Of a stretch of 55,790 nt of DNA, positions 1 to 55,790 are shown piece by piece. A program made the translations under genes and the position numbers. Position 1 is the first letter of the stretch. Each line of letters begins with the position of its first letter. Source of the DNA: a bacterium (GTDB taxonomy: Bacteria > UBP4 > UBA4092 > JAOAEQ01); assembly GCA_026416715.1 (NCBI GenBank), contig JAOAEQ010000009.1, positions 49,262 through 105,051 on the forward strand, in the 5' to 3' direction. The notes under the pieces were generated by a model. The model was not told the DNA's origin and made no database searches. It was given only the letters and a program-made list of their open reading frames with translations.

Positions 1-2
1 GG

Positions 3-1565
3 GTGCAGGTTGCTGGGGATAGTGAGATGACTCCACGGGAACGGTTGACTAGTGTCGGCTATGCGTTTTATGCGGATAATGCAGTAAGTGCGATAACTGC
101 ACAGACATTACAGGGGTCAGTGCCGAGTGATTTCGGTGATATCACCGGTGTGACTGCAGGAGATGGGTTACGTGGTGGTGGGAGTTCCGGGTCGGTAACG
201 CTCGATGTAAATGTTGGTAATGGTTTAAGTATCAGTAATGATACGGTAGGTTTATCGAGCGGTTATCAAGATGGAAGCGCGTTTGATAGTCGGTTCCTGA
301 ACGCTAATGGAGATACCTGGGTGGGTAGTTTATATGGTATTGGAACAACATCCAATACGATATTACAGGTGCAAAATTACGGTGACGGTCTCGGCATATA
401 TGCTTATGCAACTACTAGCGATGCAATTTATGCACAAAGTGATGGATGGAATGGAAATGCGGTAAGAGCTACCAACAAGAGCGATGGATATTCAACTATT
501 AATGCTCTACAATATGGTGACTGGCGCGCAGTAAGTGGGTATAATTATTCTACTGTAGGCGGAACCGGGGTTGGCGGCATCGCGTATGGGTCGAATGGAA
601 TTGGTGTTTATGGTGTAGCATATGCATCGGGTGGTATAGCGTTATATGGATATACGTATGGTACTACTAACGCTTATGGATTATATGCAAAAGCTCCTGA
701 TGGTACCGGTGTATATGGGTATACGAATAGCACCAATAATGCAGTTTATGGACGAAACGAGGGAAGCGGAAGAGGTGTTTATGGTTATAGTTCTACCGGA
801 TACGGAGTTTATGGAGAGAGTTATAGTTCTAGGGGAGTCTATGGGTATAGCCGGACTAGTTATGGCGTATATGCACGAACCGATAGTAATACCTATGATG
901 CGGTTTATGCAATTGCTACCGGTGCATTAGCTTACGGCATCCAAGCACGAAGCCAGAACTCTCGAGGAGGATATTTTTATACTGGAAATACTGCCAGCCA
1001 AGCAATCTATGCTAGCGGTAATGTTTATATTGCTGGCAATTTAACTGTTACCGGGAGTAAATCCGGATTTGTGGTTGACCTCTGTAAGAATATCGGGACA
1101 GGAACGCTTGAAATTGGTGATGTAGTAGTGATTAAAGGGAGTAGTTCTCCGATTCTTGGACAGATACCCCTAATGCATATTGCGAAAACCAATATCGGAT
1201 ATGATTCCGCAGTAGTTGGGGTCGTTAATCAATGTTGGAGTATTCGAACCTGTACTCGTGATGCGAAAGGATTAGCTGAATTTGAATTACCGGAGAAAGA
1301 AGTCGAAGTAGCGCCCAGTGCGGCACAATTAGTTATGCCGAATGAATATGTGAGTGTAGTTACCCTTGGCGCTTATCAAGCGATTAAAGTTGATGCGAGT
1401 TATGGTGCGATTCAGCCTGGGGATTTATTGGTTACATCTCCGAATCCGGGATATGCGATGAAAGCAGACCCGAACCAAACGAGGGTTGGAACCGTTATTG
1501 GGAAAGCGCTCGGTTCGTTAGCCAGCGGTCAAGGGAAAATTCCGGTGTTTGTAGGTCATCAATAA
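3..1565 (+). CDS. Repetitive tail-fibre-like surface protein, C-terminal part (5' end outside window)
   Basis: The frame is open from the window edge, so this is the C-terminal part of a larger exported protein. It opens with a segment of the type 'TPRERLTSVGYAFYADNA', which in related proteins follows an N-terminal beta domain. Residues about 190-340 are glycine/tyrosine-rich repeats of the form G-x-GVYG-Y, roughly 10-20 residues apart, resembling beta-helical tail-fibre or adhesin shafts. After a short 'GNLTVTGSKSGFVVD' hinge (about 345-360), a compact C-terminal domain ends in 'IQPGDLLVTSPNPGYAMKA' and 'GTVIGKAL', a terminal domain often found on such fibres. No catalytic motif is visible. 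A second exported protein follows 90 bp downstream. A surface or matrix role is inference; the partial nature is seen directly. Confidence 0.6.
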   Translation: MQVAGDSEMTPRERLTSVGYAFYADNAVSAITAQTLQGSVPSDFGDITGVTAGDGLRGGGSSGSVTLDVNVGNGLSISNDTVGLSSGYQDGSAFDSRFLNANGDTWVGSLYGIGTTSNTILQVQNYGDGLGIYAYATTSDAIYAQSDGWNGNAVRATNKSDGYSTINALQYGDWRAVSGYNYSTVGGTGVGGIAYGSNGIGVYGVAYASGGIALYGYTYGTTNAYGLYAKAPDGTGVYGYTNSTNNAVYGRNEGSGRGVYGYSSTGYGVYGESYSSRGVYGYSRTSYGVYARTDSNTYDAVYAIATGALAYGIQARSQNSRGGYFYTGNTASQAIYASGNVYIAGNLTVTGSKSGFVVDLCKNIGTGTLEIGDVVVIKGSSSPILGQIPLMHIAKTNIGYDSAVVGVVNQCWSIRTCTRDAKGLAEFELPEKEVEVAPSAAQLVMPNEYVSVVTLGAYQAIKVDASYGAIQPGDLLVTSPNPGYAMKADPNQTRVGTVIGKALGSLASGQGKIPVFVGHQ

Positions 1566-1655
1566 CATAAAAGGATTACATAGATTTTTCCCGATTTCGC
1601 TGATTAAAAACTTACATCTGTGTAATCAAAAAATTTCGAAAGGCAAAGGTGACCT

Positions 1656-3056
1656 ATGAATAATTATAAAAACAAATGCAAATATTCGAATATCGAAATC
1701 AAAACAAAATCTTCACTACTGAGCTTGCCGAATTCGCTAAAATTATTTTTTAGTACTAACCTAAAAAATATTTTTTCCCCAATGTTTGCGTGTTTTTCGG
1801 TTAGATTTTGTTTCGGATTTGCGATTTCGATATTAATGATAATAAGGATTCTCGGTAACGGAGTTTTAGCACGGGCTGCAAATCAATTCGTTGACGGAAC
1901 GACCTATACCGTTCCATCGCAAATCATGGATATGGGTGGGAAAACTCGAACGAGCGAACGTAAAGTAGCAATTGATGCTATCGGTCAACCGGGTCTAAAC
2001 GTTTCAGCTAGTGGAATGTATAAACTCGACCGTGGGTTCCTCTATACTCTGAAATGGCCAGTCAATAGTTACGGCAATTTCACGGTCAGTAGTGATACTA
2101 CATATTGGTACTATGAGAGATATGGTGATGCGAGTTCACCAGGAACACTATCGCGGCTTGCGAGTTATAGCGGGCAGAGCGGAGTATTGAAAATCAATCA
2201 AGCGCCAGGTGAAAAAGCGAAATTGACTCAGGTATTCTCGGTTTCATCGCCTGGCTGGTATATTGCCAAAACAAAAGTCGCAACGAATATCAGTAACGTT
2301 TCCAAACAACCGAAAGTATATCTCTATCTGCAGGAGTTAGCGAATGATAGTTCGGTAGCGAAAACTGCAAATCAGGTTATTGCGTCGGGGTCAGGCGGAT
2401 TAGGGACGGCTGGTTCCTGGAGACAGCTAGAAATAGGGCATTATGCTACCAGCACGATTCTCGCCGTTCAGGTAGTAGGAATAAATCCGACAAACTCCGA
2501 GGTTACCGGAGCGATTTATTTCGATGAAATTGAAGTATATCGAGAGCCACCGAATGGGTATCCAGGCTCTACGACTGTATCCATAGCTAATCGCAGTTTT
2601 GCAAGTAATACGAACAACTGGTTAGTCGAAATCTATGGTGATGGAACCGGTACCGGAACTTGGAGTTGGGTATCGAGCTGGTCGGGGCATAACGGCGTGA
2701 TTCGAGCAAATCAACTTGGCGCTGAAAAAGGAAAAGTGAGTCAGTTTTGTACTGTGCCCGCTGCTGGGAAAAATTGTATTGCTTCTATTTGGTTGTTTAG
2801 CACTTCGACTTCGAAGAGTAATACTCAGAAAGTATACCTCTATTTTTATAGTTTCGATAGCGGATATACTAAAATTATAGAAAGTGGGAATGGAATACTT
2901 CAGCCTGGAAAATGGGATCCGGGGGATTGGCAACAGATTCAGTTTGCCTATACACCAATGTCGAACTATAACGCGGTACAGTTTGTTACGATTAACCCAA
3001 TCGGGAAACCGTTGCAATCGATTTATTTCGATGATGTTTATGTTGACCAAGAATAA
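1656..3056 (+). CDS. Exported protein with duplicated carbohydrate-binding-like beta-sandwich domain
   Basis: 466 residues. The ATG is preceded by the Shine-Dalgarno AAGGTGA about 6 nt upstream, so this start is preferred over an internal Met at residue 43. The N-terminus is unusual: about 45 polar residues precede the hydrophobic export segment at about 48-70. Residues 90-133 match a widespread exported-protein segment (MDMGGKT...IGQPG...YKLDRGFLYTL). The rest is a tandem duplication: about 141-298 and 308-466 align over W..E.YGD, SG..GV...NQ..GEK.K, KVYLY, SG.G, AVQ.V.INP and IYFD-.-.V, the layout of CBM4/9-like jelly rolls. No catalytic residues are evident. Glycan binding at the cell surface is inferred from the fold-like pattern only. 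Confidence 0.6.
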   Translation: MNNYKNKCKYSNIEIKTKSSLLSLPNSLKLFFSTNLKNIFSPMFACFSVRFCFGFAISILMIIRILGNGVLARAANQFVDGTTYTVPSQIMDMGGKTRTSERKVAIDAIGQPGLNVSASGMYKLDRGFLYTLKWPVNSYGNFTVSSDTTYWYYERYGDASSPGTLSRLASYSGQSGVLKINQAPGEKAKLTQVFSVSSPGWYIAKTKVATNISNVSKQPKVYLYLQELANDSSVAKTANQVIASGSGGLGTAGSWRQLEIGHYATSTILAVQVVGINPTNSEVTGAIYFDEIEVYREPPNGYPGSTTVSIANRSFASNTNNWLVEIYGDGTGTGTWSWVSSWSGHNGVIRANQLGAEKGKVSQFCTVPAAGKNCIASIWLFSTSTSKSNTQKVYLYFYSFDSGYTKIIESGNGILQPGKWDPGDWQQIQFAYTPMSNYNAVQFVTINPIGKPLQSIYFDDVYVDQE

Positions 3057-3411
3057 TGAACTAAGTAAACGGTTGGGCTACCGATGAGATCCTCACCCCA
3101 ACCGTCTATGCACGCGAAATATCGCGAGCTAACTTTCGTAATTCGTTTGGACAGATTTAAATGAATTGAACCCGTTGTGCGACTTGCTTTTTTCAACTCG
3201 ACTTTAGTCGAGGGTTGCATAAGCTTTAGCCTTAAACGGCATTAGGTAACCTCCGCTAGACTTTACAGGCAATTTCTGCGATAATTTCTTTTAACAATAA
3301 TTATCAGACAAAATCTGGTATTGCCATCCTCGAACATTTTGGTCTCTACTGTGTTCTTCTATTTTTTCCATCAGAACATAGAAGCGCCAACTGAGACCAG
3401 CATTCACCCTT
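3057..3411. other. Gene-free stretch with several short hairpins
   Basis: 355 bp without a supportable gene. It holds a 9-bp inverted repeat (3069-3077 with 3097-3105, no T-run), a 5-bp hairpin at 3113-3126 (CGCGA/TCGCG), a perfect 6-bp hairpin with TTTA loop at 3197-3212, and a broken dyad at 3341-3398 just before the DUF1844 gene. ORFs crossing it on the minus strand are low-complexity shadows. Confidence 0.5.
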
Positions 3412-3747
3412 ATGTCAGAAGAGAAAAAAAATGAACCATCAAATCAAGCAACATTTGAAAGTTCTTCGAACCAGAAACCGGAAGAATCACACATGCTTCC
3501 AGAAGCAAGTTTTATTCAACTAGCGTTGATTCTGGGTATGCAAGCGATGCAATCGCTCGGTCTGATTCCGAACCCGGGGACGAATAAATCGGAACCAAAT
3601 TTACCACTCGCGAAGTTTAACATTGATCTATTAGAAATTTTACAACAAAAAACTAAAGGCAATCTTACTTCCGAGGAAGAAAAGACATTAGAGGAAATGT
3701 TGTTTAATCTTCGGATGCAATATGTGGCTAAGGTGAATAAACAATGA
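3412..3747 (+). CDS. DUF1844 family small protein
   Basis: 111 residues. After a polar, disordered N-terminus (1-28), residues about 30-107 match the DUF1844 pattern: a helix with 'SFIQLALILGMQAMQSLGL', then IPNP, an 'AKFNIDLLEILQQKTKGNL' stretch, a T-x-EEE turn and 'MLFNLRMQYV'. The family's function is unknown to me. Its stop codon overlaps the start of the next gene (ATGA at 3744-3747), implying translational coupling with the tRNA deacylase. No Shine-Dalgarno is visible before its ATG; a broken inverted repeat lies just upstream. Family assignment rests on remembered motif order and is fairly secure; any role in translation quality control is only suggested by the neighbour. Confidence 0.75.
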   Translation: MSEEKKNEPSNQATFESSSNQKPEESHMLPEASFIQLALILGMQAMQSLGLIPNPGTNKSEPNLPLAKFNIDLLEILQQKTKGNLTSEEEKTLEEMLFNLRMQYVAKVNKQ

Positions 3748-4202
3748 TTGCAGTGCTTCAGCGGGTTAAACGCGCACAAGTTACGGTCAATACGGAATGT
3801 ATTGCTGAAATTGGGCAAGGGATATTAGGATTGGTTGGTGTTGACCAAACAGATGCCGAGTCAGATGCTCGGTTGTTGGCAAAAAAAATTCCAACGATGC
3901 GGATTTTTGCAGATCTGAATGGAAAAATGAATTTATCCTTGATGGATATTCACGGAGAACTACTGTTAGTGTCTCAGTTCACTCTATGTGCCGATGTTTA
4001 TAGTGGTCGACGTCCAAGTTTTACGCAGGCAGCATCTCCAGACCGTGCTATTGAACTATTAGAAATATTAACTACTGAAATTCGTTCCCAGGGAATAGTT
4101 GTTAAATCTGGTAGATTCGGAGCGTATATGCTCGTAGAACTGGTGAATGATGGACCAGTAACATTTGTTGTCGATAGCAAACTAATGAAATTAACGGGTT
4201 AA
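3744..4202 (+). CDS. dtd: D-aminoacyl-tRNA deacylase
   Basis: 152 residues, full length for the DTD family (about 145-150). The enzyme removes D-amino acids (and glycine from tRNA-Ala) mis-attached to tRNA, in the cytoplasm. Both signature elements are present: the SQFTL motif, here in 'VSQFTLCADVYSGRRPSF', and the cross-subunit loop NDGPVTF near the C-terminus, which carries the Gly-cisPro-type substrate-screening motif. The start overlaps the preceding DUF1844 stop by four bases. A secreted protein of unknown function follows after 23 bp. Identification is confident. Confidence 0.95.
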   Translation: MIAVLQRVKRAQVTVNTECIAEIGQGILGLVGVDQTDAESDARLLAKKIPTMRIFADLNGKMNLSLMDIHGELLLVSQFTLCADVYSGRRPSFTQAASPDRAIELLEILTTEIRSQGIVVKSGRFGAYMLVELVNDGPVTFVVDSKLMKLTG

Positions 4203-4225
4203 ATTTTCTGACTAACGAAATTGTT

Positions 4226-5242
4226 ATGTATCAGCGGATAGTTGTACCAATGGTTATATGTACCTTATTCTTAGCTGGTCATTCATTATGTATCGCAGCA
4301 CGTTCAGTGTCAACCATAGGAAAACAAAAAATGTATGTCGCTATCGAGCCATTCCCTGACAATAAGCCGGAAATATATACAGCAACGATAACCGCCAGTT
4401 TGATTACCGCTCATTTTATCGTGCCCAAATTAGGTACAGCTGGAAATAATTTAGCTATCGAATATCAATTATCCGGTCTCGGATTGGCTGCTGTTGAAGC
4501 GACTGCGTTTGAGAACCCAAAGTATTTATCCCGATGGGTATATACGACGTCAGCATTTCCGAAAGAAATGGAAATAGTGTTTAATTATCTAGGGGCGATG
4601 CAGACGAAAAAATCTGGCGAGTATTCGAAATCAGCGATTCCGAAATTGACCAATCGCTTCCGAAGTAACCGATATTATCGGTTATTATTCGAAATCCGCA
4701 ATGTCGGCCGAACTCTGCTGAAATCATTCGGATTTGGCAAAATAACGTACCGACTCGATGTCGTTAATCTAACAGATATGGGCACGGTTTCAGGTATCTT
4801 GTTAACTCCAAAATCTGAAATGGAATTATATCCGGGAGAAAAACAAACCGTCTCCTATCTTATTCCGCCGTTATCTCCTGGGGAATATCTCATTAAACTA
4901 CTAGCGTACTGGAACGAAACCCAAATTATCGCAGAAACCAATTTATCTGTTACCGTTATTGACCAGGAAGTAGTTGAATGGGGCGCGGTGTTGCCTGAAC
5001 GTGTTCCACATCCTACAATCGGGATGTTTTCAACGCCGATATTAAGCTTGCAAGAGCCATTACATGCGTATCGGATACATGAGATTACCGATTCGAATAA
5101 TCCGACTCTTTCTGGGATTCTGTTGTTATCTATGCCGGAAAAAGACTGTGCGGTTATAGTTCGGTTACTCACGCCATCGCAGATTGCCACGGCTTCATTT
5201 CAAGTATCGGTTAAGAAACCGAAAAAGAAAAAACGAGTTTGA
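4226..5242 (+). CDS. Exported protein of unknown function
   Basis: 338 residues with a Sec signal peptide (hydrophobic 'VVPMVICTLFLAGHSLCIA', likely cut near residue 25). I do not recognise the family. Residues about 140-235 look like an immunoglobulin-like beta domain: 'YRLDVVNLTDMGTVSG', then 'LYPGEKQTVSYLIPPLSPG', a pattern shared with CARDB/NEW3-type domains that follow paired strands. The tail is strongly basic (KKPKKKKRV), which is odd for an exported protein. It follows dtd by 23 bp and precedes the ATP-cone gene by 86 bp. A periplasmic or envelope location is inferred from the signal peptide. Confidence 0.6.
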   Translation: MYQRIVVPMVICTLFLAGHSLCIAARSVSTIGKQKMYVAIEPFPDNKPEIYTATITASLITAHFIVPKLGTAGNNLAIEYQLSGLGLAAVEATAFENPKYLSRWVYTTSAFPKEMEIVFNYLGAMQTKKSGEYSKSAIPKLTNRFRSNRYYRLLFEIRNVGRTLLKSFGFGKITYRLDVVNLTDMGTVSGILLTPKSEMELYPGEKQTVSYLIPPLSPGEYLIKLLAYWNETQIIAETNLSVTVIDQEVVEWGAVLPERVPHPTIGMFSTPILSLQEPLHAYRIHEITDSNNPTLSGILLLSMPEKDCAVIVRLLTPSQIATASFQVSVKKPKKKKRV

Positions 5243-5328
5243 TTAAATTCAATAGAGGTATAACGTTAGAAAATAAAAAAGCTTTGGTACTTGAATCGTT
5301 CTTGCTAATCTAATGAGGAATAATAATT

Positions 5329-7200
5329 ATGATAGATGCAGAAAATAATTTCTTATTTCCGAAGGAAACGATTGCTGAATTAACCGTTCCGAAACTCATG
5401 TTTCGCCGGATTCAGAAACGCGACGGAACATTGGTTGATTTCGATAAGAATAAGATAACCACCGCAATTTTTAAAGCGGCACAATCAGTTGGCGGGAAAG
5501 ATTATGCATTAGCGGATTCGTTAGCCGACCGGGTTATTCTCTATTTATCGCGGACGTATCCAGATGGGTTGTTGAACGTTGAACAGGTGCAGGATGCTAT
5601 CGAAAAAGTTTTGATTGAACATGGACATGCGCAAACCGCTAAAGCGTTTATTCTCTATCGCGCGGCTCGGCAACGACATCGACAAATTCAATTGACACAA
5701 TCGACGTCTTCGGCGCAAGCCTCGCTTGTTTCGCAGGAACTCCAAGTCAGAACTTCTGATGAAGAAATTATCGCTTGGAACCGACAACGGATTATTGATG
5801 CGCTAGTTCGGGAAACACAACTTGATATTCAGGTCGCAACCAAAATCAGTAAGGAAGTTGAATTGCAAATAATCGAATCGAATCTGCGCATTATCACCGC
5901 AGGATTGATTCGCGAGTTGGTTAACGCCAAATTACTGGAATACGGGTTAGAAAAAGAGAGAAGGATGCATGCACGATTAGGATTACCGCTCTATGATTTC
6001 GAACGATTATTATTATCGCAACCAATTCCAGCAGATAATACCTTATCCCAGACGGTTCTTAGGGCTATCGAACGACAGTATGCGCTGGCAAAGGTATTTT
6101 CAACCGAAGTGGTTGATGCGCATGCGCAAGGGATTCTTTATCTGCATAACCTCGATGAGATTGTTAGAGGATATGAACTTCGCTTCGTATTACCGGAAAC
6201 TGATTTACAATTTAATCGATTATGTACTCTTAACCTAGCTGCACAGTTCCGCGTTCAAGTACCGCTGGCCAAGTTTGCTGAATGTCTTCCACAATTGACC
6301 CAACCGCTTTTTTCGTCCTGTAATTGGGAAGTTTTAATTACTGAACAAGATATGTGTGCAGATGGTAGCCAAGCGCTGCTAGATGCCATTGAATATTGGA
6401 TACTTGAACGAAAGGCAGAGTTTTCCCAAGAGCAAACCTCGACATGTCCGGTGCCTAAACTTTATTTCCGATTATTGAACGATTCCCAATCAATTTCTCC
6501 CGAATGGGTCTTACATAAAGTAACGTTAAATTTACCAAACATCGCGTATCAAGCGGTAAAAGCGGAAAGTGAACCATATTTATTCCAGCTCATTCAGACC
6601 CGCTTACATCTTATTATCCAAGCTCATCTGCAAAAACAGGTTTTCTTGAATCGAGTTTATGGCGCTCGGTTGAGAGAGCTACTCACATCAATTGCCGAAA
6701 CTGTGCCCCAGGTAACCTACGCAATCGGACTTCTCGGATTGAATGAACTTGTTGAATCATTCTATGGTGCGCAATTACATCAATCGGAACCAGCACGCAC
6801 ACTAGCAGGACAAATTCTTGCTTATCTCTCTGCTCAATGTCAGCAATTGAGTCAAACGTATAATCTTGTATTACGACTTGAACCAACCGAAATTCCGGAA
6901 ATTGCATATCGGTTTGCCAAGCTTGATTTGGAGAGAGAACCGATATTAGCTACTCCAGTTGTTAAGCGGAAACCAACCAACGGCGGGGTATATTATACGG
7001 TAGGAGCGCAGTTTACGGAATTTACCTCGCATGAATTATTTTTCCGTATCATTGCTGAATCATCATTCCATCGCTATTTAAACCAACAGGCCGCAGTAAC
7101 TATCCCGGTATCAATTCTGGCAGAATATAACGGATTGAGTTCGTTATTACGGAAAGTGTTACAAGAAACCCCGTGTCGGCTAGTCCGGATTACAAAGTAA
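5329..7200 (+). CDS. ATP-cone protein resembling a degenerate anaerobic ribonucleotide reductase (NrdD-like)
   Basis: 623 residues. Residues about 24-118 form an ATP-cone (RRIQKRDGTLVDFDKNKI...AKAFILYRAAR), the nucleotide-sensing domain of ribonucleotide reductases and NrdR. A second cone-like domain spans about 138-228, ending in 'HARLGLPLYDFERLL'. The rest resembles class III reductase NrdD: 'AHAQGILYLHNLDEIV' (264-279), 'VTLNLPNIAYQA' (398-409), 'IGLLGLNELVESFYG' (466-480), 'LEPTEIPEIAYRFAKLD' (517-533), 'GGVYYTV' (552-558). The part between 280 and 397 is much shorter than in NrdD and I see no counterpart of the catalytic-cysteine strands. The C-terminus stops before the zinc CxxC pairs and the glycyl-radical motif. 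It is therefore probably not a reductase; a nucleotide-responsive regulatory or scaffold role is possible. A radical SAM gene, not NrdG-like, follows. Confidence 0.7.
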   Translation: MIDAENNFLFPKETIAELTVPKLMFRRIQKRDGTLVDFDKNKITTAIFKAAQSVGGKDYALADSLADRVILYLSRTYPDGLLNVEQVQDAIEKVLIEHGHAQTAKAFILYRAARQRHRQIQLTQSTSSAQASLVSQELQVRTSDEEIIAWNRQRIIDALVRETQLDIQVATKISKEVELQIIESNLRIITAGLIRELVNAKLLEYGLEKERRMHARLGLPLYDFERLLLSQPIPADNTLSQTVLRAIERQYALAKVFSTEVVDAHAQGILYLHNLDEIVRGYELRFVLPETDLQFNRLCTLNLAAQFRVQVPLAKFAECLPQLTQPLFSSCNWEVLITEQDMCADGSQALLDAIEYWILERKAEFSQEQTSTCPVPKLYFRLLNDSQSISPEWVLHKVTLNLPNIAYQAVKAESEPYLFQLIQTRLHLIIQAHLQKQVFLNRVYGARLRELLTSIAETVPQVTYAIGLLGLNELVESFYGAQLHQSEPARTLAGQILAYLSAQCQQLSQTYNLVLRLEPTEIPEIAYRFAKLDLEREPILATPVVKRKPTNGGVYYTVGAQFTEFTSHELFFRIIAESSFHRYLNQQAAVTIPVSILAEYNGLSSLLRKVLQETPCRLVRITK

Positions 7201-7232
7201 AGAGTAATCTTTTATTTTTCTATTTTAAATTC

Positions 7233-8699
7233 ATGTCCCGATTACTAACGACTACTCCATTTCAACTCTTACAAGCAGAACGTGGGACGATTCGAAAATC
7301 GCATCGTGGTAAACTAAAACTTGCGTTGATTTATCCGAACACATATGCGATTGGAATGTCAAACTTAGCCGTACATACGCTGTATCGTTTATTCAACGCG
7401 CATCCGAACATCGTTTGCGAAAGGTTTTTTTATATCCCAGGGTATACTGGAATCCCGCGATCGCTCGAGTCGGGAACTGCGTTAACCGCTTTCGATACAA
7501 TTGCTTGTTCTTTATCATTTGAGTTAGATGAGTTGAATTTAGTTGCGCTTCTTCGGCAAGCGAATATTCCGATTTTCCGCATAGAACGAAGCAAACGGTA
7601 TCCATATCTTATCGCTGGGGGAATTGCGGTTTCCGCAAATCCGGAACCAATTGCGAATATCGTTGATGCGGTGGTTCTTGGCGAAGCGGAAGAAATTATT
7701 GAGCCAATGTTAGAGATTCTGATTGCAACTATGAACGATAAACGGAAACGGAACGACCGGCTTGAACGGTTATCGGGAATCTATTTACCGGATCGTAATA
7801 CATCTGCGGAACATATTACGCGATTACATCTTACCGAATTAGATAAATTTCCGAGCGTTTCACAGATTATTACTCCTTATACCGAATTTAAGAACATGGT
7901 TCTGATTGAACTCGGCCGCGGATGTCCATATTCCTGTCGGTTCTGTTTAGCCGGTACATTCTATAAACCGGTTCGATATCGAAGTTTACACCACATCTAT
8001 GAACAAATTGAGTTTGCTCGCAGATTTTCTGGAAGCGGCGCTATTCCGCGAATCGGTATTGTTGCCACAGCCATTGCTGATTATCCGCAACTTGATCAGT
8101 TTTGCGCAGAGATGCTTAAACGGAAGATTCCGGTTTCATTTGCTTCATTACGTGCGGATAAAGCGCCGGATCTCCTCTTTAGATTGTTAAAACAAAGTGG
8201 GCAGAAAACGATTGCGTTCGCACCAGAAGCTGGAACCGAAACGTTGCGAACCTCAATCGGTAAACCGCTCACGGACAATGAATTAATGGAACAAGTCTAT
8301 CGAGCGGTATCGAACGGATTGTTAAATATCAAGTTGTATTTTATGCTCGGATTACCGCAAGAAACTGAGGCGGATATTCAAGCGCTTATAGCGCTGGTTA
8401 GACGGCTTCGCAATATTTTGATTTCTGCAAGTAAACCTTTTGGTCGCGCGGGTAAGGTAATTGTAGCGATATCCCCGTTTGTGCCAAAAAAAGGAACCGC
8501 GTTTGAACACGAGCGATTTGATGATATTGCAGAACTTAAACGGAAAAATCGTTTACTCCGAAGCGCGCTCCAGAAAGAAAATAATCTTCAACTCCAATTA
8601 GTTAATCCTCATACTGCCTGGCTAGAAACTCTCTTGTCGCTAGGTACTCGAGAGACGTTACCCGCACTGGTTACCGATACGGATAAGATATCCTCCTAG
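7233..8699 (+). CDS. Radical SAM protein, TIGR03960-like
   Basis: 488 residues from ATG 7233; an earlier in-frame start at 7173 would overlap the previous gene by 28 bp and add only low-complexity residues. The N-terminus (28-130) resembles the cobalamin-binding-like domain of this family (LKLALIYPNTYAIGMSNLAVH). The 4Fe-4S motif CPYSCRFC (Cys231, 235, 238) follows GRG, and 'FAPEAGTETLRTSIGKPL' and 'IKLYFMLGLPQETEADI' are typical core radical SAM strands. Related proteins are often longer, with a C-terminal DUF2344-type extension, which is absent here. The substrate is unknown. It sits 32 bp after the reductase-like gene and its stop overlaps the stop of the convergent STAND gene. Confidence 0.85.
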   Translation: MSRLLTTTPFQLLQAERGTIRKSHRGKLKLALIYPNTYAIGMSNLAVHTLYRLFNAHPNIVCERFFYIPGYTGIPRSLESGTALTAFDTIACSLSFELDELNLVALLRQANIPIFRIERSKRYPYLIAGGIAVSANPEPIANIVDAVVLGEAEEIIEPMLEILIATMNDKRKRNDRLERLSGIYLPDRNTSAEHITRLHLTELDKFPSVSQIITPYTEFKNMVLIELGRGCPYSCRFCLAGTFYKPVRYRSLHHIYEQIEFARRFSGSGAIPRIGIVATAIADYPQLDQFCAEMLKRKIPVSFASLRADKAPDLLFRLLKQSGQKTIAFAPEAGTETLRTSIGKPLTDNELMEQVYRAVSNGLLNIKLYFMLGLPQETEADIQALIALVRRLRNILISASKPFGRAGKVIVAISPFVPKKGTAFEHERFDDIAELKRKNRLLRSALQKENNLQLQLVNPHTAWLETLLSLGTRETLPALVTDTDKISS

Positions 8700-10837
8700 G
8701 TTGTTACAGATGATTTCTGGAGTCGTTCGAGTTCCATTTCTGCAGCGGTTAGTGCACCGGTCACAAGTTGATGCTCAGTTGGATAAGCAGCTTTAGTATA
8801 AATCTTTAACGCATTTTTGAAAAAGATAATCGCTTGCTGGAGGTTACGAACCTTATCCCCTGGCAGTTTAGAAAATCCGATTCCCATAAGATATTGTGCA
8901 TTGGCATATTCACTTGAATGTTCGGTAGGTACATATACCGTCAGCGCTTCCCGGAAACAATCAAGCGCTTGTCCGATATTCTCTTTAGTTTCTCCGGTTG
9001 GAAGCTCGAGATACGCTTTGCCCAGAAGGACTTGAAGGTGCACATGGTCGAATGGGAACGATTGCCGTGTTGCAACTAATAACGCAGCAAAATAGTTATC
9101 CATAGCATTTTTAAGATTGGTCGCTTTATCACCTAAGTTTAATTCGTGGTAAGCTTTCCCTAATAGCATCGAAGCGTAGGCAAACGGTTCCGCATGTACT
9201 CCCTGAACGAAAATGGATAGAGCTTCGTTAAGTTCATCTATTGCGGATGCTAAGTTGTCATCTCGGGTAGGATTGGTGAGATGTAAGTGGATGGCACCAA
9301 GCTGGAGTTGGACTGCCGCATAATAGAACGGTTCTTGTTCGCGCGTGAAATAGCGTAACGCATGTTTACAACACGATAACGCTACCCGGGCGTTATCCTC
9401 GCGATTCCCTTGAGTTAGTTCGGTATATAATATCGCGAGAAGATATTGGGTCAGTGAATGTTCATAGGGAAAAACTGTTTCTGGAAAGAATCTTAACGCA
9501 GTTTCGCCATATTTAATTGCAGTTGCTAATTCCGTATGAAATTTTTTCTTTTGCTGAAGTCCAAGCGCTAAATGAACTAAAGCAAGGGTCAGATTCACCT
9601 GCGGATGGTCCCGATGATATTTATAGACGAACTCAAGAATTTGTTTTGCTAGTGGATAATGGTGTCGTAAATAAGCGGCTTCGGCCAGTTCGCAGAGACT
9701 GCCCAGCAGGAGCGGGCGAATATGTTTATCCGCGTTTGCTGAGTGAATCAGAAACTGGGCTAACGAGTCTAGTTCGTGTGCAAATGGTACTGGTTCAAAT
9801 TTTAATCTCGTATCATGGCAGAAAATCCGATTCTGCCATAAATTGAAATATTGACGGGAGAGATAATCTATCGCCAATTCTATCTGATGGGGTTTAAGTC
9901 CTTTTCCTTCTTCACAATATCGAATACACCATTGAATAACTAAATCTTTAACCGCAGGAATGTTATAAAACCGGAATAAACTTAATACCCGAAAAATCGC
10001 GCGTTCTTCATTTTTCATTCGTAAATGGATCCAATGCCAGAACATATCTTTATTTTGAGAGAACTCGGTGTATTCCGAATCAGTTATCTTGGTGCCTCGC
10101 GTTTTTCGAGCGAAAAAATGCACGTAGCGTTCAAGGGTTCCATCCCCGTCTCGGACAAAATTCGCCCGCATTTTTTCATCTAACGGTGGAATATCGGTTG
10201 CATCGCAGACCGCGTCAATAAACAATCCGGTTTGTTCCGGTGTAAAATTCGGGAGCCGGATTTCTTTAAAGGTATCTTTGAACCAAGATGAAGTCGCGCG
10301 TTCAATAATCGGGTATAGTTCTTCATCTCGTGCGGTTATAATGACGGTTACCGGTTGTTGCGATTGTTTTTCAAACCAGGATATGGTTGCACGCAATCGA
10401 TGGAGTAACCCTGGTGGTTTATACCGCCATTCGGATAACGATTCTGGCGCAGATACACTCGGTAAATGTGGTAAATCATCTATGAGAAGAACAATATTTG
10501 CGGTAGGCAACCCTTCTGGAAATTCGATAGGCGTCGAAAGACAACAACGTAAAACAAACACAGTAACCGGGTGAATTTGATGCAGGTTCCGAATAAGTTC
10601 GATCGCTTCCCGAGTTTTTCCGGAACACGGTCGACCAGTGATTGCTACTTTTTTCCCCATCAATTCTTGTACATTAGCAGTATTAAATGGGAGCGAGCGC
10701 GGAACATATCGCGGTATAACTTTTAGCGGGCAAGCAAGACGAAGAGATAATTCTTCTACCGGCACTAAATCAAAAGGAAATACCGCATCACCAGTCCAAA
10801 ACTCAGTTTCCTTTTCTTTTTTACTGCCAAATAGCAC
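8696..10837 (-). CDS. STAND-type P-loop NTPase with C-terminal TPR repeats
   Basis: 713 residues, GTG start. A P-loop GRPCSGKT (68-75), a Walker B strand VLLIDD (about 116-121) and a sensor-like IITARDEE indicate an AAA/STAND NTPase; a winged-helix-like region follows (about 270-370). From about 375 on there are TPR-like helical repeats of roughly 45-55 residues (A..YLLG.AY.EL..GD...NL..AI..F..AL), best seen at 540-700. STAND proteins are usually ATP-dependent switches in signalling, regulation or defence; the TPR part would be the ligand sensor. The gene is isolated, convergent with the radical SAM gene (stop codons overlap) and divergent from nagA. A 26-bp palindrome lies 25 bp upstream of its start. 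No effector domain is recognisable at the N-terminus (1-55). Confidence 0.75.
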   Translation of the reverse strand: MLFGSKKEKETEFWTGDAVFPFDLVPVEELSLRLACPLKVIPRYVPRSLPFNTANVQELMGKKVAITGRPCSGKTREAIELIRNLHQIHPVTVFVLRCCLSTPIEFPEGLPTANIVLLIDDLPHLPSVSAPESLSEWRYKPPGLLHRLRATISWFEKQSQQPVTVIITARDEELYPIIERATSSWFKDTFKEIRLPNFTPEQTGLFIDAVCDATDIPPLDEKMRANFVRDGDGTLERYVHFFARKTRGTKITDSEYTEFSQNKDMFWHWIHLRMKNEERAIFRVLSLFRFYNIPAVKDLVIQWCIRYCEEGKGLKPHQIELAIDYLSRQYFNLWQNRIFCHDTRLKFEPVPFAHELDSLAQFLIHSANADKHIRPLLLGSLCELAEAAYLRHHYPLAKQILEFVYKYHRDHPQVNLTLALVHLALGLQQKKKFHTELATAIKYGETALRFFPETVFPYEHSLTQYLLAILYTELTQGNREDNARVALSCCKHALRYFTREQEPFYYAAVQLQLGAIHLHLTNPTRDDNLASAIDELNEALSIFVQGVHAEPFAYASMLLGKAYHELNLGDKATNLKNAMDNYFAALLVATRQSFPFDHVHLQVLLGKAYLELPTGETKENIGQALDCFREALTVYVPTEHSSEYANAQYLMGIGFSKLPGDKVRNLQQAIIFFKNALKIYTKAAYPTEHQLVTGALTAAEMELERLQKSSVTT

Positions 10838-10861
10838 AAAATTTAAGTAGATAAGTTAAAT

Positions 10862-10887
10862 GGTTAAACAGTTATAACTATTTAACC
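10862..10887. promoter_or_regulatory. Near-perfect 26-bp palindrome upstream of the STAND gene, likely operator
   Basis: The sequence reads GGTTAAAC-AGTTATAACT-ATTTAACC; 24 of 26 positions match its own reverse complement, with only one symmetric mismatched pair. It lies 25-50 bp upstream of the GTG start of the minus-strand STAND gene, where promoter and operator sites usually lie, and about 240 bp from nagA. It is AT-rich with no loop, so a protein-binding dyad is more likely than an RNA hairpin. Confidence 0.45.
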
Positions 10888-11106
10888 TATCTATTCATTT
10901 TAGGTTTATCGGCATAATAGCACAATTTGATATAAAATGACAAGTATAAAATTATGCTAAGTAGCAAAATTTGTAACAATTTTTTGTCGAGAACATAAAA
11001 TGTTTCTCTCAATTAACTTTTTGCAACCTAGCGTTATTCATTACGATTTTATGGAACCACTTGATTGTTTTGCAATAAAGGATAATCGAATTGAGATTTA
11101 TAAATT

Positions 11107-11116
11107 ATGGTATACT
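11107..11116 (+). promoter_or_regulatory. Extended -10 promoter element of nagA, probable leaderless start
   Basis: TATACT at 11111-11116 is preceded by TG plus one base (extended -10). Only 8 nt separate it from the ATG at 11125, so transcription would start at or within a few bases of the start codon. A TTGAGA at 11091-11096 is too close (14-bp spacer) to be a standard -35. No Shine-Dalgarno is present. Confidence 0.5.
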
Positions 11117-11124
11117 ATTTACCT

Positions 11125-12300
11125 ATGAAAAACAATAGGATTGCTATTATAAATGGAACCATTGTTACGCCTATCTCGCTCATTCAAAACGGAACGTTGG
11201 TGATAGAAAACCAGCGAATTAAACAGGTTGGTCATCGAGAACGAATTAAACTGCCGAAGGATGCGGTGATTATCAATGCTGCAAATCAACTTGTTGTACC
11301 CGGTTTTATAGATTTGCATCTTCAAGGGGCGTATGGTTACGACGTCTGGGATGAACCTGAAACTGCATTACCAACTTTATGTAAAAATCTTCTTCAGGGA
11401 GGAACAACCGCATTTCTTGCCACTACCGAATTTCATCCACCAACGATCAGTCGATTAAGCCGGTTCTTAGCAACTCAAAATTCTGCACCGGATAGCGAGC
11501 CAGCGGCGACCTGTATCGGGATACACCTTGAAGGACCATTTATCAACCCGGAACGAAAAGGCGGAATTCCAGGTGAATCTATTCAGCCACCAAGTAAAAA
11601 GTTACTCAAAGAAATCGAACGATTATCACAGGGCAATTTGAAAATGCTTACTATCGCTCCTGAATTGTTAGGAACAATTCCGATCATTCAACATGTTGTG
11701 GACCATGGTATCATCGCTGCGATTGGCCATACCAACGCATCGTTTGCAGAAGCAAAACGCAGTTTTGATGCCGGGATAACCCATACTACGCATATATTCA
11801 ACCAGATGACTCCTATCCATCATCGTAATTCAGGAGCAACACTAGCGTGTTTATTGGATGACAGAATCTCGGTTCAAGTTATTTGCGATGGCATCCATCT
11901 CGATTGGGAAATTATCAAGTTGATTTATAGGCTTAAAGGAGCAAATAGAATGGTGTTAATAACCGATGCGATTCGTGCAGCTGGACTTCCAGATGGAATA
12001 TATCATTCTCAAGGACACGGTCGAAAAATTATTGTTAAGAACGGTAAAGTTACCCGACCAGACGGAACAATTGCCGGAAGCACGTTAACGATGAATCGTG
12101 CCGTAGCGAATGCAGTTCACTATTGCCAGATTCCGCTAAAAGCAGCGATTCGTATGGCAACATTAACCCCAGCGCAAATCCTTGGGGTATCGCATCGCAT
12201 TGGTAGTATAGCACCGAATAGAGAAGCGAATATTGTTGTACTTGATAATCGATTCCGGGTAAAAAAAGTTTTCGTTAAAGGGGTTATCCAAACAATCTGA
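11125..12300 (+). CDS. nagA: N-acetylglucosamine-6-phosphate deacetylase
   Basis: 391 residues from ATG 11125. A possible ATG at 11107 lies in or before the -10 element and is rejected. The enzyme removes the acetyl group from GlcNAc-6-phosphate in amino-sugar catabolism and peptidoglycan recycling. It is an amidohydrolase: 'GFIDLHLQGAYGYD' (first metal-site strand), 'GIHLEGPFINPERKG' (metal Glu), 'AIGHTNA' and 'THIFNQM' (metal His residues), and the catalytic Asp in 'LITDAIRAAG'. Length matches the family (about 380-400). No nagB or transporter is adjacent; it stands alone between the divergent STAND gene and the pilus block. Identification is confident. Confidence 0.92.
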   Translation: MKNNRIAIINGTIVTPISLIQNGTLVIENQRIKQVGHRERIKLPKDAVIINAANQLVVPGFIDLHLQGAYGYDVWDEPETALPTLCKNLLQGGTTAFLATTEFHPPTISRLSRFLATQNSAPDSEPAATCIGIHLEGPFINPERKGGIPGESIQPPSKKLLKEIERLSQGNLKMLTIAPELLGTIPIIQHVVDHGIIAAIGHTNASFAEAKRSFDAGITHTTHIFNQMTPIHHRNSGATLACLLDDRISVQVICDGIHLDWEIIKLIYRLKGANRMVLITDAIRAAGLPDGIYHSQGHGRKIIVKNGKVTRPDGTIAGSTLTMNRAVANAVHYCQIPLKAAIRMATLTPAQILGVSHRIGSIAPNREANIVVLDNRFRVKKVFVKGVIQTI

Positions 12301-12422
12301 TACGAGTCTTTTAGTTCGCGCGAGAATCAATTGAATTTTCGGTTCATCATTCGTCTCAAACCAGGGGTAAATTTGCTATTTGTTCTAGTGTAATATTTTT
12401 GTAAAATAAATACGGTTTTCTC

Positions 12423-12452
12423 TTGACAAAATGCGGTTTTCTAGAGTAAATT
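12423..12452 (+). promoter_or_regulatory. Sigma-70-type promoter of the pilus/secretion block
   Basis: TTGACA (12423-12428), an 18-bp spacer and TAAATT (12447-12452) lie about 57 bp before the first pseudopilin ATG at 12509. This argues against the longer reading frame beginning at 12431, which would start inside the promoter. Confidence 0.55.
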
Positions 12453-12508
12453 TTATACAATTACTATCCCAATTAACTATTTTCCATCTATTAAAATTTT
12501 ATTGCAGT

Positions 12509-12871
12509 ATGGTTCAAACGAACTCCAAAAAAGGACAGACGTTAGTAGAAGTTATCGTAGCTATTGCGATAGCTGCGGTAGCAATTGTCGGTTTGACCGA
12601 TTTGTTTATCACTGGATTTGATGCGTATGATTTAAGTCGAGGGTATACCTCTGCAGTATATCTCGCGCAGGAAAAAATTGAAGAAATATCCGCAGATAAA
12701 ACTATGGCTGCTGAAGACCGACAAAGAATAACCTACTACTGGGAACGGAAACAGTATACTGCGCCTGAAGTTCAAGTTCCACCCGGTTTCATTCAGCTTG
12801 AAGTAAAGGTTAAATGGTCTGACCCGCATGGTCAGCATAGCATTAGTCTTGTAACCTTAAAACCGAAATAA
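12509..12871 (+). CDS. GspI/PilV-like minor pseudopilin
   Basis: 120 residues from ATG 12509. A short basic leader (MVQTNSKKG) is followed by the prepilin peptidase site G|QTLVEV with Glu at +5, then a hydrophobic helix (VIVAIAIAAVAIVGLTDLF). 'AVYLAQEKIEEI' after the helix is typical of GspI/PilV proteins. Such proteins sit in the tip of type II secretion pseudopili or type IV pili. It is the first gene of a five-gene block (I-, J-, K-like, E, F) and is separated from the next gene by 3 bp. No GspG, GspD or prepilin peptidase gene is in the window, so the system's core is partly elsewhere. Choice between GspI and PilV is not secure. Confidence 0.75.
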   Translation: MVQTNSKKGQTLVEVIVAIAIAAVAIVGLTDLFITGFDAYDLSRGYTSAVYLAQEKIEEISADKTMAAEDRQRITYYWERKQYTAPEVQVPPGFIQLEVKVKWSDPHGQHSISLVTLKPK

Positions 12872-12874
12872 CGT

Positions 12875-13570
12875 ATGCTGACATATAAACGACAAAATCT
12901 ATATTTCAAATTCCGAGCTGCTCACGGGATGACGGTTGTTGAGGTTGTTGTAGCAATGGTGATCGCTGCAGTAGTAGTGTTCATTATTTACGGCGCAATG
13001 GATACGACGTTCCGACTCGGAAAACGAGGACTAGCGGAAATTGAACGATTAGAAGAAGCGCGATTAGCGATGGATTATATTACGCGCGATTTATCCGGCG
13101 CGGTAGCGTTAGCAAAAGATAACAACAATCATGTTTTATTTCAAGGGCGAAAGGGCGATGCGGTTGGTTTAGATAATGATTCTTTACTGCTGGTGGTTGG
13201 GAAAAGTTTACCGGAACAAAAAGGAAAAACTTCAATAACATTTCAAGAAGTGTTGTATGCGGTTCAAACCACGAATCGAGGAAAAGATTTCGAATCGCGG
13301 ATATATCGTTATGAAGACGATATGATTGACGGTCAAGTTAATACCACAAAAAACGTTCACGGACTTGGTATTGGATTACCGAACGTTAAATATGGACTTC
13401 GATTACGGTATTGGGATACGCAGTTACCGACCGGTCCCGGATGGGTTGAAGAATGGATGAACCGACCTGGATTACCAAAACAGGTTATGGTCATTATTAC
13501 CGTCCAGCATCCGAAAGAACAAGATGGAACGTTCCAATTACAAACTGTAGTTCGGCTGATGGCAAGTTAA
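12875..13570 (+). CDS. GspJ-like minor pseudopilin
   Basis: 231 residues. After a 17-residue basic leader, the cleavage motif G|MTVVEV has Glu at +5, followed by the hydrophobic helix 'VVAMVIAAVVVFIIYGAMD'. 'RLEEARLAMDYITRDLSGAV' is characteristic of GspJ/PilW-type proteins, and the globular part contains 'FQEVLYAVQ' and a basic-bounded beta region. It would be a minor component of the pseudopilus tip. It lies 3 bp after the GspI-like gene, so the two are surely co-transcribed. A 149-bp gap follows it, containing a short hairpin at 13574-13586. Confidence 0.8.
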   Translation: MLTYKRQNLYFKFRAAHGMTVVEVVVAMVIAAVVVFIIYGAMDTTFRLGKRGLAEIERLEEARLAMDYITRDLSGAVALAKDNNNHVLFQGRKGDAVGLDNDSLLLVVGKSLPEQKGKTSITFQEVLYAVQTTNRGKDFESRIYRYEDDMIDGQVNTTKNVHGLGIGLPNVKYGLRLRYWDTQLPTGPGWVEEWMNRPGLPKQVMVIITVQHPKEQDGTFQLQTVVRLMAS

Positions 13571-13719
13571 AACCCGACTACGTCGGAAGCTCACGGTAAA
13601 TCGGGATAAATTTCAATGAAAAAATCCCTAAATAAATCATATAATCATTACATTATAAAATTTTATTTAAATGATTAAATGATTTGAAGATGTGCTGATT
13701 TATTTGGATTTTGGATGTT

Positions 13720-14205
13720 ATGAACAAAAAGGGTTATGTTCTCATCATCGTAATCAGTTTAGTAGCGATATTGTTAATTATCGCGTTATCTTTTTCCGGT
13801 TATGCTTATTATAGTTTAATGCGTGGTAGCCAGACGAAAGATAGTATCCAGATGCTTCATCTTGCAAAAGCGGGTATGCAAGTGGCTATAGCAGAACTGA
13901 AATCGAAATCCACGCCGGGTAAAATTGAAGGAGAAATTGTTCCGAAAACAGACCCGATAACCAGCGAAATGAGGTTGGTATACACTGCGGAATGGAAATT
14001 AGCTGACCCTGAACAAATTAATGCCCTCGGTAAGTTCGGGGTTACACCGACCAACATATATCAAATTGTCGCAAAAGGAACCGTTAAATTCAAAAATGAA
14101 GACCGGGCGATTCGGACGATTTTCGCCTTGGTTGACATTTCCAAAGTAGATAATCCGATCATCTATTGGGAGGATTTAGGAAACCAAATTGTGCAGCAAT
14201 ACTAA
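13720..14205 (+). CDS. GspK/PilX-like minor pseudopilin
   Basis: 161 residues from ATG 13720; an upstream TTG at 13711 is a weaker choice. The N-terminus MNKKG|YVLIIVISLVAILLI fits a prepilin leader with no Glu at +5, the usual state in GspK and PilX. 'SGYAYYSLMRG' and 'LHLAKAGMQVAIAEL' match the start of those families (the 'A.AG...A' helix). It is much shorter than typical GspK (about 300 residues), so it lacks the alpha-helical insertion domain. It completes the I-J-K trio that caps the pseudopilus and lies 45 bp before the ATPase gene. Confidence 0.65.
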   Translation: MNKKGYVLIIVISLVAILLIIALSFSGYAYYSLMRGSQTKDSIQMLHLAKAGMQVAIAELKSKSTPGKIEGEIVPKTDPITSEMRLVYTAEWKLADPEQINALGKFGVTPTNIYQIVAKGTVKFKNEDRAIRTIFALVDISKVDNPIIYWEDLGNQIVQQY

Positions 14206-14250
14206 CCCTTTTGGAAATTCGATATTCGATATTCTAATGTTAATAAAATT

Positions 14251-16431
14251 ATGCCGAAAAAGAAAGAAACAAAATTAGGGAAAATGTTACTTGAAGCCGG
14301 GCTATTAACTGAAGACCAGGCGAAACGGCTCGAAACAGAATATCAGCAGACGAATAAATCGTTGTTAACGATTCTTAAACAAGAAGTTAACCTTGAAACC
14401 ATTAAAGAATTGTTAACCTACCGTATCTCGGTTCCATTTCTCCGCGAAAAAACGGAAGTGCTACAGAAATCGCTGGTTGAAGAAGGGGTATTTACGGAAG
14501 CGGAATTAGAAGAGATCCTTGTTCAATATAAGCCGAAAGAGACGGATTTAGGTACCGCACTGGTTGAAGCAGGATTTATAACCGAAGACCAACTTAAAAC
14601 CGCTCAGGAACGACAAAAGACCACTGGATTTCCGCTCGAACGAATCCTGATAAATCTGCAATATGTAACGCCGAAAAATATCAGCGATATTATTCGATAT
14701 CAGCAAGAAGCGAACCAGGATAAAATTATCGGTAGAATTTTGATTCAACGCGGATTAATGTCAGAAAAAGAGTTTGCTACCGCATTAGAGAAGAAAAAGA
14801 AAGAGCGGATTCCACTAGGGAAAGTGCTGGTTGACGGTGGATTTCTCACTCTCGAACAGGTTAAAGAAACATTCGATAAGTATCTGGAAGTACCATATAT
14901 AGATTTAACTACCGAAACTATATCTACTGAAATAGCGCATTTATTACCGGAACCATTTATTCGGGAACATCATGTACTCCCGGTGAAACGAGATAAACAA
15001 CAGTTATGGGTAGCGATGCTAGATCCCTTAGATATCTCAACGATTGACGATATGGCATTATTAACCGGGTGCCAGATTGTTCCAATGTTAGTTGAGGAAG
15101 GACCATTAAAAATGATGACGGATAAACTATTCCCTACCGAAGAACAAGTTTCTCGTTTGGCGGGATCAGAACCCGGTGAAGTTAAACCAGCTGAATCTGA
15201 GAAACAGGTACAACCGACCACAATAAAAGGACCAGGTCCGATTATTGGAAAAGACCAGCTGATGCAACAAATTGATAGCGTATCGATAATTGGTTTAGTC
15301 AATTCAATTATTGAAACTGCGATACGTTCACGAGCAACTGATATCCATCTTGAACCGCAGGTGCCGAAAATGCGCATTCGGTACCGGATTGACGGGATGC
15401 TCCATGATGTTATGACGTTAGGTGAAGACCAACAGTTACCAGTTCAATCCAGAATAAAAGTTCTTGCGAATATGGATATTACCGAACGACGTCGACCGCA
15501 GGATGGACATATTACCTACCGAATGAACCAGAAAGATTATGATATCCGAGTTGCTACTTTACCGACCCATTTCGGTGAAAAAATTGTGCTACGGCTCCTA
15601 GACGAATCGCAGGTGTTGAAAGGATTACCCCAACTAGGATTTGAACCGGAAGATTTAGAAACCGTCCGCAAACTAATTCATCGGCCGTATGGGATGATTC
15701 TGGTTACCGGTCCTATTGGCAGCGGGAAAACAACTACGTTATACTCTGCATTAAATGAAGTAAACGTTTTAACCGCAAATATTGTTACTATTGAAGACCC
15801 GATTGAATACCAGCTTCCGGGAATTAACCAGGTTCAGGTTGACCCCAAAGTAGATTTAACTTTTGCGAGCGGTTTACGCGCTATCCTTCGTCAAGATGCC
15901 AATATCCTGATGGTCGGTGAAATCCGCGACGCGGAAACAGCAGCAATTGCGGTTCGTGCTGCGTTAACTGGTCATTTACTTTTTGCAACACTTCATACCA
16001 ACGATGCACCGAGTGCCGTAACGACGTTAATTCATCTTGGGGTTAAACCGTTCTTGATCGCCAGTTCGGTCATTGGGGTTATTGCCCAACGTTTAGTTAG
16101 AACCATTTGTCCACATTGTAAAGAAGAATATGAACCGGATGCGGCTTTAAAAGAAGAACTCGGCTTGAGCGCAAAAGAAAAAGTAAAATTGTTCCGTGGA
16201 AAAGGATGTGAAGCTTGTTTCCGGACTGGATATATCGGACGAACCGGGGTGTTCGAAGTATTGAAAATGACGGATACACTTCGCGGTATGATTACCGAAG
16301 GTGAATCAGAAGTTAACATTAAGAAAACTGCGATTGCTGAAGGGATGAACACTATTCGCGAAAGTTGTATTAAAAAAGTTCTTGCTGGAATAACGTCGGT
16401 AGATGAACTTATTCGAACGGTATATTTATAA
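14251..16431 (+). CDS. Type II secretion / type IV pilus assembly ATPase, GspE/PilB family
   Basis: 726 residues, longer than most GspE/PilB because three MshEN-like N-terminal modules are present: about 8-66, 97-152 and 158-232, each with 'LG..L...G.(L/I)T...' and the last running into 'LPEPFIREHHVLPV'. Such modules can bind cyclic di-GMP. The motor domain has Walker A 'GPIGSGKTTTLYSAL', the Asp box 'TIEDPIEYQLPG', Walker B 'ILMVGEIRDAETA', the His box 'LTGHLLFATLHTNDAP', and a four-cysteine zinc module (CPHC...CEAC). It powers pilin assembly on the inner membrane face. The platform protein gene follows 77 bp downstream, after an inverted repeat. Confidence 0.93.
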   Translation: MPKKKETKLGKMLLEAGLLTEDQAKRLETEYQQTNKSLLTILKQEVNLETIKELLTYRISVPFLREKTEVLQKSLVEEGVFTEAELEEILVQYKPKETDLGTALVEAGFITEDQLKTAQERQKTTGFPLERILINLQYVTPKNISDIIRYQQEANQDKIIGRILIQRGLMSEKEFATALEKKKKERIPLGKVLVDGGFLTLEQVKETFDKYLEVPYIDLTTETISTEIAHLLPEPFIREHHVLPVKRDKQQLWVAMLDPLDISTIDDMALLTGCQIVPMLVEEGPLKMMTDKLFPTEEQVSRLAGSEPGEVKPAESEKQVQPTTIKGPGPIIGKDQLMQQIDSVSIIGLVNSIIETAIRSRATDIHLEPQVPKMRIRYRIDGMLHDVMTLGEDQQLPVQSRIKVLANMDITERRRPQDGHITYRMNQKDYDIRVATLPTHFGEKIVLRLLDESQVLKGLPQLGFEPEDLETVRKLIHRPYGMILVTGPIGSGKTTTLYSALNEVNVLTANIVTIEDPIEYQLPGINQVQVDPKVDLTFASGLRAILRQDANILMVGEIRDAETAAIAVRAALTGHLLFATLHTNDAPSAVTTLIHLGVKPFLIASSVIGVIAQRLVRTICPHCKEEYEPDAALKEELGLSAKEKVKLFRGKGCEACFRTGYIGRTGVFEVLKMTDTLRGMITEGESEVNIKKTAIAEGMNTIRESCIKKVLAGITSVDELIRTVYL

Positions 16432-16439
16432 GGAAAGGC

Positions 16440-16496
16440 AAATCCGAATGTCAAATATCGAGTTTGGTTCGGATTCGGATTTCGATATTCGGATTT
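16440..16496. repeat. Imperfect inverted repeat between gspE and gspF genes
   Basis: AAATCCGAAT...ATATCGA at the left pairs with TCGATATTCGGATTT at 16482-16496. The motif (ATTCGGAT/ATATCGAAT) recurs in degenerate form in other gaps, for example near 14220, 17785 and 17900, so it looks like a dispersed intergenic repeat. Confidence 0.45.
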
Positions 16497-16508
16497 GATG
16501 TATAGTTT

Positions 16509-17603
16509 ATGGCGGGAAAACCGAAAAAGAAAAGTTTATTAAAAATTAATATTCCTCGTCCGATATCACAGAAGGATATAGCGGTTTTTTCGCGGTCATT
16601 ATCGCTCTTGATTGATGTCGGGGTTCCGTTATTGCGGAGTTTACGAATACTTTCCGAACGAACGAATAATCCGCGGTTAGCGAAAATTGTTAAAGAAATC
16701 GCTGACCATGTTGAAGGAGGTGGGAGTTTATCCGGCGGATTAGCGAAATATCCGCGGATATTCAGGCCGTTAATCATCAGTTTGATTCGGGTTGGAGAAA
16801 CCGGCGGTGTTTTAGAAAGTTCATTACGGCGTATTGCAGAAATGCTGGAGAATCGCATTGCATTAACCAGTAAAATACGGTCTGCGATGATGTATCCTAC
16901 AGTGGCAATAACGGCTTCTCTTGGTGTAGTCATATTTCTGTTAACCTACGTTATTCCGATATTCGTCCCGTTGTTTCAGAAAAAAACACAAGGACAAGTT
17001 AACCTACCGTTACCGACCCAGATTATTCTTACGACATCAGATTTCCTCCGAAATCAATGGGCGATTTATGTGCCTTTATTGATCATCATCATTATCGCCT
17101 TGATTATTTACGGAAGAACTGCTTCCGGAAAATTATTATACGATCGAATTCGATTACGGGTTTGGTTAATTGGTCCGATATTTACCAAACTGGTTATCGC
17201 ACGATTTGCCAGAACGTTAGCAACATTACTCCGCTCAGGAATCGGTTTATTGGAAGGATTACAGATAGCGAAAGATTCGGTTGGTAGTCCGAACGTTGCG
17301 GAAGCGCTTGAAAAAACCCGGGCAGGAATCGAAGCTGGCGGACGGATGGAAGACCAGTTACGAGATTCAATTTTCTTTCCGGGATTAGCGGTAGATTTAA
17401 TTGCGGTCGGTGAACAAGCCGGTCAACTCGAGACGGTACTCCAGCGTCTAGCAGAATCGTATGAACAGGAACTGGATGACCTGATTCACGGAATGACGTC
17501 AGTAATCGAACCGATTTTGATTGTTTTTGTCGGTGGTATTGTTTTATTTATCGCTTTATCTGTTTTCCTACCCTATTTCTCACTGGTTAAAATTATCCAG
17601 TAA
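16509..17603 (+). CDS. Type II secretion / type IV pilus platform protein, GspF/PilC family
   Basis: 364 residues. Two T2SSF domains are visible, about 22-145 and 225-348. The first starts 'DIAVFSRSLSLLIDVGVPL' and includes 'GGSLSGGLAKYP' and 'GETGGVLESSLRRIAEML'; the second has 'ARFARTLATLLRSGIGLLEG' and 'GEQAGQLETVLQRLAESYE'. Three transmembrane segments sit near 147-170, 200-220 and 335-357, with the usual ending 'PILIVFVGGIVLFIALSVFLPYF' region. It is the inner-membrane platform that couples the ATPase to pilin assembly. It is shorter at the N-terminus than many homologues (about 400). It is the last gene of the block. Confidence 0.92.
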   Translation: MAGKPKKKSLLKINIPRPISQKDIAVFSRSLSLLIDVGVPLLRSLRILSERTNNPRLAKIVKEIADHVEGGGSLSGGLAKYPRIFRPLIISLIRVGETGGVLESSLRRIAEMLENRIALTSKIRSAMMYPTVAITASLGVVIFLLTYVIPIFVPLFQKKTQGQVNLPLPTQIILTTSDFLRNQWAIYVPLLIIIIIALIIYGRTASGKLLYDRIRLRVWLIGPIFTKLVIARFARTLATLLRSGIGLLEGLQIAKDSVGSPNVAEALEKTRAGIEAGGRMEDQLRDSIFFPGLAVDLIAVGEQAGQLETVLQRLAESYEQELDDLIHGMTSVIEPILIVFVGGIVLFIALSVFLPYFSLVKIIQ

Positions 17604-17693
17604 TTTTATGAAAGTACCGGGTACCAAGTACAGAAATGAGATAAAGTTCCGGTGCTTGGTACTTCATCCTTCGGACTAGGTACTTTTTAGCTT

Positions 17694-17769
17694 GGGGACG
17701 TAGTTCAGCTGGGAGAACACCACACTGGCAGTGTGGGGGTCACGGGTTCGAGTCCCGTCGTCTCCACCA
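17694..17769 (+). tRNA. tRNA-Ala (anticodon GGC), CCA end encoded
   Basis: A full cloverleaf can be drawn: acceptor stem GGGGACG with CGTCTCC (one G-U), D-stem GTTC/GAAC, anticodon stem CCACA/TGTGG with loop CTGGCAG giving anticodon GGC after U33, T-stem ACGGG/CCCGT with loop TTCGAGT. The CCA is genomically encoded. It lies between the secretion block and the sigma factor gene; no integrase or duplicated tRNA end is seen nearby. Confidence 0.96.
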
Positions 17770-17941
17770 TCTTTAACAGACAAAACCAAATATCGCGATA
17801 CGAAATCCGAAACAAATAGGGAAAAAGAAAAAGAGCATTCCTTAAAATCCCGATTGTAATCCTATCGTTTTTGTTTTTACCTTATAGTTTTTAATTTTTT
17901 AGTACGATTTTCGATATTTGGATTTTAGATTTGTTTATTTT

Positions 17942-18622
17942 ATGGATTCAGATGATACATTATTATTAACCCAGTCCGCTGCTGGAAATGAATCTGCGTT
18001 TGAAACCTTGGTAATCCGATATCAGAAAACTGTTTATTTCGCTGCATATCGGCTGATCCATAATCACGCTGATGCCGATGATATCCTACAAGAAACATTT
18101 ATTCGTCTCTATACGACGCTGCAACAGGGGAAAACTATCGAAAATCTTATCGGCTGGCTCTATCGAACTGCGGTGAATCTTGCTATCGATAAACTTCGGC
18201 AACGAACCCGGTTAAAAGAGACCACAATTGAATCCGCTACGTCGGAATCGACTGAATCTATCCATATCGAAGTACCGGATAACCGAACTCTAGCGCCAGA
18301 TGAAATAGCGATTGGGAATGAGCGCAGAACGATTATCCGTCGTGCGATAGATTCGCTCCCGCTACAGGAGAGAACCATAACCATTCTCCATGATTTAGAA
18401 GGTTTGAAAATTAAAGAGATTGCTGAAATCCTCGATTGTGCTGACGGAACCGTTAAATCGACTCTTTTCCATGCGCATCGCCGGCTCCGGCAAAAACTGC
18501 TCCCATTGATGCTTGAACTCCGTGGGGAAGCTGGAGCGAAAGTTGAGGTATCAGATTCAAAATTGCGCTATACTTCCGGATTAGAACAGAAGAAGGAACA
18601 GCTCGCAACGGTTAAGCGATAA
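17942..18622 (+). CDS. ECF-type RNA polymerase sigma factor
   Basis: 226 residues from ATG 17942; an upstream TTG start adds only low-complexity residues. Region 2 is clear: 'GNESAFETLVIRYQKTVYF' and 'DADDILQETFIRLYTTL', then 'GWLYRTAVNLAIDKLRQR'. Region 4 is 'LPLQERTITILHDLEGLKI' with the helix-turn-helix 'IAEILDCADGTVKSTLFHAH'. Region 3 is missing, as in ECF factors. The C-terminal 30 residues are charged and unique. A zinc-type anti-sigma gene follows after about 150 bp. The target promoters are unknown; exported proteins nearby are plausible clients, which is inference. Confidence 0.92.
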   Translation: MDSDDTLLLTQSAAGNESAFETLVIRYQKTVYFAAYRLIHNHADADDILQETFIRLYTTLQQGKTIENLIGWLYRTAVNLAIDKLRQRTRLKETTIESATSESTESIHIEVPDNRTLAPDEIAIGNERRTIIRRAIDSLPLQERTITILHDLEGLKIKEIAEILDCADGTVKSTLFHAHRRLRQKLLPLMLELRGEAGAKVEVSDSKLRYTSGLEQKKEQLATVKR

Positions 18623-18657
18623 TTTCTTCTTCGACTCCACTCTTCAGCGAAGGTTGT

Positions 18658-18675
18658 ATCCCGATTTCTCGGGAT
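18658..18675. repeat. Short perfect hairpin between sigma and anti-sigma genes
   Basis: ATCCCGA / TCGGGAT (7 bp) with a TTTC loop, preceded by AGGTTG and followed by ATTAGGT. The same flanks surround the structured stretch at 3197-3240, suggesting one dispersed element family. Confidence 0.45.
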
Positions 18676-18770
18676 TAGGTGTAAAGGAGAATTGATACCA
18701 TAAATAGTTCTAACCTTGAGGTATAGCTCGGATCGACGCATTTTACATTTTGCATTGAATCTTTTTGACT

Positions 18771-19007
18771 ATGTTTTGTTATTTCATCCGTAAAAAATTA
18801 GCGGAATATGATGAGGGTGCCCTAGCTCCGAAATCTAAACACAAGGTTGACCAGCATTTAAGTCAGTGCGCGGATTGTATGGGCGAATTATATACGTTGC
18901 GGAAAACCCGGCAGATAGTTGCCGAATTGAATAACGAACCATGTCCACCGGAATCATATTGGCATCAGGTCTGGCAGCGACTTCGCGCGCGATTATTTCT
19001 ACAGTAG
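18771..19007 (+). CDS. Small zinc-binding anti-sigma factor
   Basis: 78 residues from ATG 18771. It contains the anti-sigma zinc finger pattern: 'CYFIRKKLAEYDEGAL', then H-x3-C-x2-C in 'HLSQCADCMGEL', followed by 'LRKTRQIVAEL' and a Trp-rich tail. No transmembrane segment is present, so it would be a soluble, redox- or zinc-responsive inhibitor of the adjacent ECF sigma factor. It lacks any extended sensor domain. The gap between sigma and anti-sigma genes contains a 7-bp hairpin (18658-18675), which could adjust relative expression. Confidence 0.82.
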   Translation: MFCYFIRKKLAEYDEGALAPKSKHKVDQHLSQCADCMGELYTLRKTRQIVAELNNEPCPPESYWHQVWQRLRARLFLQ

Positions 19008-19165
19008 GAGCTCAAAGTAACTTTTTCTACTTAGCTTGAGCCAAGGGTTATCCTGATTTATCGACAGAAAAAGGGCGGTAATCCAAAGCTCATGATGAGT
19101 CGAAAAGCTCAATATAGTTCGACATTATAATTGGCATTTTTGAATTGCTAATATCAGGTTATATT

Positions 19166-19339
19166 ATGAAGAGAAAAAGAATTATCCCTATGGAATCAAC
19201 GATTTATATCGAACCAGATGGAAAAATAAATATTATCAACTACTCGAAAGAAATGGTTGACTTAACAACTGCCTTAAATCCAAACCGAAATAAGCGGATT
19301 ACGAGGTTCCACCCAAATCGGAAAAAGAAACGGAAATAA
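19166..19339 (+). CDS. Small basic protein of unknown function
   Basis: 57 residues from ATG 19166. The first part is a short beta-type segment (STIYIEPDGKINIINY) followed by a helix (SKEMVDLTTALNP); the tail is strongly basic (RFHPNRKKKRK). The 'I.I.PDGKI.I' strand pair resembles the start of the DUF2997 protein encoded further down, but the rest differs. I do not recognise the family. It lies between the anti-sigma gene and the DUF1257-like gene in a run of short genes on one strand, which supports its being real. Confidence 0.5.
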   Translation: MKRKRIIPMESTIYIEPDGKINIINYSKEMVDLTTALNPNRNKRITRFHPNRKKKRK

Positions 19340-19548
19340 ACCTTTACCCTATTATAATCGTCTTAAAAATATCATTTCATTAATTACGAAAAAATTAAAG
19401 GGTATGATTGAATGTTGGTTTTTCGTCTATGGTTAACGGCTACGTTTTTGAGTATAATCAGTGCGCATAACTCATAAACCATATATTTTATCGCGAGCTG
19501 AATCGGTTAACTCAGCTTTAAAAATCTATAGCATCATTTTCCTTGGTT

Positions 19549-20010
19549 ATGAGCGCAGAAATTATTTTACTTCCCTATATAATCGAAAGTTTAAGTGACC
19601 TGCTTGATACCGCTACAACTACTGGCACTCGATTAGGATATTCAATGAAGAAGATAACTCCGCTTGCGGTTAAACCGATTGAACCGCGATTTCGCCAGAT
19701 AGAATTAGCGGTGAATAATAGTGAAGTGGTCGCGAATGGATTAGCTGAAGAAGAACAACTTGAGTTTACGAAAGGAAATATTACGATAACGTTTAAACGT
19801 GACGAACGAAAACGGTTATCCGTTTGCGTTTCCGGAACGACTAAGACTGAAGAGGAATTACGACAAGCTGGAACGGAATTTGCTCACCGGCTGGTTCAGC
19901 AATACGTATATCAGAAAATTAAACGGGAACTGCAACAGCGAAAGTTCGTTATTACAGAAGAAGAAACTACGCCGCAGAATGTTATCCGATTGAAAGTTCG
20001 CCACTGGTGA
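19549..20010 (+). CDS. DUF1257 / Ycf35-like protein
   Basis: 153 residues from ATG 19549. The C-terminal third fits the DUF1257 (Ycf35) ending: 'LVQQYVYQKIKRELQQR', then K-F-V-I-T-EEE and 'NVIRLKVRHW'. The middle 'FTKGNITITFKRDERKRLSV' is a beta sheet. The N-terminus is more divergent. The biochemical function of the family is not established to my knowledge; in cyanobacteria and other bacteria DUF1257 genes lie with a DUF2997 gene and an AAA ATPase. Here a DUF2997 gene follows after about 90 bp, but no ATPase is present. Assignment is by C-terminal motif and context. Confidence 0.6.
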   Translation: MSAEIILLPYIIESLSDLLDTATTTGTRLGYSMKKITPLAVKPIEPRFRQIELAVNNSEVVANGLAEEEQLEFTKGNITITFKRDERKRLSVCVSGTTKTEEELRQAGTEFAHRLVQQYVYQKIKRELQQRKFVITEEETTPQNVIRLKVRHW

Positions 20011-20099
20011 ACCATTGATGCAAACGAATGGAGCCGGATGCGAGCGGATATTGTTTTATACGTGAGAATACGCTAAAAACCATTCAACTTTGATTTTCT

Positions 20100-20312
20100 A
20101 TGCGAAAGAGAAAAATCGAGTTTGAAATTGAAATCGACCCGACCGGAGAAGTGAAAGTCCATATTCAAGGTGTCAAGGGGAAAGGATGTCTGCAGTATGC
20201 GGATTTATTTAAGCATATCGTCGGCGAAATTAAACAGCAAACGCTAACTCCCGAATACTACGAACCGCCGGATACGGATGTTAGCATTTCTATCCAGACT
20301 GAAAATAGTTAA
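20100..20312 (+). CDS. DUF2997 family protein
   Basis: 70 residues. The sequence follows the family pattern: 'IEFEIEIDPTGEVKVHIQGV', then KGKGC, a helix, and 'LTPEYYEPP'. The conserved Cys after GKG is present. Function is unknown. Association with the DUF1257-like gene just upstream strengthens both assignments. A C-terminal 12-residue acidic tail is unique. Confidence 0.7.
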   Translation: MRKRKIEFEIEIDPTGEVKVHIQGVKGKGCLQYADLFKHIVGEIKQQTLTPEYYEPPDTDVSISIQTENS

Positions 20313-20385
20313 TTGCTATTTCGGACGATTTACATTTTAGGAGAGGGTCGTAAGAAAAATAAACTTGATATATTCTGCAGTTAAA

Positions 20386-20667
20386 TTATTTTTTAAACAA
20401 ATTATCAAACTTCGCTTTCGTCTCTTCTTTGCTAGGTTGCCGTTTCGGTTCAGATTCAGCGAACTCGAATTCTTCACAGAAATTGTATTTCTGCCGGTTA
20501 GTGACCCATTCGGTAGTTGAACTCTTGCATTTATTAGATGCGTTCGGGTCATACAGTCGGCAGTTATAACAGCAATGCAAATATGCATGGCATTTGCCGC
20601 AGGTACTCTGGAACGAGAAAGGATGCGATTCCTGATACGGTTCCCCGCAGTTATAACATCTTTTCAT
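20386..20667 (-). CDS. Cysteine-rich zinc-ribbon-like protein
   Basis: 93 residues with ten cysteines in the first 65: CYNCGEP at the start, CGKC, CCYNC, then single cysteines in 'NKCKSS' and 'NFCEEFEF'. The pattern predicts at least two zinc sites. The middle motif 'YLHCCYNCRLYDP' and 'EWVTNRQKYNFCEEFEF' belong to a small conserved family I recall only as hypothetical. It ends in a lysine-rich helix. It is convergent with the DUF2997 gene and lies downstream of the golvesin-deacetylase gene on the same strand (83-bp gap). Role unknown; nucleic-acid or protein binding is conceivable. Confidence 0.7.
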   Translation of the reverse strand: MKRCYNCGEPYQESHPFSFQSTCGKCHAYLHCCYNCRLYDPNASNKCKSSTTEWVTNRQKYNFCEEFEFAESEPKRQPSKEETKAKFDNLFKK

Positions 20668-20750
20668 AAAGAATTGAGTATACTTATTGTTTCTTTTACT
20701 TTTTCGATGATGCTCTTTGCGGCTTCTTAACGCTCTTTGCGGTTAAGTTT

Positions 20751-22415
20751 CTATTCCAACCACCATTCACTCAAAACCACCGGCACAGTATGAATTACAT
20801 CTTTATATACCCACTTCACGCAATCTGCGCGAATCTGTTTGCTTCCACTTCCAACCAGTGAGTTATCCAGCATAACATATCCGTTCGTGTCTGCTGGCAT
20901 TTGATAGGTTCCGATATAGTGCCATCGGTTCGGTTCCCGCGCTTGGTTCAGAATGAAAACTGAATCCCCACTAATCGTTCGAATGGTTACTTTAACCGAA
21001 TCTGCAGCGTTCGTAGTCCCCGCTCCGAACCCGACGAAGATTTCATATTTCCCAGCTTCCTGCAGGTTCGGAACGAATTTCGCTGACTGATAGGTTGCGG
21101 TGCCAATGGCATAATATGCATTCCCATCATAACACTCTTGCGAAATCATATCGTTTGCGGTCGTCTGCCAAGAACCGGTTAAAATAACCGATGCACCTGC
21201 CGGCTGGAAATCGGTTTCAACGATATACGCAACGTTTTTCGAGAGCCGAATCCAGGCGACGCCAGCGGTTTGTAAATCGTACGCAACGGTTAATAACGCA
21301 GGAACAGTGTCATTATATTGGTGGCATATCAGGAGATGGTTATAGTTCGGGGAATATTTTGCACGTTCTGCTATTGATAGAATCCGAGCTTTTGTATCCT
21401 GAACCGACGCACCGTCACCGAATAAATCCCGTTCTGCGGTAAGTAATCCCGTCTGTTTAGCTATATCATAAGCAACGGAATCTGTTATCGTCCGGCTATC
21501 GTAAAAAATCATCCGCCGGTCTCTCAGTTTATTCATAACCACCTGCAGACCGTGCGCAAACTGGCTGAACCGGCTCCCTCGATGATTATTCATACCGATG
21601 ATATAGGGATATTCGGAATTGATATTAGTCGTTAAACAGGATAAAATTTCCGCATCACTCATCCCAATATATAGACAGGTTGCATCCGATGGATTATAAT
21701 TCGGATCTACGGTTGCTTGCATCGGCTGATGCAATATGGTTTCGAGTTCTTTCGCCGCCGCAACGGTTAATACTGACAGGGTATAAGCCTGAAACGGCAT
21801 AACTGCATAGGTTATACTCGAACATTGAGCGAATAGTTGATAGGTATACGTTGACATATCATAAGGGTTCAAGGTTCCTAGGTCATCTACCACGATAGTT
21901 ATCGCTGGTGTAGTAACATCTATCGTTGGTAGACTCGGTGTGCCTAGATAGGTCAATCTGAGCGCATCCGCGATAACTTTAGTTCCCGCACCAGTCCAGT
22001 GGTCAGTCTGGGTTATTCTACCAGCGTTAGTAAATTTGCAGGTTGCTAACGAATGCCAACCGGTGCCGACATAATTCTGCGACCGGATAACTGTTGAAAC
22101 GCCATAATCATCTTCGATAATATATTCCGCAGTTGCGGCATAATTTCCGTTATCGACATAGAACTCGATGAAATAGGTTCCGGTAGGAATCCCATCAATA
22201 GTCCAGACTGCTAACGACGTTCCGATACTTGGACCGACAGCACTGAATTTAAAGTTACCGTTAAAACTGCCAGTTTTATCCAGAATGAACGCGCCGGTTT
22301 TTATACTTAATACTGGGTCTTCTCCATCTAGCACAATCTGATACGCTTGCGTAAAAGATGCACCGAATACTAGCAACAACATGATTATAACCAATTTTAT
22401 ATATTGCATTTCCAT
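20751..22415 (-). CDS. Exported divergent polysaccharide deacetylase flanked by two golvesin-like domains
   Basis: 554 residues with a Sec signal peptide (cut near 'TQA|YQ', residue 25). Residues about 26-160 and 405-540 are golvesin-C-like beta-sandwich domains; each has a G-W/R-W-x-x-(L/I)-G/A-T strand (GTGWHSLATCKF; NRWHYIGTYQM) and ends in an 'ADA/ADC-(L/V)-(R/K)' strand. Between them, about 170-400, is a deacetylase of the YibQ/DUF610 type: 'ITIVVDDLGTLNP' (metal Asp pair), 'ILHQPMQA' (His) and 'IGMNNHRGSRFSQF' (second His site). It probably acts on a cell-wall or extracellular glycan. Both lectin-like domains could position it on the substrate. The gene is divergent from the SUMF1 gene. 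Confidence 0.8.
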   Translation of the reverse strand: MEMQYIKLVIIMLLLVFGASFTQAYQIVLDGEDPVLSIKTGAFILDKTGSFNGNFKFSAVGPSIGTSLAVWTIDGIPTGTYFIEFYVDNGNYAATAEYIIEDDYGVSTVIRSQNYVGTGWHSLATCKFTNAGRITQTDHWTGAGTKVIADALRLTYLGTPSLPTIDVTTPAITIVVDDLGTLNPYDMSTYTYQLFAQCSSITYAVMPFQAYTLSVLTVAAAKELETILHQPMQATVDPNYNPSDATCLYIGMSDAEILSCLTTNINSEYPYIIGMNNHRGSRFSQFAHGLQVVMNKLRDRRMIFYDSRTITDSVAYDIAKQTGLLTAERDLFGDGASVQDTKARILSIAERAKYSPNYNHLLICHQYNDTVPALLTVAYDLQTAGVAWIRLSKNVAYIVETDFQPAGASVILTGSWQTTANDMISQECYDGNAYYAIGTATYQSAKFVPNLQEAGKYEIFVGFGAGTTNAADSVKVTIRTISGDSVFILNQAREPNRWHYIGTYQMPADTNGYVMLDNSLVGSGSKQIRADCVKWVYKDVIHTVPVVLSEWWLE

Positions 22416-22615
22416 TTTGGTGTTTTTTCCTAAATAATGGGAATTGAATTAAAAAGGGTACAATAACACGCTAACTTCTGCAAGTTAAAGTACCATATTG
22501 AATATGTTCGGATGGAACTTTTTTCCCTTCCTAGTCGTCTAATGTAACAAGTATTGTACCGTCTGATAGGTAGCGAACTGCAATCAGAATTGATAGCAAA
22601 ATGAGGAGAACTACT

Positions 22616-23599
22616 ATGAATATCAATCTGGCTAAAACCATAATATCAGTGTGCATGCTCGCAAGCGTTAGCGTAGGATTCACAGCTCCAAATGGAGAAG
22701 CAAAACAATTCAAATTCAGCACCACAATCGAGAAAGAGCGTCCGGAGCTGAATGAAGAAACAAAAAGATTAATTGCAGCGTATCGTAGGGATCCATCCGA
22801 GGCGAATCTGGCGGCATTGAGAAAACAGGTTGAAGTTAATTATGATAAAGTTATTATGCGTAAAAAGGCGAAGCTTGAGGAGTTAAAGCGAACTGCCAAG
22901 GATACATCCAAGGTTCAGGAAATGCAGGAGATTGTAGATGAGGTGATTCAGAACAGAGAAAAACGCATTGAACAAAGCTTGCTCCGTTTCACCGATCCAC
23001 GTCTTCGTCCCGGTTCCCGTTATACCAATGATGGATATTTGCCAGTGCTCGGAGCCGCTCATAACGTATCGATCGCTTACACTCCGGTCACAAACGAAGA
23101 ATATTTCAAATTCATTACGGCAACGGGAAGAAAGCCGCCGAAGGATTGGATTAATGGAATTATGCCTGTTGATAAGGAACGGCATCCCGTGGTGAATGTA
23201 TCCTATGATGATGCCACCGCATATTGTAAATGGCTCTCGGATAGGGATGGGAAAGCAATTTACCGCCTGCCCACCGAAATGGAATGGGAGCTTGCTGCTG
23301 GACACATGCCTAAAGATGCGGATTTCAATTGCGGCGAGAAAAACGGAACGACGCCAGTTGATGCTTATGCAAAAACACTAGCGGCTTGCGGTGCAATCGA
23401 CATGTGGGGTAATTGTTGGGAATGGACTTCTACCAAAATCGCGACTTCCCAAGGCATAGAACCTGGTAAAACTGTTATGGTGGTAAAGGGCGGGTCTTGG
23501 TGTTCAGCTCGGATGAGCTGCCGCACCGAATATAGGGAAGGAAGGGAACCATCGGCTAGCTTCAGTGATGTTGGTTTCCGAGTCGTCCGCGAGAATTGA
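22616..23599 (+). CDS. Exported SUMF1 / formylglycine-generating-enzyme-like protein
   Basis: 327 residues from ATG 22616, with GAGGAG about 8 nt upstream. A signal peptide covers about 1-27. Residues 30-125 form a charged, probably coiled-coil helix. The SUMF1 domain (about 130-327) is shown by 'YTPVTNEEYFKFI', 'HPVVNVSYDDATAYCKWLS', 'YRLPTEMEWELAA', 'DMWGNCWEWTS', 'VVKGGSW' and 'GFRVV'. True formylglycine-generating enzymes have two active-site cysteines; here GGSWC-x5-C is found, with the second Cys aligned and the first shifted by one. No sulfatase gene is nearby. It may act as a binding or oxidising domain. Codon use looks somewhat different from neighbours, and a GC-rich element follows. 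Confidence 0.82.
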   Translation: MNINLAKTIISVCMLASVSVGFTAPNGEAKQFKFSTTIEKERPELNEETKRLIAAYRRDPSEANLAALRKQVEVNYDKVIMRKKAKLEELKRTAKDTSKVQEMQEIVDEVIQNREKRIEQSLLRFTDPRLRPGSRYTNDGYLPVLGAAHNVSIAYTPVTNEEYFKFITATGRKPPKDWINGIMPVDKERHPVVNVSYDDATAYCKWLSDRDGKAIYRLPTEMEWELAAGHMPKDADFNCGEKNGTTPVDAYAKTLAACGAIDMWGNCWEWTSTKIATSQGIEPGKTVMVVKGGSWCSARMSCRTEYREGREPSASFSDVGFRVVREN

Positions 23600-23644
23600 G
23601 ATGTAACTCTATGCAGTCCTGAAAAAGGTCGAACTAGACGGTGC

Positions 23645-23747
23645 GCCCAACGTTAATCCGTGTCACGTCTCGTGCTTGTCGCTTCGCTTCGACACGAGTC
23701 GCACCCCGCTCCCCGGGCAAGCGTAGGTGACCTTGAACGTTCGAGCC
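23645..23747 (-). repeat. GC-rich imperfect palindrome, attC-like
   Basis: On the minus strand the element starts GGCTCGAACGTT and ends AACGTTGGGC; the end fits the integron GTTRRRY core. Internally there is GGTCAC...GTGAC and a strong hairpin CTCGTG...CACGAG (23669-23674 with 23693-23698). The left end would need GCCCAAC for a perfect match and has GCTCGAAC instead. No integron integrase is in the window. Confidence 0.3.
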
Positions 23748-23991
23748 ATTCGGTATAAGCAAACCCTGAAAGTAGAAAGCAGTAAGGTGTAAGCGGCTTA
23801 TTACTAAAAGAACTACTAATTTTATGCCAATTATCCTCATCATTAGCTACAACAAAACCTATCAACTTCGTCCATTGAGAACCAACTTTCAAAAAGTAAA
23901 ACCAAGGGCTAGACTACAAAATCACAAAAGAATATTCTGAAATCCCAACAACTTTTTGAAAGTCTTTTATTTCACGTCTTCTGATAAAAGC

Positions 23992-24021
23992 TTGACAAAA
24001 CTCGTACCCTTACCCTACAAT
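23992..24021 (+). promoter_or_regulatory. Sigma-70-type promoter of the pilin-domain gene pair
   Basis: TTGACA (23992-23997), 18-bp spacer, TACAAT (24016-24021). The predicted leader is about 40 nt and ends with the Shine-Dalgarno GAGAGGA before the ATG at 24071. Confidence 0.6.
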
Positions 24022-24070
24022 GATATAAAATCTCAAGTTATCATCGAGGATAATTCTAAGAGAGGACACT

Positions 24071-24523
24071 ATGAAAAAAGCATTTTTGGTTATGTTCGTA
24101 GTAATCATTATCGCTGGTGGACTATACTTTCTATGGATAAAACCGAAATTAAACCCTGCAGTAACTCCTATCCAACTCACAGGGTCACCAGCTGAAAAGG
24201 AACAGGCTATTAAAAATCAGCTTGCACAAGCGGAGGATGATCTTCGTTCGCTTCATATCGCATTAGATTCCTGGAAAGTTGATAATAAAACTTATCCGGA
24301 TACGTTATTTGTTTTGACAACACCGATTGCATATATAGTTAGGATTCCTACCGACCCGTTCACTCAAAATGCAGTATTCAATTATAAGAAACTCAATGAT
24401 AATGATTTTATTATCTGGAGTATCGGACCGGATGGGAAAAATGATAACGGGCAAATTGTTTATGACCAGAATAACGGATTAACCAGCAGTGGTGATATTA
24501 TTCGGAGACCGAAAACCAATTAA
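24071..24523 (+). CDS. Membrane-anchored protein with GspG-like C-terminal domain
   Basis: 150 residues. Shine-Dalgarno GAGAGGA precedes the ATG. One N-terminal transmembrane segment (about 4-23) lacks a prepilin cleavage motif. Residues about 55-148 resemble the C-terminal domain of major pseudopilins: a helix 'DDLRSLHIALDSWKVDNKTY' with P following, then 'IPTDPF' and 'IIWSIGPDGKNDNGQIVYD', ending in 'GDIIRR'. In GspG this region holds a calcium-binding loop. Similar non-pilin proteins are common in planctomycete-like lineages; their role is unknown. It is paired with a longer paralogue 8 bp downstream. Confidence 0.7.
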   Translation: MKKAFLVMFVVIIIAGGLYFLWIKPKLNPAVTPIQLTGSPAEKEQAIKNQLAQAEDDLRSLHIALDSWKVDNKTYPDTLFVLTTPIAYIVRIPTDPFTQNAVFNYKKLNDNDFIIWSIGPDGKNDNGQIVYDQNNGLTSSGDIIRRPKTN

Positions 24524-24531
24524 ATTCCCAG

Positions 24532-25785
24532 ATGAAAAAGGTTATTATTATTGCTATTGTTATAGTGGCAGTGCTGGTAAGTGTAAGCGTATATTTCTGG
24601 ATTAGCTCGAATTTCTTAACTCCATCTGGTTCAGTAACAAGCACTATTGGTTCGACTACAGTAGTTCTCCTACCTGAATTCACCCAACACTCTGAAACAA
24701 ATACACAGGATTATATTGAACAAGCAATCGCTATGTTCCCATTGAAAGAAATGCTCCCAGCAGGGAAAACCGCTACCGATATTTTAAAAACTATGGATTA
24801 TGCTGCTGCTGAGAAACTTTTACCGCAGATTGAACAATGCACAGCATCATTTGCAGAAATCAGAAATGCGGTTAATGCGAAAATTAACATTTGTCCCGAA
24901 GATTTCCGACCGGAACGGAAACTACCGAATTTTCTTGCTGCGCAAATGATAGGAAAACTACTTGTAATTCAAGGAATGGGATTCGAGAATCAAGGGAAAC
25001 TAGACAAAGCGGTGAATAATTATCTGCTCGGTGTGCAGTTCGGAAGCGTTTTCGCTGGGAAGAATACCTCGTTAACGCAGAAATTGGTTGCCAGCGCGTT
25101 AGAGAACATTGCATATAATCCGCTCAAACAGTTTGTACTTAATAATCCGAAAGATTCTAATAACTTAAAACAGATAATTCACACGTTAGAGAAAGCTGAA
25201 CAGAATCGAGTCCCGTTTACCGAGGTGTTCTTTTCTGAAAAAAAGACTTTGCAATATATTCTGCAGAATGCGAAACACTATGCGCAACAGGATAAAGCGC
25301 TCGCAAAATTAACCGAACCTGAAATCCAGCGGATTCTGGCTGAAAGTGAGAAAATATATGCATATTTGATACAAACGTTTGCTTTGCCGTATCCGCAGTT
25401 TCGGCAGGAAAACTTAGGGTCGAAACTCACCGCAATGGTTAGGAAAGTCCATCCGATAGTAAGCGTTTCGCTGCCGAATTTTGAATCTGCGATGATCCGC
25501 GAGTTGAGTACTGCAACTGATAATCGGCTGATTCGGATTCTTGCTGCTTTAGAGTTATATTATCAGGAGAATCGCACGTACCCGAATTCGTTATCTGAAC
25601 TAGCGCCACGGTTTTTATCTACGGTACCGAAAGATTATTTCTCGGATTCGGATTTTATGTATGGGTTAGTTAGTAAAACTTTCTATCTTTATAGTATCGG
25701 TCCAGATATGCAGGATAACCATGAACGACCAGTCTATGACCCAACCAACGGTACTGTCAGCGTCGGCGATATTATCGGTCGATAA
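24532..25785 (+). CDS. Larger membrane-anchored paralogue with GspG-like C-terminal domain
   Basis: 417 residues. An N-terminal transmembrane helix (about 3-25) is followed by a mostly helical region (60-330) that I do not recognise, containing 'QMIGKLLVIQGMGFENQGKL' and repeats typical of helical periplasmic domains. The last 75 residues repeat the domain of the preceding protein: 'RILAALELYYQENRTYPNSL', 'VPKDYF', 'FYLYSIGPDMQDNHERPVYD' and 'TNGTVSVGDI'. No prepilin leader is present. The 8-bp spacing indicates an operon with the shorter paralogue. Function unknown; a periplasmic, membrane-tethered location is inferred. Confidence 0.68.
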   Translation: MKKVIIIAIVIVAVLVSVSVYFWISSNFLTPSGSVTSTIGSTTVVLLPEFTQHSETNTQDYIEQAIAMFPLKEMLPAGKTATDILKTMDYAAAEKLLPQIEQCTASFAEIRNAVNAKINICPEDFRPERKLPNFLAAQMIGKLLVIQGMGFENQGKLDKAVNNYLLGVQFGSVFAGKNTSLTQKLVASALENIAYNPLKQFVLNNPKDSNNLKQIIHTLEKAEQNRVPFTEVFFSEKKTLQYILQNAKHYAQQDKALAKLTEPEIQRILAESEKIYAYLIQTFALPYPQFRQENLGSKLTAMVRKVHPIVSVSLPNFESAMIRELSTATDNRLIRILAALELYYQENRTYPNSLSELAPRFLSTVPKDYFSDSDFMYGLVSKTFYLYSIGPDMQDNHERPVYDPTNGTVSVGDIIGR

Positions 25786-25922
25786 ACCATAATTTACCAC
25801 CACGACACCAAAACACAAAAATATTCCGTGTCTCCAACAAAATCTTTATATCGGTTAATTATTGTATCTCTTGGTGTCTAAGTTCGTTCGGTATTATTCC
25901 GTCTTCTCAATAGAGTGAAATC

Positions 25923-25943
25923 AAGGGAGTAAGCTACTCCCTT
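25923..25943. repeat. Perfect 9-bp hairpin
   Basis: AAGGGAGTA / TACTCCCTT with a 3-nt AGC loop, no T-run after it on either strand that would make a classical terminator. It may still terminate or stabilise the upstream transcript. Confidence 0.4.
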
Positions 25944-26020
25944 AACCCTGCTCCGCTCTTTCTCCACTTAGTTCCCGTTACATTTGTGTTACTGAAAGAC
26001 AAATTCAGCTTAGCTAAAAT

Positions 26021-26067
26021 TCGGAGCAAAGATGAACGAGCTATGAGCTCGTTCATCCCTGTTCCGA
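26021..26067. ncRNA. 47-nt two-part hairpin, possible structured RNA element
   Basis: An outer 8-bp helix (TCGGAGCA with TGTTCCGA, one G-U) encloses a small internal loop and a perfect 12-bp helix (GATGAACGAGCT with AGCTCGTTCATC) capped by a 3-nt loop. It lies between the pilin-domain gene and the promoter of the adenosyltransferase gene. Whether it is transcribed is unknown. Confidence 0.35.
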
Positions 26068-26116
26068 TAAACATTCGGATTTCACAAGATAAAAATTCAA
26101 AATCTAAAAATTATCA

Positions 26117-26145
26117 TTGACAATACCTACGTATTCTCTTATGCT
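26117..26145 (+). promoter_or_regulatory. Sigma-70-type promoter of the adenosyltransferase gene
   Basis: TTGACA (26117-26122), 17-bp spacer, TATGCT (26140-26145). Predicted leader about 60 nt. This is the best consensus-like promoter noticed in the window. Confidence 0.65.
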
Positions 26146-26211
26146 ATTAAGAGTCTTTATTTTTTTAACAACGATCGAAAAACCATGGTAATCTGGGGTT
26201 AATAAAAGAAT

Positions 26212-26754
26212 ATGGGTAAAGGATTGGTTCATGTTTATACCGGTGACGGGAAAGGGAAAACGACTAGTGCGTATGGGTTAGCGGTTCGTGCGATAGGTGC
26301 GCATAAACGCGTGTTAATTTTGCAGTTCTTGAAACCGAATGCGGAAACATCGGGAGAAAATGCGGCGTTCCGTCAATTACGACCGAAACCGACGGTCGTT
26401 TGTGTCAACCATTATCAAGGATGGTTATTCCACACGCCGGAATATGAAAAGAATTTTCCGATTGCAACCGAAGAAATCAGGAAATCACTTGATTGGCTGG
26501 AACAAGAATGGCAATCTGGAAAGTATGATATGGTTATTTTAGATGAAATAAATAATGCAATGGATTTAAAAGTTGCTTCAATCTCGCGAGTTATCGAGTT
26601 AATCAAGACTCGGCCGGAAAAAATCGAGTTGGTTTTAACCGGACGGAATGCGCCGCAAGAGATTATTGCGCTAGCGGATTATGTAACGGAAATGAAATCA
26701 ATAAAACATCCGGCTGATTCCGGCGTTAAGCCACGGAAAGGAATCGAATTTTAA
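26212..26754 (+). CDS. cobO: Corrinoid adenosyltransferase (CobO/BtuR type)
   Basis: 180 residues, family-typical. It transfers the adenosyl group of ATP to cob(I)alamin or cobinamide to make coenzyme B12, in the cytoplasm. The modified P-loop 'YTGDGKGKTTSAYGLAVRA' is present, followed by 'VLILQFLKPN', the Walker-B-like 'YDMVILDEINNAM', 'LVLTGRNAPQEIIALADYV', and the conserved ending 'SIKHPADSGVKPRKGIEF'. It stands alone with its own promoter. The window also encodes two proteins with cobalamin-binding-like N-terminal domains next to radical SAM domains, which fits B12 use. No other cobalamin synthesis gene is here. Confidence 0.93.
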   Translation: MGKGLVHVYTGDGKGKTTSAYGLAVRAIGAHKRVLILQFLKPNAETSGENAAFRQLRPKPTVVCVNHYQGWLFHTPEYEKNFPIATEEIRKSLDWLEQEWQSGKYDMVILDEINNAMDLKVASISRVIELIKTRPEKIELVLTGRNAPQEIIALADYVTEMKSIKHPADSGVKPRKGIEF

Positions 26755-27061
26755 TTTATTATTGAAAGTCTTATCGAGACAATTGGAATATTCTGCGGAG
26801 GAAATTATTAGCAGCCGTGGTGCGCGCGACTAAGTTAAATGTTCTACGATAACCGCAGCATTTCGTGCTGGACTAGGTTTCAGTTGCCCTTTAACAGGGC
26901 TAAAAATACCGAAAACCCCTATTTTTCTCCTGTGGGATCATTTCAAACTTGGCTAAATTCACTTTCCTGTGTTGAGGGTTAATTCCACCTAGAAATGACT
27001 GATTATATATTTCAACTTGACTATTTCGCAAACTTAGTTTGATATAGTATAATATTCAATT
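26755..27061. other. 307-bp gene-free stretch with two small hairpins
   Basis: Holds hairpins CAGCA-TTTCG-TGCTG (26856-26870) and GCCCT-TTAAC-AGGGC (26886-26900), separated by GACTAGGTTTCAGTT. At its end a TATAAT (27048-27053) sits 8 nt before the next start codon. No gene is visible. Confidence 0.45.
27048..27053 (+). promoter_or_regulatory. -10 hexamer of the ABC transporter fusion gene, probable leaderless start
   Basis: A perfect TATAAT with 8 nt to the ATG at 27062. A TTGACT at 27017-27022 is too far (25 bp) for a standard -35. There is no Shine-Dalgarno before the gene. Confidence 0.45.
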
Positions 27062-29749
27062 ATGGTAAACAAATGCTCAAAACAAACTCGATTAATTAGC
27101 TTCATTCTCTTCGGTATCCTTGGAGGACTGCTTGTCACCGGTTGCGCTTGGCTGAAACTTGGGCAGAAACAAAAAGAAGAAAAAATGATTATTGAAGTCT
27201 GGAATTTTCCACGACCGAAAGAAACTGAAGCGTGGCAATTTAGTACCTTTTCAACTTTCGAGAAGAAATATCCGAATGTTAAAGTCGAGTTTACCCGATT
27301 ATCTTGGGCGCGTGGCGGTCAGAAACTTGATGTAGCGGTTGCCGGCAGTAATTATCCGGATATCTGTGGGTCAGCCATGAAACCGTCGTATGTCCTCCAA
27401 GATGTACTCGAACCGCTTGATGATTATCTCACCCCGGAAGAACGAGCAGATATCTTTCCACAACCGTTGAAAGTATGTCAGTTTGAAGGGAAAACCTATG
27501 CGTTTCCGTGGTATTCAACGGTATATATCACCATTTTAAATACTGATATCTTTAAAGAACGTGGGGTTCCTTTACCAAAAGATGGTATCTGGACGTATGA
27601 AGAGTTTGTTGAGAAGATGCAGAAACTGACATTCGACCGAGATGGAGACGGGAAAATTGATGTTTACGGAATTGGGTTCGGTGTTATGCCAGGCACGGGT
27701 GAAGCATGGGGCGTGATGTATAGTGACGGTGGCAGGTTTTTTAACGATGAGATGACCGTATGTACAATAACCAGTGCAGAATTTATGTCCGGGGTACAAA
27801 AACTGGTTGATTTAGAGCATAAATATAAATGTGCGTTACCGAACGCTGGCGGATTAGAACCATCCGGTGCGGTCTGGGATACATTCATGAGCGAAAAACG
27901 GCCGTTAGCGGCAACGTTCCAAGGCCAATGGGCGTTAATTTCATTAAAAAAACGGAATAAAAAAATTGATGACCGAGACCCGGAAGCGGTTCGACAGAAC
28001 TGGAAGAAACTGAATTTTTCTGCAGCGATAACCCCGATTGGGAAAAGCGGGAAAATAACCACTGCATCACCCGGAGTCGGCAATTGGGTGGTATTCAAAC
28101 AATCAGATCCCAAAAAACGAGCGTTATGTATTGAATTAGCGAAAATGTTAGCGTTATCTGATGAAGCGCAATGGATTAACTATAATTCCGGCACACTTCC
28201 GGTTCGGAAATCAATCGGTAACATTTATGGCGATGACCCAGATTTCGCTATTTTATTTAAAGCGTATGAAAATGTGATTATGCCTGCGTTCCATCCGGAA
28301 GGGCAGAAGATGGATAATGTAATTCAGCGGCAGATACAGAATGCCCTGCTAAAAGAGAAATCGGTTGAAACCGCTATGCAGGATGCGGCGCGAGAAGTTG
28401 GGCATATTTTAGCGATGTACCAGAAAGAGCGAACCATGACAAAAGAAAGTCACGGACCAAAACTAACCCCACGACAAATGATGGTGGTTATATCAGTAGG
28501 GATTATTGTCGCGATTATTTTAGTGATAACTGTACTGCTGCTACGCGAACCGGAACCGATGAAATTACTCCGAAAACATTTCTGGTCATATTTATTTATT
28601 GCGCCGAGTTTATTCGTATTCACGATTTTCATGCTCATGCCAGTAACCTATTCAATTATTTTAGCATTCCAGAAATTTAGCGTTACCGGCAGTTCTTGGG
28701 TTGGATTCGCAAATTTCTACAAAGTTTTCACCAGTGAAGTATTCTGGAAATATGCGATTCCGAATACGCTCGTCTATACCTGCATTATGGTTCCGGAAGG
28801 AATCATTGTTGCGTTGTTATTAGCGAGTGTGATTAATCCGCTCGGTCCGAAAACCCGTGCTTTTTTCCGTGCAGCGTATTATCTGCCTGGAGTAATTGGA
28901 GCGGTGCTGATTGCGATGATCTGGAAATGGATTTATGACCCGACATTCGGCTTATTTAATTCGGTTATCAATAGTTTTATTAATCTCATCAGTCCGTTCC
29001 CGATTCTTAAAAACGCGTTTGATACCACAACATATACTGTGCCCTGGTTGGTTTCAATCTGCATTTTCGTCGGACTACTCTATTTATTCGGTTCGATGTT
29101 GGTACGTGGGTATATCTACCTGCTCTGTAAAGGGAAAAATCCGGAACGACCGTCAAACCTTAACTTTACACCCGCACAAAAAACTGTTCTCTACATTGCC
29201 AGTGTAGTCTCGATAGCAATTATCGCTGGAATTCTCGGAATTATTATTCAAAAAGTTATTTTCACCCCAGCGCAAGTCTATTTATCATCAATTCGGGAAA
29301 AACATCAGGTTGATTGGTTGATAAATCCGGCGATCGCGTTATATTCGATTATGTTATCCGGAATGCTCATGGCACCAGGCGGTGGTGTGATACTCTTTTT
29401 AGCAGCAATGGGTCGTGTTCCGAAAGAACTCCACGAATCTGCTATGATTGACGGTGCAGGTGGGATAAAACGGTGGTGGACAATTACCGTTCCACTGTTA
29501 CGACCGACGATACTATACCTGCTGGTAATGGGCACCATTGGATCGTTCCAAGTATTCACGAATATCTATATTATGACCGGTGGTGGTCCGGGATATGCTA
29601 CCACGCCATTGGTTATGTTGATATTCCAAACCGGTTTCGAAAATTTCGAGTTCGGATTAGCATCAGCGCAGGCGCTCGTCTTATTTGTTATGGTAGTTAC
29701 CGTAGCCGTAATTCAATTTAAGTTTTTGAAAAGTGATGTCGAATATTAA
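27062..29749 (+). CDS. Sugar ABC importer: lipoprotein substrate-binding domain fused to MalF-type permease
   Basis: 895 residues in one uninterrupted frame. Lipoprotein signal with lipobox LVTGC (Cys28). Residues about 40-455 are a family 1 carbohydrate-binding protein ('IIEVWNFPRPKETEAW', 'YPDICGSAMKPS', 'YAFPWYSTVYITILNTDIF', 'AATFQGQWALISLKK'). A transmembrane helix (about 472-496) returns the chain to the cytoplasm and leads into a MalF-type permease (about 505-895) with the start 'FIAPSLFVFTIFMLMPVTYS' and the EAA loop 'ESAMIDGAGGIKRWWTITVP', which contacts the ATPase. About 100 extra residues with additional hydrophobic helices are inserted before the last helices. CUT1 family importers normally use separate proteins. 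The MalG-type partner follows; no ATPase gene is in the window. Substrate unknown. Confidence 0.87.
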   Translation: MVNKCSKQTRLISFILFGILGGLLVTGCAWLKLGQKQKEEKMIIEVWNFPRPKETEAWQFSTFSTFEKKYPNVKVEFTRLSWARGGQKLDVAVAGSNYPDICGSAMKPSYVLQDVLEPLDDYLTPEERADIFPQPLKVCQFEGKTYAFPWYSTVYITILNTDIFKERGVPLPKDGIWTYEEFVEKMQKLTFDRDGDGKIDVYGIGFGVMPGTGEAWGVMYSDGGRFFNDEMTVCTITSAEFMSGVQKLVDLEHKYKCALPNAGGLEPSGAVWDTFMSEKRPLAATFQGQWALISLKKRNKKIDDRDPEAVRQNWKKLNFSAAITPIGKSGKITTASPGVGNWVVFKQSDPKKRALCIELAKMLALSDEAQWINYNSGTLPVRKSIGNIYGDDPDFAILFKAYENVIMPAFHPEGQKMDNVIQRQIQNALLKEKSVETAMQDAAREVGHILAMYQKERTMTKESHGPKLTPRQMMVVISVGIIVAIILVITVLLLREPEPMKLLRKHFWSYLFIAPSLFVFTIFMLMPVTYSIILAFQKFSVTGSSWVGFANFYKVFTSEVFWKYAIPNTLVYTCIMVPEGIIVALLLASVINPLGPKTRAFFRAAYYLPGVIGAVLIAMIWKWIYDPTFGLFNSVINSFINLISPFPILKNAFDTTTYTVPWLVSICIFVGLLYLFGSMLVRGYIYLLCKGKNPERPSNLNFTPAQKTVLYIASVVSIAIIAGILGIIIQKVIFTPAQVYLSSIREKHQVDWLINPAIALYSIMLSGMLMAPGGGVILFLAAMGRVPKELHESAMIDGAGGIKRWWTITVPLLRPTILYLLVMGTIGSFQVFTNIYIMTGGGPGYATTPLVMLIFQTGFENFEFGLASAQALVLFVMVVTVAVIQFKFLKSDVEY

Positions 29750-29821
29750 AACAATTACCACGTGTCAAGTACCAAGTATAAAAAAATAAAATTTTGTACT
29801 TAGTGCATTGTCCTTCCTTCT

Positions 29822-30766
29822 ATGTCGGCTGAAGATATTGAAACTCAAGAGAGAATTTTAACCAAACGAAGTGCTATTTTGGTTATTCCGGTATATGTTG
29901 TGCTGATAACGTGGGCGTTCGTATCGTTTGTTCCGGTTATCTGGATGTTTCTAACCGCATTCACGCAAAAAGATTTGTTGGTGAAAATGCCGCCGGAAAT
30001 AAGTTTGCGTGGGTTCACGTTCGATAATTTCGTTCGGCTGTATGAGTATTCGCAGATACCGCTGGTCAGTACTGGCAGCTGGCTTGCTAGCTGGTTACCG
30101 AAATTTCTCGTTGATATGAAAGTCGGAATAATTGTTCGTTGGTTTTTAAATTCACTATTTCTCGCTTGTGTGAACACTGGGTTTAACTTATTCTTCGATT
30201 CATTAGCTGGATATTCGTTTGCGAAACGGCGATTTCCGGGAAATAAATTCTTATTCTGGATGATTTTATCAACGATGATGGTTCCTGGTCAGGTAACGTT
30301 AGTTCCATTATTTTTAATGATGATTAACCTCGGATTATTAGATAGTTATCTTGCGTTGATACTACCGTCAATAGCCGGGGTGTTCGGGATATTTTTAATG
30401 AAACAGTATATTCAGAGTTTGCCATCGGATCTAGAAGAAGCAGGCCGGATTGATGGTTGTAGCGAGTTCGGGATATTCTGGCGAATTATTTTGCCGTTAT
30501 GTAAGCCAGTATTGGCAGTACTTGGTATCTTCATTTTCGTGGGAAACTGGAATAATTTCCTCTGGCCATTGATTATTTTAAAAAGTGAAAAGATGTATAC
30601 CTTGCAAGTTGGATTAGCTATTCTTCAGCAATTGCAAGAACATGGGGTAGATTATGGAATTCGTATGGCCGGCGCAGTGGTTGCCGCGGTTCCAATTCTT
30701 ATCGTGTTCCTATTCATGCAGAAATATTTTATTAAAGGGTTAACCATCGGCAGCGTGAAAGGATAA
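29822..30766 (+). CDS. Sugar ABC transporter permease, MalG type
   Basis: 314 residues. Six transmembrane helices can be placed from about 20 to 300. The EAA loop reads 'LEEAGRIDGCSEFGIFWRII' followed by LPLCKP, the ATPase docking site. 'GYSFAKRRFPGNKFLFWMIL' and 'MMVPGQVTLVPLFLMMINLG' are standard MalG strands. An extended periplasmic loop (about 55-110) is longer than usual. It is the partner of the upstream fused binding protein-permease and lies 72 bp after it; the gap contains an AAGTACCAAGTA-type inverted motif. The missing ATPase is presumably shared and encoded elsewhere. Confidence 0.9.
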   Translation: MSAEDIETQERILTKRSAILVIPVYVVLITWAFVSFVPVIWMFLTAFTQKDLLVKMPPEISLRGFTFDNFVRLYEYSQIPLVSTGSWLASWLPKFLVDMKVGIIVRWFLNSLFLACVNTGFNLFFDSLAGYSFAKRRFPGNKFLFWMILSTMMVPGQVTLVPLFLMMINLGLLDSYLALILPSIAGVFGIFLMKQYIQSLPSDLEEAGRIDGCSEFGIFWRIILPLCKPVLAVLGIFIFVGNWNNFLWPLIILKSEKMYTLQVGLAILQQLQEHGVDYGIRMAGAVVAAVPILIVFLFMQKYFIKGLTIGSVKG

Positions 30767-30861
30767 CCCTATAATTCCGAATTTCCTAATCCAAATGTTA
30801 ATAGGTTTACTCCAATTCTATCAGGATTTTGGGATTTGGAGTTTGCTCGAAAGAAGGCATT

Positions 30862-31539
30862 ATGCCTTTCTTGATGACACAATTTCCGCGCTGGTTAGAG
30901 TTTAGCGGGTTACCGCAGAAAATTGCTGGTCAACTTGGAGTAGATGGCTGGCTTATATTAAAAAAACTTATTGAACTCGATTGTTTATCGAATCCGCAAC
31001 CGGATTTGTTCTATGAACCGATTGAACGAATCGCACAGATGACCGGAGTTGCGTCGTCCCGAGTGCGCGCGCTGCTTGAATCATTGCGCGAGTTGGAGTA
31101 TATTGATTGTTATCTCCCGGAAACCGATGCGGAACCAGCATATTTAAAAATTCGGAGTCCTATATCAACACCGATTAAACCGACTGAAATTCCGTTCGCA
31201 GATGGCGGATTAAACGGTGCAACTGACCCGATAACGATACGATACTACCACCCAGCCAAACCAGTAAAACTAGAAAACGGGACGAAATTCGCGCAGATAT
31301 TACATTGGTATTTTGATTTATGCGGAATGCGGATGAATAATATTATTCTCGATGAATTGAAAGAACTCGAAGCGAATTTTGATATAGATAAAATTAAAGC
31401 TGCATTCCAAAAAGCCAAACAGAACAATATTCGCAGTTTAAACTATGTGTTCAAGCAACTCTATGCGCCATTAAAAAAGGATAAACCAAAGAACCCAAAA
31501 ACGAAAAAACGAAAGAACCAGTTACATGAATACCACTAA
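30862..31539 (+). CDS. DnaD-like replication initiation protein
   Basis: 225 residues from ATG 30862, preceded by AGAAGG. The N-terminal half (about 10-95) looks like a winged helix: 'GWLILKKLIELDCL', 'YEPIERIAQMTGVASSRV' and 'LLESLRELEYID'. Residues about 150-200 match a DnaD/DnaB C-terminal domain ('ILHWYFDLCGMRMNNII', 'DIDKIKAAFQKAKQNNI', RSLNYVFKQL). The tail is basic. In Firmicutes such proteins work with the helicase loader DnaI at primosome assembly; here a DnaC/DnaI-like gene lies immediately downstream, supporting that role. The family match is moderate and I cannot exclude a phage-type replication protein. Confidence 0.65.
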   Translation: MPFLMTQFPRWLEFSGLPQKIAGQLGVDGWLILKKLIELDCLSNPQPDLFYEPIERIAQMTGVASSRVRALLESLRELEYIDCYLPETDAEPAYLKIRSPISTPIKPTEIPFADGGLNGATDPITIRYYHPAKPVKLENGTKFAQILHWYFDLCGMRMNNIILDELKELEANFDIDKIKAAFQKAKQNNIRSLNYVFKQLYAPLKKDKPKNPKTKKRKNQLHEYH

Positions 31540-31593
31540 ACACAAGGTACGTTTCTTCGTTTCTGCGTTCTTACATTTTTAGTTGAGATCCCT

Positions 31594-32668
<1,075 letters not shown>

Positions 32669-32852
32669 ATCCTGTGCTGCGTATCACATATCAAGTACGA
32701 AAATATTGAGGAAAAAGGGTGTGGTTAGGTTTGAAGGTATTGTTAGGACTGGTTTACGGTGTAGGAGTATACAAAACCTTAACCTGGTATAACAGCATCA
32801 ACTGCTTAACTGTAACCCGAAAATTATTATTCATTTCAATATCACTTGTCTT

Positions 32853-34415
32853 GTGTCCGACCAATTAGATTTAGAACGTAAACTTCAGGAACTTACCGCG
32901 TTATACGAAATCAGTCGCGATCTCGCGATGTCGTTCAATCTAAAGTCTACTTGCCAGAAGGTTATGGAAGTATTGTCGCAGATTCTCGGTATGACCCGTG
33001 GTGTATTGATACTGCGTGATATGGTAACCGATGAACTCGCTATTGAGGTTATTCATGGATTTTCACAAAGCGAAATCGCAGATAAGAAGAATCAAGTTGT
33101 TAATCAGGGTACCACAAAAGTGTTCCAGAGCGGGTTAACGGCGCTTATACCGCGCAGAGGTAATGAACCGATATTGCTGACTCACCCAAAATCGGTGAGT
33201 AAATTTGTTCGGCAGGAGATTTTGTTTATCTGCGTACCGATTAAAGTTAATGGGGAAACGTTAGGCGTGTTGGGTGCCGATCGATTATTTACCGAAAACA
33301 CAGGATTAGCCGAGGATATTCGCGTATTAAACGTCATTGCTTCCCTCATTGCGCAAGCGGTTAAACTGAACCAAATGATAACCGAATCTCAGCGGAATCT
33401 GCTAGAGACCAATCTTGCTCTGAAACAGGAACTGAAATCAAAATATAAACTTGAAAATGTTATTGGAACGAGCAAACGAATGCAGGAAGTATTTGCGTTA
33501 GTTGAACAAGTGAGTAAAAGTAAAGTGACAGTGCTACTCCGTGGTGAATCTGGTACCGGGAAAGAACTTATTGCGCATGCAATCCATTATCATAGTCCGC
33601 GAGCTGAACAGCCATTTATAAAACTCTCCTGTGCAGCGTTACCAGAAACCTTGTTAGAATCGGAATTGTTTGGACATGAAAAAGGTGCGTTTACCGGTGC
33701 AATTAAATCGAAACCCGGTCGGTTCGAACTTGCTGATGGCGGAACATTATTTCTCGATGAAATTGGCGATATTCCGTTAACGACACAGGTTAAACTTCTT
33801 CGGGTTCTACAGGAAAAGAAATTTGAACGAGTTGGTGGAACCAAAACAATTTCTGTTGATGTTCGGATCATCGCAGCAACCAATCGTGATTTAGAAACCG
33901 CAATACGCCAGAAACAGTTTCGCGAGGATTTATATTATCGGCTGAACGTTGTGCCGATATTCATCCCGCCGTTACGCGACCGGAAAGAAGATATCCCGGC
34001 ATTAGTAGATAGTTTCCTGACACGGTTTAATCTGGAATATGGAAAAGAACTTCGAATATCGCCTGAAGCGCTCTATCAGCTAGAACGCTATCCCTGGCCG
34101 GGGAATGTCCGGGAATTAGAGAATTGTATTGAACGGTTAGTCGTACAAACCCGAGGAGATGTTATTCAGCCGAACGATTTACCGATACAATTACAGATTT
34201 CTGCTCTTCCAGAAACTAATGATTCTAAAATTAGCCAGCTTGTTTCTGGCAATTCGTTATTAACCAAAGTGGAAGAACTTGAAAAAGAACAGATTACCGC
34301 CGCAATGATTAAATGCGGTGGGGTGCAGGCGCGTGCAGCTAGACTCCTTGGTATTACCCCGCGTCAACTGCAGTATAAGCTTAAGAAATATCGTATCTCA
34401 ATACCTCCGGTTTAA
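32853..34415 (+). CDS. NifA-like sigma-54-dependent transcriptional activator
   Basis: 520 residues with a GTG start. Domain order: GAF sensor (about 20-180), AAA+ sigma-54 activation domain (about 200-430) and Fis-type helix-turn-helix (about 475-517). Walker A is GESGTGKE (about 231), the sigma-54-contacting loop GAFTGA is intact (about 278), followed by 'DGGTLFLDEIGDIP' and 'FREDLYYRLNVVPIFIPPLR'. The C-terminal helix-turn-helix is 'ARAARLLGITPRQLQYKLKK'. This order and the adjacent PII gene are typical of NifA-type nitrogen regulators, but no nif genes are present, so the regulon is unknown. No obvious -24/-12 promoter was spotted nearby. Confidence 0.88.
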   Translation: MSDQLDLERKLQELTALYEISRDLAMSFNLKSTCQKVMEVLSQILGMTRGVLILRDMVTDELAIEVIHGFSQSEIADKKNQVVNQGTTKVFQSGLTALIPRRGNEPILLTHPKSVSKFVRQEILFICVPIKVNGETLGVLGADRLFTENTGLAEDIRVLNVIASLIAQAVKLNQMITESQRNLLETNLALKQELKSKYKLENVIGTSKRMQEVFALVEQVSKSKVTVLLRGESGTGKELIAHAIHYHSPRAEQPFIKLSCAALPETLLESELFGHEKGAFTGAIKSKPGRFELADGGTLFLDEIGDIPLTTQVKLLRVLQEKKFERVGGTKTISVDVRIIAATNRDLETAIRQKQFREDLYYRLNVVPIFIPPLRDRKEDIPALVDSFLTRFNLEYGKELRISPEALYQLERYPWPGNVRELENCIERLVVQTRGDVIQPNDLPIQLQISALPETNDSKISQLVSGNSLLTKVEELEKEQITAAMIKCGGVQARAARLLGITPRQLQYKLKKYRISIPPV

Positions 34416-34468
34416 ATAGTCGGATAAACTCAAGTTCATTGTCAGGATAGTGTATGTACCAGAGTATT

Positions 34469-34482
34469 CAAGCTTAAGCTTG
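34469..34482. repeat. Perfect 14-bp palindrome between convergent genes
   Basis: CAAGCTT/AAGCTTG lies in the 111-bp gap between the convergent NifA-like and MFS genes. With a following TTTCCTTGATTTTATT on the plus strand it could contribute to weak termination. Confidence 0.3.
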
Positions 34483-34526
34483 GAACGATTCATTTCCTTG
34501 ATTTTATTATCGAATACTTACCTTAG

Positions 34527-36026
34527 TTATGGGCGAAGTTTAATGTTTCGGAAACGATGTCGAAGTTTTCGACTTCGAGTTCGTACCGCATACATCATAT
34601 CGGTAACCGGTGCGAACCAGAACGCCAGAGTTTCATTCAACTCGCCTACGTTCGGAACAAATCCTTTAATTTCCCGTAAAACACGGAACATATGTCCTAG
34701 TGACGTAGTTTCTTGTTCTTTAATCCGATAAAAGAACGGAATGGATAATAACCGGAAAACGCCGGAAACTAAAAAGAGAATTTTTAACGCTTCAACCTGG
34801 TACGACCCGAATGTAAACATATCCTGGTATGCAAATCGGGTTACTGCCCAGCCGCCAATAAGCGGAGATATCGCTAGAGCAAGGTTCATACAGGCAGTAT
34901 AGGTAGAAAGATAAGCGGTATTATCGCCTCTCGGTGAAAGTTTTAGGAGCATATTTGACCCGGTAAGATTTATTCCGGAATCAAAACTACATAACAGTTG
35001 TGCAAATGGTAATACCAACCAATAATTATTTGGTGTAACTAGCAACCAAGATAGAGGGTATAACCCTTTCATAACATTCGAAAAAATTAAAAGCGGTCGA
35101 TTGCCGAAATGGTCAATCAGTCGTCCCCAGAATCGCATACAGTATAATGATGCAGCGGTTGCAATCAGGTTAAAAAATTGAATTGATGCATAATCGAGTT
35201 TTAGGTTTTTAATGAGATACACTGAAAAATATGGTGCCGCAAACCCAACAGAAAACAGCCAGAACATTCGCGCAAAAATGAATGTACGGAAATTTTTATC
35301 TTTAAATGGAATTAGCCATTCATTCCAAGCAGTAGCTCTACGCGATTGGATTCTTAATCCCGGTTCAGGGATTCCTTTCATCATAAATAGCGAAAATAGT
35401 CCGAATCCTAATCCGATAAGAAATATTCCAGCGAACCCATAGATTTCAAACGAATCCGGAGTATTTCGTTTCCAAATATCGAAAAGGAATCCACCAGCGA
35501 ACGCAGTAAGCATCCCTACAATTCCATTATTTAAACTCCGGGATGAAAAATAGCGACCGAGCCGTTCCCGAGGAACTAAATCACCCATCCAGGATAACCA
35601 GGTTATCCCGCCAATAGCGTTAAATCCGGTAGAAACACAGATAACCCCAATAATAATCCAAGTCGGGATAAGGGAAATTTGTGACCAAGCGATAAATGGT
35701 AATAATATGAGCAACAACCATAGGAGTCTGCCGATACCAAATGAGAATAAGGTCAATTCTTTGCGTTTACCGCCGAATCGCCGTAGTAATGGCGGAGTAA
35801 AAAGTTGAACTAAACTTATTATTGGTGGGAGGCTGGACAGCAGACCGATATGGAATTCAGATGCACCGAACGCTAACGCAAATCCGGTTAAAAACACGCC
35901 GCCGGCGAGATTGCCCATAACCGCCGCTACCGACCCTTCAGCAATCGACCGACGTAACGCCCAATCGGTATGTTTATCTACACTACAGCTCAACCTCGGG
36001 TTTTGTCGAGGTGGAATTTCGTCCAT
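34527..36026 (-). CDS. Major facilitator superfamily transporter
   Basis: 499 residues with about 12 hydrophobic helices in two groups of six, separated by a cytoplasmic loop near 225-245 with basic residues. 'ALRRSIAEGSVAAVMGNLAG' starts the first helix; 'LLRRFGGKRKEL' and 'WGRLIDHFGNRPLL' are the loop 2-3 and loop 8-9 MFS motifs. The family type with the N-terminal 'AEG' helix and 'STGFNAIGGITWLSWMGDLV' is common in uncultured bacteria. Substrate cannot be predicted. It is the last gene of a minus-strand group with the DUF155 protein (68-bp gap). Confidence 0.85.
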   Translation of the reverse strand: MDEIPPRQNPRLSCSVDKHTDWALRRSIAEGSVAAVMGNLAGGVFLTGFALAFGASEFHIGLLSSLPPIISLVQLFTPPLLRRFGGKRKELTLFSFGIGRLLWLLLILLPFIAWSQISLIPTWIIIGVICVSTGFNAIGGITWLSWMGDLVPRERLGRYFSSRSLNNGIVGMLTAFAGGFLFDIWKRNTPDSFEIYGFAGIFLIGLGFGLFSLFMMKGIPEPGLRIQSRRATAWNEWLIPFKDKNFRTFIFARMFWLFSVGFAAPYFSVYLIKNLKLDYASIQFFNLIATAASLYCMRFWGRLIDHFGNRPLLIFSNVMKGLYPLSWLLVTPNNYWLVLPFAQLLCSFDSGINLTGSNMLLKLSPRGDNTAYLSTYTACMNLALAISPLIGGWAVTRFAYQDMFTFGSYQVEALKILFLVSGVFRLLSIPFFYRIKEQETTSLGHMFRVLREIKGFVPNVGELNETLAFWFAPVTDMMYAVRTRSRKLRHRFRNIKLRP

Positions 36027-36094
36027 ACAGGATAGCGTTCTCGTCTAATGAACATCTGTTAAATATCCAGTTGCGATATCACCTGATACTCTCG

Positions 36095-36874
36095 TTATCG
36101 GAGATAAAACTCAGCGATAAAAAATATGATTTCAAATAAAATCAATAGAATGATAATTAGTTCTAATACCGATGCTCGACGAGCTTGAAGTTGGTCAATT
36201 AAAAATCGATAGGATTTGGAAACAATATCCAATTTTTTTTCTAAAATCTGGACTCGCGATTCTAATTCGAAAGTTTTCGTCAAGGTATGATACAAATCCT
36301 CAATTTTTTTGCCACCTTCCCATAAGATTTCTGGTTCGTCTAAAATTTCGAGATTATACGCTAGCTCATGTTCGATCGCTAACGCTAATCCAACTTCTTT
36401 TGACAACCGAGACTCAGTTTCGCCGGTTTTCCCAGTTGACGCCAAAGAATGAATAACCTCAGTTAATTTTTCTAATGATTTATCAATAAGATTTTCATAA
36501 TATTCTAGAGATACCGACCGAGCTAAAACAATGCTGACCAGTTTTATAGTATCCAGATTCAAAGTTTCGATAGTTAACTCTTCTTTAGTTGGTAAAATCC
36601 CTTCCTTAGGACCTACATGCAATACAAAGTCATCTTTAGAATATTCGGTTTTATAACCAACCGTGTGTTTTTTGATTTGTTGGATTCTATTAGCAATTTC
36701 GGATTTATTGTAGCCAAAAAACACCGCCACCCCGAAATCAAATACCGCTAGATATTTATCTACTTCTTGATAAATCAATGGTTCTTCACAAAGGATAACC
36801 CCTAATCCAGCGGATTTTAACGTAGTTAAATTTATACTTCTCGCGATGTCGTAAGCTTTAACTTCAATATGCAT
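36095..36874 (-). CDS. DUF155 / RMD1-YagE family membrane protein
   Basis: 259 residues. The family is known from yeast Rmd1/Rmd8 and bacterial YagE proteins. The N-terminal part is alpha-beta ('VFDFGVAVFFGYNKSEI'); the C-terminal signature 'ESRVQILEKKLDIVSKSYRF' followed by 'QARRASVLELIIILLILFEI' and a transmembrane helix is typical. The protein is anchored by this C-terminal helix, with most of it in the cytoplasm. In eukaryotes homologues act at mitochondria; the bacterial role is not known to me. It starts 9 bp after the amidase lipoprotein gene, so the two form an operon. Confidence 0.8.
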   Translation of the reverse strand: MHIEVKAYDIARSINLTTLKSAGLGVILCEEPLIYQEVDKYLAVFDFGVAVFFGYNKSEIANRIQQIKKHTVGYKTEYSKDDFVLHVGPKEGILPTKEELTIETLNLDTIKLVSIVLARSVSLEYYENLIDKSLEKLTEVIHSLASTGKTGETESRLSKEVGLALAIEHELAYNLEILDEPEILWEGGKKIEDLYHTLTKTFELESRVQILEKKLDIVSKSYRFLIDQLQARRASVLELIIILLILFEIIFFIAEFYLR

Positions 36875-36883
36875 ACGTCGTAT

Positions 36884-37630
36884 CTAATCCTTTTCATTTA
36901 ACCATTTAACCAGTTCAGTTTTAATCGTTTGTCCGAGTTTCTGCTGATTTACCGGATTGAGTAAAAAATCGCGACTAGCAGCATTATCCCCGATTTCTAA
37001 CAGAACGCGATATGGTGCGGTATTAATATTTTCATCTAAACTATAAAACGCGAGCTTGCCGGTTGTCTTGCAACGATAATCATTTCTGCCGGTAGAACTA
37101 TCTAGATGAACCCCACGATTCTCTAAATCCGTAACATTTGCAATCGCAGCGATAAGTCGCGTTGCAAGTTGACGGTTTTCTGTTTCGAACGTATCCCCTT
37201 CGTGGATATATCCCCAGACTGCATGCCGGTTCGTTGCGCCATTGTTGTGAACTGAAATGAAAATCAGCGGATGCCGTTTATTTGATTGCTGGAGTTCATA
37301 CGCATATCCCGAAATTTTGCCGTCAATAATCGCTGAAGTATGTTCGACTTTGGTATTACTTCCGCTATCTGCATGATGTAAATCTTTCTTACCTAAACTC
37401 CAAACTTTATATTCCCGCAAACGCGGTTTGGTTTTCATTGCGGATTCAACGATGGCATTACATACCACTGCTTCATTAAAGTTCCGACCGGTATCAGTCT
37501 GATGCGATGGTTGCCAGACGATGGTAATATTCGGTTTAGTCTTTTTCGTGATATGTATCGAGGAGGTCGTGCATGCGGTAAGGAGGTTTAGTAAAAGCAA
37601 CCATATTGGAATGGTATATATGAATTTCAT
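36884..37630 (-). CDS. N-acetylmuramoyl-L-alanine amidase-like lipoprotein
   Basis: 248 residues. The lipobox LTAC (Cys20) marks a lipoprotein. The fold is that of zinc amidases (Amidase_3): a zinc His in 'VWQPSHQTD' (normally in PGHG), Glu in 'NFNEAVVCN', the second His in 'LIFISVHNNGATN', and the catalytic Glu in 'RVLLEIGDNAASRDFLLNP'. Substitution of the usual PGHG by PSHQ makes it divergent, but all metal ligands appear kept. It would cut the amide bond between MurNAc and the peptide in peptidoglycan recycling or cell separation, from the periplasmic face. It leads a short operon with the DUF155 gene. Confidence 0.78.
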   Translation of the reverse strand: MKFIYTIPIWLLLLNLLTACTTSSIHITKKTKPNITIVWQPSHQTDTGRNFNEAVVCNAIVESAMKTKPRLREYKVWSLGKKDLHHADSGSNTKVEHTSAIIDGKISGYAYELQQSNKRHPLIFISVHNNGATNRHAVWGYIHEGDTFETENRQLATRLIAAIANVTDLENRGVHLDSSTGRNDYRCKTTGKLAFYSLDENINTAPYRVLLEIGDNAASRDFLLNPVNQQKLGQTIKTELVKWLNEKD

Positions 37631-37852
37631 ACCTCCCCCTTATAATATTCCTTTGAATAAACATCGATTAATATATTTTACCATAACACACTGGTGCACC
37701 ATAGCGAGTGAATTCCAACCGACCTAAGGTCATATCGTTTTATTATTGATAACATTAGAGTTAAGCAAATTTTCCATTGGAGAATTTGCTTTTTAAATCA
37801 GACTAAGCACGCTCTAGAGTAGTTGGAATATTTGTTTAGCTTATTAAAATCG

Positions 37853-37861
37853 TGATATGAT
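37853..37861 (+). promoter_or_regulatory. Extended -10 promoter element of dxr, probable leaderless start
   Basis: TGATATGAT: TG, one base, and TATGAT (37856-37861), with 8 nt to the ATG at 37870. The spacing equals that at nagA and the ABC fusion gene. No Shine-Dalgarno is seen. Confidence 0.45.
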
Positions 37862-37869
37862 TTTATCCT

Positions 37870-39036
37870 ATGCAGAAAACGAAAAAACGTATAGCTATTC
37901 TTGGGTCAACCGGTTCGATTGGTACTAGAACTCTAGATGTCTGTCGGGATTTATCTGCTGAATTTGAAGTTATTGCGTTAACCGCGCGAAATAATCTCAG
38001 ACTTCTTGCGAAACAGGCTGCTGAATTTAATCCTAAGCTAATCGGATTAATGGATGAAACTAAACGGGCTACCTTCCTGACAAAATATCATAAACCAGCG
38101 GTATCCTGTAACGTGTTGGTTGGCCTAGAAGGATTAACCGAAATTGTTACCGATGATCGGGTAGATATTGTGGTAGTTGCAACCGTTGGTGCAATCGGTT
38201 TACTTCCAACCATAGCAGCAATAAAAGCGAAAAAGCAGATTGCACTCGCGAATAAAGAAGTATTGGTTATGGCAGGTGAAATTGTGATGTCGCTTGCGAA
38301 AAAGTATAGGGTTCCAATTATCCCGATCGATAGTGAACATAGCGCTATATTCCAATGTCTTTCTGCAGGGAAGCCAACTGAAATCGAAAAAATTATCCTA
38401 ACCGCTTCCGGTGGTCCCTTCCGAACATTACGCGCTGATTTTAAAAACATAACGGTTAAGCAAGCGCTATCGCATCCGACGTGGGCAATGGGAAAGAAAA
38501 TAACGATCGATTCTGCTACGTTGATGAATAAAGGGTTCGAAGTTATCGAAGCAACTCATTTATTTAACTTACCTCCGGATAAAATTGAGGTGGTTATCCA
38601 TCCGGAGAGTATCGTTCATTCGATGGTAGAGTTTGTGGATAAATCTATTATCGCCCAAATGAGTATAACCGATATGTATCTGCCAATACAATTTGCGTTA
38701 ACGTATCCTAACCGGAAACCGAGTCCGCTCCTGTCATTAGATTTAGTGAAATTAGGCAAATTAACTTTCGCTCAACCGGATGTTCGTCGGTTTCCCTGCT
38801 TACGCTTAGCATACGATGCAGTGAACATAGGGGGAACGATGCCTGCAGTACTTAACGCCGCAAATGAAATTGCAGTATCTGCATTTCTAGAAGGGAAACT
38901 TGCTTTCTCCGAAATACCAAAGTTGATTAGACAAACTATGGATTCACATCAGGTAATCATTCATCCGACGTTGAATCAAATTCTTGAAGTAGATACTTGG
39001 GCACGAAAACAAGCTCAATGTAAAGTGTTAGATTAG
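37870..39036 (+). CDS. dxr: 1-deoxy-D-xylulose 5-phosphate reductoisomerase
   Basis: 388 residues, full length. It converts DXP into 2-C-methyl-D-erythritol 4-phosphate using NADPH, the second step of the non-mevalonate isoprenoid pathway. The NADPH-binding motif 'ILGSTGSIGTRTLDVCRDL', the 'LANKEVLVMAGE' loop, the metal-binding 'IPIDSEHSAIFQCLSAG', 'TASGGPFRT', 'SHPTWAMGKKITIDSATLMNKG' in two pieces, and 'EVVIHPESIVHSMVEF' are all present. It is the first gene of a run with a DUF374 acyltransferase and tgt. Identification is secure. Confidence 0.97.
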   Translation: MQKTKKRIAILGSTGSIGTRTLDVCRDLSAEFEVIALTARNNLRLLAKQAAEFNPKLIGLMDETKRATFLTKYHKPAVSCNVLVGLEGLTEIVTDDRVDIVVVATVGAIGLLPTIAAIKAKKQIALANKEVLVMAGEIVMSLAKKYRVPIIPIDSEHSAIFQCLSAGKPTEIEKIILTASGGPFRTLRADFKNITVKQALSHPTWAMGKKITIDSATLMNKGFEVIEATHLFNLPPDKIEVVIHPESIVHSMVEFVDKSIIAQMSITDMYLPIQFALTYPNRKPSPLLSLDLVKLGKLTFAQPDVRRFPCLRLAYDAVNIGGTMPAVLNAANEIAVSAFLEGKLAFSEIPKLIRQTMDSHQVIIHPTLNQILEVDTWARKQAQCKVLD

Positions 39037-39064
39037 TATTGCTAATTTGACCGGTAAATTTAAA

Positions 39065-39721
39065 ATGTTATATGTAAAATATTTATCTTATCTAGGTTGG
39101 CTCTTCATCTATCTCATTGGTCGGTCACTTCGTTTGCGAGTTCTCGGAATGGAACGCGTTCGAGCCATTATGCAGGAAGGAAAACCCGTTATCTGGGCGT
39201 TATGGCACGGTCGGCATTTTATCCTGGTTGACCGGTTTCGGAATGTAACGTTTAAATCGCGGAAGAAAATGTGCGTTATGGCAAGCAGAAGTCGAGATGG
39301 AGAATTGTTAGCGGGAGTTTTATCCCGATTCGGATATACAACCGTTCGCGCATCCAGCTCGAAAGGGGCAACCACTGGATTTCTCCAACTGATATCGATG
39401 ATAGAACAGGGATATGATACTGTTATTGCAGTTGATGGTCCGCGAGGTCCGCGAGAACAGGTTAAATCCGGAGTGATTTTATTAGCGCAGAAAACCGGTA
39501 CGGCGATTATCCCGCTCACTGCTAGCGCAAAACGATTTAAACAACTTTCCTCTTGGGATAAATATCTTATTCCGTATCCGTTTACGCAAGCAGTAACTGT
39601 TATTGGGAATCCACTTACTATTCCTAGAGAAGCGAACCATGACCAGCTTGACTTCTATCGATGCCAGCTCGAACAGGAACTGAACCTAATTACTCAAGAA
39701 GCAGATGCATATTTTAAATAG
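39065..39721 (+). CDS. DUF374 lysophospholipid acyltransferase-like protein
   Basis: 218 residues from ATG 39065; a TTG 18 bp earlier is an alternative start. DUF374 proteins are related to LpxL-type acyltransferases. Visible motifs are 'VIWALWHGRHFILVDRF', 'MASRSRDGELLAGVLSRFGY', 'VRASSSKGATTG' and 'IAVDGPRGPREQVKSGVI'. A hydrophobic N-terminal segment suggests membrane attachment. It probably adds an acyl chain to a lipid A-like or phospholipid acceptor, which supports an outer-membrane-bearing cell. It starts 28 bp after dxr. Confidence 0.88.
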   Translation: MLYVKYLSYLGWLFIYLIGRSLRLRVLGMERVRAIMQEGKPVIWALWHGRHFILVDRFRNVTFKSRKKMCVMASRSRDGELLAGVLSRFGYTTVRASSSKGATTGFLQLISMIEQGYDTVIAVDGPRGPREQVKSGVILLAQKTGTAIIPLTASAKRFKQLSSWDKYLIPYPFTQAVTVIGNPLTIPREANHDQLDFYRCQLEQELNLITQEADAYFK

Positions 39722-39775
39722 TACCAACGGATGAACATTGATTAACACTGTAAACCAATAGGCTATATTCAATAA

Positions 39776-40924
<1,149 letters not shown>

Positions 40925-41001
40925 ATTAACCGCTGAGACCGCAACGATAATCTATTTAACATATTATCTTCTGCGAACTCTGCGGTAAGAGAAGGAGATT
41001 T

Positions 41002-41361
41002 ATGTTTTTATTAGGTATAGCTTATGCAATGGGCACATCGCCGGCAGGAACCAATGGAGCAGCGGAACCGCAAGCGATACCGTTTTTCGCACAGCCATGG
41101 TTTATGATTGTTATTATGGTAGCAATAATGTATTTCTTCCTGTGGTTGCCCCAGAAGAAAGAGCGAAAAAAACATGCGGAAAAACTGAAAGCGCTTAAAA
41201 AAGGGGATAAAATTATTACGACTGGCGGAATTCATGGTATTGTTGCTAACGCTGCTGGTGACCCAGTTAAAGTTAAAATAGCTGATAATGTGAAAATTGA
41301 TATATCACGGTCAGCAATAGCGGTTATTGAACCTGCACAAGAGGAAAGCAAAGAGGTTTAA
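41002..41361 (+). CDS. yajC: Preprotein translocase accessory subunit YajC
   Basis: 119 residues. A strong Shine-Dalgarno AAGGAG precedes the ATG. One transmembrane helix (about 30-50, 'WFMIVIMVAIMYFFLWLP') is followed by 'QKKERKKHAEKLKALKKGDK', 'ITTGGIHGIVANA' and the beta ending 'VKIADNVKIDISRSAIAVI', all standard YajC features. It joins SecDF at the Sec translocon. The usual secD and secF genes do not follow; the next gene is an HD hydrolase. tgt lies upstream, the normal order. Confidence 0.92.
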   Translation: MFLLGIAYAMGTSPAGTNGAAEPQAIPFFAQPWFMIVIMVAIMYFFLWLPQKKERKKHAEKLKALKKGDKIITTGGIHGIVANAAGDPVKVKIADNVKIDISRSAIAVIEPAQEESKEV

Positions 41362-41589
41362 GCTATAAAAAGGATTATTGCAATTCAATCGATTAATATA
41401 TCCTGCATAAAAAAGAGGTTTTATGATAATCTTTTGTAAAAGGCAAAATTTTACAGTAAACCATCTAACCTATTGTAATTCAATGCTTTTCATTAGCAAT
41501 AGGAGTTGTTTCATTCGAGAATCGAGAACCGAATTGAACACTTCAATTCTAGTTTCACTCCACTCGCGCGAAAAGGAGTAAATTCTGCT

Positions 41590-42300
41590 ATGAAAAATGC
41601 TATAAAACGAAAAACCAATCGGGTTACCCGCCCCTTAATCGTTCTAAACGATATCCGAAATAGTGTCGATATCAAAGCATATATCCAGCAAGCGGATAAA
41701 CATCTTGATGCGATTGGATATACCGAGCATGGACAACGACATGCCAGTATTGTTTCTGCGCGATGCCAGCAGATATTAACAGACCTTGGGTTTTCTGACC
41801 GAGAAGCAGAACTTGGCGCTATTGCCGGATACATGCATGATATTGGGAACGTTATTTCCCGACATGACCATGGTCAGATTGCTGCGTTATTAGCATTGCG
41901 GATACTCGAAAAACTCGGGATGGATGCCGCAGAAATTGCGATTATCATTGGAGCGATCGGAAACCATGATGATGAAGAAGGACAAGGTGAACCGGTCAGC
42001 AACGTCGGGTCTGCGCTCATTATTGCGGATAAATCGGATGTACATCATACCCGGGTACGTAATCCCAAAATGATATCGTTTGATATTCACGACCGGGTCA
42101 ATTATGCGGTACGGCATTCAGAACTGAAGGTAGATAAATCGGGGAAAAAAATCTGGCTGGAATTGAATATTGATACCAGCATCTCGCAGGTGATGGAATA
42201 TTTTGAAATATTCCTCACCCGGATGATTGTTTCTCGTCGGGCAGCGCAGTTTCTTGGATGCCAGTTCGGATTAATTGTGAATCAAGTGACGTTGTTATAA
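41590..42300 (+). CDS. HD-domain metal-dependent phosphohydrolase
   Basis: 236 residues from ATG 41590, with AAGGAG upstream; longer in-frame starts add residues of no family likeness. The HD metal site is seen in 'GYTEHGQRHASIVSARC' (first His), 'AGYMHDIGNVISRHDHG' (HD pair) and 'IGAIGNHDDEEGQG' (later His-Asp). HD proteins of this kind hydrolyse nucleotides or cyclic nucleotides; the substrate here is unknown. The final 40 residues look like a regulatory helix. It stands alone between yajC and the P-type ATPase. Confidence 0.82.
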   Translation: MKNAIKRKTNRVTRPLIVLNDIRNSVDIKAYIQQADKHLDAIGYTEHGQRHASIVSARCQQILTDLGFSDREAELGAIAGYMHDIGNVISRHDHGQIAALLALRILEKLGMDAAEIAIIIGAIGNHDDEEGQGEPVSNVGSALIIADKSDVHHTRVRNPKMISFDIHDRVNYAVRHSELKVDKSGKKIWLELNIDTSISQVMEYFEIFLTRMIVSRRAAQFLGCQFGLIVNQVTLL

Positions 42301-42380
42301 TAATCAAATTAGATATCGAATCGACCGAGTTTGGACGTTTGGACTAAAGAAAGTCAATTGCTTAGAGGCTGAAAAATAAT

Positions 42381-45146
42381 ATGGAAACATTGCTCGGGAA
42401 ACATTGGCATCATCTTCCGACACAAGAAATTATCGAACTATTAGATACAGACCCGCAAAAGGGATTAGATCTTTTTGAAGTTAAACGGCGGCAAGAACAT
42501 TTCGGGCCCAATCAATTAACTCCACGAAAAGGCAAAAGTCCTATCCTCCGTTTTTTAGCGCAATTTCATAATCCGTTAATTTATATCTTGCTTGTCGCAA
42601 GTGTAATCACCCTAGTTTTGAAAGATGTTGTTGATGCGGTAGTCATTTTCGCCGTAGTGTTGGTTAATGCAATTGTCGGATTTATCCAGGAGTCTAAAGC
42701 GGAAAAGGCAATTGAAGCGTTAGCTAAAGTAGTCGCTACCGAAACCACGGTTATTCGAGCTAGGAAACAACTACGGGTCAATGCGACGGAATTAGTTCCG
42801 GGTGATATTGTTCTGGTGAAATCTGGGGATAAAGTTCCGGCGGATATCCGCTTAATTCGTTCCCGCGACCTGCAAGTGGCGGAAGCGACCTTAACTGGTG
42901 AATCGGTTCCTGTGATGAAAGAAGCAGAAGAGATTCTTCCGAAAGAAACTATTTTAGCTGACCGCAGAAATATGATTTATGCTTCAACGTTGGTCACCTA
43001 TGGTCAAGGAGAAGGTATTGTAATCGCTACAGGAGACAATACCGAAGTTGGGCGAATATCGCAATTGCTCTCAGAAGTGAAAATATTAGAAACTCCACTA
43101 ACCCGAAAAATCGCTCGATTTAGTGAGATATTACTCTATGTTATTCTTTCTTTTTCGGCGATAACATTTATCTTCGGTGTTTATCGAGGAGAACCAATAG
43201 TGGATATGTTAATGGCAGCGATTGCGCTGGCGGTTGGTGCCATCCCAGAAGGGTTACCAGCAGCGATTACCATAACGTTAGCGATTGGGGTTGCCCGCAT
43301 GGCTAAACGCCGGGCAATAATTCGCAAACTGCCGGCGGTCGAAACCATAGGTAGTACGACTGTAATCTGTTCGGATAAAACAGGAACCTTAACTCAAAAT
43401 CAAATGACGGTTAAAGCAATCGTCGTTGGTGACCAATATTATCAGGTTAGCGGGACCGGATATAAACCCACCGGGGAAATTCTTGCCCAAGAAAAAAGAA
43501 TTAATCTTGCTGAGACACCGGCATTAAAAGAATGTCTTCTTGCTGGGATGTTGTGTAATGATAGCGTATTATTAGAAAAAGCCGGAGTCTACGATGCGCA
43601 AGGAGACCCGACCGAAGTTGCTCTGCTTGTTTCAGGTCTAAAAGCTGGTCTATCCTCAGAAAAAATAGCGGTTGAATATTCTCGGCTTGATTCGATTCCG
43701 TTCGAATCCCAACATCAGTATATGGCAACACTACATGCCGTTACGGAAACCCAAAAGCGAATAGCGTATCTAAAAGGAGCCGGTGAAGTTATTATCGAAA
43801 AATGTTCGACTGCACTCGATTCATTCGGCAATAAAATAGCGCTGGATAAACCCAAAATATTTCAGCAGATAAATGAGCTAGCTGCGCAAGGACTACGGGT
43901 ATTAGCGTTTGCCCGCGCAGAATTATCGGACAACATAAATCAATTGCGTCCGTCGGATATCTCGACCGGATTAACATTTCTTGGGTTGCAAGGTATGATT
44001 GACCCACCTCGACCTGAAGCTATCACCGCGGTGAAAGCATGTCAAAACGCTGGGATTTGTGTCAAAATGATAACCGGAGACCATGCCTTAACGGCGGCAG
44101 CGATAGCGAAACAGCTCGGTTTACAGCGCAATACCGAATCCAAATCGCAATTGCCACCGGTACTAACCGGTAAAGAAATAACCGAATATGCTGATGAACA
44201 ACTGATTACTGCCGTGGAACAAACGTCAGTTTTCGCGCGGGTATCTCCGGAACAGAAGTTACGATTAGTTGAAGCGTTACAATCGCGTCATCATATTGTT
44301 GCTATGACCGGAGATGGAGTTAATGATGCTCCGGCATTAAAAAAAGCGGATATCGGTATCGCTATGGGAATTAGTGGAACTGATGTAGCAAAAGAATCAG
44401 CAGATATGGTTTTAACGGATGATAATTTTGCGTCGATCGAAGCGGCTGTTGAAGAAGGCAGAGGAATTTTTGATAACATAGTTAAATTTATTACTTGGAC
44501 CTTACCCACTAATCTAGGGGAAGCGTTGGTAATAATGGCAGCAATTTTTAGCGGAACGATACTTCCTGTTCTACCCATCCAACTGTTATGGATTAATATG
44601 ACTACCGCAAGTGTTTTAGGAATTATGCTAGCGTTTGAACTCAAGGAGCCGGATTTAATGTTACGTCCGCCGCGTAATCCCCAAGCGCCAATTTTAACGA
44701 AGACTCTTGTTTTGCGTTTATTAACTGTAGGGTTTCTTATATTACTAGGTGCTTTTTGGCTTTTTAGGTTAGAACTACGCAATGGTGCTTCACTTGCTGA
44801 AGCTCGAACCGTTGCAGTAAATACTGTAGTTATGGTCGAGTTATTTTATTTATTTAACTGTCGGTCATTGACTCGGTCAATGGTTAGTATAGGAATACTG
44901 TCGAATCGGTGGTTGGTCGTTGGGGTTATAGCCATGATTATATTACAATTACTTTTTACTTACATTCCGATAATGAACCGCCTTTTTGGTAGTGCACCAA
45001 TTAATGTAATATCGTGGTTGAGAATACTTACGGTTAGTTCCATCGTCTATATTATAATAGAGATAGAAAAATGGTTGCGAATGCGAAGTGAACAGAAAGG
45101 TATTCGAGATTCGAATTTAAAAACTTTTTGTCAAGGAAATGGATAA
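42381..45146 (+). CDS. P-type cation-transporting ATPase (P2, calcium-type)
   Basis: 921 residues, the size of PMR1/SERCA-like bacterial pumps. N-terminal cation ATPase domain (about 5-70), actuator with TGES in 'AEATLTGESVPVMKEA', the membrane motif 'VGAIPEGLPAAITITLAIG' (PEGLP in M4), phosphorylation site DKTGTLT (Asp332), nucleotide-binding 'AYLKGAGEVIIEKC', 'MITGDHALTAAAIA' and the hinge 'GDGVNDAPALKKADIGIAMG' (about 644). The C-terminal six helices are complete. It moves Ca2+ or a similar ion (Mn2+, or Na+) out of the cytoplasm using ATP; the ion cannot be decided from sequence alone. The deacylase gene starts 8 bp after its stop. Confidence 0.93.
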   Translation: METLLGKHWHHLPTQEIIELLDTDPQKGLDLFEVKRRQEHFGPNQLTPRKGKSPILRFLAQFHNPLIYILLVASVITLVLKDVVDAVVIFAVVLVNAIVGFIQESKAEKAIEALAKVVATETTVIRARKQLRVNATELVPGDIVLVKSGDKVPADIRLIRSRDLQVAEATLTGESVPVMKEAEEILPKETILADRRNMIYASTLVTYGQGEGIVIATGDNTEVGRISQLLSEVKILETPLTRKIARFSEILLYVILSFSAITFIFGVYRGEPIVDMLMAAIALAVGAIPEGLPAAITITLAIGVARMAKRRAIIRKLPAVETIGSTTVICSDKTGTLTQNQMTVKAIVVGDQYYQVSGTGYKPTGEILAQEKRINLAETPALKECLLAGMLCNDSVLLEKAGVYDAQGDPTEVALLVSGLKAGLSSEKIAVEYSRLDSIPFESQHQYMATLHAVTETQKRIAYLKGAGEVIIEKCSTALDSFGNKIALDKPKIFQQINELAAQGLRVLAFARAELSDNINQLRPSDISTGLTFLGLQGMIDPPRPEAITAVKACQNAGICVKMITGDHALTAAAIAKQLGLQRNTESKSQLPPVLTGKEITEYADEQLITAVEQTSVFARVSPEQKLRLVEALQSRHHIVAMTGDGVNDAPALKKADIGIAMGISGTDVAKESADMVLTDDNFASIEAAVEEGRGIFDNIVKFITWTLPTNLGEALVIMAAIFSGTILPVLPIQLLWINMTTASVLGIMLAFELKEPDLMLRPPRNPQAPILTKTLVLRLLTVGFLILLGAFWLFRLELRNGASLAEARTVAVNTVVMVELFYLFNCRSLTRSMVSIGILSNRWLVVGVIAMIILQLLFTYIPIMNRLFGSAPINVISWLRILTVSSIVYIIIEIEKWLRMRSEQKGIRDSNLKTFCQGNG

Positions 45147-45154
45147 TCAAATCT

Positions 45155-46735
45155 ATGTTAGATGTCATAATAAAAAACGGGCAGATTCTTGACGGAACCG
45201 GAAACCCGGGATATATCGCTGATATTGGAATAATTGGAGACCGAATAGTAGAAATTGGTAATCTACCGAATGCAGCTGGAGCTCGAGTTATTCATGCTAC
45301 TGGATTAACGGTTTCTTCCGGTTTTATTGATATTCATTCGCATACGGACGTAGAGTTATTAGTTAATGCGCGTGCGGAAAGTAAAATCCGGCAGGGGATA
45401 ACTACCGAAGTTTCCGGTAACTGCGGGTCAACTCCGTTTCCGTACGGGAGAAATGGATTGACTGGGACAAAAAAATGGCTGGCGCGGTATGGATTAGAAT
45501 TAGACTGGTCAACTTGCGGCGAGTTTCTTGAACGATTAGAGAAACAAGGTATAGGTATAAACTATGCAACTTATATCGGACAAGGGAATATCCGCGCAGC
45601 AGTTATGGGTGAAGATGACCGGAAACCAACCGCAGAAGAAATTGCATTAATGCAAAATGAAGTCGCGAAAGCGATGGAAGAAGGAGCATTTGGTCTTTCA
45701 ACCGGACTGATATATCCACCAGGAAGTTTCGCTACCACTGAAGAAATTGTGGAACTTGCAAAAATTGCGGCACAGTATGGTGGGATATACTCCACGCATA
45801 TGCGTAGTGAAGGGAAATTTCTTCTCGAAGCGATTGAAGAGGCAATAACGATTTGCAAACATGCTGGGATTCCGGTGCAAATTGCACATCTGAAAGTTTC
45901 TGGGAATCGGAATTGGGGGAAAGCGAAGTTTGCGATTGAAAAAATTGCTATTGCGCGGAATAACCTTCTGCCAGTGAGTGCGGACAGATATCCCTATATT
46001 GCGTCAGCAACTGGGCTCGATTCATTAATCCCTCTATGGGCACATAACGGCGGAATGGATGCATTGCTTAGTCGATTACGTGACCCTGAAACTAGGAGTC
46101 AAATTGCGGATGAAATGCTTGAAAATATTGGAGAAGAATCGGGTTGGGAAGATACCATCATTTCGAGTGTGGTTACCGAAGCGAATAAACCGTTTGAAGG
46201 GAAGAATCTCAAGGAAATCGCTGCAATGCGAAATCAGGATATAACCGAAACTATATTTGATTTACTAATTGAAGAAGAAGGACAGATCAGCGCGATATTT
46301 TTCTCGATGAATGAGGAGGAGACCGATTATATTTTATCGCAACCTTTTGTTTCAATTGGGACTGATGCCGGCGCAAAAGCGCCGTATGGACCTTTGAGCG
46401 AAGGGAAACCGCATCCGAGAGCGTATGGAACATTTCCACGCGCGATTGCGGTTTATTGTCGAGAGAAAAAATTATTTGCGTTACCTGAGCTCATCAGAAA
46501 AATGACTTTGTTCAATGCTGAAAAAATCGGATTAGTTGAGCGAGGGAAAATCCAGAGAGGATACTATGCTGATATAGTAGTGTTCGATGCGGCAAAAATA
46601 ACCGATACTGCGACTTTCTTAGACCCGCATCAGTTTCCGAAAGGAATAGAGTTGGTTATGGTAAACGGCAAAATCGTAGTTGAAAAAGGCGGACATACCG
46701 GTATTCTGGCGGGAAAGGTGTTAAGAAAGAGATAA
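45155..46735 (+). CDS. N-acyl-D-amino-acid deacylase (D-aminoacylase family)
   Basis: 526 residues from ATG 45155, which begins at 'MLDVIIKNGQILDGTG'; the upstream start at 45128 would overlap the ATPase gene. Zinc amidohydrolase of the D-aminoacylase type: metal motif 'GFIDIHSHTDVELL', conserved Cys in 'EVSGNCGSTPFPYG', 'GLSTGLIYPPGSFA', 'YSTHMRSEG', 'IAHLKVSG', and the metal Asp in 'VSIGTDAGAKAPYG'. Ends with the usual 'ADIVVFD' and 'VMVNGKIVVEKGGHTG'. It frees D-amino acids from N-acyl derivatives, perhaps from peptidoglycan fragments. It is probably co-transcribed with the ATPase. Confidence 0.9.
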   Translation: MLDVIIKNGQILDGTGNPGYIADIGIIGDRIVEIGNLPNAAGARVIHATGLTVSSGFIDIHSHTDVELLVNARAESKIRQGITTEVSGNCGSTPFPYGRNGLTGTKKWLARYGLELDWSTCGEFLERLEKQGIGINYATYIGQGNIRAAVMGEDDRKPTAEEIALMQNEVAKAMEEGAFGLSTGLIYPPGSFATTEEIVELAKIAAQYGGIYSTHMRSEGKFLLEAIEEAITICKHAGIPVQIAHLKVSGNRNWGKAKFAIEKIAIARNNLLPVSADRYPYIASATGLDSLIPLWAHNGGMDALLSRLRDPETRSQIADEMLENIGEESGWEDTIISSVVTEANKPFEGKNLKEIAAMRNQDITETIFDLLIEEEGQISAIFFSMNEEETDYILSQPFVSIGTDAGAKAPYGPLSEGKPHPRAYGTFPRAIAVYCREKKLFALPELIRKMTLFNAEKIGLVERGKIQRGYYADIVVFDAAKITDTATFLDPHQFPKGIELVMVNGKIVVEKGGHTGILAGKVLRKR

Positions 46736-46824
46736 CTGCAACAATAATTATTTCAGGAATTTATTGTTTCGTGGTAAAATAAACGTACTTTGTTTTATTG
46801 AAAGGAGGGACAATAAATAAAGAT

Positions 46825-47247
46825 ATGAATAAGAAAAAAATTATTGATATGCTGAATGCCGACCGAGCAGATGAATTAGCTGCGATAATTCAATATATGG
46901 GTCATCATTATGAAGCGGATGGATTGGAAAGTCCAGCGATAATAGAAAAGTTTAAAGAAACCGCTAAAGATGAAATGCGACATGCGGAGATGCTTGGGGA
47001 ACGGATAAATTACCTTGGTGGCGAACCGACTAAAAAACCCTCGGAAATCAAAAAAGGCGGAAATTTAAAAAAGATGATTCAGGATGACCTTGATGGTGAG
47101 AATAAGGCGATTAAAAATTATAAAGAACATATCAAAATCGCTGCTGCTGAAGGTGATACCACTACTCGGTTAATGCTAGAAGAGATTTTATCTGATGAAG
47201 AGGGTCATGCGGACGCATGGGAAACGACACTTGGAATCAAGAAGTAA
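46825..47247 (+). CDS. Ferritin-like diiron protein
   Basis: 140 residues from ATG 46825. A strong Shine-Dalgarno AAAGGAGGG lies at 46801-46809, unusually far (about 15 nt) from the ATG; a TTG at 46798 lies before it. Four helices carry the diiron ligands: 'NADRADELAAIIQYMGHH' (Glu), 'AKDEMRHAEMLGERI' (ExxH), 'QDDLDGENKAIKNYKEHI' (Glu) and 'LSDEEGHADAWE' (ExxH). It resembles bacterioferritin/rubrerythrin-like ferritins without a rubredoxin domain. It would store iron or reduce peroxide in the cytoplasm. It ends at a strong terminator. Confidence 0.87.
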   Translation: MNKKKIIDMLNADRADELAAIIQYMGHHYEADGLESPAIIEKFKETAKDEMRHAEMLGERINYLGGEPTKKPSEIKKGGNLKKMIQDDLDGENKAIKNYKEHIKIAAAEGDTTTRLMLEEILSDEEGHADAWETTLGIKK

Positions 47248-47272
47248 TCAGAAAATCATATTTTTACCTAGA

Positions 47273-47312
47273 AGCAGTAGATATTATATCTAATATCTAC
47301 TGCTTTTTTTTT
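47273..47312 (+). terminator. Rho-independent terminator after the ferritin-like gene
   Basis: A perfect 14-bp stem (AGCAGTAGATATTA with TAATATCTACTGCT), a 4-nt loop and a run of nine T. It is 26 nt past the stop codon. This is the clearest intrinsic terminator in the window. Confidence 0.93.
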
Positions 47313-47568
47313 GAATAGTCCTAACCCTTGTGACATAAGGTTCAGGGAGTATTGCTTCTTAATAACATAAAGTAAACTATGTTCCTAAATTACTAATAGC
47401 GCTAGCTGATAGGAATGATTTAGGATAAAATATTTAAAGTATCCATGATTAAGCTAAACCTAGAGTAGATGGTAAACTATTTTCGCTATTTAAAGATAGT
47501 GGCTCTCGATGAATTAAAGCACAATAATTATTAATTCGATCGTTGGAGTCATATGTTAATTTAATCTT

Positions 47569-48687
47569 ATGCGAGCAATATTAGCATTAGAAGACGGAAC
47601 AATATTTCATGGACGGTCGTTTGGTGCTGAAGGTGAAGGATATGGCGAAGTAGTGTTCAACACCAGCATGACCGGATATCAGGAGATATTAACCGATCCA
47701 TCGTATAAAGGGCAAATTGTTACCATGACCTATCCGTTGATAGGGAATTATGGAATTAATCCAGAAGATATCGAATCACGTCGTCCGTGGGTTGAGGGAT
47801 TTATAGTTCGCGAATTAAGTGTACAACCTAGTAATTGGCGAAGTTCCAGCAGTTTATCCGAATATCTAATCAAACACAATATTGTTGGAATTGAAGGGAT
47901 TGATACACGAGCATTAACTAAACACCTTCGAGATAACGGGGTAAAAAAAGGGGTTATTTCAACGATTGACCATAATCCGAAACGATTGGTTGAAAAAGCG
48001 ATTGCATCACCGGGACTTATCGGCCGTGATTTGGTAAGAGAAGTTACAATTGATAAGCCGTATGAATTTAATCCGCAAGAGGAGATATATTCTAACCTTG
48101 GACCACAGCCGATTGAACCGCAGTTCCATGTGGTTGCGTTCGATTGCGGTATGAAAACGAATATTTTACGAATGTTAACATCCCGTGGATGTAGGGTAAC
48201 CGTTGTTCCGGCACATACAACAGCCGACCAGGTTTTATCATATAATCCGGACGGAATTTTTCTCTCTAATGGACCCGGTGACCCAGAAGGAGTCCCGTAT
48301 CTATTCAATGAACTTAAAAAATTGTTAGATAAAAAACCGATTTTCGGTATCTGTTTAGGGCATCAAATGCTTGGGTTAGCGTTTGGGGGGAAAACTTTTA
48401 AACTTAAATTTGGTCATCGGGGGGCGAATCAACCGGTGAAATATGTTGCTACCGGTAGAGTGGAAATCACGACACAAAACCATGGGTTCGCTGTAGATAT
48501 GAACTCATTGAATGGAAGCGGATTACAGCAAACGCATATAAATTTAAATGATATGACTAACGAAGGATTTGAACATACGGAACTCCCCATATTTAGCGTG
48601 CAATATCATCCGGAAGCGAGTCCAGGACCTCATGATGCTCATTATTTATTTGATAAGTTTATTCGACTGATAGAAAAATATAAATGA
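47569..48687 (+). CDS. carA: Carbamoyl-phosphate synthase small subunit (glutaminase)
   Basis: 372 residues, full length. It supplies ammonia from glutamine for carbamoyl phosphate, needed in arginine and pyrimidine synthesis. N-terminal domain: '[20 protein letters not shown]', '[20 protein letters not shown]', '[15 protein letters not shown]'. Class I amidotransferase domain: '[14 protein letters not shown]', nucleophile Cys in '[16 protein letters not shown]' (about 261), '[10 protein letters not shown]' and '[21 protein letters not shown]'. The large subunit gene carB does not follow, so it must lie elsewhere. It is preceded by a 256-bp gap with the terminator of the ferritin-like gene. 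Confidence 0.97.
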
Positions 48688-48792
48688 AAGGAAGAGTAAA
48701 GATTTTAGAAGATGCTTAGATGTTTCCGGGTTTAAACGGAGTGGCTTCATCTGTTTCCATCTGTATGAATCCGTTTGCATCGTTGGTTATTT

Positions 48793-49416
48793 ATGAAATG
48801 GCGATTTATTCCTAAAGAAGAAAAATTTTTTGATATGTTTCAAGACCAAGCTAACCATGTGGTTAAAGCGGCAAAAGCATTGGTTAATATTCTAGAAAAT
48901 TATAGTCTTGAAACGATTGACACGAAAGCAGCTGAAATCCGAACTGCAGAACACGAAGGCGATATTTTGTGTCACGATATTATCCGGAAACTCAACCAGA
49001 CGTTTGTTACTCCATTCGATCGTGAAGATATCTATTCATTAACCACGCGATTAGATGATGTTCTCGATTTGATTGAAGGAACAGTCAATCGGCTAAAGAT
49101 GTATAAAATCCAGCAGGTTACCCCAGAATTAATTACGATAGCTAAAATTGTTCTATTATCCTGCGAAGAAATATTGCATGCGATTCGAAAAATGCATGAG
49201 TTGCCTCGGATTGCTGACCATTGTATCGAAATTAACCGGTTAGAAAATGAAGCGGATTTGGTAACCCGACAAATTATCGCACATCTATTTGATAATACGT
49301 CAAATCCGATAGAAATTATTAAATGGAAAGAAATATATGAATATGTAGAACTTGCGACAGATAAATGTGAAGATATTGCCAATATTCTAGAAGGGATAAT
49401 GCTGAAAAACGTGTAA
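48793..49416 (+). CDS. DUF47 (PhoU-like) phosphate transport accessory protein
   Basis: 207 residues from ATG 48793. It has the DUF47 helical pattern: 'EEKFFDMFQDQANHVVKAAK', 'AEIRTAEHEGDILCHDIIRK' and 'FVTPFDREDIYSLTTRLDDV', with 'EIIKWKEIYEYVELATDKCE' near the end, repeating the E-x3-D metal motifs of PhoU relatives. DUF47 proteins partner with Pit transporters, and a Pit gene follows after 102 bp. It is soluble and would modulate phosphate or metal-phosphate uptake. Confidence 0.92.
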   Translation: MKWRFIPKEEKFFDMFQDQANHVVKAAKALVNILENYSLETIDTKAAEIRTAEHEGDILCHDIIRKLNQTFVTPFDREDIYSLTTRLDDVLDLIEGTVNRLKMYKIQQVTPELITIAKIVLLSCEEILHAIRKMHELPRIADHCIEINRLENEADLVTRQIIAHLFDNTSNPIEIIKWKEIYEYVELATDKCEDIANILEGIMLKNV

Positions 49417-49518
49417 GCTATATAGATGGTTACGAAAGAGATGAGATTCAAACGGATAGTTACGTAATGTATCGATTAATTTAATAACCGCTTGATAAAA
49501 AGATGTTACGGGAGGGGT

Positions 49519-50544
49519 ATGGTAACTCTGGTAGTGATAATTATACTTATTGCATTAATGTTTGATTTTTATAATGGAATGAATGACGCAGCGAATTCAA
49601 TTGCTACGGTAGTTTCAACACAAGTTTTAAAACCATGGCAAGCGGTCATCTGGGCAGCATTTTTTAATTTCGTTGCCGCGTTTGGCGGTTATATTCCTTT
49701 CTTGAGTGGTGTACTTGGTCTCCACGTAGCAAATACTATTGGGAAAGGAGTAGTCAATCCAGCTTATGTTGACCAATGGCTGGTTCTTGCTACCCTAATC
49801 GGGGCAATCGTTTGGTCTGCATACTGTACACATTCCGGAATACCAATAAGCATCTCGCATTCTTTAGTTGGCGGATTTGCCGGAGCTGCTCTCGTTAAAG
49901 CTGGAATTGGTGCGCTGGTACTAAAAGGAATAATTAAGACGGCGATATTTATTTTCATTGCGCCGATTTTAGGCCTAATACTTGGATTGTTACTTATGAT
50001 AATTGTTTACTGGCTATTCCAAAGGCAACCCCCACGGCGGATCGATAAATATTTTCGAAAACTACAGTTGATTTCCGCTGCATCATATAGTCTTGGTCAC
50101 GGAACAAATGATGCGCAAAAAACCATGGGAATTATTGCTGTTTTATTATTTACCACACCGGGCACTTTTTATTATGGAAAACCATTTGAAGTCCCGTTCT
50201 GGGTTGTTATCACATGCCATTTTATGATTGCTATGGGAACAATGGCTGGTGGTTGGTTTGTTATTAAAACATTAGGACAGCGGATAACCAAACTCAAGCC
50301 AGTGCATGGATTTTGTGCTGAGACCGGCGGAGCAATAACCTTATTTATCGCGAGTGCATTCGGTATTCCAGTTAGCACCACGCATACAATAACTGGTGCC
50401 GTGATGGGAGTCGGAACAACACATCGGATAAGTGCAGTACGTTGGGGTGTAGCGCGTAGTATCGTTTTAGCGTGGATTTTAACGATACCGGTTTCTGCGG
50501 GTATTGCTGCGATAATTTATGCTGTATTAACCCTATTTAAGTAA
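49519..50544 (+). CDS. Inorganic phosphate transporter, Pit family
   Basis: 341 residues from ATG 49519, with GGGAGGGG just upstream; a TTG or ATG earlier is not supported. Signature Pit duplications: 'FDFYNGMNDAANSIATVVST' near the N-terminus and 'YSLGHGTNDAQKTMGIIAV' in the middle, plus 'THSGIPISISHSLVGGFAGA' and 'FGIPVSTTHTITGAVMGVG'. About ten transmembrane helices. It imports phosphate as a metal complex using the proton or sodium gradient. Together with the DUF47 gene it forms a low-affinity phosphate uptake pair. Confidence 0.94.
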   Translation: MVTLVVIIILIALMFDFYNGMNDAANSIATVVSTQVLKPWQAVIWAAFFNFVAAFGGYIPFLSGVLGLHVANTIGKGVVNPAYVDQWLVLATLIGAIVWSAYCTHSGIPISISHSLVGGFAGAALVKAGIGALVLKGIIKTAIFIFIAPILGLILGLLLMIIVYWLFQRQPPRRIDKYFRKLQLISAASYSLGHGTNDAQKTMGIIAVLLFTTPGTFYYGKPFEVPFWVVITCHFMIAMGTMAGGWFVIKTLGQRITKLKPVHGFCAETGGAITLFIASAFGIPVSTTHTITGAVMGVGTTHRISAVRWGVARSIVLAWILTIPVSAGIAAIIYAVLTLFK

Positions 50545-50579
50545 ATTCTACCATCAGGTTTAGTTTTATAGTGTAGTAT

Positions 50580-52241
50580 TTACTGCGCACCTTTCCCGAG
50601 TAAAACCACGCCAATTGTTCTTATGATAATATATAAATCAAACAAGAACGATTTCCTCCGAACATATTCAACGTCATATTTCAACCAGCCTTCCAAAGGT
50701 AATTCACTCCGTCCGCTAACCTGCCATAAACCAGTGATGCCAGGTGGAACGGTTTGTCGGATTGCTAACCATTGTTTCACTTGCTCAACGTTCACGGTTC
50801 GTTTCGGATTCAATAGTTCCGGATGCTCAATATCATCTTGGGGTAAGGGACGTGGACCCACTAAACTCATTGTTCCATTCAGCACGTTAAATAATTGCGG
50901 AAGTTCGTCTAAACTCCATTTCCGCAAGAAATAACCGAATTTGGTAATTCGGGGGTCATTTTCAATTTTAAATACCGGACCATCAAGTTTACTTAAATGA
51001 CGCACGTTTTCTTTCATCGCATGAGCATTGGCAACCATAGTTCTGAATTTATAGAAAGTAAAATATTTTCCATCTTTACCCAATCGCTTCTGCTTAAAAA
51101 TAATCGGACCGGGTGAAGTAAGTTTAATTAAACATCCTATAACCAAAAGAATTGGCGATATAAGCAGGAGTACTATCATGGCAACAACAATATCAAAAAT
51201 CCGTTTTATCCTTGGATAGGTTTTCTGCCGAATCCGTTCAGTAAAGAAGATAAAAAATCCCCAAACAGCACCAAACAAGAAAACCACTGACCGACTGATG
51301 AGATATATTGGTGAAACTAGCCCGACAGCTAGGTCTTTTTGTGCCGTTCTAAACGCAAACGGGAGTGTGGTGGCTAATAAAACTAGAAAGGAAATTAGAG
51401 AGGTCATCCCCAACATTTTGTCAAATAAGGTATTTGTGTGAAAATAACGAAGCATTTCATGCGTCAACCAAAGAAACCCGGATACAAGAGTTAGAAAAAC
51501 TAAAATAATTTGCAATTTTAAAGTTTGCGGTGTATAACTATCCTGTGCCATTTTCCGTGGATGTCTCCGATATGCTAACATTCGCCAATAAGCGCGGGTA
51601 AGTTTGAGATAGAGATAAGAGCAGAAGGTTTCCGCATGCTGATGGTAAACTATTGCTGTCGGCTGAAATACCATTTTATAATTCTGCTGCGCGAGTTTAT
51701 ACGATAGTTCAACATCTTCATTATTAGCGACAGCAAACTGGGGGTCGAAACCACCAACCGAAAGGAAAATCTCTCTTCTAAATCCTGCAGAATAGGAATC
51801 AACGAAATCAATATATTTGAATTTTTTTAATCGTTCGTATCTCTCTTCAAACTCTGCCTGGGCGAACCGTGCGCTGAGTTGTTTTTGCTTGGTTAAATAG
51901 ATTCCTTTAACCCCAACCACTTCAGAATCGGATTTAAACGGTTTCAGCATCTGTTCAATCCAATCCGCTTCGGGAACGCAATCACTATCGGTAAACAAGA
52001 TTATCTCGCCAGTCGCGATTTTAGCGCCGAGATTTCGCGCCATAGCCGGACCTTGATTCTCTTCTCGAACATAACGCACCGGAAACTGTTGCGCGATTTC
52101 CGGCGTTTTATCAGTAGAACCGTCGTCAACAACAATAACTTCGTATCGGTCTCGTGGAATAGTCTGATTCAGAAGCGCTGTTAAACATTCGCCAATTGTA
52201 GTTTCAGCGTTATATGCTGGAACGATGACTGAAATATACAT
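50580..52241 (-). CDS. Glycosyltransferase family 2 fused to polyprenyl-phosphate sugar-1-phosphate transferase
   Basis: 553 residues. The N-terminal part (1-230) is a GT2 enzyme: 'VIVPAYNAETTIGECL', 'VIVVDDGSTDKTPEIA', 'ILFTDSDCVPEADWI' (DxD) and 'AVANNEDVELSYKL'. Hydrophobic helices follow (about 245-345), then a WcaJ/bacterial sugar transferase (about 350-553): 'KRIFDIVVAMIVLLLISP', 'FKQKRLGKDGKYFTFYKFRT', 'KWSLDELPQLFNVLNG', 'MSLVGPRPLP' and 'PGITGLWQVSGRSELPLE'. The second half starts a lipid-linked glycan on undecaprenyl phosphate; the first would add a sugar. One polypeptide with both steps is unusual. It ends a minus-strand group with the radical SAM and phosphatase-like genes. Confidence 0.9.
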   Translation of the reverse strand: MYISVIVPAYNAETTIGECLTALLNQTIPRDRYEVIVVDDGSTDKTPEIAQQFPVRYVREENQGPAMARNLGAKIATGEIILFTDSDCVPEADWIEQMLKPFKSDSEVVGVKGIYLTKQKQLSARFAQAEFEERYERLKKFKYIDFVDSYSAGFRREIFLSVGGFDPQFAVANNEDVELSYKLAQQNYKMVFQPTAIVYHQHAETFCSYLYLKLTRAYWRMLAYRRHPRKMAQDSYTPQTLKLQIILVFLTLVSGFLWLTHEMLRYFHTNTLFDKMLGMTSLISFLVLLATTLPFAFRTAQKDLAVGLVSPIYLISRSVVFLFGAVWGFFIFFTERIRQKTYPRIKRIFDIVVAMIVLLLISPILLVIGCLIKLTSPGPIIFKQKRLGKDGKYFTFYKFRTMVANAHAMKENVRHLSKLDGPVFKIENDPRITKFGYFLRKWSLDELPQLFNVLNGTMSLVGPRPLPQDDIEHPELLNPKRTVNVEQVKQWLAIRQTVPPGITGLWQVSGRSELPLEGWLKYDVEYVRRKSFLFDLYIIIRTIGVVLLGKGAQ

Positions 52242-52288
52242 TGTATATCTGAAAACGGGAAATCCGTAATACCCTTGGATCTCGGTTC

Positions 52289-53770
52289 TTACGTTGTTTT
52301 GTTTTTACGGAACGAGCCGAACAATAAATATTTTACAAAGGTACGAAGTGATTTCAATGTCCGTCGAATTTCTTGGGGGTGGATGACCATTTGTTTTAAT
52401 TTATAGAAAATATATTTCGGGCGTAAATAAAATTGGCGTCGTGCATGATCACAAAATATAACTAACTCTGTCTTGGTTAACCCCGGAAGATTAATGACAC
52501 AATTATGCAATCCTTCGCAGGTTAGCCATTGCCGATAGTCTTCGGTACTTAAATAACCTTGCGCTTTATACCATTGATATGCTTCGGTTCCAGGGTAAAC
52601 CATTACCGGATAAAATTGTACGGTATCCGGATTTAACTCTTTAGCATACTCTAGGGTTTGCTGTAACGTTTCTTTGGTTTCCCCGGGGTTCCCTGCCATA
52701 AAGCATCCGTGGATAAGGATTCCGACTTTTCGAGCATCAGCCATAAACTGTTTTGCCCGGTCAATCGTTAATCCTTTTCGAATCCGATTCAGAATATCCT
52801 GATTTCCGCTTTCAAAACCAACGCAGAGTTGCCGGCATCCACCGCGCTTCAAATGTTGTAAGGTCTCGAAATCAACATCTGCCCGAGCATTTGCAGTCCA
52901 GGGAATTCTAAGTTTTTTCTGCTGAATTAAATCTGCTAGTTCCCGACATCGCACGGGATTTGCAGTTAACGTATCGTCTTCAAAAAAGATAGATTTCACT
53001 TGTGGAAAAGTTTGCTGGATATATTCCATTTCCGCAACCACATTGTCAATACTTCGATACCGATATTGCCGACCGTTAACCGTCTGTGGATATACGCAAA
53101 ATATACAATTGTTCGGGCATCCGCGACCGCTAACAATGGTTACCATCGGATATAATGCATTAGGATTAAAGTAATCTTCAATTCGCAAGAACTTTTTATA
53201 TATCTTACTGACAAAAGGAAGTTTATCCAAATCGTTTATCAACGGCCGTTCAGGCGTATGGAAAATCTTTCCGTTCTGGCGATACGTCAATCCTAAAATT
53301 GAATTCAAATTTCGTAGTTCGAAGTTCGAAGAATCATCTAATAATCGAACGAGGTCGAGCAAGGTATATTCATATTCTCCCCGTAAAATATAATCTATTT
53401 TTTCGCTTAATTCTAATGTTTGTTCGGGTAATGCAGTAACGTGAGTACCGACAAGTGCAATTCGGGTATTTGGTACAACTTCTTTTAGCTTTTCAGCTAC
53501 TGCAATATCATTATAAATACTAGGCGTACTTGTATCCAAAACAATCAGATTCGGTTGATAAATTTTTGCTCGTTCAAGCACCTGTGGTAAATCCAATCCG
53601 GCTGCCGGAGCATCAATCAATTCTACTTCATATCCTGCTTCAGCTAAAACACCGGTGGCATACGCTAACCACAATGGATAATAGAGTGTCCCACTCTTTG
53701 TTACCGCAGGGCTTCGTTGTGGTCGAGAGAATTTCTTTAAAAATGGTGGATTTAATAACCAAATTTTCAT
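52289..53770 (-). CDS. B12-binding-domain radical SAM protein
   Basis: 493 residues. Residues about 1-150 form the cobalamin-binding fold ('MKIWLLNPPF', 'YYPLWLAYATGVLAEAGYEV', 'LIDAPAAGLD', 'ALVGTHVTALPEQTLE'). The radical SAM cluster motif is CPNNCIFC after 'VSGRG', about residue 205. 'IFFEDDTLTANPVRCRELAD', 'QLCVGFESGNQDILNRIRKG' and 'HGCFMAGNPGETKETL' follow, typical of the class B SAM methylase-like group. It shares the 'NPP...YP.WLAY..G.L...DAP' pattern with HpnJ-type enzymes, but the substrate is not predictable. Gaps of 31 and 47 bp to its neighbours suggest one operon for a surface lipid or glycan. Confidence 0.88.
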   Translation of the reverse strand: MKIWLLNPPFLKKFSRPQRSPAVTKSGTLYYPLWLAYATGVLAEAGYEVELIDAPAAGLDLPQVLERAKIYQPNLIVLDTSTPSIYNDIAVAEKLKEVVPNTRIALVGTHVTALPEQTLELSEKIDYILRGEYEYTLLDLVRLLDDSSNFELRNLNSILGLTYRQNGKIFHTPERPLINDLDKLPFVSKIYKKFLRIEDYFNPNALYPMVTIVSGRGCPNNCIFCVYPQTVNGRQYRYRSIDNVVAEMEYIQQTFPQVKSIFFEDDTLTANPVRCRELADLIQQKKLRIPWTANARADVDFETLQHLKRGGCRQLCVGFESGNQDILNRIRKGLTIDRAKQFMADARKVGILIHGCFMAGNPGETKETLQQTLEYAKELNPDTVQFYPVMVYPGTEAYQWYKAQGYLSTEDYRQWLTCEGLHNCVINLPGLTKTELVIFCDHARRQFYLRPKYIFYKLKQMVIHPQEIRRTLKSLRTFVKYLLFGSFRKNKTT

Positions 53771-53801
53771 AAACTCGAAATTTGCATATCAATTTAGACT
53801 T

Positions 53802-55790
53802 TTATTTCCCAATATATCCAAGACTCTTCAGTTGTTCAACCATTTCGGGAGTTAATACCTGGCGAGTAGTAGATGTTATTGTATTCCGTTTCGTAAACTC
53901 ATACGTTGGAATTTTCCGAATTGATCCGTATATGTGTTCATCAAATACGGAGTTAATTACCGTTCCGGTCATATCTTCTGCTGTGGGTAACCCGAATAAC
54001 CATAATAGTGTCGGGGTAATGTCGAATACAGAAGCGGAAGTAATTTGGCTATTAGGTTTAACACCTTTACCCGCAACAACTATGATACCGTCTGGTGCGA
54101 GATAGTGGTCTGCTGAAATGTACGGTCCAGTAATCCGACTATAAAGAAACTCTTTCCATGCAGGTATCGCATGGAATCCATGGTCTGACATAACGATAAA
54201 CACCGTATTTTCGTCCATCAAGTTGAGAAACTCACCTAGCTGCTGGTCAAGAAAGATATAATAATTGGGAAGAATCTCTCGAAACAGGGCTACTTCTTTC
54301 GCAGAAACACCCCAAAATTGCTCTGGATAATAATATTTCCATGCCTTATGGCTGACCATATCTCCCCCTTCAAAATAAATACAAAGCAGGTCAGGATGTA
54401 ATTGTTGAAATAACTGCTTTCCAATTCGAGCAACGAACGTATCCCAACGTTCTCCAAGGTTTACCAGAAATTGATAGAGTTCTTGTTCTTCTTTCCCTTG
54501 CGGCAGAACGAGTGCTGGTTTATTTTTGAGAATAGGAATATAGCGCAGTAACTGCTTGTGTGTTATTGGGAGTTCTTGTGGAATCGATGCGCTTATTGCG
54601 GCGTAAAGACTCGGGGGATATGTTATCTGCCCTTGGTGGTGTGCGTGGATATCTAAGAAATGTGGAATCATAAATCCATTAACAGGTTCTGGTGGGTAGG
54701 TATTCCAAAAATTGATAATTCCAACGGTTTTCTTTTGCTCACTTAAAATATTCCAGATAGCTTTAACTTGCCGGTCGGTTTGCTGATTTTGAACCATAGA
54801 ACATAGCCCGAGTTTTTCTGCTACCGGAAAAAGTCGAAACTCGATGGGAGTCAATTCTGACGTCGTGGTTATGGGAAATTCTTCTGGAATTCCGGGAATA
54901 TTCGCAATTCGTACAAATTCAAAAACCCCGTTTTGAGCCGGAGGCTTGCCGGTAACGATAACTGTCCAGATAACCGGTGATTTTGTTGGTCGCATTGATT
55001 TAATTCTGCCAGTAGCACCTTGGGTAATTAGGCGTTGTAAATTTGGCAGTTTACCTTGCTGAAGAAGTGGGGTGATAATTTCCCAGCAAGCACCATCCCA
55101 AGCAAATAGGATAACTTTCGTTTTTACGTTCTGCGGAACTAGTGCTGTAACCCCTGCAGTTTCAACAGGATTAATAACCTGCTGCTGTTTTTGCCATGCA
55201 ATAGCTACCCGGTTCTGGATTATGGTACCGAAAATAATTGTGATGAGCAAAATTGCTATTAGCACTATTATAGATTTAAAATTTCTACCATGATTTGAAT
55301 GGGATTTTATTATTATTAGGATAAATATAAAACCAGCGGTCATAATTTGGATTAAACCAAATATGAATAATAGCTGGAGTGTTGATTTTGGTATGAGGAG
55401 TTTAAATTCCGGTAGCAGTCCCAAATAAGTTATTCCAGAAACGAGGATTACACCGGCAAGCAAAACGTACCACAACCGGCTTAACGATGTCATATTAAAT
55501 TTGTTTTCAGAAGATGATGTTGATATTCTAAGTGGTTCAATCTCTGATTCAGTGTTCTTGTTAACCATTTTCCTGCGATGAAAAAACATTCTCTCCAAGA
55601 GTAAACCCAGCCAGACTAGGATTACTATTCCGAACGTAAGGAGAATCCCTAGAAAGAAGAATCCTGCCCCGAAATATATTCCCAATAAAAATATAGTCCT
55701 TAAGTGATCAATAAACGTGGCATTAACTAAAGCAAATCCTACCCCTTTCAGCACCCCAAATATTGCTCCAACAATTCCACCGTATAAAAG
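53802..55790 (-). CDS. Membrane-bound alkaline-phosphatase-superfamily enzyme (5' end outside window)
   Basis: The frame stays open to the window edge (residues LLYGGIVGAIFG precede a possible GTG at 55754), so the gene is cut. The first 190 residues hold about five transmembrane helices. The rest is a type I phosphodiesterase/nucleotide pyrophosphatase-like domain: 'ILFAWDGACWEIITPLL' (metal Asp), 'PTKSPVIWTVIVTGKPPAQN' (nucleophile Thr region), 'YFEGGDMVSHKAWKYYYPE' (metal Asp/His) and 'VFIVMSDHGFHAIPAW' (metal Asp-His). It would cut phosphate esters or transfer phospho-groups on the outer membrane-facing side. The final 'LKSLGYIGK' is frequent in this family. It leads the group with the radical SAM and sugar transferase genes. 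Confidence 0.82.
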   Translation of the reverse strand, partial: LLYGGIVGAIFGVLKGVGFALVNATFIDHLRTIFLLGIYFGAGFFFLGILLTFGIVILVWLGLLLERMFFHRRKMVNKNTESEIEPLRISTSSSENKFNMTSLSRLWYVLLAGVILVSGITYLGLLPEFKLLIPKSTLQLLFIFGLIQIMTAGFIFILIIIKSHSNHGRNFKSIIVLIAILLITIIFGTIIQNRVAIAWQKQQQVINPVETAGVTALVPQNVKTKVILFAWDGACWEIITPLLQQGKLPNLQRLITQGATGRIKSMRPTKSPVIWTVIVTGKPPAQNGVFEFVRIANIPGIPEEFPITTTSELTPIEFRLFPVAEKLGLCSMVQNQQTDRQVKAIWNILSEQKKTVGIINFWNTYPPEPVNGFMIPHFLDIHAHHQGQITYPPSLYAAISASIPQELPITHKQLLRYIPILKNKPALVLPQGKEEQELYQFLVNLGERWDTFVARIGKQLFQQLHPDLLCIYFEGGDMVSHKAWKYYYPEQFWGVSAKEVALFREILPNYYIFLDQQLGEFLNLMDENTVFIVMSDHGFHAIPAWKEFLYSRITGPYISADHYLAPDGIIVVAGKGVKPNSQITSASVFDITPTLLWLFGLPTAEDMTGTVINSVFDEHIYGSIRKIPTYEFTKRNTITSTTRQVLTPEMVEQLKSLGYIGK

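Follow-up and report, generated by a model that had tools for sequence, protein, structure and literature searches.

The window considered here is a stretch of 55,790 nucleotides of contig JAOAEQ010000009.1 from a bacterium of the UBP4 lineage (GCA_026416715.1), and at 5329-7200 (+) it carries an ORF of 623 aa with an ATG start. The encoded protein (hereafter the window protein) is related to NrdD, the class III anaerobic ribonucleotide reductase (RNR), and the gene is laid out as follows.

5315..5319, + strand: GAGGA, likely ribosome-binding site 9 nt before the ATG (read from the sequence)
5329..7200, + strand: gene for an NrdD-like pseudoenzyme of 623 aa (ORF, Pfam/NCBIfam matches, hhalign profile)
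5407..5673, + strand: ATP-cone 1, residues 27-115 (Pfam; alignment to 8p23)
5743..5949, + strand: second, degenerate ATP-cone, approximately residues 139-207 (Pfam match at the cut-off; columns of the family alignment)
6016..6195, + strand: N-terminal NrdD remnant, residues ~230-289 (alignments)
6196..6510, + strand: shortened central segment, ~105 aa (alignments)
6511..7083, + strand: C-terminal NrdD remnant with NLPNIAYQA, GLLGLNE and LEPTEIPEIAYRFAKLD (Pfam NRDD profile 279-468)
7198..7200, + strand: stop codon, the chain stopping before the zinc/glycyl-radical domain (sequence, alignments)

The ATP-cone family PF03477 matches two stretches of the protein (E 1.9e-27, above the curated cut-off; best 27-115), and Pfam NRDD matches it with E 3e-26, the best stretch, 395-585, corresponding to profile positions 279-468 of 562. 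When a four-member family profile was compared with canonical NrdD by hhalign, the match reached 100% (E 2.2e-87, 587 columns), and a homologous NrdD core is thus present. The original prediction, made from the sequence alone, had described two tandem ATP-cones followed by a shortened NrdD core and had proposed ATP-cone and NrdD profiles as a check; the profiles, hhalign and the alignments all bear this architecture out. The top matches of a PDB sequence search are likewise NrdDs (Prevotella copri, 8p23; S. thermophilus, 9d3x). NrdD structures are also the best fold matches, from weak AlphaFold2 models (mean pLDDT 52 and 57) that are reliable enough to use only for cone 1 and portions of the core.

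The catalytic features of NrdD are missing from this core. In the window protein, the beta-A Cys column holds Glu (RGYE; canonical RPYC), HxHD in the N-terminal remnant reads YLHN, and alignment to canonical NrdDs shows a deletion of the CCRL finger loop, with ~250 canonical residues that include this loop giving way to residues ~285-395. The NxN flap over the substrate (PMC11226230) is lost too, which the original prediction had missed, and the nearest relatives have all of these losses as well. In a joint alignment of 44 family members (42 proteins of the phylum of genome G140 and two UBP4 proteins) with 24 canonical NrdDs, the beta-A Cys, the finger-loop Cys-Arg (MCCR/MGCR, as in PMC9669993) and the NxN flap were each found in 0/44 family members and 24/24 canonical proteins. 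The four zinc cysteines of the radical domain are missing in 44/44. The glycyl-radical motif R-V/I-x-G-Y is present in 0/44, in the aligned column of 20/24 canonical NrdDs and in 16/16 intact genes of the same genomes. Finger-loop and C-terminal positions are mostly gaps in the joint alignment, so those counts are alignment-dependent; a direct motif search agrees with them on both losses. The predicted absence of catalytic cysteines, zinc cysteines and glycyl-radical motif therefore holds for the window protein and for the other family members aligned. The possibility that a frameshift or a split gene hides the radical domain was checked downstream and elsewhere in the genome and rejected, because the next gene begins 32 nt downstream and the whole-genome PF13597 profile search gave no other NRDD match. 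Since the defining features that were tested are absent, the window protein is an NrdD homologue and not a class III reductase.

Cone 1 has been preserved differently. In the alignment to 8p23, its residues K30, R31, R114 and R118, the last just outside the Pfam cone boundary, correspond to Lys7, Arg8, Arg87 and Arg91 of P. copri NrdD (PcNrdD), which are basic residues near the triphosphates (PMC11226230). Among the 44 members they are conserved in 100% (K30), 95% (R31), 100% (R114) and 91% (R118). The second cone is without the KRDG signature, and Trp150 is invariant in the family. With catalytic residues gone in 44/44 and the triphosphate residues of the cone kept under purifying selection, the sequences lend good support to the original idea of a putative nucleotide-sensing pseudoenzyme.

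Near-full-length relatives occur in at least 49 of 68 genomes of G140's phylum (table count), and together with the proteins of the window's genome and of the MAG UBP4_UBA6127 they make up the family. Its members are NrdD paralogues that are catalytically dead yet conserved. No dead family members were recognised in viral contigs, which held just ordinary cone proteins.

A PF13597 survey of 386 genomes revealed further NrdD-like proteins without a radical domain. In the tree, the window protein groups with those of G001, G140 and G277 (96/99), those of G099 and G237 fall among canonical NrdDs of another branch, that of G357 lies with NrdDs that have no second cone, and that of G085 stands apart. 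A single clade for seven truncated proteins was rejected (AU p 0.012), a result weakened by long branches. On these placements and this rejection, NrdD appears to have been inactivated at least three separate times. The G357 protein (L099:7189-8739, +) is a short dead NrdD-like protein of 516 aa with one cone, and its gene lies, by eye, directly after a dCTP deaminase-like gene. The G085 protein (L102:5676-7676, -) is full-length and keeps the zinc cysteines, but it has PFYK in place of CCRL and KAAMSF where the radical glycine motif would stand; no PF02867 reductase was found in this genome (83% complete).

Unusual gene structures were also seen among other NrdDs. G011 (L100:6041-8120, -) and G159 (L101:6481-8563, -) have a canonical-looking NrdD in two ORFs, the second with the zinc part, adjoining an NrdG-like gene, and G298, of the same family as these two, has a stop within the NrdD frame; either a split class III reductase or frameshifting is conceivable in this group. 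The canonical NrdD of G039 (L033:5059-9000, -) contains a large intein-like insert exactly at the catalytic CCRL finger loop.

One PF02867 reductase is encoded in the genome of the window, an assembly of 2.96 Mb in 64 contigs with an estimated completeness of 100%. It is a cone-less enzyme that has C-terminal cysteines and the NPCGE finger loop of class II, and it is the reductase on which this genome, lacking a functional class III enzyme, depends. ATP-cones in this genome are confined to NrdR and the window protein. A strong NrdR-box pair lies upstream of the class II gene (0/300 shuffles reach it), and none was found ahead of the window gene. The only classmate genome compared, UBP4_UBA6127, carries, besides an orthologue, both a class II enzyme and an intact nrdD together with nrdG. 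Among relatives, the class II NrdJ of G001 is also cone-less, as are those of G099 and G237, whereas in G277 the dead protein occurs alongside a class I reductase with two cones of its own, which means that the window protein is not simply a substitute cone. In G140 (99% complete) no PF02867 reductase was found, and the dead NrdD is the only reductase-like catalytic gene found there.

The gene that recurs beside the family is nrdR. In 9/42 phylum members, from five families, it immediately precedes the dead gene in the same orientation, 4-260 nt away; in the other 33/42 and in both UBP4 members the dead gene does not adjoin it. NrdR-box pairs precede nrdR in 11/11 loci that have it, a score reached by 0/200 shuffles in ten loci and by 3% in one. 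In the independent dead lineage of G099 and G237 the order is dead nrdD, nrdR, nrdJ, and the NrdR boxes lie between the first two genes. The activase gene nrdG adjoins 0/46 dead loci, in contrast to 15/16 intact nrdD genes of the same genomes, where it lies directly downstream. These 16 phylum genomes with an additional, intact nrdD have all motifs in it and nrdR beside 0/16, a few contigs ending near the gene. In G426 and G448 nrdR adjoins the dead gene and not the intact nrdD-nrdG pair; G450 resembles them, but its contig begins 40 nt before the intact nrdD. Several canonical nrdD genes in other genomes have nrdR beside them as well, so the linkage of the dead genes may be partly inherited. 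No other recurrent neighbour of the family was convincing.

The gene downstream (7233-8699, +) encodes a radical SAM protein that is the genome's second TIGR03960-like copy. It is diverged and lacks the TIGR03936 part; the ordinary copy, a fused one, is on contig 13. A functional link between the two genes had been suggested in the original prediction, together with a survey for their co-occurrence. The loci do not support this link: no such gene adjoins the orthologue in the classmate, and a TIGR03960-like gene stands beside the dead gene at 0/42 phylum loci, the recurrent neighbour being nrdR instead. A row of nrdR, nrdD, nrdG and a TIGR03960-like gene in G016 (L037:290-5157, +) was considered, and nothing was drawn from it because its radical SAM copy is no closer to the window's than ordinary TIGR03960 copies are, all of them lying at 32-35%. 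A gene for a 713-aa P-loop-like protein with weak TPR matches (8696-10837, -) converges on the radical SAM gene of the window.

The favoured explanation is that the window protein is a dead NrdD paralogue which probably acts as a dATP/ATP sensor on dNTP supply. A sensor for the supply of DNA building blocks is suggested because the same dead protein has been preserved in at least two bacterial lineages, and both binding and signalling are predictions. Cone 1 would bind ATP or dATP, binding would change the oligomeric state or the contacts of the protein, and the dATP/ATP ratio would be relayed to the NrdR repressor or to the working reductase, which is class II in the window's genome. Against this reading, the window gene neither adjoins nrdR nor has NrdR boxes. 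Selection acts on the core too, so its role may be something other than to carry the sensor. It is judged an even matter whether inactivated class III reductases were co-opted repeatedly to serve as free-standing dATP/ATP sensors controlling the reductase or repressor in use; if so, an ex-enzyme would survive the loss of its catalytic pathway by regulating dNTP supply.

Two alternatives would deny the protein such a role. A pseudogene in decay, or an artefact of assembly, is highly improbable. Decay would fit the divergence of the core in the two UBP4 proteins, which share 53-55% identity in the cone half and 33-38% overall, but the frames are open in dozens of genomes and dN/dS is 0.10-0.22 in congeneric pairs with dS < 1 (cones 0.04-0.19, core 0.12-0.25; pairs with saturated dS were given no weight, and none involved a close relative of the window's own species). 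Cones and core are both constrained, which argues against decay, and independent assemblies with identical losses argue against an artefact. The same selection on the core, and a truncation that falls exactly before the radical domain, would suit a protein that is still an enzyme, using a borrowed, separate glycyl-radical domain or other chemistry; a detachable stand-alone radical domain of this kind exists for pyruvate formate-lyase. A supplied radical domain would be of no help, however, because the beta-A Cys, the finger-loop Cys and the NxN flap are gone in 44/44 as well, and the window's genome has no match to NrdG2 (TIGR02495) above the cut-off, so that a surviving enzyme is considered unlikely.

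Two further alternatives concern the partner through which the protein would act. It could be an activity switch acting in trans, in which the cone binds dATP and shuts the cone-less class II NrdJ in a mixed complex. Cones outside the catalytic subunit do regulate reductases, as in L. blandensis NrdB (PMC5794259), and the cone-less NrdJ of the window's genome, G001, G099 and G237 is consistent with such a switch, as is the restriction of cones in the window's genome to NrdR and the window protein. Two genomes do not fit: G277 has a class I enzyme already equipped with two cones, and in G140 no PF02867 reductase was found. Cone-less class II enzymes are, moreover, common without such a partner, and the switch is regarded as a minority possibility. 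Alternatively, cone-to-cone contacts with NrdR might adjust NrdR oligomers and hence the transcription of reductase genes. NrdR acts by nucleotide-driven oligomerisation (PMC9110341), and the upstream nrdR of the nine phylum members, its place beside the second dead lineage, the NrdR boxes ahead of it and the two or three genomes in which it adjoins the dead gene and not the intact nrdD all speak for this partner. Most phylum members and both UBP4 members lack the arrangement, and adjacency can stem from co-regulation or ancestry instead of contact; an NrdR partnership is likewise regarded as a minority possibility. The broader reading as a dATP/ATP sensor is preferred to either.

Regulation of RNR is textbook allostery, and ATP-cones are known from every reductase class; catalytic subunits, NrdB and NrdR have all been described with them (PMC11226230, PMC5794259, PMC9110341). 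A conserved catalytic subunit without catalysis would be a further way of placing the sensor. Some genes annotated as anaerobic reductases would then be misannotated, and caution would be needed in inferring class III metabolism from them. The sensor idea is directly testable by standard RNR biochemistry. No description of a dead NrdD family was found in the open-access papers searched. A survey of 1,375 class III sequences distinguishes finger loops with one cysteine from those with two, and a loop without any is not mentioned in the section consulted (PMC9669993).

Compared with known systems, the window protein is homologous over cones and core to class III NrdD (8p23, 9d3x; TIGR02487, PF13597), from which it differs in having a shorter barrel, no beta-A/finger-loop Cys, NxN flap, zinc cysteines or radical glycine, and no nrdG nearby. 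NrdR shares the ATP-cone, and its gene adjoins part of the family, but NrdR has a Zn-ribbon DNA-binding domain with two CxxC, whereas the window protein has no CxxC anywhere and an NrdD core instead. In L. blandensis NrdB (5olk) the cone is also placed outside the working catalytic subunit and the cone sequences match, although that cone is fused to the radical-generating subunit and the window cone to a dead catalytic subunit. Pseudomonas aeruginosa NrdA (5im3) is, unlike the window protein, an active class I enzyme, but its cone is matched by cone 1 in sequence and fold, and both proteins have more than one N-terminal cone.
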